Source: Anaerolineales bacterium
Lineage (GTDB): Bacteria; Chloroflexota; Anaerolineae; Anaerolineales; UBA11579
Direction of reading: 5' to 3'
Length of the DNA stretch: 64,000 nucleotides
NCBI GenBank assembly: GCA_019637805.1
Contig: JAHBVB010000001.1
Coordinates: 1,095,875-1,159,874 of the forward strand
The notes under the pieces are model-generated. The model was given only the letters and a program-made list of their open reading frames with translations, had not been told where the DNA came from and ran no database searches. The translations under genes and the position numbers were made by a program. Below are positions 1 to 64,000 of the stretch, piece after piece; within the stretch, counting starts at the first letter, position 1; each line of letters begins with the position of its first letter.

Positions 1-1623
1 TCCATTGTGCTGGACGCGGTGGAAACCCTGCTGGGGGTGCGCGCCGACACCAACTTGATCCGCGCCGGTGAAGACCGTGCCAGCGTGGAGGGCACCTTTA
101 AGATCCCGGAGGCGCTCAAAGGCCAGATCCATGCCATTTTGCAGCGTGAAGAGCTGCTGGACGACCCGGACTACCTCAGCATCCAACGCGAGTTTCGCCG
201 CGAGGGCCGCAATCTGGCGCGCGTCAACGGCCGCCCGGCCACGGTGGCTTTGGTCAAAGAATTGGGCGAACTGTTGATCGACCTGCACGGCCAGTCGGAG
301 CACCTCTCTCTGCTGCGCGTACCTGCCCACCGCGGCCTGCTGGATCGCTATGCAGGCGTAGAGCGCGAGCTGGCCGCCTACCAAAGCGTCTATGCCAGCT
401 TGCAGGATGTACGCCGTGAGCTGGGCAACCTGCGCGAGGCGGAAGCGGATGCTGCCCGGCGGATTGAGCTGCTCAGCTTCCAGGTGCAGGAGATTGATGC
501 CGCCCGCTTGCAGGTGGACGAAGAACAGTCCTTAAAGGAAGAACGCACCCGCCTGGCCAATGCCGAAGCGCTGGCGGCCAACGCCAATCAGGCGCTGGCC
601 GCGCTGGATGAAGGCGAGGGCGAGGCGCCCTCCGCAAATGATCGCCTGGGCGCCGCCCAGGGCGCCCTGGCCCAGCTGGCCAAAGTGGACCCCTCGCGGG
701 CCGAGCTGCACACCCGGGCGGAGGGCTTGTTCGACGAACTGAGTGAGCTGACCCGTGATCTGCGTGACTATCTGGAACAGATCGAGTTCAACCCGCGCAG
801 ACTGGAAGAGGTGGAAGAGCGCCTGGGCCTCCTGCAGAACCTCAAGCGCAAATACGGTGAGGACATCCCCGCCATCCTGGCGTTCGCCGAGCGCGCCCGC
901 AAGGACCTGGACAATATTTCCAACGCCGAAGAGCGCCTGGCGCAGTTGGAGGCTCAGGAAGCTGAGCTGCTGCTGCAGCTGGCTGCCGCGGCGGCGGCGC
1001 TCTCCGCCAAGCGCCATGCGGCTGCCAAGACGCTCAGTGAAGCTGTGGAAGTCGAGTTGGACGACCTGAAGATGGAAGCCGCCCGCTTCGGCGTGGACTT
1101 TGCCCACCGTGAAGACCCCGCCGGGTTGCCGTTGGATGGCAAGCATTATGCTTTCGACCCATACGGCCATGAAACTGCGGAATTCATGGTGGCCCCCAAC
1201 CCCGGGGAAGGCCTCAAGCCCCTGGTCAAGGTGGCCTCTGGCGGCGAAACCGCCCGGCTGATGTTGGCGCTCAAGAACGTGCTGGCCCGCGCCGACCAAA
1301 CGCCCACCCTGATCTTTGATGAGATCGACCAGGGCATTGGCGGCCGCGTGGGCAGTGTGGTCGGCGAGAAGCTGTGGCGTCTGGCGCGCCAGCACCAGGT
1401 GCTGTGCGTCACGCATCTGCCGCAGCTGGCCGCCTACGGCGACCAGCATTTCAAAGTGGAGAAGGTCGTCCAGGGCGGTCGCACCAGCACCCAGGTGAGC
1501 TTGCTGCAAGGCGAGCCGCGCGTGGTGGAGCTGGCCCATATGCTGGGGGAAGTCAGCGAAGGGACTTTGCAGTCCGCCCTGGAGATTTTGGATACGGTCC
1601 ACAGCACCACAGTTTCAGGCTAG
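1..1623 (+). CDS. recN: DNA repair protein RecN, 3' part
   Basis: RecN is an SMC-like ATPase that acts early in double-strand break repair. The frame is open from the first base (Ser-Ile-Val-Leu-Asp-Ala), which is the segment right after the Walker A loop, so the first ~35-40 codons including Walker A lie outside the window. The middle is a long Leu/Glu/Ala-rich coiled coil (about residues 120-345 of the visible part). The C-terminal ATPase half is clear: a signature-like VASGGETARLMLALK, then LIFDEIDQGIGGRVG as Walker B and D-loop, and VLCVTHLPQLAAYGD as switch region. It ends at TAG, 63 bp before the next gene on the same strand. Family assignment is firm; only the start is missing. Confidence 0.96.
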   Translation, partial: SIVLDAVETLLGVRADTNLIRAGEDRASVEGTFKIPEALKGQIHAILQREELLDDPDYLSIQREFRREGRNLARVNGRPATVALVKELGELLIDLHGQSEHLSLLRVPAHRGLLDRYAGVERELAAYQSVYASLQDVRRELGNLREAEADAARRIELLSFQVQEIDAARLQVDEEQSLKEERTRLANAEALAANANQALAALDEGEGEAPSANDRLGAAQGALAQLAKVDPSRAELHTRAEGLFDELSELTRDLRDYLEQIEFNPRRLEEVEERLGLLQNLKRKYGEDIPAILAFAERARKDLDNISNAEERLAQLEAQEAELLLQLAAAAAALSAKRHAAAKTLSEAVEVELDDLKMEAARFGVDFAHREDPAGLPLDGKHYAFDPYGHETAEFMVAPNPGEGLKPLVKVASGGETARLMLALKNVLARADQTPTLIFDEIDQGIGGRVGSVVGEKLWRLARQHQVLCVTHLPQLAAYGDQHFKVEKVVQGGRTSTQVSLLQGEPRVVELAHMLGEVSEGTLQSALEILDTVHSTTVSG

Positions 1624-1686
1624 AGGTATTTCACTAAAATCAAGCGCGGAATTTTCCGGCGTCTTTGCGAAAGGAACCTTGAATGC

Positions 1687-1878
1687 ATGAGCGATACGGT
1701 TTGTCTCTCTTGTGATGGCAAGATCAGCGTGAAAAACACCCCCAAGATCGGCGCACGCGTGCAGTGCCCGGCTTGTGACGCGGAGTTTGAAGTGGTTTGG
1801 TTAAGCCCGCTGCAGCTGGATTGGCCGGTGGACGACTTTGAAGATGAATATGATGATGCAGGCTACGACGAAGACTAA
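1687..1878 (+). CDS. LysW-like zinc-ribbon protein
   Basis: A 63-residue acidic protein with two CxxC pairs (C6/C9 and C27/C30) that should bind one zinc, followed by EFEVVWLSPLQLDWP, the segment typical of LysW/ArgW amino-group carriers. In LysW the C-terminal EDWGE glutamate carries the lysine or arginine intermediate; here the tail is DEYDDAGYDED, so that terminal Glu is absent. No lysine or arginine genes adjoin it, so a carrier role is doubtful; it may be a solitary LysW-fold protein. AAAGGAAC precedes the ATG by about 10 nt. It sits 63 bp downstream of recN, probably co-transcribed, and ends at a strong hairpin. Confidence 0.8.
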   Translation: MSDTVCLSCDGKISVKNTPKIGARVQCPACDAEFEVVWLSPLQLDWPVDDFEDEYDDAGYDED

Positions 1879-1883
1879 GCCAT

Positions 1884-1915
1884 AAAAAAGAGCCGGGATT
1901 TCCCGGCTCTTTTTA
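1884..1915. terminator. Bidirectional intrinsic terminator
   Basis: AGAGCCGGGA and TCCCGGCTCT form a 10 bp stem with a TT loop, flanked by A5-6 on one side and T5 on the other, so it can end transcripts from both strands. It lies between the LysW-like gene (plus) and rpoD (minus), which converge here. Confidence 0.92.
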
Positions 1916-1926
1916 TGTCACAAACC

Positions 1927-3525
<1,599 letters not shown>

Positions 3526-3532
3526 GGTTGCC

Positions 3533-5452
3533 TTAGCGGGTGGAGGCCAGTTTGCGGTCGCCGGCCAGCGCCTTATCCAGGCGCTGCAGCGTCAGAGTAT
3601 TTTGTAGCATTACTTGGGCGTATTCGCTGGCTTTCAAGTCGCCCTCCTCTTGCGCCGCGGCTTGCAAGTAGCGCATTTGCTCGTTGGTGGCGTACAGGTT
3701 GCGCCGGCGCAGCATCAAAATGCTGCGCAGCAGGTCTTCAAACACACGTTCCGCGTTGGGGTCCATCTCCTGGCTGTTCATCAACATTTCATCGGCGCGG
3801 TCCAGCAGCGGCAGCGGCAGGTTTTGCAAAGCATAGCTGGAAGGTTCCAGCAAATCCTGCTCCAGGGACTCCAGAGACAAACGGAACATCTCCTGCATTT
3901 CGGAATGTTGAAAGTCACCCGAAGAAAGCCGCGGCAGCTTGGCTTGTTGCAGAGAACGATTGACGCGGTAGAGCAGTTCCGGGGTGCGGATGATCACCGC
4001 CAGAATGTGCTTCTCCAGCTTGAAGTTGGGGTCGGAGTTGGTTGCCTCAGCCGGCGCCGGGGAGGCTTGGGTGGCTTCCGCGGCCGGGCGGCGCGGCCTT
4101 GGGCGGCTGGCCGGCCGCCGCGCCGGCCGCTCGCTGACCAGGCTGCGCTCGTCCACCTGCAGCAGGCGAGCCAGCTTTTGTGTGTAGGTGTCGCGTTCGA
4201 TCGGGCTGGGCAGGTCGCCGATCAGCGGCATGACCTGCTCTGCCAGAGAGCGTTTGGCTTTAGGGTCGTTCAGGTCTTGTCCGGCCGCCAGGCTGAGCAT
4301 CACGTGTTCCACCACCGGGCGGGCGGCGGCCAGCAAGCGCGGCCATTCCTCCGGGTCGCTTTGCACCAGCTCGTCCGGGTCTGTGTCCGGCGGCAGGGTG
4401 ATCACCCGGATGTCTGCTTGCAGGCGGGCCTCGTGGCGCAGCAAGCCGCGGGCGTCAAAGACGATCTCCTCTTCGCGGTCCAGCGCCTGGCGGGCCACTT
4501 GCAGACCGCGCAGCGTGGCCTGGTTGCCCGCCGCATCCGCGTCCAGCGCCAGGACGATGCGCTTGCTCAGTCTTTTCAGCACGCGCAGCTGGCCCTCGTT
4601 GATGGCTGTGCCCATCGGGGAAACCGCATTGCTGAAGCCGGCCTGATGCAGGCCGATCACATCCATGTAGCCTTCCACCAGCACGGCCTGGTCTTCGTCG
4701 CGGATGGTTTTGCGGGCACGGTCCAGGCCGTAAAGCAGGGCGCCCTTGTCAAACAGCGGCGTCTGCGGGGAATTCAGATACTTTGGCTGGTCGCCATCCC
4801 GCAGGGCGCGGGCGCCAAAACCCGCCATGCGGCCGCCGCTGTCGCGAATGGGAAAGATGAGCCGGTTGCGGAAGCGGTCGTACTGGCGCCCATCGCGTTC
4901 GCTGGCTACTCCGGCCTCCAGCATTTCTGCAGGGCTGTAGCCCTTGTCTGCCAGGTAGTCGCTGAGCGCGTTGAACGAGTCAGGCGCGTAGCCCAGACCA
5001 AAAGCCTCGATGGTGGCGTCGCTCAGGCCGCGGCCGCGAATGTAACCCAGGGCAGCTTTGCCCGCCTCGCTGCTCAGCAGCTGCTGGCGAAAGAAGGTGG
5101 TGGTCGCCTCCAGCAGCTCACGCAGGCGTGTGTGCTGTTCTTTGGCGGCTTGCTCCATGGGGCTGGGGGCGCGCAGCTGCACGCCGGCGCGTTCCGCCAG
5201 GCGGCGCAAGGCCTCGGGGAAATCCCAGCCCTCTTTTTTCATCACAAACTTGAATACGTCTCCGCCCTCATTGCACTGGCCAAAGCAGCGCCAGGTGCCG
5301 GAGTCTGGGAAGACGACAAAGGATGGAGTGCGTGTATTGCTATGGAAGGGGCACAGCCCTGTGAAATTCTTGCCGGCCCGGCGCAGTTGGACGGTCTCGG
5401 AGACCAGGTCAGCGATGTCTATGCGAGCTTTGATTTCCTCAATGCTGCTCAT
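3533..5452 (-). CDS. dnaG: DNA primase DnaG
   Basis: Primase of 639 aa that makes RNA primers at the replication fork. The CHC2 zinc finger ([12 protein letters not shown], then CFGQC) is at about residues 35-60; the DnaG catalytic core and TOPRIM domain follow, with [16 protein letters not shown] and the acidic [18 protein letters not shown] at about 255-310. A Pro/Arg/Ala-rich linker (~445-475) precedes the C-terminal helicase-binding domain. Length is normal for the family. It is first in a two-gene unit with rpoD. A TATAAT box lies about 50 nt upstream on the minus strand. Confidence 0.97.
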
Positions 5453-5498
5453 AAGCTCCAGAGAGCGCCAGGGTTGGGGCAGGCGCGTCAGAGGGCGG

Positions 5499-5504
5499 AT
5501 TATA
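5499..5504 (-). promoter_or_regulatory. -10 box upstream of dnaG-rpoD
   Basis: Perfect TATAAT read on the minus strand, 46 nt before the dnaG start; no good -35 box is visible 16-18 nt upstream. It lies in the 117 bp divergent gap between dnaG and glgP. Confidence 0.5.
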
Positions 5505-5569
5505 CCCGCGCCTTTTGGGCGAAGTGTGCATGGTACTATTTAATCTTCACATTCAGGAAGAGAGCCTTT

Positions 5570-7738
5570 ATGTCCGATTTTCATGCGCGCCAGCCCAACC
5601 ACTTCAACATTCCAGAACGCATCCGCCGCTTGGGAGAGCTTTCTTACAACCTGTGGTGGACCTGGAGCCAGAACGCACGCGATTTATTTGACCTGATTGA
5701 CAATGTACTCTGGGAGCAGGTGGGGCACAACCCCGTGCTCTTTCTGCGCAATGTACCCCTGAAGCGACTGGAAGCCGCGGCCCGGGACCTGAATTATGTG
5801 GACTTGTACGATGCCACCCTGGCACGTTTTGACGCCTATATCCATGCCACCGACACATGGTTTCAGCAGAATTGCGCCCAGCATGACGAGGCAAAGATCG
5901 CCTATTTCTCCACGGAGTTTGGCTTGCATGAAACCCTGCCCATGTATGCCGGCGGCCTGGGGGTTCTGGCTGGCGACCATCTAAAAGAAGCCAGTGACCT
6001 GGGCTTGCCCATGGTGGCGATGGGCTTTATCTACACCCAGGGGTACTTCTTCCAACACATCAGCGAAGATGGCTGGCAGGAAGCCCGGCGGGTCACGCTG
6101 CGCTTTGAAGACATGCCCGTCATGCCACTTGTGGATGCGGATGGCCGGCGCCTGACGGTTGAGGTGCAGCTTCCCGGCCGCACGCTGCACGCTCAGGTGT
6201 GGGAAGTGCGTGTGGGACGCGTGCCGCTGTATTTGTTGGATAGCAACGTGGAGAGCAATACAGACACGGACCGCCACCTGACCGCCCGCTTGTACAGCAG
6301 CGAAATGGACCTGCGCATCTCGCAGGAGATCGTGCTGGGCATTGGCGGCGTGCGTGCCCTGCGCAAGCTGGGTTACCAACCCAATGTCTGGCACATGAAC
6401 GAGGGCCACTCCGCCTTCCTCAGCCTGGAGCAGGCCCGCGAGCTGGTGGCGACCGGCATGCCGCTGGAACAGGCTGTGCAGCAACTGCGCAATCAAAACC
6501 TCTTCACCACCCACACCCCGGTTCCAGCAGGCAACGATGAATTCCCGCTGTGGTTGGTGGATCAATACTTTTCGCATTATTGGCCTGAACTGGGCCTGGA
6601 TCAGCAGGGCTTCATTGACTTGGCCGGACGCGTGGCTGCTGACCAGACCACCTTCAGCATGCCAATATTGGCCTTGCGTTTCTCCGCCCAGCACAATGGC
6701 GTCTCCGAACTGCACGGCCGGGTGGCGCGGCGCATGTGGAACTTCTTGTGGCCTGAGGTGAAGGAAGACGAAGTCAAAATTCGCTATGTGACCAATGGAG
6801 TGCATACCGATACCTGGTTGTCACAGCGTCTGGCGCAATTGCTGCGCAAGCACCTGGGCAAACAATGGCATGAGCGCTTGGACGACCCCAAAATGTGGGA
6901 TGGAGTGCTGGATATCCCCGACGCCGAATTGTGGAGAGTGCGGCGTCACCTCAAGCGCCGTATGGGGGCGTTCATCCGTGAACGCGCCCGCAAGCATTGG
7001 ATCCACGATGGCGTGCATCCGGTGCAGACCCTGGCCGCGGGCGTGATGCTGGACCCCTACGCGCTGACGATCGGCTTTGCGCGACGCTTTGCCACATACA
7101 AACGCGCCGACCTGGTGCTGAGCGATATTGACCGCCTGCTGCGCCTACTCAACCGGCCCAATCGCCCGGTGCAGATCATCTTCGCCGGCAAGGCCCACCC
7201 GGCGGATGAGGGCGGCAAGCTGCTCATTCAAGAGGTCTACCGGGTGGTCAAGAAGGCCGAAACCGGCGGGCGGCTGGTGTTCTTGGAAGACTACGACATG
7301 AACGTGGCCCGTTACTTGGTGCAGGGTGTGGATGTGTGGCTCAATACGCCGCGGCGCCCGATGGAAGCCTCGGGGACGTCTGGGCAGAAGGCAGCGCTGA
7401 ACGGCGCGCTCAACTTCTCTGTGCTGGATGGCTGGTGGCGCGAGGGCTACAACGGCAAAAACGGCTGGGTGATCGGCAAGGACGAAGATATTATTGACCC
7501 CAACGAACAGGACGCCAGCGATGCAGCCAGCTTGTACGATGTATTGGAAAACCAGATCGTGCCGCTGTACTACCAGGATCGCCTGCCCCACGAGCCGCCG
7601 CCAGCCTGGCTGGCGATGGTCAAGGAATCCATCCGCACCCTGGCCCCGCAGTTCAGCGCCCGGCGCATGCTGAAAGAATATGTGAATAGCATGTACCTGC
7701 CGGCGATCGAGAACCCCGACCAGTTCTTGGAAGGCTAG
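5570..7738 (+). CDS. glgP: Alpha-glucan phosphorylase (short, DUF3417 type)
   Basis: Releases glucose-1-phosphate from glycogen or maltodextrins with a PLP cofactor. The 722 aa protein opens with the DUF3417 segment (IPERIRRLGELSYNLWWTW) and continues with EFGLHETLPMYAGGLGVLAGD, HMNEGHSAFL, FTTHTPVPAGND and the PLP motif GTSGQKAALNG, in which the lysine at about 607 would form the Schiff base. This is the compact phosphorylase class rather than the ~820 aa E. coli GlgP/MalP class. The ATG at 5570 has AGGAAGAGAG 6 nt upstream and begins the conserved sequence; the same frame runs open for nearly 2 kb upstream but that is antisense to dnaG. The UPF0316 gene follows after 3 bp. Confidence 0.95.
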   Translation: MSDFHARQPNHFNIPERIRRLGELSYNLWWTWSQNARDLFDLIDNVLWEQVGHNPVLFLRNVPLKRLEAAARDLNYVDLYDATLARFDAYIHATDTWFQQNCAQHDEAKIAYFSTEFGLHETLPMYAGGLGVLAGDHLKEASDLGLPMVAMGFIYTQGYFFQHISEDGWQEARRVTLRFEDMPVMPLVDADGRRLTVEVQLPGRTLHAQVWEVRVGRVPLYLLDSNVESNTDTDRHLTARLYSSEMDLRISQEIVLGIGGVRALRKLGYQPNVWHMNEGHSAFLSLEQARELVATGMPLEQAVQQLRNQNLFTTHTPVPAGNDEFPLWLVDQYFSHYWPELGLDQQGFIDLAGRVAADQTTFSMPILALRFSAQHNGVSELHGRVARRMWNFLWPEVKEDEVKIRYVTNGVHTDTWLSQRLAQLLRKHLGKQWHERLDDPKMWDGVLDIPDAELWRVRRHLKRRMGAFIRERARKHWIHDGVHPVQTLAAGVMLDPYALTIGFARRFATYKRADLVLSDIDRLLRLLNRPNRPVQIIFAGKAHPADEGGKLLIQEVYRVVKKAETGGRLVFLEDYDMNVARYLVQGVDVWLNTPRRPMEASGTSGQKAALNGALNFSVLDGWWREGYNGKNGWVIGKDEDIIDPNEQDASDAASLYDVLENQIVPLYYQDRLPHEPPPAWLAMVKESIRTLAPQFSARRMLKEYVNSMYLPAIENPDQFLEG

Positions 7739-7741
7739 CTA

Positions 7742-8278
7742 ATGGAATTTATCGTCACCCCCGAATCGCTGCTGGTCGCCCTGGGTATCTTCACCGCCCG
7801 CACCATCAATCAGACCATCGATACGCTGCGGTTCATGATGACCATCCGCGGCCGCAAGCTGATCGCCTGGGTGCTGGGCTTCACCGAAACGGTCATCTTC
7901 GTCATCACTTTGAGCGCGGTGTTCAGCAACCTCAACAACATCCTCTACATCGTGGCCTATTCGGCTGGTTTCGCCACGGGCAACACCTTCGGCATCATGC
8001 TGGAGGAGCGCCTGGCGGTGGGGCACCAGCAAGTGCGTATTGTCAGCAGCAAGAAGGGCGCCGCGATCGCCAAAGCGCTGCGCAAGGAAGGCTACGGCGT
8101 CACCGAAATTTCCGCCCGCGGCCGCAGCGGGGCAGTGCGCCTGCTGGAAGTCGGTGCCCCGCGGCGCAATGTCAAGCGCATCCACCAGGTGGCGCAGGAC
8201 ATTGATGAGAACGCCTTCATCAGCAGCGAGGACATTCGCCCGCTGTGGCGCGGCTTTTGGGGGCGGCAGAGGAAGTAG
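7742..8278 (+). CDS. UPF0316/DUF2179 family membrane protein
   Basis: 178 aa. The first ~85 residues hold three hydrophobic helices with the conserved segment IFTARTINQTIDTLRFMMTIRGRKL; the C-terminal ~90 residues form a soluble DUF2179 domain (VRIVSSKKGAAIAKALRKEGYGVTEISARGRSG), a small alpha/beta module also found in YitT-type proteins. Function is not established; a ligand-sensing role has been suggested for such domains. It follows glgP by 3 bp and is probably translated from the same mRNA. The gene converges on the aminopeptidase gene across 126 bp of repeats. Confidence 0.85.
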   Translation: MEFIVTPESLLVALGIFTARTINQTIDTLRFMMTIRGRKLIAWVLGFTETVIFVITLSAVFSNLNNILYIVAYSAGFATGNTFGIMLEERLAVGHQQVRIVSSKKGAAIAKALRKEGYGVTEISARGRSGAVRLLEVGAPRRNVKRIHQVAQDIDENAFISSEDIRPLWRGFWGRQRK

Positions 8279-8302
8279 CCTTCATCTTCAAGCGGATTTG
8301 GT

Positions 8303-8330
8303 GTAGGGGCGTAGCATGCTACGCCCCTAC
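8303..8330. repeat. 28 bp palindrome of the GTAGGGGCG type
   Basis: GTAGGGGCGTAGCA and TGCTACGCCCCTAC form a perfect palindrome between two convergent genes. A second element with the same GTAGGGGCG ends but a different centre (GGGTTACCC) is at 27382-27408, so this is a dispersed repeat family whose arms are fixed and whose centre varies. It could also work as a terminator, though no T-run follows. Confidence 0.85.
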
Positions 8331-8350
8331 GCGCTTCAAGTAAAAAAAAT

Positions 8351-8398
8351 TAACCACAGAGGCAAAGAGCACGAAGAACAAACTTTGTGTTGTGGTTA
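8351..8398. repeat. Inverted repeat TAACCACA/TGTGGTTA with CACAGAG-like centre
   Basis: TAACCACA (8351-8358) and TGTGGTTA (8391-8398) are perfect 8 bp arms. The left part, accacagaggcaaagagcac, resembles a short-period repeat dispersed in many bacterial genomes. It lies just past the stop of the minus-strand aminopeptidase gene. Confidence 0.55.
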
Positions 8399-8404
8399 TT
8401 TGTA

Positions 8405-9508
8405 CTAGATCGTAAACGCGCCATCCTTATAGACCAGTTCCCCGTCCACAAGAATTTCCGAATCTTCACGCAAATCGCAAATCATGTCCCAGTGCACGGC
8501 GCTTTTGTTCTGGCTGCCGGTTTCCGGGTAGCCGGCCCCCAGCGCCATATGGAATGAACCGCCGATCTTCTCATCCAGCAGGATGTGGCCGGTGAAACGG
8601 TCGATGTCGGTGTTGAGGCCAATGGCGAATTCGCCCACATAGCTGGCGCCGGGGTCCACGTTGAGTTGGGCGCGCAGGAAGTCTTGCTCGCTGCGGGCAG
8701 TAGCCTTCACCACCTTGCCGTTCTCGAAGTGCAGTTCGGCGCCTTCGACCACATGGCCTTCGTAGAGCGCCGGATAGGTGTAACGCACCCACCCGTTGAG
8801 CGAGTCTTCCACCGGGCCGGTGAAAATTTCGCCATCAGGCATGTTGTGGATGCCGTGCGAGTTGCGGAAAGTGCGGCCTTTAATAGAGAGGGTCAGGTCC
8901 ACATTCGGGCCGCGCAGCTGCACTTTGTCATGGCCTTGGATGGCGTCGATATAGCGCTGCTGGTCGGCCTTGACGCCCAGCCAGTGCGCCACCGGGTCGC
9001 CGGCCACGGCGTGCACGGCTTTGTAATAGAAATCCTGGTATTCGGCCAGGCTCATGCTGGCCTGGTCGGCGTAGGCCTGGGTGGGAAAGAGGGTCGTGAC
9101 CCACTTGAATTCCTCCCGGGCGCCGCGCTCCATCTGCGCCCGCAGGATGGACGTATTGGCGGCCGAGTGCGCGGCCTGTTTCTTGGGGTCGACGTTTTGC
9201 AGGGCGTCCAACCTGGTTTCAGACCACAGGCGAATGCGCGCCTCGAAGTTGTCGTAGGCGTATGCCATAAGCTGGTTCTTGTGCGCGGCTTCGGCCTCGG
9301 GAATATGCTCGAAGAAAAGCTCCTGTTGCTCAGGAAACTCCATCTGGATATACGGGTGACCGCCGCGCTCCACGACGAGCTTGTAGACCTCGCGGATGGC
9401 GGGTAGCGCTTCGGTGGTGGCCTCAATGAACACGCGGTCACCCGCTGCGATTTTGGTGGAGTAGTCCACCAGGATACGGGCAAAGTTGATCAGGCGTGGA
9501 TCGCTCAT
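8405..9508 (-). CDS. M29 family aminopeptidase
   Basis: 367 aa member of the thermophilic metallo-aminopeptidase family (AmpS/AmpT/PepS). Family marks are the N-terminal LINFARILVDYSTKIAAGDRVFIEA, the central HNMPDGEIFTGPVEDSLNGWV, and the C-terminal GLNTDIDRFTGHILLDEKIGG with HMALGAGYP and SAVHWDMICDLREDSEILVDG, which supply the Glu/His/Asp ligands of the two-metal site. Full length, cytoplasmic, no signal peptide. A TATAAT box ends 6 nt before the ATG, so the mRNA is probably leaderless. It is divergent from the oxidoreductase gene and probably a single-gene unit. Confidence 0.93.
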   Translation of the reverse strand: MSDPRLINFARILVDYSTKIAAGDRVFIEATTEALPAIREVYKLVVERGGHPYIQMEFPEQQELFFEHIPEAEAAHKNQLMAYAYDNFEARIRLWSETRLDALQNVDPKKQAAHSAANTSILRAQMERGAREEFKWVTTLFPTQAYADQASMSLAEYQDFYYKAVHAVAGDPVAHWLGVKADQQRYIDAIQGHDKVQLRGPNVDLTLSIKGRTFRNSHGIHNMPDGEIFTGPVEDSLNGWVRYTYPALYEGHVVEGAELHFENGKVVKATARSEQDFLRAQLNVDPGASYVGEFAIGLNTDIDRFTGHILLDEKIGGSFHMALGAGYPETGSQNKSAVHWDMICDLREDSEILVDGELVYKDGAFTI

Positions 9509-9514
9509 GGCCGC

Positions 9515-9520
9515 ATTATA
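9515..9520 (-). promoter_or_regulatory. -10 box placed for a leaderless aminopeptidase mRNA
   Basis: TATAAT on the minus strand, separated from the start codon by only 6 nt (gcggcc). Transcription starting about 6-7 nt after the -10 would begin at or next to the ATG. No Shine-Dalgarno is possible in that space. Confidence 0.65.
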
Positions 9521-9560
9521 TAGCCGCGGCTGGTTACGGGCCGCCCAAAACTGAAAATGA

Positions 9561-9566
9561 TAGAAT
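9561..9566 (+). promoter_or_regulatory. -10 box of the oxidoreductase gene
   Basis: TAGAAT lies 13 nt before the ATG at 9580, with no convincing -35 box; it would give a very short or absent leader. It overlaps an in-frame ATG at 9565, which argues for 9580 as the true start. Confidence 0.45.
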
Positions 9567-9579
9567 GCGGCAGGTTTCC

Positions 9580-11718
9580 ATGAAACAACTTCTGCAAGAT
9601 ATGCGCGCCAAACAACCGCACTTGGCGGATGTGCCCGTGCCCACCCCAGGCCCGGGCATGCTGCTGGTGCGCAATGCGGCCTCGCTGGTCTCGGCCGGCA
9701 CCGAACGCACCCTGGTCGAGTTTGCCGGGAGCTCGCTGTTGGGCAAAGCCCGCTCCCGCCCGGATTTGCTGCGCCAGGTGCTGGAAAAAGCCCGCCGGGA
9801 CGGCCTGCTCAACGCAGCCCAGGCCGCCTTTGGTCGCCTGGGCGACGCCATGCCGCTGGGCTATTCCTGTGCCGGCACGGTGGTGGAACTGGGCGAGGGC
9901 GTGCAAGGCTTGCGCCCCGGCCAGCGCGTGGCCTGCGCCGGCGGGGGTTACGCCGTGCACGCCGAATACGTGTGCGTTCCTCAGAACCTGGTGGCGGCCC
10001 TGCCAGATGAAGTGGACTTTGATTCTGCGGCCTTTGCCACCCTGGGCGCGATCGCCCTGCACGGCTTCCGCCTGGCCGAAGTCCAGTTGGGGGCGCGGGT
10101 GGCCGTGATCGGCCTGGGCCTGCTGGGCCAACTGGCCGCCAGCCTGGCCGCCGCGGCCGGCTGCGAGGTGTTGGGCGTGGATACCGACCCGCGCCGGGTG
10201 GCGCTGGCCAAGCGCCGCGGCCTGGACGCGGTGGTCCGCGACAAGGCGGAGAAAACCGCCGCGGCGCGCAGCGCCGGCCACGGCTACGATGCGGTGCTGA
10301 TCTGCGCCGATACAAAATCCGACGACCCGGTGGAGCTGGCCGGCGAAATCGCCCGCGAGCGCGCCACGGTGGTGGCGGTGGGGGCGGTGGGACTGAGCGT
10401 GCCGCGGCGCAGCTACTATGCCAAGGAATTGAACCTGATCGTCTCGCGCTCGTATGGGCCGGGGCGTTATGACCCCGGCTACGAAGAAGTCGGGGTGGAT
10501 TACCCGATCGGCTATGTGCGCTGGACCGAGGGCCGCAACCTGCAGGCCTTTGTCGACCTGCTGGGCAGGGGTGCACTTGAGGTGAAGAGCCTGACCAGCC
10601 ATCGCTACGATATAGAAGAAGCGGTGCAGGCCTATGACCTGATCCGCAGCCTGGAAGATTTCCTGGGCGTACTGCTCAACTATTCACAGGCAGCGTCTAA
10701 GACCCGTGCCAGCAAGAAGCTGGCGGTTTCCTCCAAACCCGTGGCCAAGCACAAAATAGGCCTGGGTGTGCTGGGGGCCGGCAACTTTGCCCGCCATACC
10801 CTGCTGCCCGCCCTGAAAGGCGTGCGCACCGTGGAGCTGGTGGGGATTGCCTCGGCAGGCGGCCGGGCGGCGGCCGACCTGGCACAGCGCTACGGCTTCC
10901 GCTACGCAGCCAGCGACCCGGCAGAACTGCTGGCCGACAAGCAGGTGGATGCCCTGGCGGTGCTGACCCGCCACCATCTGCACGCGAGCCAGACGCTGGC
11001 CGGGCTGAAAGCGGGCAAGCATGTCTTCTGCGAGAAGCCGCTGGCTTTGCATGAAGCCGAGTTGGCCCGCATTGAGCGCGCCTTGGCGCAAAAGAATGCC
11101 CCGCAGCTGACGGTGGGTTTCAACCGGCGCTTTGCGCCGCTGGCGCAGGAACTGGCCGGCTTCCTGGCCGGGCGCAGTCAACCGCTGGCGGCGCACTTCC
11201 GAGTGAATGCCGGGCCGCTGCCGGCCGGGCACTGGCTGCAGGACCCGGCGCAGGGTGGCGGCCGCCTGCTGGGCGAAGGCTGCCACTTCATCGACTTTCT
11301 GATCTTCCTGGCAGGCCAGGCGCCGCTGGCGGTCTCCGCCGCCGCCCTGGAGGAGCCGGGCGGCCAGCCGCAAGACAATCTCCAGGTGACGCTGCGCTTC
11401 GCCGATGGTTCACTGGGTACGTTGAGCTATCTGTCCAACGGCGACCGGGCGGTCTCCAAGGAGCGGCTGGAGGTCTTTTGCGGTGGTGACGTGGCCGTGC
11501 TGGACGACTTCCGCCGTCTGGAGCTGACCCGCGGCGGCAATACGCGCCGCTTGCGCAGCGGCGGCGACAAAGGCCATGCCGCGATCTGGGCCGCCTTTGC
11601 CGCCAGCCTGCAGGCCGGCGGCCCGCCGCCGATCCCCTATGAGCATATTTTCAGTGGGGCGCGGGCCGGGTTTGCCGCGCTGCGGGCGCTGGAAACCGGC
11701 GGCGAAGTGGCGCTGTAA
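9580..11718 (+). CDS. Two-domain oxidoreductase: MDR dehydrogenase + Gfo/Idh/MocA
   Basis: 712 aa fusion of two redox modules. Residues ~1-375 are a zinc-type medium-chain dehydrogenase-like domain (SLVSAGTERTLVEF, GYSCAGTVVELGEGV, Rossmann GLGLLGQLAASLAAAAGCEV). Residues ~390-712 are a Gfo/Idh/MocA domain (LGVLGAGNFARHTLLPALKG, then CEKPLALHEAEL with the family EKP motif, GGGRLLGEGCHFIDFL). Proteins of this architecture are often found in polysaccharide loci, where they are thought to oxidise and rearrange a sugar or acid substrate; the substrate here is unknown. It stands alone. The start at 9580 fits the usual MKQLLQD-type N-terminus; 9565 is an alternative. Confidence 0.88.
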   Translation: MKQLLQDMRAKQPHLADVPVPTPGPGMLLVRNAASLVSAGTERTLVEFAGSSLLGKARSRPDLLRQVLEKARRDGLLNAAQAAFGRLGDAMPLGYSCAGTVVELGEGVQGLRPGQRVACAGGGYAVHAEYVCVPQNLVAALPDEVDFDSAAFATLGAIALHGFRLAEVQLGARVAVIGLGLLGQLAASLAAAAGCEVLGVDTDPRRVALAKRRGLDAVVRDKAEKTAAARSAGHGYDAVLICADTKSDDPVELAGEIARERATVVAVGAVGLSVPRRSYYAKELNLIVSRSYGPGRYDPGYEEVGVDYPIGYVRWTEGRNLQAFVDLLGRGALEVKSLTSHRYDIEEAVQAYDLIRSLEDFLGVLLNYSQAASKTRASKKLAVSSKPVAKHKIGLGVLGAGNFARHTLLPALKGVRTVELVGIASAGGRAAADLAQRYGFRYAASDPAELLADKQVDALAVLTRHHLHASQTLAGLKAGKHVFCEKPLALHEAELARIERALAQKNAPQLTVGFNRRFAPLAQELAGFLAGRSQPLAAHFRVNAGPLPAGHWLQDPAQGGGRLLGEGCHFIDFLIFLAGQAPLAVSAAALEEPGGQPQDNLQVTLRFADGSLGTLSYLSNGDRAVSKERLEVFCGGDVAVLDDFRRLELTRGGNTRRLRSGGDKGHAAIWAAFAASLQAGGPPPIPYEHIFSGARAGFAALRALETGGEVAL

Positions 11719-11950
11719 TCGCGGTCCGTTCCCCCGACTGGATATTTAAGCATCCCTCGCTTGCTCAGGATGAACAGCGTTGAGGTTGCCCTGTGCGTTC
11801 TCTGCTTAGGCAGGCTGCTTGCGAACTAGATTAATAGGCGCTGAGTTTGTGAAATTTGACACCTAAATCCCCCTATGATAGACTCCTGCTAACCTACAAA
11901 AACTTAGGTGTCGCCCGATTTTGCCTAAAGTCTGTGGGTTTTAGGTGTAT
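11719..11950 (+). promoter_or_regulatory. Intergenic region carrying the nuo promoter
   Basis: The 232 bp before nuoA hold no gene. Positions 11751-11774 (catccctcgcttgctcagga) look like a dispersed short repeat. TTGACA (11856-11861), a 17 bp spacer and TAGACT (11879-11884) make a good sigma-70 promoter giving a leader of about 60 nt. GACACCTAA (11858-11866) overlapping the -35 is repeated inverted as TTAGGTGTC (11904-11912), a possible operator or leader stem; a third TTAGGTGT lies just before the nuoA start. TTGTGAA overlaps the -35 upstream edge and resembles one half of a Rex site. Confidence 0.75.
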
Positions 11951-12307
11951 ATGCTCTTAGACTACTTACCCATCGCAATTCTCGTGATCCTCTCCACCGG
12001 GCTGGCCGCCCTGATCGTGGGCATTGGGCATTTGTTTGGGCCCAACCGCCCTTCAGAGCGCAAGATGGAGTCTTACGAGTCGGGCATGCGCCCGATCGGG
12101 CCGGGCACACGGCGTTTGCCGGTGCGCTTTTACCTGATTGCGGTGCTGTTCATCCTCTTCGACATTGAAGTGATCTTTTTCCTGCCCTGGGCGGTGACCT
12201 TCCGCCAGCTGGGCTGGTTCGGACTGATCGAGATGGTGGTCTTCATCCTCATCCTGCTGGTTGGCTATGTGTACGCCTGGAAGAAAGGCGCGTTGGAATG
12301 GGAGTAG
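11951..12307 (+). CDS. nuoA: NADH-quinone oxidoreductase subunit A
   Basis: 118 aa membrane subunit of complex I with three transmembrane helices (about 5-27, 60-80, 85-108). It contains the conserved loop between helices 1 and 2 ([11 protein letters not shown]) and [24 protein letters not shown], the stretch near the quinone channel with the FDIE carboxylates. ATG 11951 gives the typical [12 protein letters not shown] start; an in-frame GTG at 11945 is possible but is poorly spaced from AGGTG. First gene of the nuoA-N operon; its last 10 bp overlap nuoB. Confidence 0.95.
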
Positions 12308-12780
12308 AGAGCAAACTCGGTAATTTGGGGATCGTGACCACCTCGCTCGAGAAGGTGGTGAACTGGGGCCGCACCGGCGCCATGTGGCCGATGCTGTTTG
12401 GCCTGGCCTGCTGCGCCATCGAGATGATGTCTTCGCAGGCTCCGCAATATGACATGAGCCGCTTCGGGATGGAACTGATGCGCGCCAGCCCTCGCCAGTC
12501 CGATCTGATGATCGTGGCCGGCCGCCTGAGCCGCAAGATGGCCCCGGTGCTGCGCCGCCTGTATGACCAAATGCCTGCGCCCAAGTGGGTGGTCTCCATG
12601 GGAGATTGCGCCTCGTGCGGCGGTGTTTACAACAACTACGCCATTGTTCAGGGCGTGGACGAGATCGTGCCGGTGGACGTGTATGTGGCCGGCTGCCCGC
12701 CGCGCCCGGAAGCCTTGATCCACGGCATTATGACCCTGCACGAAAAAGTGAAGGGCGAGACTTTCAAGGATTGGGCCTAG
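12298..12780 (+). CDS. nuoB: NADH-quinone oxidoreductase subunit B
   Basis: 160 aa peripheral-arm subunit that holds the terminal 4Fe-4S cluster N2, which hands electrons to quinone. The ligands are visible: the adjacent cysteines in LACCAIEMM, the Cys in GDCASCGG and the Cys in AGCPPRPEA. Length and sequence are normal for the family. Its start overlaps the end of nuoA by 10 bp, so translation is probably coupled. Confidence 0.97.
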
Positions 12781-12784
12781 CCTT

Positions 12785-13297
12785 ATGCATGCACAGCTCG
12801 AACCTGTCTTGACCGACCTGGAGCAGCAGTTTGGCGCCAGCCAGAGCGAATTCCGCGGCCAGGCCAGGCTGCTGGTGGCCCCGCAGCACATCCTGGCCGC
12901 CGCCAACGCGCTGCGTGACCAGCACGGCTTTGAAATGCTGGCAGCCCTGAGCGCGGTGGACTACTGGCCGGAGCGCACGCCGCGCTTCCATGCCGTGTAT
13001 GAGTTCAAGAGCCTGGCCAAGAACCTGCGCCTGGAAGTGCGCGTGCCCTTAGACGGCGATGATCCAGAGCTGGAGAGCATCACCTCTGTCTATCCCAATG
13101 CGGATTGGCACGAGCGCGAGCTGTGGGACATGTTTGGTCTGCGCATCCAGAACCATCCGGACTTGCGCCGCATCCTAATGCCAGCGGACTGGACTGGGCA
13201 CCCCTTGCGTAAAGACTATCCGCTGGGCTACGAAGAAGTGCAGTTCAGCTTCAACTTCGAAGAGATTGAGGCGCGCAAGCCGCGTCCCAAGGAATAG
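12785..13297 (+). CDS. nuoC: NADH-quinone oxidoreductase subunit C
   Basis: 170 aa 30 kDa subunit of the peripheral arm; docks on NuoD and has no cofactor. The family signature is ANWHERELWDMFG-like (PNADWHERELWDMFGL) followed by HPDLRRILMPADWTGHPLRKDYPL. Separate from nuoD, unlike the E. coli nuoCD fusion. It starts 4 bp after nuoB. Confidence 0.96.
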   Translation: MHAQLEPVLTDLEQQFGASQSEFRGQARLLVAPQHILAAANALRDQHGFEMLAALSAVDYWPERTPRFHAVYEFKSLAKNLRLEVRVPLDGDDPELESITSVYPNADWHERELWDMFGLRIQNHPDLRRILMPADWTGHPLRKDYPLGYEEVQFSFNFEEIEARKPRPKE

Positions 13298-13306
13298 CCG
13301 GTTGCC

Positions 13307-14538
<1,232 letters not shown>

Positions 14539-14542
<4 letters not shown>

Positions 14543-15038
14543 ATCCTTTACAGGAACGCTACAGCGAAGAAATTGCGCAGGTCCTGTCCAAGTATCCTGC
14601 GGATCAGAAGCGCTCAGCGGTGATGCCGCTGCTGTACATTGCCCAGCGTGAGCACGGCTACGTCAGCCGCGAGCAGTTCGCCCAAATTGCTGAGATCCTG
14701 GAGATCTCCGCCACGGATGTGGCCGAGATCCTAGGCTTCTACACCCTCTATCACGATAAGCCGGAAGGCAAGTACCGCCTTCAGGTATGCAATGACCTGC
14801 CGTGCGCCCTGCGCGGGGCCGACCAGTTTCTGGAAGGCGTGTGTGACCACCTGGGCGTGAAGCCGGGCGGCACCACCCAAGACGGCCTGGTGACGGTCGA
14901 AGCCGTCATGTGCCTGGCCGCCTGCCACCGAGCGCCGATGTTCCAGGTGCAAAGCAGTGAGGGCATTGCCTATCACGAAGATCAGACAGTGGAGAGCGCA
15001 GCCCGCCTGGTGGACAGCTGGCGCGCGACGGAGGTCGA

Positions 15039-15042
<4 letters not shown>
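14539..15042 (+). CDS. nuoE: NADH-quinone oxidoreductase subunit E
   Basis: 167 aa 24 kDa subunit with a thioredoxin-like fold that binds 2Fe-2S cluster N1a. The four ligands are in CNDLPC and CLAACHRAP. An N-terminal helical bundle (to about residue 75) precedes the cluster domain. GTG start overlapping nuoD; the stop overlaps the ATG of nuoF. Confidence 0.96.
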
Positions 15043-16321
<1,279 letters not shown>

Positions 16322-16325
<4 letters not shown>

Positions 16326-18862
16326 GCGACGCAGTAGCCCCGAAGATCGACGAGAACTTGGTCACGTTAATTATCGATGGCCAGCCGGTGGCGGTGAAGG
16401 CCGGCACGGTACTGGTGGATGCGGCCAAGCAGGCCGGCATTGATATTCCCGTGTTTTGCTACCACCCCAAGATGGAACCGGTGGGCATGTGCCGCATGTG
16501 CCTGGTGGAGGTGGGCCGCCCGCAGATCGACCGCGAGACCGGCAAACCCGCCCTGGATGAGAATGGCGAGCCGATCATTCAATTTGGCCCCAAGCTGGAA
16601 ACCGGTTGCACCGTGCCGGTGGCCGAGGGCATGGTGGTGCGCGGCTACACCGACAATGTAAAGGAAGCCCGCGACGAAGTGCTGGAGTTCCTGCTGACTT
16701 CGCACCCGCTGGACTGCCCGATTTGCGACAAGGGTGGCGAATGCCCCCTGCAAAACCTGACGATGAACTTTGGCCCCGGCCAGAGCCGCTATATTTATGA
16801 CGAGAAGAAGCACCTGGAAAAACACGTGCCGCTGGGCGACCTGATCTTCCTGGACCGCGAGCGCTGCATCCAGTGTGCGCGCTGCACGCGCTTCCAGGAT
16901 GAGATTGTGGACGACCCGGTGATCGGCTTTTCGCAGCGCGGCCGCGCCCTGCAGATCGTGACCTTCTCGGAGCCGGGCTTTGACTCATACTGGTCTGGCA
17001 ACACCACCGACATTTGCCCGGTGGGCGCGCTGACCACGGCGGACTTCCGCTTTGGCGCCCGCCCGTGGGAAATGCAGCAGTCCGCCTCCATCTGTAACCA
17101 GTGCTCGGTGGGCTGCAACATCACCTTCAACACGCGCCGTGAGGCCAAGTCTGGCGGGCAGACGGTGATCAAACGGGCCATGCCGCGCCAGAACGAGTGG
17201 GTCAATGAGATCTGGATGTGCGACAAAGGCCGCTTTGGCTACCACTATACGGAAGCCGCCAACCGCATCCAGCAGCCTTTGCTGCGCAAAGGCGGCCAGC
17301 TGACCCCGGTGAGCTGGGAAGAGGCTTTGGCGGCGGTGCGCGAGCAGGTCAAGAAGGCCGCCGGCAAGATGGTGACCCTGGCCGGCGGACGCCTGAGCAA
17401 CGAAGACTATTTCAATATCAAACAACTGAGCGACGCGGCCAAGGCCCCGGCGCTGCTGTACAGCCAGATGGCCGGCGGCGACCTGACCGCCCAGGTGGGC
17501 CTGGGCGCTGGCAGCAATTTAGCTGACTTAGGCCCCGGTTCCACCATCGTGGTGATTGCCAGCGACCTGGAAGAAGAAGCCGGCCTGTGGTGGCTGCGCC
17601 TGAAGCAGGCTGCCGAGCGCGGCGCCACCCTGGTGGTGGCCAACCCACGCAGCACCAAGCTGGAACGCTATGCCCAGCATGTGGTGCGCTACAGTTATGG
17701 CCAGGAAGCGGCCGTACTGCAGGCGCTGGTGGACAGCCTGTCCCCCAAGAGCCCGCAGCAGAGCGAGGCGGTCAAAGGACTGCTGCGCGAAGATGCGCTG
17801 AAGGCTGCCGCCCAAGCTGTGCAGGCCGCCGAGAACCTGGTGGTCTTTTACGGCAGCGACGGCACCAGCCTGGCCAGTTCTACGGCGCTGGCGCAGGCCG
17901 CCGCCAATTTACTGATCGCCACCGGCCACGTGGGCCGGGCCAACAACGGCCTGGTGGCCGTGTGGGACAAGGGCAACGCCCAGGGCGCCTGGGACATGGG
18001 CCTGCGCCCAAGCGCCGACCTGGCGACTCAATTGAAAGAGGCTGGCCTGCTGTACATCGCCGGCGCCGACCCGGCGGGCGATGACCCGCAATTGGCTGCC
18101 GCCGTGGATGCGGCCGCCTTTGTGGTGGTGCAGGAACTGGCCATGACCAAGACCGCCGCCGCCGCCGATGTGGTGCTGCCCGCCCTCGCTTATACCGAGC
18201 GCGACGGCAGCTATACCTCTGGCGAGCGCCGCGTGCAGCGCTTTTACCCGGCCGTGCCGGTGCTGGAAGGCGCCCGGGCCGACTATGCCATCGCCGCCCA
18301 AATTGGTGAAGCACTGGGCCTGAAGCTGGAACAGCGCTCCACGGCCAAGATCTTCCGCCAGGCCAGCGAGACGCACCCGGCCTACAGTGGCCTGGATTAC
18401 GGCAGGCTGGCCGAAGTGGTGGCCCAGTGGCCGATCATCGGCCGCGACGATGTGTACTACGGCGGCACGACTTACGACAATACCCAGGGCCTGGGCGTGA
18501 AGCTGGACACCGCCGCCGAGCGCGGCGAAGCCCCAGCCTTGAGCTTGGAGGCCGCCGCCGAAACAGTATTGCCGAGCGGCCTGGTGGCCGTGCCGGTGAC
18601 GCGCCAATATGACCGCGGCAACACGATCAGGTTCTCCAAGCTGCTGGACCCGCGCCGCGAAGCGCCGCAAGTGGTGCTGAACCCGCAGGACGCCGCCGGC
18701 CTGGGCCTGAGCGAAGGCAAGCCGGCCAAGGTGACCCTGGACGGCGTGCAGGCCACCGTGACGACCAAGATCGACAACAGCCTGCCGCAAGGCACGGCGC
18801 TGATCCCGCGCAGCCTGGGCTTGCCGATCAACGGCCCCACGGCGGTGAAGGTGGAAGCTTAA
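16322..18862 (+). CDS. nuoG: NADH-quinone oxidoreductase subunit G
   Basis: 846 aa 75 kDa subunit carrying much of the Fe-S chain. In order: a 2Fe-2S ferredoxin domain (CYHPKMEPVGMCRMCLVEV, then a Cys in LETGCTVPV), a His/Cys 4Fe-4S site (HPLDCPICDKGGECPLQN), a third motif (CIQCARCTRFQ), and an extra CNQCSVGCN site at about 260 that belongs to the fourth cluster. The remaining ~550 residues have the molybdopterin oxidoreductase fold without the cofactor, ending in an aspartate decarboxylase-like beta barrel. It overlaps nuoF by 4 bp and nuoH by 1 bp. Confidence 0.96.
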
Positions 18863-19869
18863 TGATCGATATCTGGTTGGTTGTGGAGTGGCTGGTTAAA
18901 AGCCTTGTGCTCATCTTCGTTCTGCTGACGGGCTTTGCCTACACCACCTTCTATGAGCGCAAGCTGGCGGCGCTGATCCAGATCCGCGTCGGCCCCAACC
19001 GTGTGGGGCCGGGCGGCTGGCTGCAGCCGCTGGCAGACGGCATCAAGCTGATCTTCAAAGAAGAATTCATCCCGGCCAAGGCCTTCAAGACGGTGTTCAT
19101 CCTGGCGCCGATCCTGACGGCTGTGCCCGCCCTGGTGATTACCGCCGTGGTGCCCTGGGGCACCGAGATCGAACTGTTCGGGCGCATGATCCCGCTGGGC
19201 ATTGCCGATGTGAACGTGGCTGTGCTGTATATCTTGTCCGTGGCCTCGATTTCGGTCTACGGCATCGTGCTGGCGGGCTGGTCCTCCAACAATAAATACG
19301 CCATGCTGGGCGGCCTGCGCTCCTCAGCGCAAATGATCAGCTACGAGCTGTCGCTGGGCCTGGCGTTCGTCGGCCCGATTTTGCTGGCGGGCTCGATGAG
19401 CATGAATGACATCGTCGAAGCCCAACGCAATGTGTGGTTTGTGGTCTGGCAGCCGATCGGCGCGATCATCTTCTACATTGCCAGCCTGGCCGAAGTCAAC
19501 CGCGCCCCGTTCGACATGCCCGAGGCCGAGCAGGAATTGACGGCCGGTTACCACACCGAATATTCCGGCATGAAGTTCGCCCTGTTCTTCATGGGCGAGT
19601 ACATCAAGATGGCGGCGGTCAGCGCCATCTTCGCCACTCTGTTCCTGGGCGGTTACCGCGGACCCTTTGTGGATCAGTACCCGCTGCTGGGACCTGTGTA
19701 TTTATTGTTCAAGGTTTTCCTGAGCCTGGGTGTAATGATTTGGATCCGCGCTACCCTGCCGCGCCTGCGCTATGACCGTCTGATGAGTTTCGGCTGGAAA
19801 GTCATGCTGCCCCTGGCCTTGCTGAACGTTTTCCTCACAGCCGTGCTGATCATGTGGTTGGGATTGTGA
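18862..19869 (+). CDS. nuoH: NADH-quinone oxidoreductase subunit H
   Basis: 335 aa membrane subunit with about eight helices that joins the membrane and peripheral arms and closes the quinone chamber. Conserved loops are visible: YERKLAALIQIRVGPNRVGP near the N-terminus and EVNRAPFDMPEAEQEL, with the acidic residues of the proton path, followed by TEYSGMKFALFFMGEY. It ends 7 bp before nuoI. Confidence 0.97.
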   Translation: MIDIWLVVEWLVKSLVLIFVLLTGFAYTTFYERKLAALIQIRVGPNRVGPGGWLQPLADGIKLIFKEEFIPAKAFKTVFILAPILTAVPALVITAVVPWGTEIELFGRMIPLGIADVNVAVLYILSVASISVYGIVLAGWSSNNKYAMLGGLRSSAQMISYELSLGLAFVGPILLAGSMSMNDIVEAQRNVWFVVWQPIGAIIFYIASLAEVNRAPFDMPEAEQELTAGYHTEYSGMKFALFFMGEYIKMAAVSAIFATLFLGGYRGPFVDQYPLLGPVYLLFKVFLSLGVMIWIRATLPRLRYDRLMSFGWKVMLPLALLNVFLTAVLIMWLGL

Positions 19870-19876
19870 GCCAGTT

Positions 19877-20395
19877 ATGTTGAATGCCATCAAAAGCTTC
19901 TACGAGATCTTAAAGGGAATGGGCATCACGGCTCGCCAGATCCTGCGTGGTTCCCAAACCTACCAGTATCCGGAGACCAAGCGCCCGGTGCGCCAGCGCT
20001 TCAAAGGCCGCCACGAGCTGCGGCGCTATGACAATGGGCTGGAGAAGTGCATTGGCTGCGCGCTGTGCGCGGCGGCCTGCCCGGCAGACGCCATCTTCGT
20101 CGAGGCGTCTGAGAACACCGATGAGAAGCGCTTCTCCCCCGGCGAGCGCTATGCCAGCACTTATGAGATCAACATGCTGCGCTGCATCTTCTGCGGCTAT
20201 TGTGAAGACGCCTGCCCGACCGAAGCGATCGTGCTGGGCGATAACTATGAGATGAGCTTTACCGACCGCTCGCAGTCGATTTACACGCGCGAGAAGCTGT
20301 TGGTGCCCGTGCCGCCGGGAGGCAACCCCACCCCGCAGCAGGTGGAACCTGGCATGTTTGACCGTTCCATCCCGATGATGGAGAACCCAGACTAA
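19877..20395 (+). CDS. nuoI: NADH-quinone oxidoreductase subunit I
   Basis: 172 aa 23 kDa subunit with two 4Fe-4S clusters (N6a and N6b) bound by CIGCALCAAACP and CIFCGYCEDACP. The N-terminal ~45 residues contain the amphipathic helix and the RQRFKGRHELRRYDNGLEKC stretch common to NuoI. Its last base overlaps the start of nuoJ. Confidence 0.97.
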   Translation: MLNAIKSFYEILKGMGITARQILRGSQTYQYPETKRPVRQRFKGRHELRRYDNGLEKCIGCALCAAACPADAIFVEASENTDEKRFSPGERYASTYEINMLRCIFCGYCEDACPTEAIVLGDNYEMSFTDRSQSIYTREKLLVPVPPGGNPTPQQVEPGMFDRSIPMMENPD

Positions 20396-20910
20396 TGAAC
20401 GGCGATCTGTTGCTTTTCTTCGGTCTGGCGTTGGTGGCGGTGGGCGCGGCGGTGGCCATGCTGGTCAGCCGCAACGCGGTGTATTCGGCGCTGTTCCTGA
20501 TCATCAACTTCGCCACCATCGCGGTCTTTTTCCTGATGCTCGGCGCGCCATTCATCGCCATGGCACAGGTGACCGTGTATGCCGGCGCCATCATGGTCTT
20601 GTTCCTGTTCGTGATCATGCTGCTCGGCGCCGAGCAGATCCAACTGCCCGGCCGCGGCGGCTGGCAGCGCCCGCTGGCGATCCTGCTGGCGGTGGCGCTG
20701 GTCGCCGAAACGGCTGTGGTCATTTTTGGCCGCGGCGAGGTGACCCAGATGCTGCAACCCTCGGCCAGCGATTACGGCAACCCGCAGGCGATCGGCATGA
20801 CTTTGTTCAGCGACTTCCTTCTGCCGTTTGAGGTGACCTCGGTGCTGCTGCTGGCGGCCATGGTGGGCGTGATCGTAATTACCAAAGAAGACAGAAAGAA
20901 GCCTGAATAG
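20395..20910 (+). CDS. nuoJ: NADH-quinone oxidoreductase subunit J
   Basis: 171 aa membrane subunit with five helices. The third helix has the usual [20 protein letters not shown], the segment that contains the pi-bulge linked to coupling. It ends 2 bp before nuoK. Confidence 0.95.
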
Positions 20911-20912
20911 CC

Positions 20913-21215
20913 ATGGTGCCCGTTTCTTATTACTTCGCGCTGTCCGCCATTCTGTTCACGCTGGGCGCTCTGGGCGTGCTGCTGCGGCGCAATGCGATCA
21001 TCGTGTTCATGTCGATCGAGCTGATGCTGAATGCGGCCAATCTGCTGTTTGTGGCCTTTGCGCGTTCCTTTGGCGCGCTCAACGGCCAGATCTACGTCTT
21101 CTTCGTCATCGCCGTGGCCGCGGCTGAAGTCGCCGTGGGCCTGGCGCTGATCGTGGCCATCTTCCGCAGCCGCCAAACCGTCAATCTTGACGACATCACC
21201 AGTATGAAGGGTTAG
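20913..21215 (+). CDS. nuoK: NADH-quinone oxidoreductase subunit K
   Basis: 100 aa three-helix membrane subunit, homologous to MrpC. Carries [13 protein letters not shown] with the membrane Glu of the proton pathway, and the second Glu in [17 protein letters not shown]. Normal length. nuoL follows after 2 bp. Confidence 0.96.
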
Positions 21216-21217
21216 CC

Positions 21218-23311
21218 GTGGACAGCTTTCATTTAGTCCCCCTGGTTGTATTCCTGCCGCTCGCGGGCTTTCTGTTGAACATAGCGATCGGCCGCCGCCT
21301 GGGCGAGCGCGGCTCGGCCCTGATCGCGATCGCGGCGGTGTTCGGCGCCTTTGTGGTGGCGGTGCTACAGGCGCTGAGCCTGGCGGCGCACCCGCACGGC
21401 GCCGCCGTGCCGCTGGCCGACTGGATCAATATCGGCAGCCTGCAGGTCCCCTGGGGCTTCCAGGTCGATACGCTCTCCGTGACGATGATGCTGGTGGTGT
21501 CCGGTGTAGGTACTCTGATCCACATCTACGCCTCCGGCTATATGTTTTACGATGTGCGCTACAAAGAAGACCCAGCCAGCTACACGCGCTTTTTCATCTA
21601 CTTGAACCTGTTCATCGCGGCCATGATGGTGCTGGTCAGCGGCAATAGCTACTTAATGCTGTTTGTCGGCTGGGAAGGTGTGGGGTTGTGCTCCTTCCTC
21701 TTGATCGGCTTTTGGTACAACCGCAACCCGGACGGCAAGAAGGGTTTCCTCAACTCACAGGCGGCCAAAAAGGCTTTTGTGGCCAACCGTGTGGGCGACT
21801 TTGGTTTTCTGATCGCAGTCTTCGCCATTTTCTGGGCCTTTGGCTCGCTGAAATTCGACGAGGTTCTGCCGTTGGCAGGCACGGTGGCCCCGGCCGTGAT
21901 CTTGCTGATCACCCTGGCGCTGCTGCTGGGCGTGACTGGCAAGTCGGCCCAGCTGCCGCTGTACGTCTGGCTGCCGGACGCCATGGCTGGCCCCACGCCG
22001 GTCTCGGCGCTGATCCATGCGGCCACGATGGTGACGGCCGGCGTGTATCTGGTGGCGCGTTCGGCCCCGTTGTTCGCCGTCTCGCCGGTGGCACAGACCA
22101 CAGTGGCCGTGGTGGGCGGGCTGACCGCCTTGTTCGCCGCCAGTATTGCTGTGGCGCAAACCGATATCAAGAAAGTGCTGGCGTATTCCACCATCAGCCA
22201 GCTGGGCTTCATGGTGGCGGCGGTGGGTATGGGCGCCTTCGTGGCCGGCATGTTCCACCTGGTGACGCATGCCTTCTTCAAGGCGCTGTTGTTCATGGGC
22301 TCCGGCTCGGTGATCCTGGCATTGGAACGGGCACACCATCCGCTGGAGGATGACCCTTACCTGCCCAAGAAGAAGAAAAAGAAGCACGACGAACACCACG
22401 CGCATGGCCACTTGGATCCGCAGGACATGCGCATTATGGGCGGCCTGCGCAAGCAGATCCCGGTTACGTATTGGGTTTACATGATCGGTGCAGTGGCCCT
22501 GGCGGGCCTGCCGCCGCTGGCCGGCTTCTTCTCCAAAGACGAAATTTTGACGGACGCGCTGCATGCCAATGTGTTCGTATATGTGCTGCTGACCGCGGCC
22601 GCCTTCCTGACCGCCTTTTATATGGGCCGCCAAATGCTAATGGTCTTTTTCGGCCAGCCGCGCTCTGACGCGGCGGCGCACGCCGTGGAAAGCCCGCCGG
22701 TGGTCACTGTGCCTCTGATGGTGCTGGCCGCTCTGTCCGCTTTCGGCGGCCTGCTCAACTTCCCTGGCTGGCACCCGCTGACCGACTGGCTGGAGCACAC
22801 CCTGGGCCACGACCTGGCGCACGCCACGGTCTTCAATCCCGGCGTGGCGGCCTTCTCCACCCTGCTGGCCGGCCTAGCCATCTACCTGTCCTGGCAGCTG
22901 TACGGCCGCCAGCCGTTGAAGGAGCGCCAGGCTGACCCACTAAAGAAGCGCCTGGGCTGGCTGTATAAGGCCATGGAAAACAAGTGGTGGGTGGACGAGC
23001 TGTATTTCGCCATCATCATCAACCCGTACAAGCGCATGGCCGCTTTCCTGGCCGACAAGGTGGACTGGGACTTTTGGCATGATTGGGTGCACGACACCTT
23101 GATCGCCAAAGGCTTCCGCGGGTTGGCCCACTTCTTGGCCAACCCGGTCGACCTGGGCGTGATCGATGGCTTGGCCAATGGCCTGGCCAAGACCGCCCAA
23201 GGGCTGGGCCGCGGGTTGAGCCTGCTGCAGAACGGCCTGGTGCGCAATTACGCCCTGGTGACCTTCCTGGGCGTGGTCATTATGATCGGATACCTCGTAT
23301 TCTCTAGCTGA
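21218..23311 (+). CDS. nuoL: NADH-quinone oxidoreductase subunit L
   Basis: 697 aa antiporter-like subunit at the far end of the membrane arm, with the long lateral helix at the C-terminus. It has GWEGVGLCSFLLIGFW, LPLYVWLPDAMAGPTPVSAL with the broken helix, and KKVLAYSTISQLGFM. Unusual is a soluble loop at about residues 384-405 with six consecutive lysines and then HDEHHAHGH, which could bind metal or interact with lipids. GTG start at 21218, fixed by the 2 bp spacing to nuoK. Confidence 0.96.
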   Translation: MDSFHLVPLVVFLPLAGFLLNIAIGRRLGERGSALIAIAAVFGAFVVAVLQALSLAAHPHGAAVPLADWINIGSLQVPWGFQVDTLSVTMMLVVSGVGTLIHIYASGYMFYDVRYKEDPASYTRFFIYLNLFIAAMMVLVSGNSYLMLFVGWEGVGLCSFLLIGFWYNRNPDGKKGFLNSQAAKKAFVANRVGDFGFLIAVFAIFWAFGSLKFDEVLPLAGTVAPAVILLITLALLLGVTGKSAQLPLYVWLPDAMAGPTPVSALIHAATMVTAGVYLVARSAPLFAVSPVAQTTVAVVGGLTALFAASIAVAQTDIKKVLAYSTISQLGFMVAAVGMGAFVAGMFHLVTHAFFKALLFMGSGSVILALERAHHPLEDDPYLPKKKKKKHDEHHAHGHLDPQDMRIMGGLRKQIPVTYWVYMIGAVALAGLPPLAGFFSKDEILTDALHANVFVYVLLTAAAFLTAFYMGRQMLMVFFGQPRSDAAAHAVESPPVVTVPLMVLAALSAFGGLLNFPGWHPLTDWLEHTLGHDLAHATVFNPGVAAFSTLLAGLAIYLSWQLYGRQPLKERQADPLKKRLGWLYKAMENKWWVDELYFAIIINPYKRMAAFLADKVDWDFWHDWVHDTLIAKGFRGLAHFLANPVDLGVIDGLANGLAKTAQGLGRGLSLLQNGLVRNYALVTFLGVVIMIGYLVFSS

Positions 23312-23313
23312 GG

Positions 23314-24837
23314 ATGGATATGGACTTTATTTTTGAACCGCTGAACCTGCTTACCTTCTTCCCGCTGCTGGGCGCGCTGGCCTTGCTCTTCATCAAAGAG
23401 CGTGAGGAGCTGAGCCGCCGGGTGGCCCTGGGGATCTCCCTGGTCACCTTTGGCATCTCGCTGTGGGTGCTGGCGATGTTCAACCCGGCCGACCCGACCC
23501 TGCAGATGGAGGTCAACGTCAGCTGGATCCAGGTGGCGGGCTGGAACATCCGCTATGCGCTGGGGATTGACGGCATCAGTATCCTGCTGGTGCTGCTGAC
23601 CACTTTCCTGGCGCCGATCGCCATCCTCTCCACCTGGAAAGCGGTGGAGGAACGCGCCCGTGACTTCATGGTCTTCTTCCTGATGCTGGAGACCGGCATG
23701 CTGGGCGTCTTCCTGGCGCAGGATCTTTTCCTTTTCTATATTTTCTGGGAATTCACCCTGGTGCCGATGTACTTCCTGATCGGCATTTGGGGTGGGGCGC
23801 AGCGCATGTATGCAGCGGTCAAGTTCTTCCTGTATACGATGGCCGGTTCTATCTTGATGCTGCTGGCGATCTTGTGGCTGGGCATCAACCAAGGTAGCTT
23901 CTATGTGCCGGAATTGATCGCACTGGGCAACATTCCCGGCGAGACGCAGTTCTGGCTGTTCCTGGCCTTTGCGGCCGCTTTCGCCATCAAGGTGCCGATG
24001 TGGCCGCTGCATTCCTGGCTGCCGGATGCGCACGTCCAGGCCCCCACGGCCGGCTCGGTGATCCTGGCTGGCGTATTGCTCAAGATGGGCACTTACGGCT
24101 TCCTGCGCTTCAACCTGCCGCTGTTTCCGCAGGCGGCGGTGCAGTTGGCCCCGGCCATGGCCACCCTGGCGGTGATCGGCATCATCTACGGCGCCATCGT
24201 TTCGTATTCGCAGAAAGACGTCAAGAAGCTGGTGGCCTATTCCTCCATCAGCCACTTGGGTTTCGTCGTGCTGGGCATCTTCGCCATCAATGCACAGGGT
24301 ATTGAAGGCGCCATTCTGCAGATGATCAACCACGGCATCAGCACCGGTGCCTTGTTCCTTTTGGTCGGCTTTATTTATGAGCGCCGTCACACGCGTGAAC
24401 TGGATGAGTTCGGCGGCTTGTGGAAGATCATGCCGGTGTTTGCCGTGCTGTCACTGATCGTCAGCTTGTCCTCAATGGGCTTGCCCGGCCTGAACGGCTT
24501 CGTGGGCGAGTTCACCATCTTGCTGGGCGCTTGGGGCGCCGGCCAGGCTGGCGGCGTGCTGGGCTCGGTGTGGTACACCGCCCTGGCGGCGGTGGGCGTG
24601 ATCTTGGCGGCGGTTTACATCTTGCATATGTTCCAGAAGATGTTCCTGGGCCCGGTGACCAAGAAGGCCAACGAGAAATTGAAAGACCTGGATTGGCGTG
24701 AACTGGCGGTGATGATCCCGCTGTTGGTGCTGATCTTTTGGATCGGTTTGTATCCCAAGCCCTTCTTTGACCTGATGCACCCGACCGTGGAGCATTTGCT
24801 GGGCTTGTTTGCAGACGGCGGAATGGCCCTGCGCTAA
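23314..24837 (+). CDS. nuoM: NADH-quinone oxidoreductase subunit M
   Basis: 507 aa antiporter-like proton-pumping subunit with about fourteen helices. Marks are FYIFWEFTLVPMYFLIGIWGG with the key Glu, FAIKVPMWPLHSWLPDAHVQAP, and KDVKKLVAYSSISHLGFVVLG. ATG 23314 or 23320 are both possible starts (MDMDF). nuoN begins 2 bp after it. Confidence 0.96.
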   Translation: MDMDFIFEPLNLLTFFPLLGALALLFIKEREELSRRVALGISLVTFGISLWVLAMFNPADPTLQMEVNVSWIQVAGWNIRYALGIDGISILLVLLTTFLAPIAILSTWKAVEERARDFMVFFLMLETGMLGVFLAQDLFLFYIFWEFTLVPMYFLIGIWGGAQRMYAAVKFFLYTMAGSILMLLAILWLGINQGSFYVPELIALGNIPGETQFWLFLAFAAAFAIKVPMWPLHSWLPDAHVQAPTAGSVILAGVLLKMGTYGFLRFNLPLFPQAAVQLAPAMATLAVIGIIYGAIVSYSQKDVKKLVAYSSISHLGFVVLGIFAINAQGIEGAILQMINHGISTGALFLLVGFIYERRHTRELDEFGGLWKIMPVFAVLSLIVSLSSMGLPGLNGFVGEFTILLGAWGAGQAGGVLGSVWYTALAAVGVILAAVYILHMFQKMFLGPVTKKANEKLKDLDWRELAVMIPLLVLIFWIGLYPKPFFDLMHPTVEHLLGLFADGGMALR

Positions 24838-24839
24838 CC

Positions 24840-26294
24840 ATGCCGACGCTTACCCCACTCGACTTTCAGGTCCTGCTGCCCCAGATCATTCTGGTGGCGT
24901 GGGCCTGCGCCTTGCTGTTGGTCTCGGTGTTTGCCCGCAAAGCCGGCCCCGGCCTGATGCCGGGGCTGACCGCCCTGGGCCTGCTGGTGACGGGCATCTT
25001 CGTGGCCTTCCAGTTCAGCCTGGAGGCGGATGCCTTTGGCGGCATGCTGGTGGCGGACGGCTTTTCCGCGTTCCTCAGCCTGCTGCTGATCATGGGCGGC
25101 TTGCTGACCATTGCGCTTTCGACCAACTACATGCAGCGCATGGGTTGGGCCAAGCCTGAGTATTATGTGCTGATGCTGTTCTCGATCAGCGGCATGATGC
25201 TGATGGGCTCGGCCAGTGACCTGATGCTGGTCTTCCTGGCTTTGGAACTGCTCTCCATCCCGCTGTATATTCTGGCGGCGATTGCCCGCCCGGACGAACG
25301 TTCGGAAGAAGCCGGTCTCAAGTACTTTCTGCTGGGCGCATTTGCCAGCGGCTTTCTGCTGTACGGCGTGGCCCTGGTGTACGGCGCCACGGGCAGCACC
25401 GGCTTCTCGGACATTGTGGCCGCATTGGGCAGCGGCGGCGCCCAGCCACTGTATTTGACGGTTGGCGCTGGCCTGATTCTGGTGGGCCTGGGCTTCAAAG
25501 TGGCGGCAGTGCCTTTCCATATGTGGACCCCCGACGTGTACCAGGGTTCGCCCACATCGGTCACGGCGTTTATGGCGCTGGGCGCCAAGGCGGCGGGCTT
25601 TGCCGCCCTGCTGCGCGTGCTGCTGGTGCTGTTCCCGGGTATCAGCGACCAATTGACCCCGGTGCTGAGCGGGCTGGCGGTGGCCACCCTGCTGGTGGGC
25701 AACCTGCTGGCGATCAGACAGAGCAACGTCAAGCGCATGCTGGCTTATTCCAGCATTTCGCACGCGGGCTTCGTGCTGATGGCCGTGAGCGCCTATGGCA
25801 GCGACGCGGCGCGCTTCGACCTGGTCGCTTCGGTCTTGTTCTACCTGCTGGCCTTCGCCTTCGCCAGCTTCGGCTCCTGGGCGGTGGTGATGGCCCTGGA
25901 GCATGCAGGGGGCAAGGGCCTGGAATTTGCCGACTATGCCGGCCTGGGGCGCAAGGCGCCCGGTCTGGCGGCGGCGATGGTGGTCTTCATGCTCTCGTTC
26001 ACCGGCGTGCCGCCTACGCTGGGCTTTGCTGGCAAGTTTTACCTGTTCCGCACGGTGCTGGAAGCCGGCCAGGTGGGCCTGGCGCTGGTGGGCGTGCTGA
26101 CCTCGCTGATCTCCGCCTACTATTACCTGCGCCTGGTGGTGGTGATGTATATGCAGCCGGGCACGCCCAAGGTGCACCAGGACAAGAGTTTGGCCTGGAC
26201 GGCGGGCGCGACGGCAGTGGCGACAGTGGTGCTGTTCCTGTTCGCGCAGCCGCTGTTCGGCTGGGCGGCGCAGGCGCTGCTCAAGATCTTCTAA
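24840..26294 (+). CDS. nuoN: NADH-quinone oxidoreductase subunit N
   Basis: 484 aa antiporter-like subunit and last gene of the nuo operon. Contains LALELLSIPLYILAAIARPD, KVAAVPFHMWTPDVYQGSPTS and KRMLAYSSISHAGFVLMA. All fourteen bacterial subunits A to N are present in canonical order in this operon, with gaps or overlaps of at most 10 bp, so one transcript probably covers about 14.4 kb. A strong terminator follows. Confidence 0.96.
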   Translation: MPTLTPLDFQVLLPQIILVAWACALLLVSVFARKAGPGLMPGLTALGLLVTGIFVAFQFSLEADAFGGMLVADGFSAFLSLLLIMGGLLTIALSTNYMQRMGWAKPEYYVLMLFSISGMMLMGSASDLMLVFLALELLSIPLYILAAIARPDERSEEAGLKYFLLGAFASGFLLYGVALVYGATGSTGFSDIVAALGSGGAQPLYLTVGAGLILVGLGFKVAAVPFHMWTPDVYQGSPTSVTAFMALGAKAAGFAALLRVLLVLFPGISDQLTPVLSGLAVATLLVGNLLAIRQSNVKRMLAYSSISHAGFVLMAVSAYGSDAARFDLVASVLFYLLAFAFASFGSWAVVMALEHAGGKGLEFADYAGLGRKAPGLAAAMVVFMLSFTGVPPTLGFAGKFYLFRTVLEAGQVGLALVGVLTSLISAYYYLRLVVVMYMQPGTPKVHQDKSLAWTAGATAVATVVLFLFAQPLFGWAAQALLKIF

Positions 26295-26319
26295 GCCTCT
26301 GGGCTGTGTTTCAAGCCAG

Positions 26320-26346
26320 GCGCCCCTCAGTGAGGGGCGCTTTTTC
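26320..26346 (+). terminator. Intrinsic terminator of the nuo operon
   Basis: GCGCCCCTCA and TGAGGGGCGC form a 10 bp perfect inverted repeat followed at once by TTTTTCTTT, 26 bp after the nuoN stop. Confidence 0.93.
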
Positions 26347-26353
26347 TTTCGGG

Positions 26354-26359
26354 TATACT
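26354..26359 (+). promoter_or_regulatory. -10 box placed for a leaderless HAD hydrolase mRNA
   Basis: TATACT with only 7 nt (gccgcct) to the ATG at 26367. It lies directly downstream of the nuo terminator, so the gene has its own promoter. Confidence 0.6.
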
Positions 26360-26366
26360 GCCGCCT

Positions 26367-27029
26367 ATGATCAAGGCGCTCATCTTCGATTTCGATGGTT
26401 TGATCCTGGACACGGAATGGCCCGATTATCTTTCCTGGCAACGGGTCTATCGCCAATACGGCTGTGAGCTGGCGGTGCAGGATTGGGGACAGATCGTCGG
26501 CGGAGACGCCGAGTCCGACTTTGATCCCTATGTGCATTTGGAGACGCTGAGCGGCCAGACGATTGACCGCGACGAGATCTGGATCAGCCGGCGTAAGGAA
26601 TATTTGGAAGACCTGGACCAGCAGGAGGTGCTGCCTGGGGTGCTGAGCTTGCTGGAAGATTCAGAGCGGCTGGGGCTGCGCCGGGCGGTAGCGAGCAGCT
26701 CGCCGGAGAACTGGGTGCGCGGCCACCTGGCGCGCCTGGGCTTGTACCAGCGCTTTGATGCCATCAAGACCGCCGACGACGTGCAGCAGATCAAGCCCAA
26801 CCCCGAACTGTACCTGGCAGCGCTGTCCGCGCTGGGCGTGGCCGCCGATGAAGCCATCGTCTTCGAAGATTCGCCCAACGGTGTGACCGCGGCGCGGGCG
26901 GCGGGCATTTTCTGCGTGGCGGTGCCCAACCAAGTGACCGCCCAACTGCAGCTGGACCACGCTGACTTGCGCCTGGGCAGCCTGGCGGAGATGCCATTGG
27001 CTGAACTGCTGAAGACGGTGGAGGCTTGA
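26367..27029 (+). CDS. HAD-superfamily hydrolase (beta-phosphoglucomutase-like)
   Basis: 220 aa. Motif I FDFDGLILDTE at 8-18 (nucleophile Asp and general acid Asp two residues later), motif II VASSSP near 111, a motif III Lys in QQIKPNPELY near 150 and motif IV VFEDSPNGV near 175. The cap inserted after motif I is the helical C1 type, as in beta-phosphoglucomutase and phosphoglycolate phosphatases. The substrate cannot be told from sequence. It probably forms a unit with the small gene starting 1 bp later. Confidence 0.92.
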   Translation: MIKALIFDFDGLILDTEWPDYLSWQRVYRQYGCELAVQDWGQIVGGDAESDFDPYVHLETLSGQTIDRDEIWISRRKEYLEDLDQQEVLPGVLSLLEDSERLGLRRAVASSSPENWVRGHLARLGLYQRFDAIKTADDVQQIKPNPELYLAALSALGVAADEAIVFEDSPNGVTAARAAGIFCVAVPNQVTAQLQLDHADLRLGSLAEMPLAELLKTVEA

Positions 27030-27030
27030 G

Positions 27031-27336
27031 ATGGCCTATTACCTGGTGACTGCCAAGCCGGATGAAGCCCTAATGGCCGACCTGCGCGGCCGGCTGGACA
27101 GCGGCGAGATCGAGGCGATGCGGCCCTTCGGCGTCTCGCTGCACCACGGCCTGGACAACGCCCGCTTGCGGGCGGATGGCCTGGCCGTGTGGGAAGAGGA
27201 AGACTACTGCATCCCACCGTTGGCGCAGGAACGCGCCGCCGTGCTGGATGATTACTTCAGCGAATTGCGCGTGGAGCGGGTCAGCGAGGGCGAGGGCTGG
27301 GCCCAAATCGAGGATCTGCCGCGGCTATTTGGTTAG
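27031..27336 (+). CDS. Small conserved-looking protein, unknown function
   Basis: 101 aa, acidic, soluble, with the N-terminus MAYYLVTAKPDEALMADLRGRL. I do not recognise a family. The reading frame is certain because of strong third-position GC bias and the 1 bp spacing to the HAD gene, which suggests translational coupling. Confidence 0.75.
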   Translation: MAYYLVTAKPDEALMADLRGRLDSGEIEAMRPFGVSLHHGLDNARLRADGLAVWEEEDYCIPPLAQERAAVLDDYFSELRVERVSEGEGWAQIEDLPRLFG

Positions 27337-27381
27337 CATCATTGTAGAACCCCCAAAATCTGAGCAATGACGGTCAATTGG

Positions 27382-27408
27382 GTAGGGGCGGGGTTACCCC
27401 GCCCCTAC
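27382..27408. repeat. 27 bp GTAGGGGCG palindrome
   Basis: GTAGGGGCGGGGT/ACCCCGCCCCTAC with one central base. Same outer sequence as the palindrome at 8303-8330. It lies between convergent genes. Confidence 0.85.
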
Positions 27409-27430
27409 GAAGAGCCGTATAGCTTGAGGT

Positions 27431-27484
27431 GCGCTGCTGCGCAGCGCGGGAGAATCTACCCGGCTGCGCCGGGTAACGATTCTC
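27431..27484. repeat. Two adjacent hairpins overlapping the lipA 3' end
   Basis: GCGCTGC/GCAGCGC (27431-27447) is followed by GAGAATC...GATTCTC (27450-27484) with an inner ACCCGGC/GCCGGGT stem. The second overlaps the last ~10 codons of lipA, so the tail of LipA (ESLPGAAG) is encoded by the repeat. Similar hairpins stand upstream of lipA. Confidence 0.7.
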
Positions 27485-28451
27485 CATGAGGGTCGGGAGA
27501 CGACGCTTCCCCATACAGTTTGCGATGCACGGCACTCAGCGCGCGCACCTGGTCAGCGGCGTGGTAGCTGCTGCGCACCAGCGGGCCGCTTTCGACCCAC
27601 TGGAAGCCGATGCCCAGGCCGTATTCCTTGAGGTGCATGAATTCTTCCGGCGTGTAGTAGCGGGCGATGGGCAGGTGCTTTTTGCTGGGCTGCAAGTATT
27701 GGCCCAGGGTGAGGATGTCCACGCCCCAGTCGCGCTGGTCGCGCATCACCGCCTTGACCTCGTCCATGGTTTCGCCCAGGCCGAGCATGATGCCGCTCTT
27801 GGTCAGTACTTCGGGGTCCATCTTCTTGGCGTTGCTGAGCGTGGCGGCGGCCCATTCGTAGTTGTCCTGCGGCTGCACCTGCTTGAAGAGCCGCGGCACG
27901 GTTTCCACGTTGTGGTTGAGGATCTCAGGCCGGGCGTCCATGACGATCTTGAGCGCCTCGGCGCTGCCCTTGAAGTCGGGGATGAGCACTTCGATGGAGC
28001 AGCCGGGGTGGATGGCGCGGATGCGCTTGATGACCATGGCGAAGATGGGCGCGCCGCCGTCGGCGCGCTCGTCGCGGTTGACGCTGGTGATGACGGCGTG
28101 CTGCAGGCCCATGTCTTTGACGGCCTGGGCTACCCTGAGGGGTTCGGCCCAGTCCATCTCGTTGGGCATGCCGCGCTTGATGTCGCAGAAGCCGCAGGAG
28201 CGGGTGCAGACGTCGCCGAGCATCAGGAAGGTGGCGGTGCCGTCTCCCCAGCATTCGCCGATGTTGGGGCACATGGCCTCTTCGCAGACGGTGTGCAGGG
28301 CTTTGCTGCGCATCAGGCGCTTGATGTTCTCGTAGCTTTCGCCCATGGGGGCGCGCACGCGGATCCAGTCGGGCCGGCGCATGGGAGTGACGTTGCTGAG
28401 CTGAATGTCGTCGAGCTTGATGCGGTCGCGAGTGGGGGAGTGGTTGGCCAT
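27456..28451 (-). CDS. lipA: Lipoyl synthase
   Basis: Radical SAM enzyme that inserts two sulfurs into octanoyl-lipoyl domains of the 2-oxoacid dehydrogenases and GcvH. 331 aa. The auxiliary cluster motif [12 protein letters not shown] and the radical SAM motif CTRSCGFC are present, as is the C-terminal RSSYHA whose Ser ligates the auxiliary cluster. Full length. A TAAAAT box ends 7 nt before the ATG, so the mRNA is probably leaderless. No lipB lies next to it. The last codons run into a hairpin repeat. Confidence 0.97.
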
Positions 28452-28458
28452 TGGGGGT

Positions 28459-28464
28459 ATTTTA
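28459..28464 (-). promoter_or_regulatory. -10 box placed for a leaderless lipA mRNA
   Basis: TAAAAT on the minus strand, 7 nt (acccc ca) before the lipA ATG at 28451; no room for a Shine-Dalgarno. Confidence 0.55.
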
Positions 28465-28883
28465 CCGCGGCAAGCTCAGCTTTCAGCGGTCAGCTGCGCT
28501 GCTTCGCAGCTTGGAGAAGCGTAGCTTCTCCAAGCTTGATACCAATTCCTGCGAAGATATATTAATTGGTTTGGGGCGGGCTTTTTTTGGACTATTAATA
28601 TATCTTTTGCGCCCCAAGTTGTAATAATAATATTGCGGGGAGCGGGCAATATTACATGTTACATCTTTGGAAGTCATGGCTGAGCCCCCTTGGCTGGTTG
28701 GGCGTAGAGTGTCTGTGGGCCTATTAAATGCGGTTTGAAGCGTGTGAAGGGAAAAAGGCGCAGATGTCAAGGAACGGAATGAAAGGTGTATTTGCATACT
28801 TGGATGAGCCATTCATGGGCTACAAGGGAAAGTGGCTGGTCACAAGTAAGCAATAATAGAAAACTCCTTACTTAGGAAGCTTC
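28465..28883. other. Non-coding stretch with dense inverted repeats
   Basis: No convincing gene. From left to right: AGCTGCG/CGCAGCT hairpin (28489-28508), a 13 bp stem AGCTTGGAGAAGC/GCTTCTCCAAGCT with GTA loop (28508-28536), AAGATATATTAAT (28554-28566) pairing with 28594-28606, TTGGGGCG (28571-28578) pairing with 28610-28617, and AATATTGC (28629-28636) pairing with 28646-28653. The middle two pairs interlock in the order A-B-A'-B', as in a pseudoknot. I see nothing in 28660-28883. The region marks the edge between the core and the accessory island. Confidence 0.7.
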
Positions 28884-29327
28884 TCATTCAAAGGACTTCA
28901 TAATCAAGTCCTTGTCATACTGTGGAATTGTTCGAGCCGCCTGAACAAGCTGGATAAGTTCGACCAACTCGTCTTCGCGCAACATTCCTTTGAAATCGTT
29001 GTTTGCTGCAAGATGGTTGGCCAATTCCTGATATTCAAGGCCATCATAGATATAAGAACAATCAAGATAAGAATTCCCATCCAGAAAGGTGTAAACCTTT
29101 ACATCCAATTCAAGCTGACACATTCGCCTATCGGGGTTGGCTTCTATGAGAGGGTGTATCCGAGAGTTAATTAGGATGCCTAAAATCAGATTATCTGCGT
29201 GGTTTACATGAACGATAACAAGAAACTTGTTTTTGGGATTAGGCAGATACGCGCAAAACACATGCACTATTGCACCGGGAACAATTTTCGTTTTTTGGAG
29301 CTCGGCTCTGGATTTCCCCGAAAGCAA
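28884..29327 (-). CDS. Putative toxin of a Panacea toxin-antitoxin pair
   Basis: 147 aa. The N-terminal half (IVPGAIVHVFCAYLPNPKNKF, then LVIVHVNHADNLILGILIN) looks like the beta-barrel of PemK/MazF-type RNases, though no catalytic residues can be named with certainty. It starts 32 bp after the Panacea-domain gene, the usual place for the toxin in such pairs. TTG start at 29327 preceded by a purine-rich AAAGAGAAAG. The toxin role is inferred mainly from context. Confidence 0.6.
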   Translation of the reverse strand: MLSGKSRAELQKTKIVPGAIVHVFCAYLPNPKNKFLVIVHVNHADNLILGILINSRIHPLIEANPDRRMCQLELDVKVYTFLDGNSYLDCSYIYDGLEYQELANHLAANNDFKGMLREDELVELIQLVQAARTIPQYDKDLIMKSFE

Positions 29328-29359
29328 ATTCTTTCTCTTTCTATGACGGCTGCAATGAT

Positions 29360-29869
29360 TTAGGATTCAACAAGCAATTCCAGAAGCTGTTCTCCATTCT
29401 CTAGCTCTCTAACAAACTCGTCAAATGGGATAACATCGTCTTCTTGAGCGCTTTTGTAGGCTTGTGTATGGCTTAGGGTTTTTATGGCTCCAAAGGACAG
29501 TGGTGATAACTCTTTGAATGCTTCTTCCAAACATTCAATATCGCTTTCGCTTAGGCGCTGCGTGTCTGCGCGGCGCTTGGGGCTCAACGTTCGATTGTCC
29601 GGAGCATCAAGAACTTTTTGAGGGTCAGGATTATCAAACGAATATGTATCACCGCCTCGCGCATCTTTAGCAATATCATAGGCAAGGCTGGGAACTGGCC
29701 CGTGGCTCATCGCAATATATTTATCATTTATTAGCGGCATCCCATAGCGCGACAGGTGTAACTGCTCTGCACGCCATAGCATTTTCAACACCCAATAAAG
29801 GCGAGTGTCCTTGTTGCATAGATACAACAATGCCTCAACTGTCTTTTGATATTTTCGTTTATCGTTCAT
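29360..29869 (-). CDS. Panacea (DUF4065/SocA-like) antitoxin
   Basis: 169 aa. Shows the Panacea pattern: KTVEALLYLCNK, LKMLWRAEQLHLSRYGMPLINDKYIAMSHGPVPS with the Gly-Pro after His, then a variable helical C-terminus. These domains act as antitoxins against many unrelated toxins. ATG at 29869 has GGGGAGT 6 nt upstream. It precedes the putative toxin gene on the minus strand and follows an extended -10. Confidence 0.8.
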   Translation of the reverse strand: MNDKRKYQKTVEALLYLCNKDTRLYWVLKMLWRAEQLHLSRYGMPLINDKYIAMSHGPVPSLAYDIAKDARGGDTYSFDNPDPQKVLDAPDNRTLSPKRRADTQRLSESDIECLEEAFKELSPLSFGAIKTLSHTQAYKSAQEDDVIPFDEFVRELENGEQLLELLVES

Positions 29870-29918
29870 TTTTACTCCCCTGAATCATCCTCTTGTCTTA
29901 ATAACTTATCTCTCCAAA

Positions 29919-29924
29919 ATTGTA
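29919..29924 (-). promoter_or_regulatory. Extended -10 promoter of the Panacea pair
   Basis: TGC-TACAAT on the minus strand, an extended -10 element, about 50 nt upstream of the antitoxin start; no good -35. Confidence 0.5.
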
Positions 29925-29985
29925 GCACAAATGGGTCATGTTATTGCCCAGCAATGATTAGCAAATTTTTAAGGTTCACTGCGAA

Positions 29986-32526
29986 TTACGCGTATTCGGA
30001 TAGGTTTTCGAAGATTTGGCCTGTGTAGTCTTTGCGGCTGAGCACGGTGTCGTACAGGCCAACATCTTCATCGGCATGCTTGTTGATGCCGGTGTATTCC
30101 AGGCTGGCGTCTTCGTAGCGTTTGAATTTCCAAATTGCATCGTTCATCAAGGCGTTGTTGAACAGCCCTAAACTGACCAACATCTCGAAGTCGGCCACGC
30201 TGAGGCCGGTGACCTTTTTAAACAAGCCCGGCTCAAGCTGGGTGATGACATCCTTGAGCGCTCGTTCGCGATAATCGGTCAGGTACATGAAGACGGGGAT
30301 ACGCGTGGCAAATTTTATGAGCTTCTCTTGAATTTGCCTGCGCTTGCTCTTATATTCTTTTTCCTGCTCGGTCAGCTCGCGTTTCTGCTTGTCGGTTAGC
30401 TCCCGGTCTTTGGCTTCGCGTTTGACCTTTTGCACCGCCTCGGACTTGCTGATGATGGTCTCGATATCCTGATTGAGGCTGCGGAAGCCTTCGATGCTCA
30501 TGAGGGCTTGCATGGCCTTGGGATTGTTCATCAGGCGGGCCAGCGTGCCGTTGTCCACATTGACCAGCAAAGCGCTTTCCCAGCGGCGGGCCAGCAGGGT
30601 GGCGGTGGTGCCGCTCATCGCCATTTCCAGCACACCGGCGGCGTCGACCTCGCGCATCGTGCTGCCGTCGTATGCCAGGATGGGCAGGAAGCTGATAAAT
30701 TCTGCGACCTTCTTTTCCGGATTGGTTTCGTTGACGTTGAGGCGGTTGCTGTATTCGGCGATCTGGCGCAGAGCGCGTTCCGGGGCGAAGTCGAAGATGT
30801 AGCATTCTTCCTTGAGGATCTTTTCTTCGCCGGGGCGGTCTTCCACCTTCATCGTCCAGGGAGACTGGACGCGGAAGGCGGCCTGAAAGTAGGTCTCCGG
30901 CGTGGAGGAGTTGCGTAGCATGAAGATGCCCGTCCAGGGCCGCACGGTGACGCCGGTGGCCAGCTTGCCGCAGGAGAGCGTGATGGTGCGGGTGTGCAGC
31001 GGCTCATCCATGGCCTGGTGCACCGGCCCCAGGGCAGCCATGCCCATGCCGGCTTCTTTGCCGGCAGCGACAATGATTTCATAGTCGTGATAAAAGCGGT
31101 TTTGCTTTTGGCGCAGCAGGTTGCGCATGGCGTGGCAGGCGGCCACGTTGGGCAGGAACCAAAAGGTATGCGAAAGCAGGTTGAGCAGGCGCACATCAGA
31201 GAAAGGCATGGGCGGCTTCTTGGCCCCCAGCTTCAGATCGTCCATGGTGGTTTCCATCAGGCCACCGCGGATCAGGTCCAGCCATTTTTGCACTTCGTCT
31301 TGATAGAGGAACTTGGCTCCCGGGCCATGCCCTTTGGCCGAGAAGAAGGTGTTGAGGTCAAATTCGTTAAACTCGCCCTGCAGCGCGATTTCGCGAATGG
31401 TGTCCGGCAGGCGATAGGTGAGCAGCACGATGCGCGGCAGGGCCGCATAAGGATTATTCGCATTTTTCCAGCTCGTCTTGGCGCGCTGCTCGTCGGCGTA
31501 GGTCCAGTTGTAGATTTGCTCTTCGATAAATTCGCCGGTGGTGATGGCACGGAAAGGCGTACCGGAGAGGTAAAGATACGCGCCGGTAGTGACGGGCATG
31601 ATTTGCTCGAACTCGTCCACCGTGTCGCGGCTTTGTTCCAGACGCTCCAGCTGCTGTTCGTATTCGTATTCATCGCCGTCTTCGGCTTCGAAGAGTCCCT
31701 TGGCGCGCTCGCGCCAGGCGCCGAAGTGGTATTCATCGAGGATGACGCAATCCCACTGAATGGTGTGCACCCATTCGTTCTTGGGCTTGATGCCGCCAGT
31801 GGCGGGGTCGCGGCCCAGATAATCCTGAAAAGAGCCGAAGCAGACAAAGGGCTTCTTTTTGTCTGCTTCTTCATAGCGCAGGCCATTGCGAGAAATGAAC
31901 TGCCAGCCTTTGAAATCAATATGCGTTTTCAGGTCTTCTTCCCAGGCGTGCTGCACGGCGGGCTTGAAAGTGAGCACCAGCACGCGCTTCCAGCCCATAC
32001 GTTGGGCTAACTGGTAGGCGGCGAAGGTCTTGCCAAAGCGCATTTTGGCGTTCCATAAGAAATGCGGGGTTTTGCCGGAATTTCGCCTGGACTCTTTTTT
32101 GAAGTAGGCTGCGGTTGTGGCCACAGCTTCTTCCTGCTCCGGGCGCATGGCGAAATCCAGGGTGCGGTTGTCTTCGTTTTGGACGCCAGTGCGCAAAGCC
32201 AGCAGCGCGGCCTTCACATCGCGCAAGGTGCAGCGGAACCATTCGCCATCAGGATTCTTGAAACCCTTGTCTAGTAAATAGCGGTGCACATCCCGGTCGG
32301 AGAAGGCTGTACCATCGTTCCGCATGGCGCTTTCATCCAGCAGAATGCGCCAGGTCTTTTCCGGGCGGACGATGGGGTATTGTTGGGCGACGCGTTGTTC
32401 CACGCTGCCGGTGGTGTAGCCGACCTTCAGCAGACACTTGAAGTCCGGGTGGGTTTCTTCGTACGCATAGATGCGCGGGTTGCCCGGCGGGCGGGGCGGG
32501 AAGAATTGCTTAGCCGCCATCCCCAT
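29986..32526 (-). CDS. Restriction-type SF2 helicase with GIY-YIG-like N-terminus
   Basis: 846 aa. Residues ~18-100 resemble the T5orf172/GIY-YIG nuclease family (RIYAYEETHPDFKCLLKVGY, then EQRVAQQY). From ~125 an SF2 helicase begins: an altered Walker A AKMRFGKT (160-167), DEYH as Walker B (264-267), LYLSGTPFRA motif III, and a C-terminal helicase half. The order nuclease-helicase next to two adenine methylases suggests an ATP-dependent restriction subunit. Its ATG lies inside the end of the full-length methyltransferase frame, so translation should be coupled to the methylase, and weakened when that gene is out of frame. The cut site and recognition sequence cannot be told. Confidence 0.85.
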   Translation of the reverse strand: MGMAAKQFFPPRPPGNPRIYAYEETHPDFKCLLKVGYTTGSVEQRVAQQYPIVRPEKTWRILLDESAMRNDGTAFSDRDVHRYLLDKGFKNPDGEWFRCTLRDVKAALLALRTGVQNEDNRTLDFAMRPEQEEAVATTAAYFKKESRRNSGKTPHFLWNAKMRFGKTFAAYQLAQRMGWKRVLVLTFKPAVQHAWEEDLKTHIDFKGWQFISRNGLRYEEADKKKPFVCFGSFQDYLGRDPATGGIKPKNEWVHTIQWDCVILDEYHFGAWRERAKGLFEAEDGDEYEYEQQLERLEQSRDTVDEFEQIMPVTTGAYLYLSGTPFRAITTGEFIEEQIYNWTYADEQRAKTSWKNANNPYAALPRIVLLTYRLPDTIREIALQGEFNEFDLNTFFSAKGHGPGAKFLYQDEVQKWLDLIRGGLMETTMDDLKLGAKKPPMPFSDVRLLNLLSHTFWFLPNVAACHAMRNLLRQKQNRFYHDYEIIVAAGKEAGMGMAALGPVHQAMDEPLHTRTITLSCGKLATGVTVRPWTGIFMLRNSSTPETYFQAAFRVQSPWTMKVEDRPGEEKILKEECYIFDFAPERALRQIAEYSNRLNVNETNPEKKVAEFISFLPILAYDGSTMREVDAAGVLEMAMSGTTATLLARRWESALLVNVDNGTLARLMNNPKAMQALMSIEGFRSLNQDIETIISKSEAVQKVKREAKDRELTDKQKRELTEQEKEYKSKRRQIQEKLIKFATRIPVFMYLTDYRERALKDVITQLEPGLFKKVTGLSVADFEMLVSLGLFNNALMNDAIWKFKRYEDASLEYTGINKHADEDVGLYDTVLSRKDYTGQIFENLSEYA

Positions 32527-34050
32527 TCTCCATAGGGCGGATCATTGAGTCGATGAAAGCGATCTCGTCTTTGGTCAGCTTGTATTTTTTGTAGAGTTTC
32601 TCATCCGTCCAGGATTCGCTGAGGTCTTGTGTTGGGACGAAGGTATAGACTCTCGCGGTGGCGTGCTGGGTTGATTTGTGGAGAAGCACCAAGAATCTAA
32701 AGAACTTTGTTCTCACATACGCACATAGATTTTCACATTCAGTCTTTGTTTTGTAAGTTCCAAGTACAACATAAGTTTCAGTACAGGCACTTCCTGGTTC
32801 AGCGATGAATGGTTTTCCCAGGATAAAGTGGGGAAAGCTGTCGCTCCCACTACCTGCGGCTGGTATTAGTACTTTCCACTTATCAATTAGCTCTGTGCCT
32901 TTGGTAATCAGGCTGCGTTCAATATGGCCTATACCCCCGTTTTGATACAGTTTTATAATCTTATGGTTGGTTGGTTGGTTGGTTGGTTGGTTGGTTGGTT
33001 TCGAGGTGCCTTAAAGAAAGTTCTTAGCCCGAAGGGTTTCGAAGAACTGATTTGCCGAGAAAGGGAAGTTTCTCTAAGGCTTTCCACTTTCTTTAAAATG
33101 GAAATTCCTTCGTTCCACCGAACAAATACTAAACTTCCGTCCTCAAGCAGGGGCCTTTCCATCGTGGAGACATGCTCCCCCTTCCTTGAGGTGATGACTG
33201 TGCAGTCTCCTTCGTTGTCACGATCCCATAGGAAATAGCAAACGCCGCCTTTGATTTGCACACCCGGAAAACTGTCGGAAGCCTCCGGTATATCCACGAT
33301 CTTTCTTAACCGCCTGTCGTTGAGCATCTCGTTGCGAAAATCATCCAATCCTTTGCCCCCGGAATACCAGCGAGCAGGGATGATCATGGATAAATATCTA
33401 GGATTTAGCTTTTTCGCCTGCGTAACAAAATTTTGGTAGATAGGGGTTGCGCTTGTTCCAAAGCCACCATCGCTTAGCTGATAAGGCGGGTTGCCAATAA
33501 TGACATCGAACTTCATGGTGAAAATCTCCTGGGGCTCAAGCGTGTGAATGAATGTATAAGCATGGGTTTCCAGTTCCTCACTGCGGGCGTATTCTCCTTG
33601 GCTCGCACCGCAAAAGGCACAGCGCCCGTTCTTCCAGCTGTGCTCGGTGCGTTGGTAGCGGAGGTTGCCTTGCTCATCGATGAAGGCATATGAAACAGAA
33701 TATTTGCCGTTGGCGAATTTGGAGCAATACAGGCTGCGGCGGGCCAGCAGACCGGTGAGTTCGGTGATGGCGATGCCGAAGAGCTGGTTCTTGAAGATGT
33801 GGTCGATGCGGGCCTGGCGATCTGGTATCTGGTTCTCCAGACCGACCATCAGGCGTTTGGCAATTTCCCGCAGGAAGATGCCGGTTTTGCAGGCCGGGTC
33901 CAAGAAGGTGGCGTTCTTGTCCTGCCAGATCTCGGCGGGCAGCAGATCCAGCATCTGGTTGGCCAGCCCCGGCGGGGTGAAGACTTCGTCGTTGCTCAGG
34001 TTGGCGAGGCAACTGAGCACATCGGGGTTGTAGCTGTGTTCAGCCAGCAT
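32510..34050 (-). CDS. Eco57I-like adenine methyltransferase, out of frame at (AACC)9
   Basis: Starting at ATG 34050 the frame reads 365 aa and stops at 32953 (TAA), 12 nt past a tetranucleotide tract. The N-terminal part has [17 protein letters not shown], motif I as DPACKTG (51-57, Lys replacing the usual Gly), a CAFC knuckle, and NPPY (187-190). After the tract another frame continues to a stop at 32510 and clearly encodes the C-terminal specificity part ([57 protein letters not shown] at the end). The tract has 9 units; 7 or 10 units would join both parts into about 510 or 514 aa. I read it as a phase-variable gene in the OFF state rather than a decayed one, since no other lesion is seen. 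Confidence 0.85.
32965..33000. repeat. Tetranucleotide microsatellite (GGTT)9
   Basis: Nine perfect GGTT units on the plus strand, AACC on the coding strand, encoding repeated Asn-Gln-Pro-Thr. Located in the Eco57I-like methyltransferase gene at a linker between catalytic and specificity parts. Long perfect tetranucleotide tracts inside restriction-modification genes are a classical slipped-strand phase variation signal. Confidence 0.95.
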
Positions 34051-34693
34051 CGGCCAGCCTCAGGAAATGGGCCAGGGGATATTCGTGCACCGGCAGGGGG
34101 ATGAAGACCTCTTCGCCCATGTCAGAGAATAAGGGCAACTCCTGCATGCTGGCCTGGCTGATCAGCTCTTTAAAGGAAAACTCACGGCGCTTGAACAGGC
34201 TGCCATTCACCGCCGACCACTCGGAGAACAGGATGGGCTGCGGGGGGTCGGATACGGTTTTTAGGGTCAGCGCGTCGCCCCAAACGATGTTCTTGGAGAG
34301 CACAAAGCGCACTGCGGCGCGAAAGTCCTCTTTGGCAGTGGCGGCGTAGAGCCGGTTGTAATGCCCGTCTACGATCTCGAAGAGCCGCTCGCGGCAGGCT
34401 GCCACGTTGTCTTCGAGGATGTCAATGCCATAGACCGAGGACACAGCCAGCACGGCGTAGCGCTCGTAGTCCAGTTGGTTGCGGGCATAATTTTTTTCGA
34501 CCACGGCCATCTTGCGCTCGAGGACTTCGGCGAGGAAGTTGCCCGTGCCGCAGGCGGGTTCCAGGAAGCGCGCGTCGATGCGCTCGGTTTCCTGTTTCAC
34601 CAGGTCGAGCATGGCGTTGACTTCACGCGGGTTGGTGAAAACTTCACCGTGGTCTACGACGCGCTGCTTGGAAGTGACTTGTTTTGCGGTCAT
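34040..34693 (-). CDS. N6-adenine methylase-like subunit
   Basis: 217 aa. Contains [17 protein letters not shown] and motif [17 protein letters not shown] (about 43-58), followed by [18 protein letters not shown] (motif II/III region), but I see no NPPY, so it has only the SAM-binding half of a methylase. It overlaps the Eco57I-like gene by 11 bp in the same direction. The two may act together, this one giving a canonical motif I and the partner giving NPPY and target recognition. No good Shine-Dalgarno is visible before the ATG at 34693. Confidence 0.8.
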
Positions 34694-34785
34694 GGCAATG
34701 CTAAAGTAAGTTTATCTTAAACTGTTTTTACAAAATGTTTTTATAAAACAGACTTCGAAAATGTATTAGGCTGTGGAGGATGTAA

Positions 34786-35556
34786 ATGAGGAAGCTAAAT
34801 GGTCGATTTGCTGAAAGACTTGCTATCGATGAAGAAAAAATTTTTGAAGTGTCCTTCGCTACGCAAGCGGACTCGCTTAAGATTTTCAACCTTTGCCAAG
34901 ATAACTTGTGGCTCATCTTAGAAGAGAAGCTGTTTTTGAACTTTGATAGTTCAAAATTTGTCGTACGTCAACTGGCTGCCCGTATATTAACAATGTCCCA
35001 AGCTGCTATGCGACTAGCGCTGTTCGGTTATACACAGGAGGCAATGAGTATTGCAAGAGTGGTTGAAGAAGCAATCCAAGTTAGTTTTTATTTGAGCTTC
35101 CATGAGAAAGATGTGCCTAACTATCTTGCTGGCAAGTTAAAAGTTAGTCAAATACTGAAACTGAATAGGAAGCTCAACGTACTTGGTTTGGGTGATGCCG
35201 GACAAGAATTGTGGGGCTATCTTAGTAATTTTGCACATGCCAAGCCAGAAACAATTTTTCAGTTAGCCCAAGAGGAAGCGGGTAATTTTGCGCTTCACCT
35301 GCTTTACTCAAGCCAAGAGGGTATTGGTAATTTGTGCGCCCAGCTAAACATCAATTTCTTTAAGTTTTATTGTTGGTACAGATTGCTATTTAGAGATTTG
35401 GCTGCTGTTCCTGAAGAAGTTGAAAAGAATGATGTGAAATTATTCCTGTCTACTTCGTCTAGTGAGGTCTTTCCTGACGAGATGACGCAATTACTGCCAA
35501 AATTCTATAGCCTTTTGTATCCCTTGAGCTCTGCACAAGAGGCGAAAGACCTATAG
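34786..35556 (+). CDS. Helical protein of unknown function in defence island
   Basis: 256 aa, nearly all alpha-helical by composition, no signal peptide. The middle has ALFGYTQEAMSIARVVEEAIQ and LSNFAHAKPETI, a pattern that recalls DUF5677/HEPN-like proteins (Arg-x3-Glu and a later His), but I cannot assign it with confidence. It is transcribed divergently from the restriction-modification genes across 92 bp of AT-rich DNA and is much lower in GC than the core, which suggests transfer together with the island. Confidence 0.65.
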   Translation: MRKLNGRFAERLAIDEEKIFEVSFATQADSLKIFNLCQDNLWLILEEKLFLNFDSSKFVVRQLAARILTMSQAAMRLALFGYTQEAMSIARVVEEAIQVSFYLSFHEKDVPNYLAGKLKVSQILKLNRKLNVLGLGDAGQELWGYLSNFAHAKPETIFQLAQEEAGNFALHLLYSSQEGIGNLCAQLNINFFKFYCWYRLLFRDLAAVPEEVEKNDVKLFLSTSSSEVFPDEMTQLLPKFYSLLYPLSSAQEAKDL

Positions 35557-35656
35557 AACATATGGGTGACCGCCGGACGGATAAAGTCAAAGGAAGGTTA
35601 GATTGCAGAGGTGTGAACTGAGAAGTAAGAACTTCTGCGTTCTGACCTCAGCGTTC

Positions 35657-36205
35657 TCACTTGCTTTTGCTTTGCATCTCCGCCTGGTAGCGCTCTGCGC
35701 TGGCCTGGATCATACTGCGGGCCTCGGCAGCGTCGCCCCAGCGCACCACCTTGACCCATTTGTTGTCTTCCAGGTCTTTGTAGTGGGCGAAGAAGTGTTC
35801 GATCTGCTGGATGGTGATCTCCGGCAGGTCGCTGGTTTCCTGGATGCGTTCGTAGCGGCGGGTGACGTGGGTGGCGGGCACGGCGATGATCTTCTCATCG
35901 AGGCCGGCCTCGTCTTCCATCAGCAGCACGCCAATGGGGCGCACGGCAATGATGGAGCCGGGCACCAGGGCGCGGGTGTTGGCGACCAGCACGTCGCAGG
36001 GGTCGCCGTCGCCGGAGAGGGTCTTGGGGATGAAGCCGTAGTTGCCCGGATAGCGCATGGGGGTGTAGAGGAAACGGTCGACCACCAGCGCCCCGGTCTC
36101 CTCGTCGAATTCGTATTTGATCGGCTCGCCGCCGGTGGGCACTTCGATGATCACGTTGACTTCATTGGGCGCGTCGGCGCCCAGGGGGATGGCTTCGAGC
36201 CTCAT
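35657..36205 (-). CDS. ppa: Inorganic pyrophosphatase
   Basis: Hydrolyses pyrophosphate to drive biosynthesis. 182 aa from ATG 36205, which has AGGAAGG 11 nt upstream; an in-frame ATG-like extension to 36247 is unlikely. Family I marks: [26 protein letters not shown] and the metal-binding signature [10 protein letters not shown]. High GC like the core, so it lies between two accessory islands as backbone. Confidence 0.96.
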
Positions 36206-36284
36206 ATGTTCCGCCTTCCTGGTTGGCCTAAACCCTGATGATAACATTGGCCGCGGCGGCCAACCAATCCGAAGGGGTTTGCTT

Positions 36285-36290
36285 TATAAT
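36285..36290 (+). promoter_or_regulatory. -10 box of the interrupted tRNA-Gly
   Basis: Perfect TATAAT 13 nt before the first tRNA base; no good -35. Since the tRNA is cut, this promoter now reads into the integrase gene. The second tRNA fragment at 48890 lacks a promoter at the same distance, so this copy probably marks the original chromosomal tRNA locus. Confidence 0.6.
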
Positions 36291-36303
36291 TCCGGCTCTG
36301 AAT

Positions 36304-36352
36304 GCGGGCGTCGCCAAGTGGTAAGGCATCAGCCTTCCAAGCTGACATTCGC
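36304..36352 (+). pseudogene. 5' fragment of tRNA-Gly(TCC), copy 1
   Basis: GCGGGCG acceptor strand, D-arm GCC...GGC, anticodon arm TCAGC-CTTCCAA-GCTGA with anticodon TCC, variable loop CATTC, then the sequence leaves the tRNA: no T-arm and no CGCCCGC to close the acceptor stem within the next 100 bases. It is the attachment-site remnant of the integrated element. Confidence 0.85.
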
Positions 36353-36412
36353 TCAAACTCCTAAACAGACTACCTGAATTTCAAAGAATCACCCTTAGAA
36401 AGGTGGTTTTTT

Positions 36413-37318
36413 GTGTTTAACGAAGACTTCTCACGGCAGAAAAAGGCATCAGCTTCGGTGCCGCTTGAAGAGGCGTATACAGACTTTATTCTGTCTCGGC
36501 AAGCAATGTTGTGCCGCCCTCGGACTGTCCAGTTCTATGAATTCACTTTGGGAAAATTTGTAGGCTGGCTAGCGGGGCAGGGAGTAGGGCAGGCTGATGA
36601 GATTTCTGCTCGGCATGTCAGAGCCTATCTCTCTGAGTTGGCAGGGCGTGATTTGACTGATACCTATATCCATAGCCATGCAAGAGCAATTCGCACACTT
36701 GTCAGATTCCTACACGCTGAGGAATATCACCCAAGCGAAGTCAAATTCCAAATGCCTGCGATTGCCAAACGCCGTCTCCCTGTGTTGAACTCGGATGAGT
36801 TGCGCAAGGTTGTTTCAGCGTGTGGCAATCCCCGTGATTTGGCCCTAGTGCTTCTGATGGCGGATACTGGCATCCGGCGGGCAGAACTCTGTGCGCTTAA
36901 TTGGGGTGATGTGGATATTTCTAGAGGGACTATTTCAATTCGAGAGGGCAAGGGCGGGAAGGCAAGAACAGTGATCGCTGGCGTGAGAACCAGAAGAGCT
37001 TTATTGAAGTACAGAAGGTTTGTTGCTTCGGAGCCTGCTAGCCCTGTTATTCAAACCCAATCTGGTGGGCGAATGACGTACGGCGGCTTGCGTTCTACAT
37101 TGTTGCGGCTTGGAGAGAAGGCGGGTGTTCACTTGTCGCCGCATGCCTTGAGACGCACCTTTGCCACGCTCTCTCTGCGAGCCGGAATGAACCCGCTTCA
37201 CCTTCAAGGACTGTTAGGACACGCCTCATTGGAGATGACCAATCACTATGTGCAGATGCTAGATGAAGATCTGCAAGTTGCCCACCGTGCATTTGGGCCA
37301 ATAGATAATCATCTATAG
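36413..37318 (+). CDS. Tyrosine recombinase / integrase, copy 1
   Basis: 301 aa XerC/D-like site-specific recombinase. N-terminal SAM-like core-binding domain to about residue 105; catalytic domain with Arg155 (TGIRRAEL), a Lys near 183, the HALR box (His244, Arg247), LLGHAS (His270) and Tyr279 in TNHYV. Start is GTG 36413 with AAAGGTGG 5 nt upstream. A weak CACC/GGTG hairpin covers that Shine-Dalgarno. It differs from the second copy by about 22 residues (roughly 93% identical by eye). It probably drives integration at tRNA-Gly. Confidence 0.95.
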   Translation: MFNEDFSRQKKASASVPLEEAYTDFILSRQAMLCRPRTVQFYEFTLGKFVGWLAGQGVGQADEISARHVRAYLSELAGRDLTDTYIHSHARAIRTLVRFLHAEEYHPSEVKFQMPAIAKRRLPVLNSDELRKVVSACGNPRDLALVLLMADTGIRRAELCALNWGDVDISRGTISIREGKGGKARTVIAGVRTRRALLKYRRFVASEPASPVIQTQSGGRMTYGGLRSTLLRLGEKAGVHLSPHALRRTFATLSLRAGMNPLHLQGLLGHASLEMTNHYVQMLDEDLQVAHRAFGPIDNHL

Positions 37319-37428
37319 TCCCCCCTTGGAACCTCAAAAAAGGGGTCGCTCACTACAGGCATACCTGGCTTGTGTGTTGCGCAGACTTTAGTTAGTATAT
37401 TTCAACGGGTTATCGGGAGGGCAGGTTC

Positions 37429-37713
37429 ATGGCAAGGCGTGAGAAGAAATGCTGTATCTGTGAAAAACGCATCACAGCCCAATTCTGGATATGCAAGGAC
37501 TGTGAACAAGAACACGGCTTAGCCGATGCTTCTGGAAAGCTGAAAAAACCTTCAGAATGGCCAGAGTGGGCTAGGGATTTGTATAACCAAGCGCAGAGAG
37601 ACTACTATAGGGTGCACACAAAAGGGGAAGGCACTGCCTTTGAATACGATGATGAAACCGGTGGCATCGCCAATGCCGATCCACTCGATGAGTTTGACGA
37701 TTCGGAGGGATAA
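37429..37713 (+). CDS. Small zinc-ribbon protein of the module, copy 1
   Basis: 94 aa with CCICEKRITAQFWICKDC: two cysteine pairs 13-14 residues apart that should bind zinc, then a Trp-rich middle (SEWPEWARDLYNQAQRDYY) and an acidic tail (DPLDEFDDSEG). Conserved between the two modules (about 11 changes and one inserted Ser). GGGAGGG precedes the ATG. Always next to the integrase here, so it may be an excision or control factor; this is a guess from position. Confidence 0.85.
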   Translation: MARREKKCCICEKRITAQFWICKDCEQEHGLADASGKLKKPSEWPEWARDLYNQAQRDYYRVHTKGEGTAFEYDDETGGIANADPLDEFDDSEG

Positions 37714-37785
37714 GAGGAAACGCCCGGCTGCATAAGAAGGAGATTAAAATTGCGCTTGCTAAGGGTAATTATTGATCAGCAAAAG

Positions 37786-38115
37786 TGCCTGCGAGTAATA
37801 GATTTTCAACTGTAGCAGGTAAAGAGGGGGATACAAAGTGATTAACTCATCTATGACTTCAAGCAGTCTAAAACAGCCAAACAAGAAGTACCAACAAGTC
37901 TTTCTATTTCAACTGTAGTAGTTAAAAGTAATTTATAGATTAATTAATCGTCTTTCAAGGTGCCCAAAGGGCACCCCATACACTGCGGTTCATAGAACCG
38001 CCTGTGTATGGCTCAATATTCTTTTTTATAACCTAGTTAGCTACTGTTAGCAAAACCTTGGTTTCAACCTCATAAGCAAGTAGGTATTGATTGTTTCATA
38101 GCTTATTACCTGCTT
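37786..38115 (+). ncRNA. Candidate structured RNA of the module, copy 1
   Basis: Inside a 561 bp gap between the zinc-ribbon and HNH genes. Stems: TGCCTGC (37786) with GCAGGTA (37815); GGTGCCC/GGGCACC (37959-37975); CCATACAC (37976) with GTGTATGG (38004) enclosing GCGGTTC/GAACCGC (37985-38001); AAGTAGGTA (38078) with TACCTGCTT (38107). All four recur in the second module, one with a double compensatory change and others with wobble or loop changes. After 38115 a segment with TTTTCGATCGAC is also conserved. Strand is assumed from neighbours. Function unknown; a leader or attenuator for the HNH gene is the simplest alternative. Confidence 0.6.
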
Positions 38116-38274
38116 TTCCCTATACAACTTTTCGATCGACAAACTGTCTTTTTTAGACTACTCGATAACCGAAGTTGTTTATTTTTGCCCTATCCATAGG
38201 AAGGCTTTATTGGTATGAGCAATTAACCCAAGGTCATTCATCTTATTGACCTATAGAACAGGAAGGAGTTCTGC

Positions 38275-38763
38275 ATGAAAGAAGAAACACAAGTTAAAAC
38301 GATATTCAGTAAGCGCTTTTGGAGCAAAGTTCAGATTGGGCCGGAAACTGAATGCTGGAACTGGACTGCATCTACACAATCTAAGGGCTACGGCTCATTT
38401 GGGATTGGTGGGGGAAAGACTGCCTTGGCTCATCGAGTAGCCTATCAACTGACAAAAGGGCCTATTCCCGAAGGCTTGTTGGTACGACACCATTGCGATA
38501 ACCGAATATGCTGCAACCCGGCACATTTAGAGACAGGCACGATTGCGGACAACAATCGTGATGCTGTGCTACGGGGCAGAACTGCCAAGGGTGAACGAAA
38601 TGGTAGAGCAAAGTTGAGCATGGAGCAAGTAGCCGAGATCAGACGGTTGCGCAACGAGGAAAGCTTGAAAATTTCAGAACTAGCTCAAGCTTACAAGATG
38701 CATCCTAAATCTATTTCCAACATTGTTAAAGAACGATATTGGAAGCTTCCAGAGGCACAATGA
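38275..38763 (+). CDS. HNH endonuclease with C-terminal HTH, copy 1
   Basis: 162 aa. Phage/homing-type HNH_3 nuclease: ECWNWTASTQSKGYGSFGI, AHRVAYQLTKGPIPEG, LLVRHHCDNRICCNPAHLE with the catalytic His and the zinc-type Cys/His pairs, GTIADNNRDA. The C-terminal ~45 residues (AKLSMEQVAEIRRLRN, ISELAQAYKMHPKSISNI) form a helix-turn-helix for target binding. GGAAGGAG lies 7 nt before the ATG. It converges on the nuclease gene with a 9 bp gap. It lacks a RuvC domain, so it is not IscB. Confidence 0.93.
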   Translation: MKEETQVKTIFSKRFWSKVQIGPETECWNWTASTQSKGYGSFGIGGGKTALAHRVAYQLTKGPIPEGLLVRHHCDNRICCNPAHLETGTIADNNRDAVLRGRTAKGERNGRAKLSMEQVAEIRRLRNEESLKISELAQAYKMHPKSISNIVKERYWKLPEAQ

Positions 38764-38772
38764 TTGCAGCGT

Positions 38773-39585
38773 TTAAATATCGTCCTCGGAGAAAAAGTCA
38801 AAGTCATACTCAAAGGGATGGGCTTCCTCTTCGTGATCTGAATCCGGCACTATATCGCTTCTCTCACATAGACCGCTGAATTCGCAATAGCTACATAACT
38901 TTCGATTATCCGTTTTGTGGAAATCCCCAATTCTCTCTATCTCTAATGAGGAGATCTCAAGAATCTGCTCTTCGAGATACTTCCTGTCTTTTTCTTTTTG
39001 CTCTTTTGAATAAGTTACAGTGATTGGTTGATCGGGATATTCCACAAACCAATACGTCATCTTTATGTTCTCAGGAGAAATGGGTATTGTTCCATCAAAG
39101 AAACCAGAATCAGCCAACGTGAACGGATAGACTTTTGTCTGCAATTTATCAAGAAGTGTCCCCCGCTTAGGCAAGTTGCTTGATGTCTTCCAGTCAAAGA
39201 TCAAAAATTCATTGTCAATTTGCTGGATAAGGTCGTACCTGGCTACCAATAGGGCATCGGCGGTGATGAGCGTAGTAAGTGTTACTTCTGGGAAAGAAAC
39301 ACCTGTCTTCGAGATGGGTAACCTATCAATAAATGTTTTCCACCAGCCCTTGACTGGATGAGGCAAATCAATGAGATTGATATCGTCAATTGGAACGCCA
39401 ACCAGGAATTGGTGTACCAGTGTGTGGAATAGTTTGCCCGCCCAAACCCTCTCTTGCAAAGTGTCAGCCGCGTCACCATCATCTGTCGGCCAATTCAACG
39501 ATAGGACTCTACGGTAGTAGTATCGACGTCGACAATCAACAAAGTCTTGAAGGCTGGATTGGCTATATGTTTTCTGTGACATCAT
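38773..39585 (-). CDS. PD-(D/E)XK nuclease with AddB-type four-cysteine site
   Basis: 270 aa. RecB/AddB-family nuclease: SQSSLQDFVDCRRRYYYRRVL with Cys18, GKLFHTLVHQFL, the catalytic FLIFDWKTS (Asp and Lys), and a C-terminal CSYCEFSGLC (Cys231, 234, 240). One early and three late cysteines is the layout of the Fe-S site in AddB and Cas4 nucleases. Here the nuclease is a free polypeptide rather than the end of AddB. Last gene of a four-gene operon; its ATG overlaps the helicase stop (ATGA). Confidence 0.88.
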   Translation of the reverse strand: MMSQKTYSQSSLQDFVDCRRRYYYRRVLSLNWPTDDGDAADTLQERVWAGKLFHTLVHQFLVGVPIDDINLIDLPHPVKGWWKTFIDRLPISKTGVSFPEVTLTTLITADALLVARYDLIQQIDNEFLIFDWKTSSNLPKRGTLLDKLQTKVYPFTLADSGFFDGTIPISPENIKMTYWFVEYPDQPITVTYSKEQKEKDRKYLEEQILEISSLEIERIGDFHKTDNRKLCSYCEFSGLCERSDIVPDSDHEEEAHPFEYDFDFFSEDDI

Positions 39586-41804
39586 GCAATACTTTGGGCA
39601 TTCTGTTGGAAAGCGGAGAGGGCTACTGCTGCTTTATTAGTCCCTCTTCTGCCCGCATTCCAGGTAATAATCAAATCTCGCTTAGCGCGAGTTATGCCGA
39701 CATACAACAGACGAAGCTTCTCCTTTGTTAGACCAGTTCTCGCTCCTATAGTTGCCTGTCCCTCATAGTATGGAATATTGGAATTGATAGAATCAATTTG
39801 AGCCTGTACTTCTGCTAATAGATTCAATCTATCTCTGAGATACCATTTCTCATCCATGTAACCGTCATCATTATGGCCAGATGGGAAATTGAAGTTATTA
39901 ACGGCCATCAAATACACTCTATCCCATTCCAAGCCTTTTGCACTATGAATGGTGGATACCACGACTTTTCCTTTATGATGCTCTGGGTCAAAGCCAAATG
40001 CTTCAGATGACATCCCAAAGTACTTTCGCGAATTTGAGGCAATCTCCTCTAGCTCTTTGGTTAGTCTTTGTAGCTCCCACTGAGGGTTCTCCTTCGCAAA
40101 GTTCTTAAGCATCAAAGCAAAGCTAAGCGACAAGGCAATTTTTTCAGGTTGTCTATATAGTTCGTGCGCTAGAGACACTATCATCTGGTCAATCGGCAAA
40201 AAGCGCAAATCAACCCATTTGCGGATCAATTCAATAAATGCACTAAGTTCCGCTGCGTCGTGATTAGAGAAACCCTGTTGCTCTAGGTTTGTATCCAGTG
40301 CACCTTCATCTATGGGCCACAAGAGGTCTTCTACGCGGCTCAGCCTGCTGATGAAGTCCTTCATTTTGACCAGACTGTTTTCATCAATCTGAGTCGATCG
40401 AAGGTGCTTGTGATATACACCAATAACTTTTGATAATAGTTCCGAAGAGCTTGGTTCCGCCAAATATCTCAAAACGTGAACAAGCCCCCCAGCAGATTGT
40501 CGTGTTTCCATGGTGCTAGTAAGCAAAACATCAACCGGCTCAATTCCATGGTTTTTTAGAGCTGAAATCACTCCAAAAGCTATATTGTTTGTCGGTGCTA
40601 GGATTGCCACTGTTTGATCGTGGGACGAAGATAACCATTCTCTACACGAAGAGGCGATAAATCCTGCTTCCTCGGTCTCAGAAAAAGCTTTAGGCAAAAT
40701 TTGTATTTCTGACTCCTCTTTTGGAGGGTTGCCCTGAGGGTCTCCAGGAGGCGTCGCTTGAATTAATGGCTCTGACAGTGCATCTCTTGCCCAAGGATTT
40801 GGGTGAGAAGTTTGCGCCCACCTGATTAAAGTGTTTGCAAGATCAATGATACGAGGAGATGATCTGCCCGAAACAGGCAAGTCGACTGACTTAGATGCGG
40901 AAGAGATGAACTCTCTTAATAATTGCGGATTGGCGGTGCTGAATGTCTCATAAATTGCCTGATTGGGATCACCGACCCGGACCCAATTTCCTTCTTCACC
41001 AACTATCTTTCTAAGAATTTCTTCTTGCAGAACACTGCTATCTTGAGCCTCATCTTCGAGTATATACGGCCACAAATATCGAAGTCTATTCAGATAATCC
41101 TCTTCTGCATCAAGTACTCTACAGGCATGGCGTATTAAGTCGGAAAAATCTAAGGCCCCTCGATTTGACAAAGCCTTCTGATACTCTTTGTAAATACCTG
41201 AAAACATCTGAACAAGCGGATAGTTGTTCCCGTTGCTTAAAAGTTTTTCTTCTAAACCCTCAGGAGTAACCTGATGATCTTTGGCATTTCTGATTAGATT
41301 ATTCGTTAAACGTATCAGCTCGGCAGGTATGTTGGCCCCGCGAACCTCAACTGCTCTTTCTGGGCTTAGCTCAGCAAGATATTCATCCAGTGCAGTTGGA
41401 TTCTTGTCGTACCAATTTTTAACAAGCCCACGGATTATAGTTTCTGCAATTCGCTCATCTACTATTTGAAAATCTTCAGAGATGCCGACTAAGGCCGGTC
41501 GCTCTCGCAAGATGTCATGAGCAATACCGTGAAGTGTCCTAACCCGATAACCGAAACCCGGAAGAAAACCTTTCTCCCGTATCATCAAATTTATTTGGCG
41601 GGAAAAATTCTCAATAGAAGACCTGGTCATAGCAACGATGAGGACTCTTTGATCAGCATCCACCTTCCCTTCGGATACCAGCCTAGCCGCTAGCCTAGAA
41701 AGAGTCCATGTTTTCCCGCTACCTGGCACCGCTGCGACCCCCATATAGCCGCCGGCATAGCTAATTGCCTCTTCTTGTGAATCCCTTGCTTTATAGAGCG
41801 TCAT
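39582..41804 (-). CDS. UvrD/AddA-like SF1 helicase
   Basis: 740 aa from ATG 41804; this start gives an ATGA overlap with the upstream gene, like the other junctions, and is preferred over 41843. Q-motif-like KARDSQEEAISYAGG, Walker A VPGSGKTWTLSRL (about 27-39), DEAQD Walker B (about 251-255), WVRVGDPNQAIYETF motif III, VVVSTIHSAKGLEWDRVYL motif V, and LRLLYVGITRAKRDLIITW motif VI. It has no nuclease domain, unlike AddA; that activity is in the next gene. It probably unwinds DNA from ends, together with the two flanking subunits. Confidence 0.92.
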   Translation of the reverse strand: MTLYKARDSQEEAISYAGGYMGVAAVPGSGKTWTLSRLAARLVSEGKVDADQRVLIVAMTRSSIENFSRQINLMIREKGFLPGFGYRVRTLHGIAHDILRERPALVGISEDFQIVDERIAETIIRGLVKNWYDKNPTALDEYLAELSPERAVEVRGANIPAELIRLTNNLIRNAKDHQVTPEGLEEKLLSNGNNYPLVQMFSGIYKEYQKALSNRGALDFSDLIRHACRVLDAEEDYLNRLRYLWPYILEDEAQDSSVLQEEILRKIVGEEGNWVRVGDPNQAIYETFSTANPQLLREFISSASKSVDLPVSGRSSPRIIDLANTLIRWAQTSHPNPWARDALSEPLIQATPPGDPQGNPPKEESEIQILPKAFSETEEAGFIASSCREWLSSSHDQTVAILAPTNNIAFGVISALKNHGIEPVDVLLTSTMETRQSAGGLVHVLRYLAEPSSSELLSKVIGVYHKHLRSTQIDENSLVKMKDFISRLSRVEDLLWPIDEGALDTNLEQQGFSNHDAAELSAFIELIRKWVDLRFLPIDQMIVSLAHELYRQPEKIALSLSFALMLKNFAKENPQWELQRLTKELEEIASNSRKYFGMSSEAFGFDPEHHKGKVVVSTIHSAKGLEWDRVYLMAVNNFNFPSGHNDDGYMDEKWYLRDRLNLLAEVQAQIDSINSNIPYYEGQATIGARTGLTKEKLRLLYVGITRAKRDLIITWNAGRRGTNKAAVALSAFQQNAQSIA

Positions 41805-43846
41805 GATCTTTGTCCAGCCAGCGCTACATTGATAGTCTCCCAAAGTAGACCCTGATTCTCATGGCCAGTCTCAGAAAGTTGAGAATTCATTAGATAGACT
41901 TTTTGAGTCGCCCTTCTCACAAGGCCAAGCATAATCCTACGTAAGTGCTCCCGATTCTCTCGGTACTCATCTTGGTCTGACCAATGCTTTTCCGCTGGCC
42001 AGTCTTGATTGAAGACATAGGGATGTGTTAACGGCTGATAGATACGCGTATGCCATGCAGTATTTCCAATGTCTAGCAAGAATTGATAAGCGACCGGACG
42101 ATCATGCATTAAGAATGTGTGGGCAGGCGCTAGAAATACCGCACTGTTGTTTTGCTCTTCCCAACTCTGCGGACTCTGTCCTTGAACTATTTCGTCCTTA
42201 AGGGTCTTGATGAATTCCAGTGAAATCTGGGAGTGATCGAATCCCACACGTTCTAAAGCTAGCCGGAATCTTTGAGCAGATGAAATAAAATCCCCAACAA
42301 TTCTGCCACTTTCCAGATTTGAAGTAAATCTATACCCAGGTTGAGACAGCAAGCTCAAAAAGAGTTGAGATAGAAACACATCCAGTTTTAGATGAGGATT
42401 GCCAAGATAACGCTGGATGTATTGTCTGAGTTTCTCGTACTCATTCCCTGCCTTTTCACCGATGCGATCCTTAGTGACATCTGGAATAGAGTCAAATGGC
42501 AGAAGCCACTCAGAGTTCATGCCAATCTTATAGATATTTCCAACTAGCAAATGAGCCCTAACAATATCCAAATCACTTATAAAAAGTGAAAGCATATGAA
42601 CAACTTCATCTTTTGTCGGTTTTTGTCCCCAGTCAGGGTGAGCAATGCAAATCAGGGCCAACAAACTTCTGCCAACTGGTTCATCCTGCATAGATCTAGA
42701 AGGACGACTAGAAACCCAGGGAATGCCTTTTCTGTCAAATCCGGAGGAAACCAAGTATCGAAGTGCATCTGAGAGAAAGGGGGCCAGGACTACTATTTCA
42801 TGGGGTGGAACCTGTTGCTTGACAATAAGGTCTTCTACTATCTCAACGGTCGCTGAGACCATTTCGGGAAAAAACCGATTGTCAATAACCTCAACATTCT
42901 CTTTTGAAGGCGTTGGGTGGGAACTCTTAAATCTTCGCCCTGTCGTCAGAATGCCATCAATACTCTCTGCCAGTGAAGCCAATCCCTGAGATGTTGAATT
43001 GTCCTTGAACAATCTCTTCTCTGCACAAAGGCTCTTTAAAGCATATGCTGAGCTTGGAGAGGCACCAAGAAATTTCCGAATTCCTCCATCGGTGTCGTAG
43101 AGGATCAGGGATTCTTCCAGCCTTGGAAGAAGATCCTTCACAAATTCGTGGACGATGTAAGCATCCTCTTCGCTGTTCTCGTATATCAGATGCCTATATG
43201 CAGAAAGCACATATTCACGAATTTTGCTTTTCTGATCCCGCCATTCATTACTAATAATCTCCATTTGCAAAGAAAAATCTATGAGATTATTTTGTAAACA
43301 ATATTGGCGGAATTTGCTTGCGACAGTTTGAACCTGCTCAAATATGCGCACCTGATGTGAATCATCGCCAGCAGCATAGGTCAACCTTTCAAGTATTTGT
43401 GTGTGTTCCCGCCCATTCAGTGCAGCTTTGTTTAGGTTGTCAATTATTTGGCTATATATTCGGTTTTGATTGATAGTAACTGTTTCAAAGAAGCCCTCTG
43501 CAATATAGAGCCTGGCAACTTGCGCCATAAAATACTCGGTGGTCTCCAAAGTTAAGAATACAGGCGGAGTGCTTTTTTCAAATCCATACTTACTGAACAG
43601 AGTGGGCCAGAATAAATCCAAGAGCCTCCTGGACAAGCCGGAAAACGTTAGTATGTCTACGTGGCTTAACCTGTTTGCGTTCTTGCTCTTTTGATATCTT
43701 TGGCCAAGCTGTCTGTGAGGAAGTAAAACCAAAACTCTCCCGACAAGCCTTTCCATTTCAGTAATGGCAAAGCTGGTTTTGCCAGAGCCATACGGGCCCT
43801 CGATAAATATAGATCTCCCCAACCCGCTATCCTCGCTGAGCATCAC
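41801..43846 (-). CDS. AddB-like ATPase subunit
   Basis: 681 aa. Walker A FIEGPYGSGKTSFAITEME (17-24 for GPYGSGKT), then RVLVLLPHRQLGQRY, a helical middle and an ending with AHTFLMHDRPVAYQFLLDIGN and RAYQKVYLMNSQLSETGHENQG-like text, which follows the layout of AddB, a UvrD-fold protein without clear motor motifs. The usual C-terminal AddB nuclease is missing and encoded separately two genes on. Overlaps both neighbours by ATGA. Assignment to AddB rests on fold pattern and context. Confidence 0.75.
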   Translation of the reverse strand: MMLSEDSGLGRSIFIEGPYGSGKTSFAITEMERLVGRVLVLLPHRQLGQRYQKSKNANRLSHVDILTFSGLSRRLLDLFWPTLFSKYGFEKSTPPVFLTLETTEYFMAQVARLYIAEGFFETVTINQNRIYSQIIDNLNKAALNGREHTQILERLTYAAGDDSHQVRIFEQVQTVASKFRQYCLQNNLIDFSLQMEIISNEWRDQKSKIREYVLSAYRHLIYENSEEDAYIVHEFVKDLLPRLEESLILYDTDGGIRKFLGASPSSAYALKSLCAEKRLFKDNSTSQGLASLAESIDGILTTGRRFKSSHPTPSKENVEVIDNRFFPEMVSATVEIVEDLIVKQQVPPHEIVVLAPFLSDALRYLVSSGFDRKGIPWVSSRPSRSMQDEPVGRSLLALICIAHPDWGQKPTKDEVVHMLSLFISDLDIVRAHLLVGNIYKIGMNSEWLLPFDSIPDVTKDRIGEKAGNEYEKLRQYIQRYLGNPHLKLDVFLSQLFLSLLSQPGYRFTSNLESGRIVGDFISSAQRFRLALERVGFDHSQISLEFIKTLKDEIVQGQSPQSWEEQNNSAVFLAPAHTFLMHDRPVAYQFLLDIGNTAWHTRIYQPLTHPYVFNQDWPAEKHWSDQDEYRENREHLRRIMLGLVRRATQKVYLMNSQLSETGHENQGLLWETINVALAGQRS

Positions 43847-46800
43847 TCAAACTTCACATCTGGCAGGCCATTCACTATATCGACTGTCTGCACGCTCACG
43901 TTTATGACGCTAAGCAGCAAGTCCAGAATGTAGCTTGGCTTGCCCACTTCTTTTGCCCAGTCATTTGGATCGTTGGTAATACCACTATCTTTGTGAGTAA
44001 CAATCTGATAACGCTCCATCACCCACTCAATAGCAGATTTTCCGTTTAGAACATATTCATAGGCTTTGGCAGGGATATTGGTAATCTTTATGTCTTTGTT
44101 GTAAATGATTGTGTCTTTCTTGTCTTTGGATGGGAAACGCATTTTAACCACACGATAATAATCATCTGGCATGCTTTGTCTTGTGATTTCAGGCTGGTGC
44201 ACCACTACTCCATCATGAGCGGGCACTTGTTCATAATTGATATGTAGTTCGGCAAGCTGGCGGCCGGCTTTGCTAAGTGCCCAGAAAGTGCTCGCATCTT
44301 CAGCCAATGGTAGGCGAGGAAGTAGCATCCTCAGGTCATCGCCAAATTTATTGTGATAGCTAGGGCTATGCAAAACACCATAAGCATAATAAAAAATGTC
44401 TTCTTTGATGACCGCCTTTCCATATCGTCCTTGTGCCTGTTTCAAGATAAAGTCTGAAACCCCATCACGTCGAACAAACTCCGCATTGTCTGTATCAAAT
44501 AAAGTTGGAGACTGACTGTCACGCTCCTCATAATAGTAGAGTGGAAAAACTTGAGTATCCCCGATCAGGTGAAAATCAGGAATACAATCCGTCATAATAA
44601 CGGAGAATGGTTTCTTGCCTCCTGGTGCCGATATGCAAATTGCAAAGTTCTCTAAGTCTGGATGAGGGAAAAGTTTGTCTAGTTGACTTTTTTCTTCATT
44701 AAGATCTGCAGCAAAATAACTGTTCTGGCGAGCAAAGGGGCGGTACTGAGATTCTCTATAAAATTCAACCTTCTCAAGTATCAGCTTGTTCTCATGCGCT
44801 TTCTTGCGCCAATCCCGAGACCAACTCCCTAGACGACGATTCCTTTCAACTTCAGAGATTCTCCCTGAAGTGAGTAGTTCTCTCTGAGTATTGTAATGAG
44901 CAATTGTCTTTTTTATGTTTTCCTTTAATCGAGCAATCGAAAAATTATAGACCCAGATATCTCTGCTCGTGACCACTCCATTAGAATATGCGATAAAAAA
45001 TGACTGACTATTTATGTCAAATTTCTTAGCTGCCGCAAGGGGTATTAATGTTTCAAAAATATCACTCCGCTGTCGAAGCCAATCGCCATGTTCATTGGGG
45101 CTGATTTCCTTCCACTTAATCTGAGCATTCGCGACTGAACCAAATTTGGCTATGATGCCTAGCTTTTCCTCTCGGGAGAGATAATCCCCGATGTCGTGGT
45201 AGTAAACATGGGCTTTTTTATCTACCTCGGCCTTGGGGTTCTTGACCAGCACCGTTATTGCAACGGGTGTGCGAGTGCCAGACCCAAATACATTCCCCCT
45301 TTCTTTTTTCCTTAATTCCCCACTAGTTCTAGCATTACCGCGCAAATTGAGTGTCCAAATGCTGCTGAATTCATCAGCTAGCACTTTACGAAAACCGTCG
45401 TGGGTATTGCTATCCAGCCATGAACCATTTGAAACAAAGGCAATTACTCCGCCGTGTTCTGGGTCTAGACGATCACTGGCCCAACGGAATGCCCTCATAT
45501 AAGAGTCGTAGAGTGAGTGCTTATTGGTACCCTTAGCTGCCTTTGCATAAGTCTCAGCTATACGCTCATCTAATCTTTCGTAAACCTTGTTCTGCGCGTT
45601 ATCGTTAGCTGCTCTTTGTCGTGCAGAATAAGGAGGATTGCCAACAATCACCCGAATGGGAGTTGTTTTCTGCTTTTGCACTCTCTCCGAATTTCGAGGG
45701 AAGACCGACATATCCATCAGGCCATCTTCGCCAGCAGTCACTTCTCCCAATTGAAAGCTATCCGTGAGCACGATGCCCTCAAAAGGCTCATACGATTCTT
45801 CAGTGTCTAACAAGTCATGGTAAGTATTCTCAACATTTACAGCTGCAATGTAATATGCTAGCAACACGATTTCATTGGCGTGAATTTCGCTGCGATATTT
45901 TCGGAGAAGGTCTTTGTGGTCAATTAGGTTGTTTTGTAACAAGCGAGTGATAAATGTGCCTGTCCCAGTAAAAGGATCGAGGATGTGAACATTTTCATCA
46001 GAGAGACTACGCCCAAATTCTTGCCTGAGTACCTCTTCCACAGAGTGAATGATGAAATCAACAACTTCTACAGGGGTATAGACAATGCCCAGCTGGTCCA
46101 CCATGCGGGGAAATGCTGTTTTGAAGAATTTCTCATATAGCTCAACTATCACTCGCTGTTTGCCCTGAGCATTATCAATGCCGGCCACACGCTGTCTGAC
46201 TGAGTCGTAAAAAAGCTGTAATGCCTCGGATTCCTCGGCCACTGTCTGACCGTGTAAAGCATCCAGCATCGATTGCATGGATTGGGAAACAGCATTGTTC
46301 TTGACAAAAGAGTAGTTATCAAACAATGCTTCAAAGATAGGCTGGGTAATCATGTGCTGAGCCAACATTTCAACAGCCTGAGGCTCATCAATGCTGGGAT
46401 TGATATTCGCCTGCAAGCCCTTCAAAAAGGCATCAAAGGCAGAACGCTGCTCTTTGCGTTCCGCAATCAGGAATTTAATGCGCTCAATCTGCCGTTCAGC
46501 AATTTGGGCGACGTCTTTGGCCCATTGCTCCCAATAGAGGCGGTCACCCACCTTGTCCACCATGCGGGCAAACACAATGCTCTGTAACTCTTCAAACTGC
46601 CTCCGCAACAGGTGAGCTACATTGCCCACCTGGTATTCAGCGGAGTCTTCACTAACCTGATACGGCCGTCCATCATCCTGGTCAAAAATAGTTTCTGGCC
46701 TGCCGACTAAAATCTGATTGGGACGGGTTTTGTTGAGATCGATTTTGTTGATCGTGGCGTTAAAGCGGTCATCATGTGCTCTTAGAGCATTGAGAACCGT

Positions 46801-48711
46801 CCACACTACCTTGTATCGCTCATTGTCATCCAAGGCCTGGGCGGCATCCACCTCTGGAGGTACGACAACGGGAATGATGATGTAGCCATATTTCTTGCCA
46901 GGGGATTTGCGCATCACCCTGCCAACAGACTGCACAACATCCACCTGGGAGTTGCGAGCTGATAGAAACATCACTGCATCCAACGAGGGCACATCTACTC
47001 CCTCGCTCAGTACACGAACGTTAGTCAAGATGCGACATTCATTAGCATCGCCGGTTTCCTGGAGCCAACCCAGCATCTCGTCTCTCTCAGGAGCACCCAT
47101 CGTTCCGTCAATATGGCGTGCGTGGATGCTGACCATCTCTTCTTTCTTTTGAGGAGGCAGCGCGTTTAAATACACATCAGCCATATCGTTATAGGTGCTT
47201 GTAATCTTTCTAGAAACCTTGATACTCTGGGTGAAAGCGACAGCCCTCCGCATCGGCTCAGGGTCAGCATTCTTGGTAATACCCTGATCCCCCAAGAACT
47301 GCTTAGAGAGTGCGTTGATTGTGCCAATTAGTTTTGAAGCATCGTCAGCGTTGATTTCCGATTTTTCATCAGTAATCATTTGCCAAATCGCTGGAGGAAC
47401 ATCTTTGTTATCCACAGTGAGAATTAAGACCTTGTAATCCGTCAATAAGTCCTTTTCTACCGCTTCGCCAAAACCAATTCGATAGATCTCCTCACCGTAC
47501 ACCTTGGAATCATCCATTGACCACAACAAAGCATCAGCCTGTGACGCCTTGCTTTTGCTGTCATCACTATACAGGCGAGGAGTTGCGGTCATGTAGAGCC
47601 GCTTTTTCGCCTTTATTAAGTTTTTGTCATGCACCTTCACAAAAGCGGATTCATCCTCATCAGCCAACTTGACACCTGTAGTGCGATGAGCTTCATCACA
47701 GATTATGAAGTCAAACTCCTCGAAGCCATCCCGCAATAAGACCTTCTGGGCCTTGGAGATTACATCAATTGACTGATACGTAGAGAATACAACCGTCATT
47801 CCTGGCAGGTTCTTATCTCGTATCTGCCTAAACTGAAACAATATATCGTTTGTATCTGTTGATGCAGGGAGTGCTAAATCTATGACACTGAAGGTGTCAA
47901 TATCCGCATTTCTATCTTTTTGCTTTGTGACTTTGGGGTCTGAGCATATAGCAATTGCATTGATGGGCTGATTGGCATCTGTCATCCAGGCTCTCAGGGT
48001 TTGCCCCAGCAAGGCAATACTGGGCACAAGGAATAGGACTGTTCCCTGACCCTTGGTCTCATGTTCTGCAATACGAAGGGAAGTCAGGGTCTTGCCTGTA
48101 CCACAAGCCATAATCAACTTGCCACGATCTGCGGTTTTGTAATATTCGTGGGCTTTGTCTAATGCAGTTTGCTGATGCTTGAACAGTTTCTTTGGAGCAG
48201 TACGAGACAGTTCGCCATGTACTCCCTCATCAAGCTTTTGCCAGTCTACAGGAGCCTGGCTTAGCTCATACAAACTTAAACGACTAACTGGCGGTTTCTG
48301 ATTTCTAATAGCTTCTGTAGCGTTCTTGCTCCATTTATTTGTCGTGGAAATCCATAAGCGATGAGAGAACGCCTTGGTTAAGAGTTTGTCATCCTTAAAC
48401 TCACGGCTGGAAGTGGAAAGAAAGGTATCAACTGCTGCCTTATCAATGCCAGTATCTTGGTCAGAGAATTTGCACTGAATTGCCCAGTACTCTCCTTCAA
48501 CCGTCAAGGCTACAAGATCAATACCTGCATCAATACCGCCAAGATCGGCTCGATAAGGGAATTCTGACCACAGCCAGACTTTGCTAAAGCGGTCAGCATA
48601 AGTGCGGTCGGTAAGCAAGTAAGCTTGCATCAATCGCTCAAAGCGATCTCCCTTATCCCGTTTGCTGAAAGCTAACTTTCGATGTTTGTCTAGGATGGTT
48701 TTGAATGACAA
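43843..48711 (-). CDS. Single-chain Type ISP-like restriction-modification enzyme
   Basis: 1622 aa with nuclease, translocase, methylase and target recognition in one chain, as in LlaGI/LlaBIII. Residues ~1-130 are an Mrr-like nuclease (Asp65, Gln79-Cys-Lys81 in AIQCKF). SF2 motor: CGTGKT (203-208), DEAH (339-342), TATPRLY and QSVGRVMRK. A helical coupler follows (~700-860), then the methylase: VYTPVEVVDFIIHSVEE, DPFTGTG (912-918) and NPPY (1025-1028). The last ~450 residues form the target recognition part. TTG start with GAGGGA 7 nt upstream. First gene of the operon with the AddAB-like subunits. Confidence 0.92.
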   Translation of the reverse strand: MSFKTILDKHRKLAFSKRDKGDRFERLMQAYLLTDRTYADRFSKVWLWSEFPYRADLGGIDAGIDLVALTVEGEYWAIQCKFSDQDTGIDKAAVDTFLSTSSREFKDDKLLTKAFSHRLWISTTNKWSKNATEAIRNQKPPVSRLSLYELSQAPVDWQKLDEGVHGELSRTAPKKLFKHQQTALDKAHEYYKTADRGKLIMACGTGKTLTSLRIAEHETKGQGTVLFLVPSIALLGQTLRAWMTDANQPINAIAICSDPKVTKQKDRNADIDTFSVIDLALPASTDTNDILFQFRQIRDKNLPGMTVVFSTYQSIDVISKAQKVLLRDGFEEFDFIICDEAHRTTGVKLADEDESAFVKVHDKNLIKAKKRLYMTATPRLYSDDSKSKASQADALLWSMDDSKVYGEEIYRIGFGEAVEKDLLTDYKVLILTVDNKDVPPAIWQMITDEKSEINADDASKLIGTINALSKQFLGDQGITKNADPEPMRRAVAFTQSIKVSRKITSTYNDMADVYLNALPPQKKEEMVSIHARHIDGTMGAPERDEMLGWLQETGDANECRILTNVRVLSEGVDVPSLDAVMFLSARNSQVDVVQSVGRVMRKSPGKKYGYIIIPVVVPPEVDAAQALDDNERYKVVWTVLNALRAHDDRFNATINKIDLNKTRPNQILVGRPETIFDQDDGRPYQVSEDSAEYQVGNVAHLLRRQFEELQSIVFARMVDKVGDRLYWEQWAKDVAQIAERQIERIKFLIAERKEQRSAFDAFLKGLQANINPSIDEPQAVEMLAQHMITQPIFEALFDNYSFVKNNAVSQSMQSMLDALHGQTVAEESEALQLFYDSVRQRVAGIDNAQGKQRVIVELYEKFFKTAFPRMVDQLGIVYTPVEVVDFIIHSVEEVLRQEFGRSLSDENVHILDPFTGTGTFITRLLQNNLIDHKDLLRKYRSEIHANEIVLLAYYIAAVNVENTYHDLLDTEESYEPFEGIVLTDSFQLGEVTAGEDGLMDMSVFPRNSERVQKQKTTPIRVIVGNPPYSARQRAANDNAQNKVYERLDERIAETYAKAAKGTNKHSLYDSYMRAFRWASDRLDPEHGGVIAFVSNGSWLDSNTHDGFRKVLADEFSSIWTLNLRGNARTSGELRKKERGNVFGSGTRTPVAITVLVKNPKAEVDKKAHVYYHDIGDYLSREEKLGIIAKFGSVANAQIKWKEISPNEHGDWLRQRSDIFETLIPLAAAKKFDINSQSFFIAYSNGVVTSRDIWVYNFSIARLKENIKKTIAHYNTQRELLTSGRISEVERNRRLGSWSRDWRKKAHENKLILEKVEFYRESQYRPFARQNSYFAADLNEEKSQLDKLFPHPDLENFAICISAPGGKKPFSVIMTDCIPDFHLIGDTQVFPLYYYEERDSQSPTLFDTDNAEFVRRDGVSDFILKQAQGRYGKAVIKEDIFYYAYGVLHSPSYHNKFGDDLRMLLPRLPLAEDASTFWALSKAGRQLAELHINYEQVPAHDGVVVHQPEITRQSMPDDYYRVVKMRFPSKDKKDTIIYNKDIKITNIPAKAYEYVLNGKSAIEWVMERYQIVTHKDSGITNDPNDWAKEVGKPSYILDLLLSVINVSVQTVDIVNGLPDVKFE

Positions 48712-48746
48712 GATGATTCCCTCAGATGCTGGATGCGTCCAAAAGA

Positions 48747-48752
48747 ATTATA
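48747..48752 (-). promoter_or_regulatory. -10 box of the ISP/AddAB-like operon
   Basis: TATAAT on the minus strand 35 nt before the TTG start, preceded by TG; no clear -35. The 178 bp region 48712-48889 otherwise holds no gene and forms the right end of the first mobile unit. Confidence 0.5.
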
Positions 48753-48889
48753 CATTTTCTCGCTCTCTTGCATGTTGTGCAAACCCAAAGCCCCCAAGTT
48801 AGTTATAATTAAGGCATCAACTTCGATAGATTCTTTGGGATTTGGCATAGTCTAGGGCAAGAAATTACCCTTAGAAAACAGAGTTAAAT

Positions 48890-48938
48890 GCGGGCGTCGC
48901 CAAGTGGTAAGGCATCAGCCTTCCAAGCTGACATTCGC
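48890..48938 (+). pseudogene. 5' fragment of tRNA-Gly(TCC), copy 2
   Basis: Identical to the fragment at 36304-36352 and to the next 9 bases (tcaaactc plus one), after which the copies diverge. Upstream identity stops three bases before the tRNA. No T-arm or 3' acceptor strand follows. It is a direct repeat of the attachment site and bounds the first unit on its right. Confidence 0.85.
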
Positions 48939-48996
48939 TCAAACTCTTAGACGAACAGTCAAAACCTCAAAAATCACCCGTAGAAAGGTGGTTTTT

Positions 48997-49902
48997 GTGT
49001 TTAACGAAGACTTCTCCCAGCAGAAAAAGGCATCAGCTTCGGTACTGCTTGAAGAGGCGTATGCGGACTTTATCCTGTCTCGGCAAGCCATGTTGTGTCG
49101 CCCTCGGACTGTCCAGTTCTATGAATTTACTTTGAATAAATTTGTGGGCTGGCTGGCAGGGCAGGGAGTGGAGCAGGCTGATGAGATTTCTGCTCGGCAT
49201 GTCAGGGCGTATCTCTCTGATTTGGCTGGGCGCGATTTGACTGATACTTATATCCATAGCCACGCAAGAGCAATCCGCACATTCGTTAGATTCCTCTATG
49301 CTGAGGACTATCACCCAGGTGAGATCAAGTTCCAAATGCCTGCAATTGCCAAGCGGCGTCTCCCTGTGTTGAACTCGGATGAACTACGCAAGGTTGTTTC
49401 GGTATGCAGCAACCCCCGCGATTTGGCTTTAGTGCTCTTGATGGCTGATACGGGTGTCCGGCGGGCAGAGCTCTGTGCGCTCAATTGGGGCGATGTGGAT
49501 ATTTCTAGAGGGACTATTTCAATTCGTGAGGGCAAGGGTGGGAAAGCAAGAACAGTAATCGCTGGCGTGAGAACCAGACGGGCATTGTTGAAATACAGGA
49601 GGCTTGTTGCCTCGGAACCGACCTCCCCTGTGATTCAAACTAAATCTGGCGGCAGGATGACACACGGCGGATTGCGTTCTGCGTTGTTGCGACTTGGAGA
49701 GAAGGCAGGCGTTCACTTGTCTCCACATACTTTGAGGCGCACATTTGCTACGCTCTCTCTTCGAGCAGGGATGAATCCGCTGCATTTGCAAGGATTGCTG
49801 GGGCATGCCTCTCTGGAGATGACCAATCATTATGTGCATATGCTGGATGAGGACTTGCAGGTTGCTCATCGCTCTTTTGGGCCGATAGACAATCATCTAT
49901 AG
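48997..49902 (+). CDS. Tyrosine recombinase / integrase, copy 2
   Basis: 301 aa paralogue of the copy at 36413 with all catalytic residues kept (TGVRRAEL, HTLRR, LLGHAS, TNHYV). An open frame extends upstream into the tRNA fragment, but the GTG at 48997 has the same AAAGGTGG Shine-Dalgarno as copy 1, and the extension is not conserved there. Both copies look active. Confidence 0.94.
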   Translation: MFNEDFSQQKKASASVLLEEAYADFILSRQAMLCRPRTVQFYEFTLNKFVGWLAGQGVEQADEISARHVRAYLSDLAGRDLTDTYIHSHARAIRTFVRFLYAEDYHPGEIKFQMPAIAKRRLPVLNSDELRKVVSVCSNPRDLALVLLMADTGVRRAELCALNWGDVDISRGTISIREGKGGKARTVIAGVRTRRALLKYRRLVASEPTSPVIQTKSGGRMTHGGLRSALLRLGEKAGVHLSPHTLRRTFATLSLRAGMNPLHLQGLLGHASLEMTNHYVHMLDEDLQVAHRSFGPIDNHL

Positions 49903-50011
49903 TCCCCCCTGGAACCTCAAAAAGGGGGCCGCTCACTAAAGGCATACCCGGCTTGTGTGCTGCTCAGACTTTAGTTAATATATCTCAAACGGTTGTCGGA
50001 GGGATAGGTTT

Positions 50012-50299
50012 ATGACAAGGCGTGAGAAGAAATGCTGCATCTGTGACAAGCGCATCACAGCTCAATTCTGGGTATGCAAGGACTGTGAAAAACAACACGG
50101 CTTAGCCGATGCTTCCTCTGGAAAGCAGAAAAGACCTTCAGAATGGCCAGAGTGGGCTAGGGATTTGTATAACCAAGCCCAGAGAGAATACTATAGGGTG
50201 CACACAAAAGGGGAAGGCGCAGCCTTTCAGTACGATGATGAAACCGGTGGTCTTGCCAATGCCGATCCACTCGATGAGTTTGACGATTCGGAAGGATAA
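50012..50299 (+). CDS. Small zinc-ribbon protein of the module, copy 2
   Basis: 95 aa counterpart of the protein at 37429, with CCICDKRITAQFWVCKDC and the same acidic tail. GGAGGGA lies upstream of the ATG. The 110 bp between integrase stop and this gene is also conserved between modules. Confidence 0.85.
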   Translation: MTRREKKCCICDKRITAQFWVCKDCEKQHGLADASSGKQKRPSEWPEWARDLYNQAQREYYRVHTKGEGAAFQYDDETGGLANADPLDEFDDSEG

Positions 50300-50370
50300 G
50301 CGGAATGCTTGGCTGCATAAGAGAGAGATTAAAATTGCGCTTGCTACGGGTAATTATTGACCAGTAAAAG

Positions 50371-50694
50371 TGCCTACGAGTAATAGATTTTCAACTGTAG
50401 TAGGTAAGAGGGACACAAAGTGATTAACTTATTTGTGACTGCAAGCAGTCTAAGACAACTAGTAAGAAGTACCAACAAGTCTTTCTCTTTCAACTGTGAG
50501 AAGAAGTATTTTACAGATGAATTAATCGTCTTCAGGGTGCCTTTTGGGCACCCCCATACGCAGCGGTTCATTCGAACCGCCTGTGTATGGCTAAATATTC
50601 TTTTTTATAACCTAGTTGGCTAATAGTAGCAAAATCTTGATTTCAACCTCATAAGTAAGTAGGTATTGATTGCTTCACAGCTTGTTACCTACTT
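50371..50694 (+). ncRNA. Candidate structured RNA of the module, copy 2
   Basis: Lies in a 552 bp gene-free stretch (50300-50851). Stems matching copy 1: TGCCTAC (50371) with GTAGGTA (50400), where a G-C pair of copy 1 has become A-T; GGGTGCC (50535) with GGCACCC (50547); CCATACGC (50554) with GTGTATGG (50583), A-T changed to G-T wobble, enclosing GCGGTTC/GAACCGC; AAGTAGGTA (50657) with TACCTACTT (50686), where copy 1 has a wobble. Loops differ more than stems. Confidence 0.6.
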
Positions 50695-50851
50695 TTCCCT
50701 ATACAACTTTTCGATCGACAATCTGTCTTTTTAGGCCTCGATGACCGAAGCGGGGTTTGTTACGTCTTATTTCAGGACAAGCTCATTGGTGAGGAGTAAT
50801 CAAAGAGGGGGTTCGTGTCTTTTATTGAACGCTAGAACAAGGAGGAGTTTT

Positions 50852-51337
50852 ATGCAAGAGATGACCAATAACACGATCATTAGGAAACGCTTTTGGGACA
50901 AGGTTCAAATTGGCGAAGAGAATCAATGCTGGAACTGGACAGGAGGTCGGCAATCAAAGGGTTACGGTTCTTTTGGGATTGGCAATGGAAAGACTGCTTT
51001 ATCGCATCGGGTAGCTTATCAACTGACGAAAGGTGCTATTCCTGATGGCCTTTTGGTCAGGCATCGGTGTGATAATCAGCTATGTTGCAATCCAGAGCAT
51101 CTGGAGTTGGGCACTGTTGCTGATAATAATCGAGATGCAGTGGAACGCGGGAGGACTGCGACAGGTGAACGCAATGGAAGAGCGAAATTGACACAAGAAC
51201 AAGTGCTGGAGATACGCAAGTTGCATAAGGCCAAGCGGAAGAGGATCCGTGAGCTGGCCAGATTGTATAAAATGCATCCCAACTCAATTTCAAATATTCT
51301 CAAGGGTCGTTACTGGAACTTCCCTGAGGTTCAGTAA
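50852..51337 (+). CDS. HNH endonuclease with C-terminal HTH, copy 2
   Basis: 161 aa, same architecture as copy 1 (CWNWTGGRQSKGYGSFGI, LLVRHRCDNQLCCNPEHLE, C-terminal HTH) but only about 70% identical by eye, clearly more diverged than the integrase pair. The ATG at 50852 has GGAGGAG 5 nt upstream and aligns with copy 1; the longer open frame from 50741 is not used in copy 1. Confidence 0.92.
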   Translation: MQEMTNNTIIRKRFWDKVQIGEENQCWNWTGGRQSKGYGSFGIGNGKTALSHRVAYQLTKGAIPDGLLVRHRCDNQLCCNPEHLELGTVADNNRDAVERGRTATGERNGRAKLTQEQVLEIRKLHKAKRKRIRELARLYKMHPNSISNILKGRYWNFPEVQ

Positions 51338-51447
51338 CGCTACGTTTCCTTGGTTCTTAGTTGACTTGCGCATAAACTCTCATTAATAAACTTGTCGTAT
51401 GCTCACTTTTTATCCATGGATACGGTCTTTAGGTGGGAGCACGGAGC

Positions 51448-51476
51448 TTGTCAATAGGATAGTGGCTATATATAAT
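51448..51476 (+). promoter_or_regulatory. Sigma-70 promoter upstream of the exopolysaccharide region
   Basis: TTGTCA (51448-51453), 17 bp spacer, TATAAT (51471-51476), about 85 nt before the next gene. The rest of 51338-51560 shows no gene and no third tRNA fragment. Confidence 0.75.
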
Positions 51477-51560
51477 GCACTCAGTCTTCTTGCTATCGGG
51501 CGGATAAGTGAACCCACTCATAAAACTGCAAGATAATGAATTTCTACTTAGGAGTCTGAC

Positions 51561-52487
51561 TTGTCCATAGATTGGCTGTTTGTTTTGCTTGCGGCAGGCC
51601 TTTTACCGGTTCTGTTGTTTTTAGCTTTGGTGTTTTTGGTATTGGGCTATTCAGGCCGGTTGGGATGGGTGATTGTTAGAGAGGTACACAGGCGCAGCGC
51701 AGTAGTCACTGGTTATCTGTGTTTGATCTTGGCTATTGTGACTGTAAGTGGGCTGATGGCGCTCTTTCCATTAATGGAGGAGAGTCAAGAGCTAGCAATG
51801 TCACAAGTACCCAGTGACACCCCTATAATAGCTCCCACGGAACCGATAATCGTTAATACCCCCACTGTAACTCTTGACCCATTAAGTTTGGTGTTGGGAA
51901 CTTCAGTGGATTTGCTTTCTACATCTGCTGTTGATGTGACGCCTACGCCCACGCAGATGTCGTTGGATGCCAGTAGGGAATGCGGCTTAGAGTTCAACCC
52001 CCCTTGTACCTATACATTGCGAGGGGAGACGAGTGTGCTTGCCGTTGCTCGTTCAGTTACTGGACAGGATGCGCTGGCGGCAGAATATGCTGGCCTGATC
52101 CGGACTTTGTTGCGGGATAACTATGGCTACATTGGACCTTTGACTGCTCAAATGAGGGTACCCGACTTGGCGATACCCCTGGATGTTGAATTTTTTAGGT
52201 TCCATTTTTCTGACGCGGGATGGGATGTTTGTCTTGAGCCGCCAACTGTGGTGCCCTGCCTGTATCAGGTTGAAGATGACTTTGTGGTGCTTGATCAGGA
52301 ACGCGCCTACCAAGCGATTGCTTTTGAATTGTTCCCAAGAGTCAGCAATGCAGCAAAATGCATCCGTGAAGCAAACACCTATTTACACAAAGGCGGAAAC
52401 GTCTACGTTCCTATAGAGATACAACCCGGTATTACACTGATTATTCCGGATATTTCTGCGCCTGGGCGGGAGAGCTGCCGGAACTAG
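51561..52487 (+). CDS. Membrane-anchored extracytoplasmic protein, unknown function
   Basis: 308 aa. Two N-terminal transmembrane helices (about 5-28 and 48-70), a Thr/Pro-rich linker (~75-135), then an outer domain with several cysteines (ECGLEFNPPCTYTL, WDVCLEPPTVVPCLYQ, AKCIRE). Near 145-175 TLRGETSVLAVARSVTG faintly recalls a LysM-type repeat but I would not assign it. TTG start with AGGAG 7 nt upstream. It could be a cell-surface component linked to the polysaccharide locus. Confidence 0.7.
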   Translation: MSIDWLFVLLAAGLLPVLLFLALVFLVLGYSGRLGWVIVREVHRRSAVVTGYLCLILAIVTVSGLMALFPLMEESQELAMSQVPSDTPIIAPTEPIIVNTPTVTLDPLSLVLGTSVDLLSTSAVDVTPTPTQMSLDASRECGLEFNPPCTYTLRGETSVLAVARSVTGQDALAAEYAGLIRTLLRDNYGYIGPLTAQMRVPDLAIPLDVEFFRFHFSDAGWDVCLEPPTVVPCLYQVEDDFVVLDQERAYQAIAFELFPRVSNAAKCIREANTYLHKGGNVYVPIEIQPGITLIIPDISAPGRESCRN

Positions 52488-52526
52488 ACTGTATTGCTGT
52501 TTTTCTGCTAGAGTTCAAAGCCAGCC

Positions 52527-52555
52527 TTGCAAGCATAGAAGGTTGGTTTTATACT
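52527..52555 (+). promoter_or_regulatory. Promoter of the small-protein/NusG-paralogue unit
   Basis: TTGCAA (52527-52532), 17 bp spacer, TATACT (52550-52555), 80 nt before the small gene at 52636. Confidence 0.65.
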
Positions 52556-52635
52556 AGCCAAACGCTCCTGCCAGAGGTGGAAAATTCCCGGGGGTATCTC
52601 AAGTCTATTCATCTTGAACTAAATAGGGGTAGCCG

Positions 52636-52854
52636 ATGGCCGGTGCATCACACTCCCAAGGGGGCATACTCAAGGAAAGTGAACTTGAATTTCTTGACAT
52701 TGACCGGATCAGGATTATTGACGAAGCCTTGCAGTCGATCGGAACCTTTGGCGAAGTACGCTTGATCGTTGATAAGAATCGGCTGCGGTTTATTGTGTGC
52801 CAAACCAGCTTTGATGCTCTGGAGCTAAAGCCAGGGCAGATAAAAAAGGTTTGA
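52636..52854 (+). CDS. Small conserved-looking protein before NusG paralogue
   Basis: 72 aa, soluble; ESELEFLDIDRIRIIDEALQ and GEVRLIVDKNRLRFIVC suggest a small alpha/beta fold. I do not recognise the family. It ends 7 bp before the NusG-like gene and shares its promoter, so it probably works with it or in the same regulation. Confidence 0.7.
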   Translation: MAGASHSQGGILKESELEFLDIDRIRIIDEALQSIGTFGEVRLIVDKNRLRFIVCQTSFDALELKPGQIKKV

Positions 52855-52861
52855 TAAAAGC

Positions 52862-53365
52862 ATGGCCGCTCAATGGTATGTCTTAAGGAGCGCTGCACAC
52901 AAAGAGAACATTCTCTATAAGCAGTTAGTCTCCAGGCGGGTTGAGAGCTTCCTCCCTAGGCTAAGAGTAAAACCCGTAAACCCACGGGCTGCCAAGTGGA
53001 GGCCGCTTTTCCCGAATTATCTGTTTGTAAGAATTGATCTGCAGGAAACTGGGAGTTCTTTCTTTGATTATCTGCCTTTTTCTCAGGGGTTGGTGGAGTT
53101 GGGTGGGGAAGCCGCGGTAGTAACTAGTTTGGCGATTCAATCAATACGGGATTCTTTAGACGAAATCAATGCAAAGGGTGGATTGGAATTCAACCGTTTG
53201 GCGCCTGGTGATACGGTACAAGTTACAGAAGGCCCATTCCGCGGATACCACGGTATTTTTGATATGAAGTTGAGTGGTGCAGAGCGTGTCCTGATTTTGC
53301 TGAATATATCTCGTGGAAAACAGATACGCACCGAGCTGCCGGCGGGAGCAGTGCGCAAGAAATAA
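52862..53365 (+). CDS. NusG paralogue (RfaH/UpxY-type antiterminator)
   Basis: 167 aa. NGN domain: QWYVLRSAAHKENILYKQL, FLPRLRVKP, PLFPNYLFVRIDLQ; then a KOW domain: LAPGDTVQVTEGPFRGYHGIF and the closing RGKQIRTELPAG. Two-domain NusG proteins encoded at the head of polysaccharide loci are specialised factors that let RNA polymerase read long operons. An ops-like site lies 0.7 kb on, in the leader of the next operon, which supports this role. It lacks the genome context of housekeeping nusG (no secE or rplK). Confidence 0.9.
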   Translation: MAAQWYVLRSAAHKENILYKQLVSRRVESFLPRLRVKPVNPRAAKWRPLFPNYLFVRIDLQETGSSFFDYLPFSQGLVELGGEAAVVTSLAIQSIRDSLDEINAKGGLEFNRLAPGDTVQVTEGPFRGYHGIFDMKLSGAERVLILLNISRGKQIRTELPAGAVRKK

Positions 53366-53473
53366 GAGCGTAACTCGCTATTTGTCCGGTTTTTCACCGG
53401 CCTGTTTCCGACTTGTTGGCTAACTCTTGTTTTTGTTGACTAGTTGCCTTTATAGTGAATGTGCTGTTTGTGG

Positions 53474-53533
53474 TTGCGAATTACCCCCTCTAATTCGCAA
53501 TCAGCCCCGGCCTCATTTTGAGGCCGGGTTTTT
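53474..53533 (+). terminator. Double hairpin with intrinsic terminator
   Basis: TTGCGAATTA/TAATTCGCAA (53474-53500, 10 bp perfect stem) is followed after 5 nt by CCCGGCCTCA/TGAGGCCGGG (53506-53528) and TTTTTG. The second is a standard terminator for the NusG-paralogue unit and also overlaps the end of the convergent phosphatase gene. Confidence 0.85.
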
Positions 53534-54007
53534 GTTTCCATTGCCTGCTTCTAACCAGCTGGCAATGGTGGGCAGACCCCTGATTAGTAGATCTTTAATC
53601 TCATTAGCTGTGCGTTCGAACCGTTGCAAGGACTGCCCGATGGGGTCTTCTATATCGAATTCTTCACCAATCAGTTCTGACAGCTGATAAACACAATCCC
53701 GCTTTTCTGGGAATTCTATTTGGAGTGCTTCTTTATGCCCGCTCTCCATGGTAAGGATGAGATCTGCCTCTGCGATGAGCGCGGCAGACACGATCCTCGA
53801 GCGATGCTGGCTGATGTTGATATTGCGAGCCTGCATGGCGTTAAGGCTGCCGGCTGCAGCCGGCAGCCCTGGTTGCCCCCAGGTGCCGGCGCTTTCGATG
53901 TGCCAATTGGATGCAAAGGATTTTGATACCGCCAATTCTTTTAAGAAGCCTTCGGCCATGGGAGAGCGGCAGATGTTGGCGGTGCAGATTAGAAGAATGC
54001 GCTTCAT
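53513..54007 (-). CDS. Low-molecular-weight protein tyrosine phosphatase
   Basis: 164 aa. P-loop CTANICRS at 8-15 (Cys-x5-Arg) and the general acid Asp in IEDPIGQSLQRF near 127. In exopolysaccharide loci such Wzb-type enzymes dephosphorylate a Wzc-type tyrosine kinase to control chain export. It is transcribed against the locus; its stop lies inside the terminator hairpin of the facing gene. Confidence 0.93.
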   Translation of the reverse strand: MKRILLICTANICRSPMAEGFLKELAVSKSFASNWHIESAGTWGQPGLPAAAGSLNAMQARNINISQHRSRIVSAALIAEADLILTMESGHKEALQIEFPEKRDCVYQLSELIGEEFDIEDPIGQSLQRFERTANEIKDLLIRGLPTIASWLEAGNGNKNPASK

Positions 54008-54017
54008 TCAGGTTACC

Positions 54018-54045
54018 TTGCCATATTGAAAGCAAGTAGTATACT
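54018..54045 (+). promoter_or_regulatory. Promoter of the exopolysaccharide operon
   Basis: TTGCCA (54018-54023), 16 bp spacer, TATACT (54040-54045). The box sits in the palindrome AGTATACT, so it can also serve the divergent phosphatase gene. Confidence 0.65.
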
Positions 54046-54298
54046 TTGTAAGCTACTAAGTTAGAGGTGGGAAATCCCAGCGCGGTAGCAGCAAAACAAC
54101 CCTAACCGAATAGGCAAACAGCAATCCGCGAGGGGATTCGTTGGACGACTTGTCTTAGCTGATTCCGCTTGCTCTGCTGCTTGGAGCTAAGTGCGATTGC
54201 CTGTCTCAAACAGCCCCGTGTATGTCGGAAGGGCGGAGCCTGCTTGGTTAGGTTAGTTACGGGATACGGATGAGAGTCTATTGGCGATAGGGGCCAAG
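54046..54298 (+). promoter_or_regulatory. Long structured leader with ops-like element
   Basis: About 245 nt of untranslated leader. GCGGTAGC at 54082-54089 equals the core of the ops pause element (GGCGGTAGCNT) used by RfaH-type factors. Further on CTTAGCT (54154-54160) pairs with AGCTAAG (54185-54191), and AATCC/GGATT forms a small hairpin near 54123-54137. No open frame is convincing. I infer it is the loading site for the NusG paralogue. Confidence 0.6.
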
Positions 54299-55741
54299 AT
54301 GGTAGCTGTAAGACGGAAGAAAACATCGAAAACAGCAAGATCCTCGTTTGAAGCAAACATTCAAAATGCGGCCATCCCGCGCCTTTCCGGCAATTACAGG
54401 AGGCGGATGTGGCTGCTTATGTTTGCTGCGGACTTGCTGGGTTTTCTACTTACTGTGGGGGCTGTGTTGCTGATTAACCAGATTGTGCCGCTGTTCAGGC
54501 CAGATTTGGATGATTTGAAATATTTGGTGGTGGTGGTGCTTTGTTGGGGCTTCTTGGTTACCAGCCGGCTGTACCCTGGAGTGGGTGTTAACCCGGCGGA
54601 TGAAATAAAACTAGTGACCCAGTCTGTCAGTTTGGGCATATTGATTGGGCTAGCCATATTCACTGCGTTTGATGTTGGTTGGGTGGCCAATGGCCTTGCC
54701 TTTGGACTTGGCTGGGCGGGCACAATATTGTCTGTGGTGCTTTGCCGCTGGGTGATTAAGATTTTTGCCACCCAGATGAATGTGTGGGGAGAGCCTGTGA
54801 TTGTAGTGAGTAAGGGTCCTGCTGCAGAGGAGTTGGCGGATTATTTTCTCAAGCGCAGACGACTGGGGCTGGTTCCCGTGAGAATTATGGCAGATTTGGC
54901 TATGCTAGGTGGCCTCCAGGAAGATCACTATCTCAAAAAGAAAATTTATACGGCAGTTGTTGGCCATCTGCCAGCTTTCAACCTGGATGCCTCCACGGTG
55001 AGGAAGCTCTCTGCAATGTTTAAAAATGTCATATTTATTTCCAGCGATTTGTTTATAGGCACTTCGGTTCAAATCCGAGACTTGGAAGGCTTGCTGGGCT
55101 TTGAAGCAAGCAGGAATATTTTAACCCAAAGCGAGCTTGTTATAAAACGCCTAATGGATGTTGTCCTCGTGGTGGTTTCAAGCGTCGTTACGATGCCAAT
55201 CTGTATTGTTGTTGCGTTATTGATTCGACTAGAGGGGCATGGCCCCATCTTCTATATGCAGGAACGGATTGGCTTGAATGGACAGAAGTTTAAGATATTT
55301 AAGTTCCGCACAATGGTATCAGATGCTGAGCGACAATTGCAGGACTATTTGAAAAACAACGCAGATGCACGACGTGAATGGAGAGAAAGTCAGAAATTGC
55401 GGCGGGACCCTAGGATCACGCGAATAGGCAGGTGGCTGCGTAAATGGAGCTTAGATGAGTTGCCCCAAGTGTTGAATGTTTTAAAGGGGGAAATGAGTTT
55501 GGTAGGCCCGCGGCCAATGTTAGAGAATCAAGTCTCAGTTTATGGGACCAGAATTAAGATGTACATTACTATGCGTCCAGGGCTTTCAGGGATGTGGCAA
55601 GTCTCCGGAAGAAATAAAACCACTTTTGAGGAGCGCGCTGATTTCGATAGCTATTATGTTACGCATTGGTCTATCTGGCTAGATTTATATATATTGTTGA
55701 GAACGATTTGGGTCGTTGCGCGGAGGGATGGAGTATATTAA
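54299..55741 (+). CDS. Priming undecaprenyl-phosphate sugar phosphotransferase
   Basis: 480 aa from ATG 54299, which has AGGGG 6 nt upstream (TTG 54281 is an alternative). Four N-terminal transmembrane helices, a soluble middle domain, one more membrane segment (DVVLVVVSSVVTMPICIVVA), and the catalytic PglC/WbaP domain: GHGPIFYMQERIGLNGQKF, FKFRTMVSDAE, LRKWSLDELPQVLNVLKGEM, LVGPRPM and RPGLSGMWQVSGRN. Transfers the first sugar phosphate to the lipid carrier. First structural gene of the locus. Confidence 0.95.
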   Translation: MVAVRRKKTSKTARSSFEANIQNAAIPRLSGNYRRRMWLLMFAADLLGFLLTVGAVLLINQIVPLFRPDLDDLKYLVVVVLCWGFLVTSRLYPGVGVNPADEIKLVTQSVSLGILIGLAIFTAFDVGWVANGLAFGLGWAGTILSVVLCRWVIKIFATQMNVWGEPVIVVSKGPAAEELADYFLKRRRLGLVPVRIMADLAMLGGLQEDHYLKKKIYTAVVGHLPAFNLDASTVRKLSAMFKNVIFISSDLFIGTSVQIRDLEGLLGFEASRNILTQSELVIKRLMDVVLVVVSSVVTMPICIVVALLIRLEGHGPIFYMQERIGLNGQKFKIFKFRTMVSDAERQLQDYLKNNADARREWRESQKLRRDPRITRIGRWLRKWSLDELPQVLNVLKGEMSLVGPRPMLENQVSVYGTRIKMYITMRPGLSGMWQVSGRNKTTFEERADFDSYYVTHWSIWLDLYILLRTIWVVARRDGVY

Positions 55742-55797
55742 TTCCTTGGCTCCTGTAGAATTATCAAACAATATCGAGGCTTTAGTTTTCTGGAGGT

Positions 55798-56523
55798 ATG
55801 CAACAATTGAACATCCGCTACGGTGTCTTCGAAAATGAATGGGAAGAATATCCAGGATATATACAGGATTTGGTGTGCGCATCTGAAGCGAAGAAAATCT
55901 GTGATATAGGCGGAGGAGCAAATCCATTATTAGATATTGAATTCGTTGTGTCTCGTGAATTGGAATATACAGTGCTTGATATTTCCAAGGAGGAACTTGA
56001 TAAAGCGGACAGAAGGTATAACAAATTATGCAAGGATATACAAGAAGAACCGTTCCTCTCTAAAGAGAAATACGATTTGGTTATTAGTAGAATGGTCGCT
56101 GAGCATGTAAGAAGCGGGCACACTTTCCATAAAAATGTTTTCTCTATACTTAACTCAGGTGGCTTAGCTGTTCATTTCTTTCCCACTTTATGGGCTCTTC
56201 CGTTTCTGGTTAACAAATTGCTTCCTGATGATTTTTCCTCTGTCTTACTCAATCTGTTTGCCCCACGGAATCGCATACAGAATGCAAAATTCCCTGCTTA
56301 TTACGATTTGTGCTTTGGGCCTACTTCTAAAATGCTAAAGGAGTTTAGTGCTTTGGATTATGAGGTGGTTGAATTTTGTGGATACTTTGGAAACAACTAT
56401 TGGCGGCGAGTGCCGATATTAAATAGTGCTCATCAAGCCTTTTCGCGGTTTTTGTTTAGATTCCCCAATCCCCATCTTACAAGCTACTCCCGCGTTACGT
56501 TGCGGAAACCATTTTCCTCTTGA
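55798..56523 (+). CDS. Class I SAM-dependent methyltransferase
   Basis: 241 aa. KKICDIGGGANPLLD is the SAM-binding motif I near 32-46, YTVLDISKEELDKA motif II, and YDLVISRMVAEHVRSG motif IV. Probably modifies a sugar or glycolipid of the repeat unit. GGAGG lies only 1-2 nt before ATG 55798, so the TTG at 55807 could be the start; both give the same domain. Confidence 0.85.
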   Translation: MQQLNIRYGVFENEWEEYPGYIQDLVCASEAKKICDIGGGANPLLDIEFVVSRELEYTVLDISKEELDKADRRYNKLCKDIQEEPFLSKEKYDLVISRMVAEHVRSGHTFHKNVFSILNSGGLAVHFFPTLWALPFLVNKLLPDDFSSVLLNLFAPRNRIQNAKFPAYYDLCFGPTSKMLKEFSALDYEVVEFCGYFGNNYWRRVPILNSAHQAFSRFLFRFPNPHLTSYSRVTLRKPFSS

Positions 56524-56551
56524 ATGTATTGCATTTGAAATCTCACCCTAA

Positions 56552-57349
56552 ATGCGCCCAGTTACCACTCAATGTTTCATCAAAGTGTCTCATTTTATGG
56601 TAGAGCTTAGAAAAAGACTCTCTCAAGCTTTGGCACATACCGCACTACTTGGCAAATTACTTCGGTGGCCATTATCTCTGCTGCCAGATAATATTTCGTT
56701 GCCAATACTAACTGGCCCGTTACTTGGAACGAAGTGGATACTACATTCAAGCATTTATGCTTGCTGGTTTGGAACTTATGAACACCAAAAGCAGAATTCA
56801 ATTGCAAAGATGGTTGAGCCTGGAACGGTATTTTATGATATCGGAAGTAATGTGGGTTTCTATACATTACTAGCCTCAACTCTGGTAGGAGAACGCGGGA
56901 AGGTATTTTCTTTTGAACCCCTTCCCAGCAATCTATTGTTTCTACACAGACATTTGGCACTCAATTGCACCGAAAATGTGATTGTAGTTGAAGCGGCTGT
57001 GTCTGATGCCAGCGGTCAAGCACGTTTTGCCAATGGACCGCGCGGGGAGATGGCACATATCTCCCCTACAGGATCCTTGCTTGTTCAAACAGTAAGCTTA
57101 GATAACCTCTTTATACAAGGAAGTATTTTGCCGCCTAATTATATAAAGATTGATGCAGAAGGTGCTGAATTGCAGATATTACAGGGATCTCGGATTGTTA
57201 TTGAGCGGACTAGACCGGTCATTTTTTTGGCTACTCATGGCCATCATTTAGCTGCTGCTTGCTTGAAGTACCTCAATGGTTTTGGGTATCAGATTGGGAT
57301 TATCGATGGTTTAGAGAATGAATATATTGCATTCCCAGGTAGAATATGA
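56552..57349 (+). CDS. FkbM family methyltransferase, first
   Basis: 265 aa (or 250 from ATG 56597). FkbM motif I TVFYDIGSNVGFYTLLAS, FSFEPLPSNLLFLHRHLALN, and YIKIDAEGAELQILQGS are present. These enzymes O-methylate sugars or natural products. Overlaps the flippase gene by 4 bp. Neither start has a good Shine-Dalgarno. Confidence 0.9.
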   Translation: MRPVTTQCFIKVSHFMVELRKRLSQALAHTALLGKLLRWPLSLLPDNISLPILTGPLLGTKWILHSSIYACWFGTYEHQKQNSIAKMVEPGTVFYDIGSNVGFYTLLASTLVGERGKVFSFEPLPSNLLFLHRHLALNCTENVIVVEAAVSDASGQARFANGPRGEMAHISPTGSLLVQTVSLDNLFIQGSILPPNYIKIDAEGAELQILQGSRIVIERTRPVIFLATHGHHLAAACLKYLNGFGYQIGIIDGLENEYIAFPGRI

Positions 57350-58797
57350 GTTTCTTTCAGAAGATAATTGCAGGTAATTTTGTCTATTTGCTTGTAAACA
57401 CTTTATTTTTTTTGTTTATTACTCCTATTTCAATACGCGTGATGGGAGATGATTTTTTTGGTGTCTGGTCTTTGTTGAATGCCTTGGTAATAGTTTCAGT
57501 GGGAGGCACATTGGGCGTTGGAACAATTGTAAACAAAATGGCCTCAGAAGCTCCTAACGGTGATGCTAGCACAAATTATTACAACAGGATCATTTCATCG
57601 GCTTTTTTGGTTGCCTCAATGGCTTCATTGCTGGTTGGGGGCCTGGGGTTTGGTTTTAGAGAAGTTTTTGTAAAACATGTCACAAATAACCGGGAGTTAC
57701 AGCTTCAACTAGCAATGGCGATTCCCGTTCTATGTGTTGCAGTATTGCCTAGATTTCTAAGCCAAGTAATAGTTGGTTTTTTGCTTGCACAATTTGCAAA
57801 TCGTAGAGTTCGCCAAATTGAAACCGTTTCTATGATGGCTCTCTGGATTGGTGGAATATTACTTGCTTCATACAGCAAGAATGCATTAATAGCATCAATC
57901 TGGATATTGATTGTTATTGCCCTAAGCTTAATATGGTACTTTCGCGAATTATATAGACTTCAGAAGTTTGAATTTTATTTAGATCTGGCTTTATTAAAGC
58001 GGATTCTAAATTATGCTAAGTTCACCTCTTATGAAAGTATAGCAAACATTGCCTTCGCCCAATTTGACCGTGTTTTGATAGGTGCTTTTCTGGGCATACC
58101 GCTGGTAGGTGTATATTCAGTTGCAACAAGCATCGGCCTGCGAGTACCATTGGTTGTAGGACAAATTACCGAAATCCTTTTGCCCTACGCAAGTAAAAAA
58201 AGTGTACAGAAGAATTACTCGCGACTATTCGTCGTTTTTAGAAAAGCATCAAGAGCTGTTAGTCTTTTGGTTTTTTGCCTAGTTGGCATCTTGGCCTTGT
58301 GGATGGCCGAGATTCTGTCTGCTTGGATATCGCCGGAGTATGCTCAGGAATATGGCTTTGTCTTTAGTTTGGTTGTCGCAGCCTATGGCTTAGTGGGGCT
58401 TGTTCGTGTCGGTCACCAGACGGTCGTTGGTATGGGCATGATGCGGTTTAGCTCAATACTTTATACATTTGCAGTGGTTTTAACCCTTGCTGTATTAGCA
58501 TGGGCATCCAGCTTAATTGGTCTTGTTGGTGCAGCCCTTGCAAATTTCAGTATGGGAATTCTTTTGTTTTACAATTTGAAAACCTACAGCGTTCTTGGCG
58601 ATAGTAGTTTTATAAGATCTGTAAAAAACATGGTTTTTGATATTGGGTTAGGTTTATGTACTTGTTTGATAATCCCATTTTTGACGGTTTTTGCACCATC
58701 AGTTTTAATGAAGTTTATTATTACCCTATTTATTTTAGGCGTGGCTCTTCTTTTTATCTTGAAAGATAAACATTTATATGTTTATGGGAGAGCTTAA
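57346..58797 (+). CDS. Wzx-type polysaccharide flippase
   Basis: 483 aa, about 12-14 transmembrane helices, with LLNALVIVSVGGTLGVGTIV and IAFAQFDRVLIGAFLGIPLVGVYSVA typical of the polysaccharide transport (MATE/MVF) group. Moves the lipid-linked repeat unit across the membrane. ATGA overlap with the gene before it. Confidence 0.9.
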   Translation: MSFFQKIIAGNFVYLLVNTLFFLFITPISIRVMGDDFFGVWSLLNALVIVSVGGTLGVGTIVNKMASEAPNGDASTNYYNRIISSAFLVASMASLLVGGLGFGFREVFVKHVTNNRELQLQLAMAIPVLCVAVLPRFLSQVIVGFLLAQFANRRVRQIETVSMMALWIGGILLASYSKNALIASIWILIVIALSLIWYFRELYRLQKFEFYLDLALLKRILNYAKFTSYESIANIAFAQFDRVLIGAFLGIPLVGVYSVATSIGLRVPLVVGQITEILLPYASKKSVQKNYSRLFVVFRKASRAVSLLVFCLVGILALWMAEILSAWISPEYAQEYGFVFSLVVAAYGLVGLVRVGHQTVVGMGMMRFSSILYTFAVVLTLAVLAWASSLIGLVGAALANFSMGILLFYNLKTYSVLGDSSFIRSVKNMVFDIGLGLCTCLIIPFLTVFAPSVLMKFIITLFILGVALLFILKDKHLYVYGRA

Positions 58798-58806
58798 AGC
58801 TTAGAT

Positions 58807-59556
58807 ATGCCCAACATGGCGAGAAAAATACTCCAAATTCGCAAGCTTTTACAGGCCTTGAGTAATTCTTTGTGGCGCAAGGCACTTCGGCATGGCGTTG
58901 TCCCATCTGTAGAGCACACAAAGGTTCTTCAGGGGCTTCCAGAAATTAAATGTGTAGTAGATGTCGGAGCGAATCGGGGGCAGTTTGCGTTGTTGGCTCG
59001 GAAATTTTGGCCGAATGCAATTCTCTTCTCTTTTGAACCACTAAGTGAACCTGTAGAATTGTTTCGTAAAATTTTTTATGGCGATGGCCGCGCGCATATT
59101 TATCTGAATGCCATTGGTACTGCGAAAGGTAATATGCTCATGCATGTATCTAAAGCAGATGATTCTTCTTCGCTGCTCCCAATTACTGATTTGCAGGCAG
59201 AAATATTTCCAGGAACAGAAGAAAGAGAGCAACGCGAAGTACGGGTGCTTCCGTTAGGCGCCGTGTTAACTTCAGCTCAAATTGAGAAACCAGCTCTCCT
59301 CAAGATAGATGTTCAGGGCTCTGAGCTAAATGCGATTAACGGCAGCCAGACTCTTATACAGTGCTTTGAGTATCTTTATGTTGAATGTTCTTTCATGGAA
59401 CTGTATGAAGGACAGGCTACTGTCAATCAAGTATTTTTAACAATCTTGAAAGAGGGCTTTTCTTTAATAAGTATTCACAACCTCACCCATGATAAGTTCG
59501 GCCGCGCAATTCAAGCTGACTTTTTGTTTAAACGGGGGACTGATGGGAGACAATAG
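58807..59556 (+). CDS. FkbM family methyltransferase, second
   Basis: 249 aa. CVVDVGANRGQFALLARKF as motif I, LFSFEPLSEPVELF, LLKIDVQGSELNAINGS. Diverged from the first FkbM protein of the locus, so it probably acts on a different hydroxyl. Its end overlaps the next gene by 14 bp. Confidence 0.9.
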   Translation: MPNMARKILQIRKLLQALSNSLWRKALRHGVVPSVEHTKVLQGLPEIKCVVDVGANRGQFALLARKFWPNAILFSFEPLSEPVELFRKIFYGDGRAHIYLNAIGTAKGNMLMHVSKADDSSSLLPITDLQAEIFPGTEEREQREVRVLPLGAVLTSAQIEKPALLKIDVQGSELNAINGSQTLIQCFEYLYVECSFMELYEGQATVNQVFLTILKEGFSLISIHNLTHDKFGRAIQADFLFKRGTDGRQ

Positions 59557-60697
59557 GGATTTGAAGCATCTAGTTGTTATATGTCCGCATTTGACTTCGT
59601 ACTTGGCTCCTGTGTTTATTGCCTTGGCTGAAAACAATTTGTTTGCAATTGATGTATTTTGTGGCCCAATTCCCAAAGATATGGGATTTGTTAATCTTCA
59701 GCCTCAAGATTCTACTGTTATTCGATTTCATCAGGGTTTGACGAACTCCTTGTTTGGTAGAATAAAATCTAATCTGCATTTTCTGTCATTTCTTTATCAA
59801 AAAAAACCAGACATCGTACTTGCATGGGTGGACACAAAAAAAGCTAGTTTTTGGTTTACTTTGTTGCTTGGGAAATTACTTCGCATACCAGTGTTCTCAA
59901 GGGGGCATGGGGCCTTCAAAAGAAGGAAGGCGAAGCTCTTGCATCAAATCGCTTATCAACTTATCCTGAGACTGTCTCATTCGTATGTTTGTTATACAAT
60001 CGGCGTCAAACAGAGTCTGATGTCATGGACACATAATCCCCAAAAACTGTTGGTTGATCATAATTCGATGCACAACGGTTACCCGATTCTGCCTGCTCAA
60101 AAGCATGGACAAGAACAAGGGCTACTTTATCTCGGTAGACTTCGCGGCAATTGTGGTATAGAAATCTTGATTGATGCCGTAAAAAAATATAACAGTGAAA
60201 ATGCAGTACAAGTTGATTTGCACATTATCGGGGGCGGTCCACTGTCAGGTTATGTTAAGAATCAGCTTAAACATGTTCCTCAAATTCACTATTATGGAGA
60301 GCTATTTGATCAGGAGAAGATTTCAATAATATCAAAGGCTTGTCGCTGGGGCGTTGGCCCTGGGTTTATGGGCTTAAATGTTGTCCATATGATGTCATTG
60401 AGTCTCCCTGTTTTGACGCATTGTCAGTTGGACTTGCACATGGGGCCAGAGCCCGAATATTTAAAGCATCAGAGAAATGGTTGGCTAATGCCAGAACAAA
60501 ATTCTATCGATGGCTTGCTGTCAGCAGTAAATTCGATATGGGATCTGAGTCCGGAAGAGACAAAGAAGATGCAATCGAATGCATTCAAGACCTATCAAAT
60601 GCTATCCGCGCCTCCATACTATGAAAGACTAGCCCGTATTCTGTTAGAAGAAGCTGATATCGACTCTTTATTAGATGAAGGTCAGTGGTCATTTTGA
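59543..60697 (+). CDS. Glycosyltransferase (GT4-like), first
   Basis: 384 aa from ATG 59543 (GGGGGA 4 nt upstream; 59489 is an earlier ATG inside the previous gene). Central FSRGHGAFKRRKAKL and the C-terminal Rossmann part GLLYLGRLRGNCGIEILIDA, VDLHIIGGGPLSGYVKNQL, VGPGFMGLNVVHMMSLSLPVL follow the GT-B pattern. Donor and acceptor unknown. Overlaps its neighbours on both sides. Confidence 0.87.
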   Translation: MGDNRDLKHLVVICPHLTSYLAPVFIALAENNLFAIDVFCGPIPKDMGFVNLQPQDSTVIRFHQGLTNSLFGRIKSNLHFLSFLYQKKPDIVLAWVDTKKASFWFTLLLGKLLRIPVFSRGHGAFKRRKAKLLHQIAYQLILRLSHSYVCYTIGVKQSLMSWTHNPQKLLVDHNSMHNGYPILPAQKHGQEQGLLYLGRLRGNCGIEILIDAVKKYNSENAVQVDLHIIGGGPLSGYVKNQLKHVPQIHYYGELFDQEKISIISKACRWGVGPGFMGLNVVHMMSLSLPVLTHCQLDLHMGPEPEYLKHQRNGWLMPEQNSIDGLLSAVNSIWDLSPEETKKMQSNAFKTYQMLSAPPYYERLARILLEEADIDSLLDEGQWSF

Positions 60698-61896
60698 GAA
60701 ACAAGAAGAGAATACTAATTCACGATTACGGCGGTTTTTCTTTTATATTTCAGTTATCTCACACGTTAGCCTCTCGAGGTTATGAAGTCATCCATGTCTA
60801 CTGTGACTCAAATAATAAAACTGGCTTTATAGGCCGAGACAGCCTGCCAAGCACGGTGAAGCTTGTGAAACTAGGTGTGACTGGAGGCTTGAAAAAGGAC
60901 CGTTTTTTTTTGCGGTGGATCCAAGAAAACCAATATGCCAACAAGTTGATAAGTGTTATCAAGTTGTATAAGCCTGATATTGTCTTCTCTGCAAATTCTC
61001 CACTTGATGTTCAGCGTCGTCTAGCTTCCTCTTGTAAGAAGCATAATGCTAAATTTGTTTATTGGCTACAAGACTTGATTGGGATAGCTACACATAAAGT
61101 TCTCACGCAGAAACTAGGGTGGCTTGGAAAACTTATAGCTGCGTATTATATAGGCGTTGAAAAGCGTAGCCTCTTGTTTAGTGATGCCATTATTGCCATT
61201 TCTCCAAACTTTAGTATTTATCTGAGAAAGTTGGGTATTGATAAGAAGAAGGTATTCTTTATTCCCAATTGGGCCCCCCTTAATGAAGTACGTTTAATAG
61301 GTAAGGCAAATACTTGGTCGCAGAAGCACGGTTATTTGGATAAGTTTTGCTTTGTATATACAGGCAGCTTGGGCTTCAAACACGATTTAGGGGTGATTGT
61401 TGACTTGGCCGAACGTATTGCGAAGTATAGTAATGCTAAGATAATTATTGTTGGTGGTGGGGCTGGATTTGAATGGGTTAAAAACAATATCGTCAATCAG
61501 CACAAAAATATTGAAGTGCATCGCTATCAGTCTATAGAACAGTATGCTGAAGTATTAGCGACAGCCGATGTGCTTTTTGGATTTATTTCTTCGGATGCAA
61601 GCCAATTCGCGGTGCCTTCTAAAATTCTGAGTTATCTTTGTGCTCAGAAACCGATTTTGTATCTTATACCCCCTGATAACTATGCTGCAAAAGTGCTTGT
61701 TAGGAGTAGGGCCGGCCTGGTGATTCCGCCTTCTCGGGTAGATCTTTTCCTGAATGCGGCTGAGAGAATGATTAAAGGTGAAACATTGGCTCTGGATCTT
61801 GTCAAGAGCTATGAATTTGCTAAAAGACATTTTGAGATAAACAAGGTATTTGAAAGGTTTCAAAAGATGCTCACTAGCCTGGGCGAGGAAAACTAG
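60685..61896 (+). CDS. Glycosyltransferase (GT4, WbuB-like), second
   Basis: 403 aa. N-terminal RILIHDYGGFSFIFQLSHTLASRGYEV and VYWLQDLIG; C-terminal FVYTGSLGFKHDLGVIVDLAERIA, KIIIVGGGAGFEW, VPSKILSYLCAQKPIL. This is the layout of the WbuB/WcaI GT4 group. GTG start at 60685 overlaps the previous gene by 13 bp; the start is uncertain. Confidence 0.87.
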   Translation: MVILRNKKRILIHDYGGFSFIFQLSHTLASRGYEVIHVYCDSNNKTGFIGRDSLPSTVKLVKLGVTGGLKKDRFFLRWIQENQYANKLISVIKLYKPDIVFSANSPLDVQRRLASSCKKHNAKFVYWLQDLIGIATHKVLTQKLGWLGKLIAAYYIGVEKRSLLFSDAIIAISPNFSIYLRKLGIDKKKVFFIPNWAPLNEVRLIGKANTWSQKHGYLDKFCFVYTGSLGFKHDLGVIVDLAERIAKYSNAKIIIVGGGAGFEWVKNNIVNQHKNIEVHRYQSIEQYAEVLATADVLFGFISSDASQFAVPSKILSYLCAQKPILYLIPPDNYAAKVLVRSRAGLVIPPSRVDLFLNAAERMIKGETLALDLVKSYEFAKRHFEINKVFERFQKMLTSLGEEN

Positions 61897-61897
61897 C

Positions 61898-63175
61898 ATG
61901 TTGAGCAAGGGCCTATTTATCGGTGGAACTACTGTTTTGTGTTTTAATTTTGTCAGGGTTTTTGGCTTGTCGATCTCTGATTGGCTATTTTTTGCAACAT
62001 TAGTTTTAGTGTTCTCTGAAACATTGTTTTCAAACAGCGTAGAAGCCAGTTTCTGGTATAGGAATAAATTTATTGGACCGGCTGTTTTGGTCTTCTTGGG
62101 TGCAACAATTTCGCTTGTGCATTCTAAGAGCATACCCATTGCTATAACGGAATTAGTTCAGCAGATATTTGTCGTAACAATCTTTGTCTCTCTGATATGG
62201 ATTCTGGTGCAGCGCGGTTTCTCCGAGGCCATCGTAATGGCCCTCGTGATTTCAGGCTTCTTGGCTAGCGTGGTAGGTGTGGTCGATTTTATCTCTGGTA
62301 GCAGGATCGGACCAATTATTTCTGCAACACCTGAAATCCAGCTCTGGGGTCGGTATGCTGGACCATTAGGGCACCCTAACAAGTTTGGCTACTTTCTCGT
62401 CTTATCCGCGATATTGACGATGGCCCAATCTTTTAGACCCGATTCTACTTTGGCACGAAGGATATTACTTGGTTGTGCTTTACTTGTGCAAGTTATCGGG
62501 GTGTTCATAAGCGGATCCGTTACTGCCTACCTTGGATTCGCTTTTGCTCTTTTGGGAATGCTCATTGCATTTGGTACGTCTAGACTCTTCGCTACGCTCT
62601 TCTGGGGAGTAACACAATTTCTGGCGGTCATTGCGTTGATTTGGGTTTCTTGGAATATGTTCCAACCCCCCAGAAATTTTGCTGTTGGTTTTGATTTGCC
62701 GAATTTGGGCGGTTCTGCGATCCAAAGAGTTCAAGGCATAACTGCAGATTCGAGGCTCCTTCTTATTAAAGAGGCAATGAGGCAGATATTTCCTGTGCCC
62801 TTTATTGGTGCTGGTTACGATCAGCTTTCGACATCAGGGATTGGTAGCTTTCTCAGGGAAATTGATGGAACCGTTCATAACGTATTTTTACAGATTCTTT
62901 ATACGGGCGGTATTTTCGCCTTTGTGGGATGGGTTGCTATACATCTACAGGTGGGTATCTATTCGATATCAATCCTGCATAAAGATAAAAATAGAACTAC
63001 ATCTTACATGGTTCTCGGACTTGCTATTGCCGTCCTGTCCATGTTTGTCATGGATCAATTTCAAGATAGTATTTACCATCGAGAGAAATGGCTGGTAATT
63101 GGTTTATTGGTTGGCCATGTTTGGCGCATGCCTAAGTTAAACGATGCGAAATCTCGCCTTGTCCTGCCTGCCTAA
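61898..63175 (+). CDS. O-antigen ligase/polymerase family protein (Wzy-like)
   Basis: 425 aa from ATG 61898, with GAGGAAA 6 nt upstream. About 10-12 membrane helices and a large outer loop (NLGGSAIQRVQGITADSRLLLI, FIGAGYDQLSTSG, DGTVHNVFLQILYTGG), the arrangement of the WaaL/Wzy superfamily. In this locus it is most likely the polymerase of lipid-linked repeat units. Confidence 0.88.
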   Translation: MLSKGLFIGGTTVLCFNFVRVFGLSISDWLFFATLVLVFSETLFSNSVEASFWYRNKFIGPAVLVFLGATISLVHSKSIPIAITELVQQIFVVTIFVSLIWILVQRGFSEAIVMALVISGFLASVVGVVDFISGSRIGPIISATPEIQLWGRYAGPLGHPNKFGYFLVLSAILTMAQSFRPDSTLARRILLGCALLVQVIGVFISGSVTAYLGFAFALLGMLIAFGTSRLFATLFWGVTQFLAVIALIWVSWNMFQPPRNFAVGFDLPNLGGSAIQRVQGITADSRLLLIKEAMRQIFPVPFIGAGYDQLSTSGIGSFLREIDGTVHNVFLQILYTGGIFAFVGWVAIHLQVGIYSISILHKDKNRTTSYMVLGLAIAVLSMFVMDQFQDSIYHREKWLVIGLLVGHVWRMPKLNDAKSRLVLPA

Positions 63176-63186
63176 AGAGGAGTAAT

Positions 63187-64000
63187 ATGTTGAATCAGCA
63201 AAGTGGCGATTTTAACTACAGGCTGTATCTTGGTGTTTTGCGTAAAAAGATACATATTCCTCTGCTTATAGCCATGCTATTGGCACTTTTTGCCTACATA
63301 GTTAGCAATTTAGTTACTCCCTGGTTCGAGGCCAAGACAACGATTTTGGTAAATGAACAGACAACAGTTGCAACAAACGAATATAACGCAATTCTTACGA
63401 GCGAGCGTTTGGCACGTACTTATTCTGAGCTTCTTCTTGCTAGGCCACTGTTAGAAACCTTGCGGGCAGAATTTGGGCTAGGAGAGGAACTTGAGACCCT
63501 AAAAAGCAGTATTCGCATTCTCCCAATACCCAATACTCAGCTAATTGAGATCAGGGTTTTAAACAGAGATTCTGAGCTTGCAGCTCTAATAGCCAATTCA
63601 TTAGTGGAACAGTTTGTTATTGAAAACAGAGCCATGCAGCAATCAAGATTTGTCGAATCAAAAACTACTCTTGAGCATCAAATTGCCGAGCAGCAGCAAT
63701 TTGTGAATCAAATTCAACTAGCCCTTGGTGCTCTTGATGAAACTGAAGAAACTCAAGCTGAAAGGTCTCGCCTGGAAGGACTGCTCAGCCAATATCGTCA
63801 GTCGTACGCACAGTTGTTACAGAGCTATGAGCAGCTTAGGCTTGCAGAGGCTCAAGGGACTTCCAACCTATTTCACGTTGACCCTGCGATCCCCCCTACA
63901 AGCCCGGTTAGTCCTGATAAAGCCCTGAATACCATTTTGGCTGGAGTTGCAGGTCTAGTATTGACGATTGGTATTCTTTTCCTACAGGTTGCACTTGATA
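63187..64000 (+). CDS. Wzz/Wzc-type chain-length determinant, 5' part
   Basis: ATG at 63187 with AAAGAGGAG 5 nt upstream; the frame is open to the window end (271 codons), so the gene is cut. Helix 1 at about 23-44 (IPLLIAMLLALFAYIVSNLV), a periplasmic-type domain with coiled coil (~150-220), the Pro-rich PAIPPTSPVSPDKALN motif that marks this family, and helix 2 starting near 250. If a kinase domain follows beyond the window it would be the partner of the phosphatase at 53513. Confidence 0.92.
   Translation, partial: MLNQQSGDFNYRLYLGVLRKKIHIPLLIAMLLALFAYIVSNLVTPWFEAKTTILVNEQTTVATNEYNAILTSERLARTYSELLLARPLLETLRAEFGLGEELETLKSSIRILPIPNTQLIEIRVLNRDSELAALIANSLVEQFVIENRAMQQSRFVESKTTLEHQIAEQQQFVNQIQLALGALDETEETQAERSRLEGLLSQYRQSYAQLLQSYEQLRLAEAQGTSNLFHVDPAIPPTSPVSPDKALNTILAGVAGLVLTIGILFLQVALD

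Follow-up and report, generated by a model that had tools for sequence, protein, structure and literature searches.

A hairpin pair conserved between two tandem tRNA-Gly islands of an Anaerolineales bacterium, a candidate structured leader of an HNH endonuclease gene

Introduction

Homing-endonuclease genes are known to be kept at low expression by hairpins in their leaders and by weak terminators (PMC2988022). In the phage leaders described there (T4 I-TevI and segB, Aeh1 mobE, and seg43(25) of Aeromonas phage 25), a very stable RNA hairpin lies upstream of the endonuclease gene, as at the locus reported here. Aeh1 mobE is an HNH enzyme, like the endonuclease here, and the hairpin of seg43(25) stands upstream of the ribosome site and leaves it uncovered, again as here. 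Unlike in the phage leaders, the hairpins here are paired, lie 263 nt away from the gene and belong to a bacterial tRNA island, and no late-promoter arrangement was seen. A structured RNA directly upstream of an HNH-containing nuclease gene is also known as the HEARO or omega RNA of IscB-type nucleases (PMC9755519). This candidate was rejected since Rfam gave no HEARO match and the 162-aa HNH protein here has only HNH_3 over the cut-off and no RuvC by Pfam. With the large ornate RNAs GOLLD, ROOL and OLE of bacteria (PMC12286853) the locus shares the likeness of a candidate non-coding structured RNA, but it has no Rfam match and its supported structure is far smaller.

The window analysed here is a stretch of 64,000 nt from Anaerolineales bacterium assembly GCA_019637805.1 (contig JAHBVB010000001.1, positions 1,095,875 to 1,159,874). 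Its features are listed in Table 1.

Table 1. Features of the two islands and of the gap upstream of the HNH gene (window positions)
Feature	Position	Strand	Remarks
tRNA-Gly(TCC) 5' fragment	36304..36353	+	left junction of island 1; Rfam tRNA match
Tyrosine integrase (INT), island 1	36413..37318	+	PF00589, 1.4e-29
Zinc-ribbon-like protein (ZnR), 94 aa	37429..37713	+	CxxC..CxxC in sequence
Conserved non-coding block, ZnR to HNH	37714..38163	+	~14% divergent between copies; no Rfam match
Hairpin TGCCTGC/GCAGGTA	37786..37822	+	one two-sided change, 37791/37816; weak alone
Possible long-range stem GATTAA/TTAATC	37840-37845 with 37944-37949 (span 37840..37949)	+	weak
Possible long-range stem ATCTAT/ATAGAT	37849-37854 with 37935-37940	+	weak
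First hairpin of pair, GGTGCCC aaa GGGCACC	37959..37975	+	7 bp, three-base loop
Second, nested hairpin CCATACAC..GCGGTTC ata GAACCGC..GTGTATGG	37976..38011	+	directly abuts first hairpin
Hairpin AAGTAGGTA/TACCTGCTT	38078..38116	+	weak alone
Short GACA/TGTC hairpin, then T run	38138..38154	+	possible 3' end; conserved block stops here
AGAAC/GTTCT hairpin, HNH Shine-Dalgarno in loop	38255..38272	+	not significant alone
HNH_3 endonuclease, C-terminal helix-turn-helix-like part	38275..38763	+	PF13392 8.4e-14; PADLOC homing endonuclease 8.5e-7
Second tRNA-Gly 5' fragment	48890..48939	+	ends island 1 on the right; left junction of island 2
Module copy 2, island 2	INT 48997-49902, ZnR 50012-50299, HNH 50852-51337
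Copy 2 of conserved non-coding block	50300..50739	+
Copy 2 of hairpin pair	50535..50590 (50535-50553 + 50554-50590)	+	z -7.7

Results

Two tandem islands in the window have tRNA-Gly(TCC) as their site. The first 52 nt of the tRNA-Gly are present at 36304, at 48890 and, on another contig, at G000:C2:18524, and an integrase gene follows each of the two fragments in the window. The fragment at 36304..36353 was not a whole tRNA by ARAGORN, while G000:C2:18524 carries an intact tRNA-Gly; provided that the two contigs adjoin, island 2 probably ends there on its right side. Because the right end of an island bears the tRNA 5' part, the tRNA is restored on the right side. Both islands start with an integrase, a zinc-ribbon protein, a non-coding gap and an HNH gene, and the cargo comes next; in island 1 it includes a PD-(D/E)XK nuclease, two UvrD-type proteins and a type ISP restriction enzyme. 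The HNH gene is predicted from its HNH_3 and PADLOC homing endonuclease profile matches to encode a homing-type endonuclease. For ZnR no Pfam family scored over the cut-off, 400 genomes of the order contained no relative at E<=0.001, and none of note was found in viral contigs, phages, the class, the order or genome contigs; in the searches as made, it is known only from this genome. Its structure prediction was of low confidence, and a fold search gave no match.

Islands with the same integrase-gap-HNH order were found in the same-genus genomes G001 (two) and G002 (one), and the three elements lie in the same orientation in 5/5 islands found in the genus. The sister islands share neither the gap sequence nor ZnR, and their gaps could not be aligned with the block, a short promoter-like motif excepted. 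In one of them (L086), HNH is preceded at about 180 nt by a 23-bp hairpin, unrelated but of equal stability; in another (L085), a perfect sigma-70 promoter directed to HNH follows closely on the integrase gene. No such structure was found in the gap of the G002 island (L087), so a hairpin structure is not required in every island. This tRNA-Gly island family (window 36304-48939; L086; L087; L085) is built of integrase, variable slot, HNH and cargo, and three of the five tRNA-Gly islands of the genus bear type ISP restriction genes or part of such a gene.

The original prediction compared two module copies, and all the base changes named in it are present, at 37791/37816, 37982/38005 and 38081/38112. 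The gap is about 86% identical between the copies (aligned 37726-38174), with a divergence of 14% up to 38163 and about 41% from 38164 on. A coding role of the block was rejected, as the copies differ by 1- and 3-nt indels and have no common frame. Fourfold-site differences between the module copies amounted to 53/140 (38%) in INT and 3/28 (11%) in ZnR (p 0.004), and to 72% in HNH; the HNH of copy 1 is about equally close to a sister-island HNH (70%) and to the HNH of copy 2 (71%). Divergence within the module is lowest in ZnR and the block. Judged from these sequences, the module is a mosaic. That ZnR and the gap have diverged so little may be due partly to recent exchange between the tandem islands and not to constraint. 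The block also holds two direct repeats (37783-37823 and 37886-37926), 103 nt apart and ending TTTCAACTGTAG(C/T)AG(G/T)TAAA, the second of which is altered in copy 2.

Rfam searches at gathering and at E<=10 detected no RNA family in the region beyond the two tRNA fragments, and a group I intron with an HNH gene was rejected since no catalytic-core match was obtained. No further copy of the non-coding block was found in 101 relatives or among plasmids and phages. Two DNA patterns run against viral contigs gave one stretch each (L111 and L124), that in L111 being at chance level by nhmmer. A third copy was found in none of the Rfam, viral, phage, plasmid or relative-genome searches; the genome contigs were scanned with the flanking ZnR and HNH proteins only, and the HNH scan returned mainly two sister islands, plus scattered less similar HNH genes. 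Of the regions upstream of HNH genes in related elements, whose collection was first proposed, the sister gaps are unrelated to the block, and these searches yielded no third copy. The evidence for an undescribed structured RNA over some 330 nt thus comes from two copies, which may be alike partly through recent exchange.

For the chance tests of folding, the same substitutions were moved to random sites on copy 1, which was then refolded. The consensus energy of the originally predicted block was -68.8 on the + strand against -49.2 +/- 6.3 in the null model (reached by 0.27% of 1500), and -59.3 on the - strand against -47.5 +/- 6.0 (reached by 2.9%), corresponding to z of about -3.6 and -2.0. 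Among 12 stretches from the integrase to HNH this block was a clear outlier (z -3.6), followed by 37950-38279 (z -2.7), and the others ranged from -0.9 to +1.9. The consensus fold has two-sided changes in several stems (6 vs 2.2 expected). Under a structure derived from one copy alone, 12 pairs were broken (15.5 expected, p 0.15) and three two-sided changes were found (1.0 expected, p 0.07), which, with the weak single stems, puts a lone compensatory change at about chance level; this bears on how much weight compensatory changes between two copies can carry. The change in the TGCCTGC/GCAGGTA stem, which had been put forward as evidence, is real (G-C to A-T) but within chance (p 0.14 alone, shuffle z -1.8). 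The stem ATCTAT/ATAGAT has an A-T to G-C change at 37853/37936, and the region of the long-range stems (37830-37952) alone gave p 0.03. The AAGTAGGTA/TACCTGCTT hairpin changes from T-G to T-A at 38081/38112 (p about 0.17 alone). Around the Shine-Dalgarno, the AGAAC/GTTCT hairpin had a shuffle z of -0.4 in copy 1 and -1.5 in copy 2.

The folding signal of the block comes almost wholly from 68 nt (37953-38020), the sole strong piece when the block was split (MFE z -7.2 on the + strand and -6.2 on the - strand). Against shuffles, the hairpin pair in this piece gave z -6.9 in copy 1 and -7.7 in copy 2. Its base pairs are identical between the copies in 20 of 22 cases, and the other two differ by wobble; in the nested hairpin CCATACAC/GTGTATGG, A at 37982 becomes G opposite T at 38005. 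Loop bases had been said to vary more freely, and this holds inside the hairpin pair, where changed positions are 2/44 paired vs 6/13 unpaired (p 0.001), but not over the whole block (changed columns 28/204 paired vs 36/235 unpaired, p 0.69). For the hairpin pair 37959-38011 the data support selection to keep the fold, and for the remainder of the block they do so only weakly. A span of about 330 nt, as claimed for this selection, was not borne out, the other stems being weak singly.

These results bear on whether the block is a structured RNA in its own right, some 400 nt long (about 37.74-38.16 kb), acting in trans and perhaps bound by ZnR. The two copies cease to be similar at a T run behind a small hairpin, ZnR and the block, both absent from the sister islands, are least diverged, and the excess of two-sided changes in the consensus fold points the same way. 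However, no stem is outstanding outside the hairpin pair, a fold derived from a single copy is not clearly retained, the searches gave no third copy, the low divergence may stem from exchange, and ZnR has neither a confident fold nor a fold match. We regard such an RNA as improbable, and a new island-borne RNA of this size, complexed with ZnR or the HNH nuclease and guiding or controlling its partner, as highly improbable.

An RNA structure is favoured over a DNA structure by the somewhat better + strand scores and the wobble pairs, although the + and - signals are too alike for strand scores to decide between the two. Inverted-repeat sites are common in mobile islands, and the hairpins could act as such a site of the island (protein binding, replication or transfer origin, packaging). 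Both strands favour the hairpin pair about equally, which speaks for such a site, but over the block the + strand is better. Since sister islands with related integrases lack the hairpins, these are no general part of island movement, and a DNA site is rather unlikely.

The gap might also have received, by chance, a repeat-like hairpin pair that is dispersed in the host genus. At several intergenic sites in the genus a short hairpin with a triloop stands directly against a longer, bulged one, and these sites form one sequence family. The model of this family (R1), however, matches neither copy at E<=10, and the model of the hairpin pair, run against 61 genomes, matched the two known copies only; such an origin is very improbable. 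The dispersed family reads GCGCTGC..GCAGCGC then GGAGAA..CTCGGC..GCCGAG..TTCTCC, with about five good matches in the genome of the window. Its sites include window 27427-27488, L086 16080-16142 and 17046-17106, L085 8759-8821, L087 5738-5783 and 5803-5848, and L093 1388-1450, several of which directly adjoin genes or fragments of tRNA-Gly or tRNA-Met. Other repeat-like intergenic hairpins, GTAGGGGCG..CGCCCCTAC, lie at window 8297-8364 and 27354-27421.

The position of the hairpin pair, 250-300 nt after ZnR, would also suit a hairpin that serves the ZnR gene, as an ordinary terminator or as a 3' stabiliser, and is unconnected to HNH; a T-rich stretch, TTCTTTTTTAT, starts about 9 nt past the stem. 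The fit to a standard terminator is poor, as a canonical one in the window (53466-53533) has its T run right after the stem, and we consider this explanation quite unlikely. An intrinsic terminator, defined by a G+C-rich stem with a T run at once, was rejected on the same 9-nt spacing. Without an immediate T run, and ending 263 nt before HNH, the hairpin pair is neither a standard terminator nor a cover of the ribosome site. No promoter or terminator stood out in scans of the gap in the window, and the GACA/TGTC hairpin with its T run stayed under the terminator scan cut-off.

Discussion

We tentatively propose, with a probability of about 0.45, that the hairpin pair acts in cis on the HNH mRNA, as a structured leader or attenuator that keeps HNH production low. 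The gap between ZnR and HNH would be part of a transcript running through the HNH gene, and the hairpin pair, together with the weaker flanking stems, would fold in the RNA upstream of HNH. Low HNH output could then result from RNA polymerase pausing or stopping at the hairpins. Alternatively, the hairpins may protect the message from RNases or expose it to them, or may separate HNH translation from the preceding genes. We infer that the + strand is transcribed, that the hairpins act on HNH and in which direction they do so.

The leader reading fits the place, the strand and the phage precedent (PMC2988022), the structure being predicted as stable, upstream of the endonuclease gene and on its strand. 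The constant order and orientation of integrase, gap and HNH in the islands of the genus, the L086 hairpin and the L085 promoter also speak for it. Against it stand the nearly equal - strand signal of the hairpin pair, the lack of an outstanding promoter or terminator in the gap, the distance of 263 nt from HNH, and the G002 island with no such structure. If the leader reading is true, it suggests that structure keeps HNH genes of bacterial tRNA islands in check, much as it does in phages, and that one structure would freely give way to another from island to island, with its position preserved.
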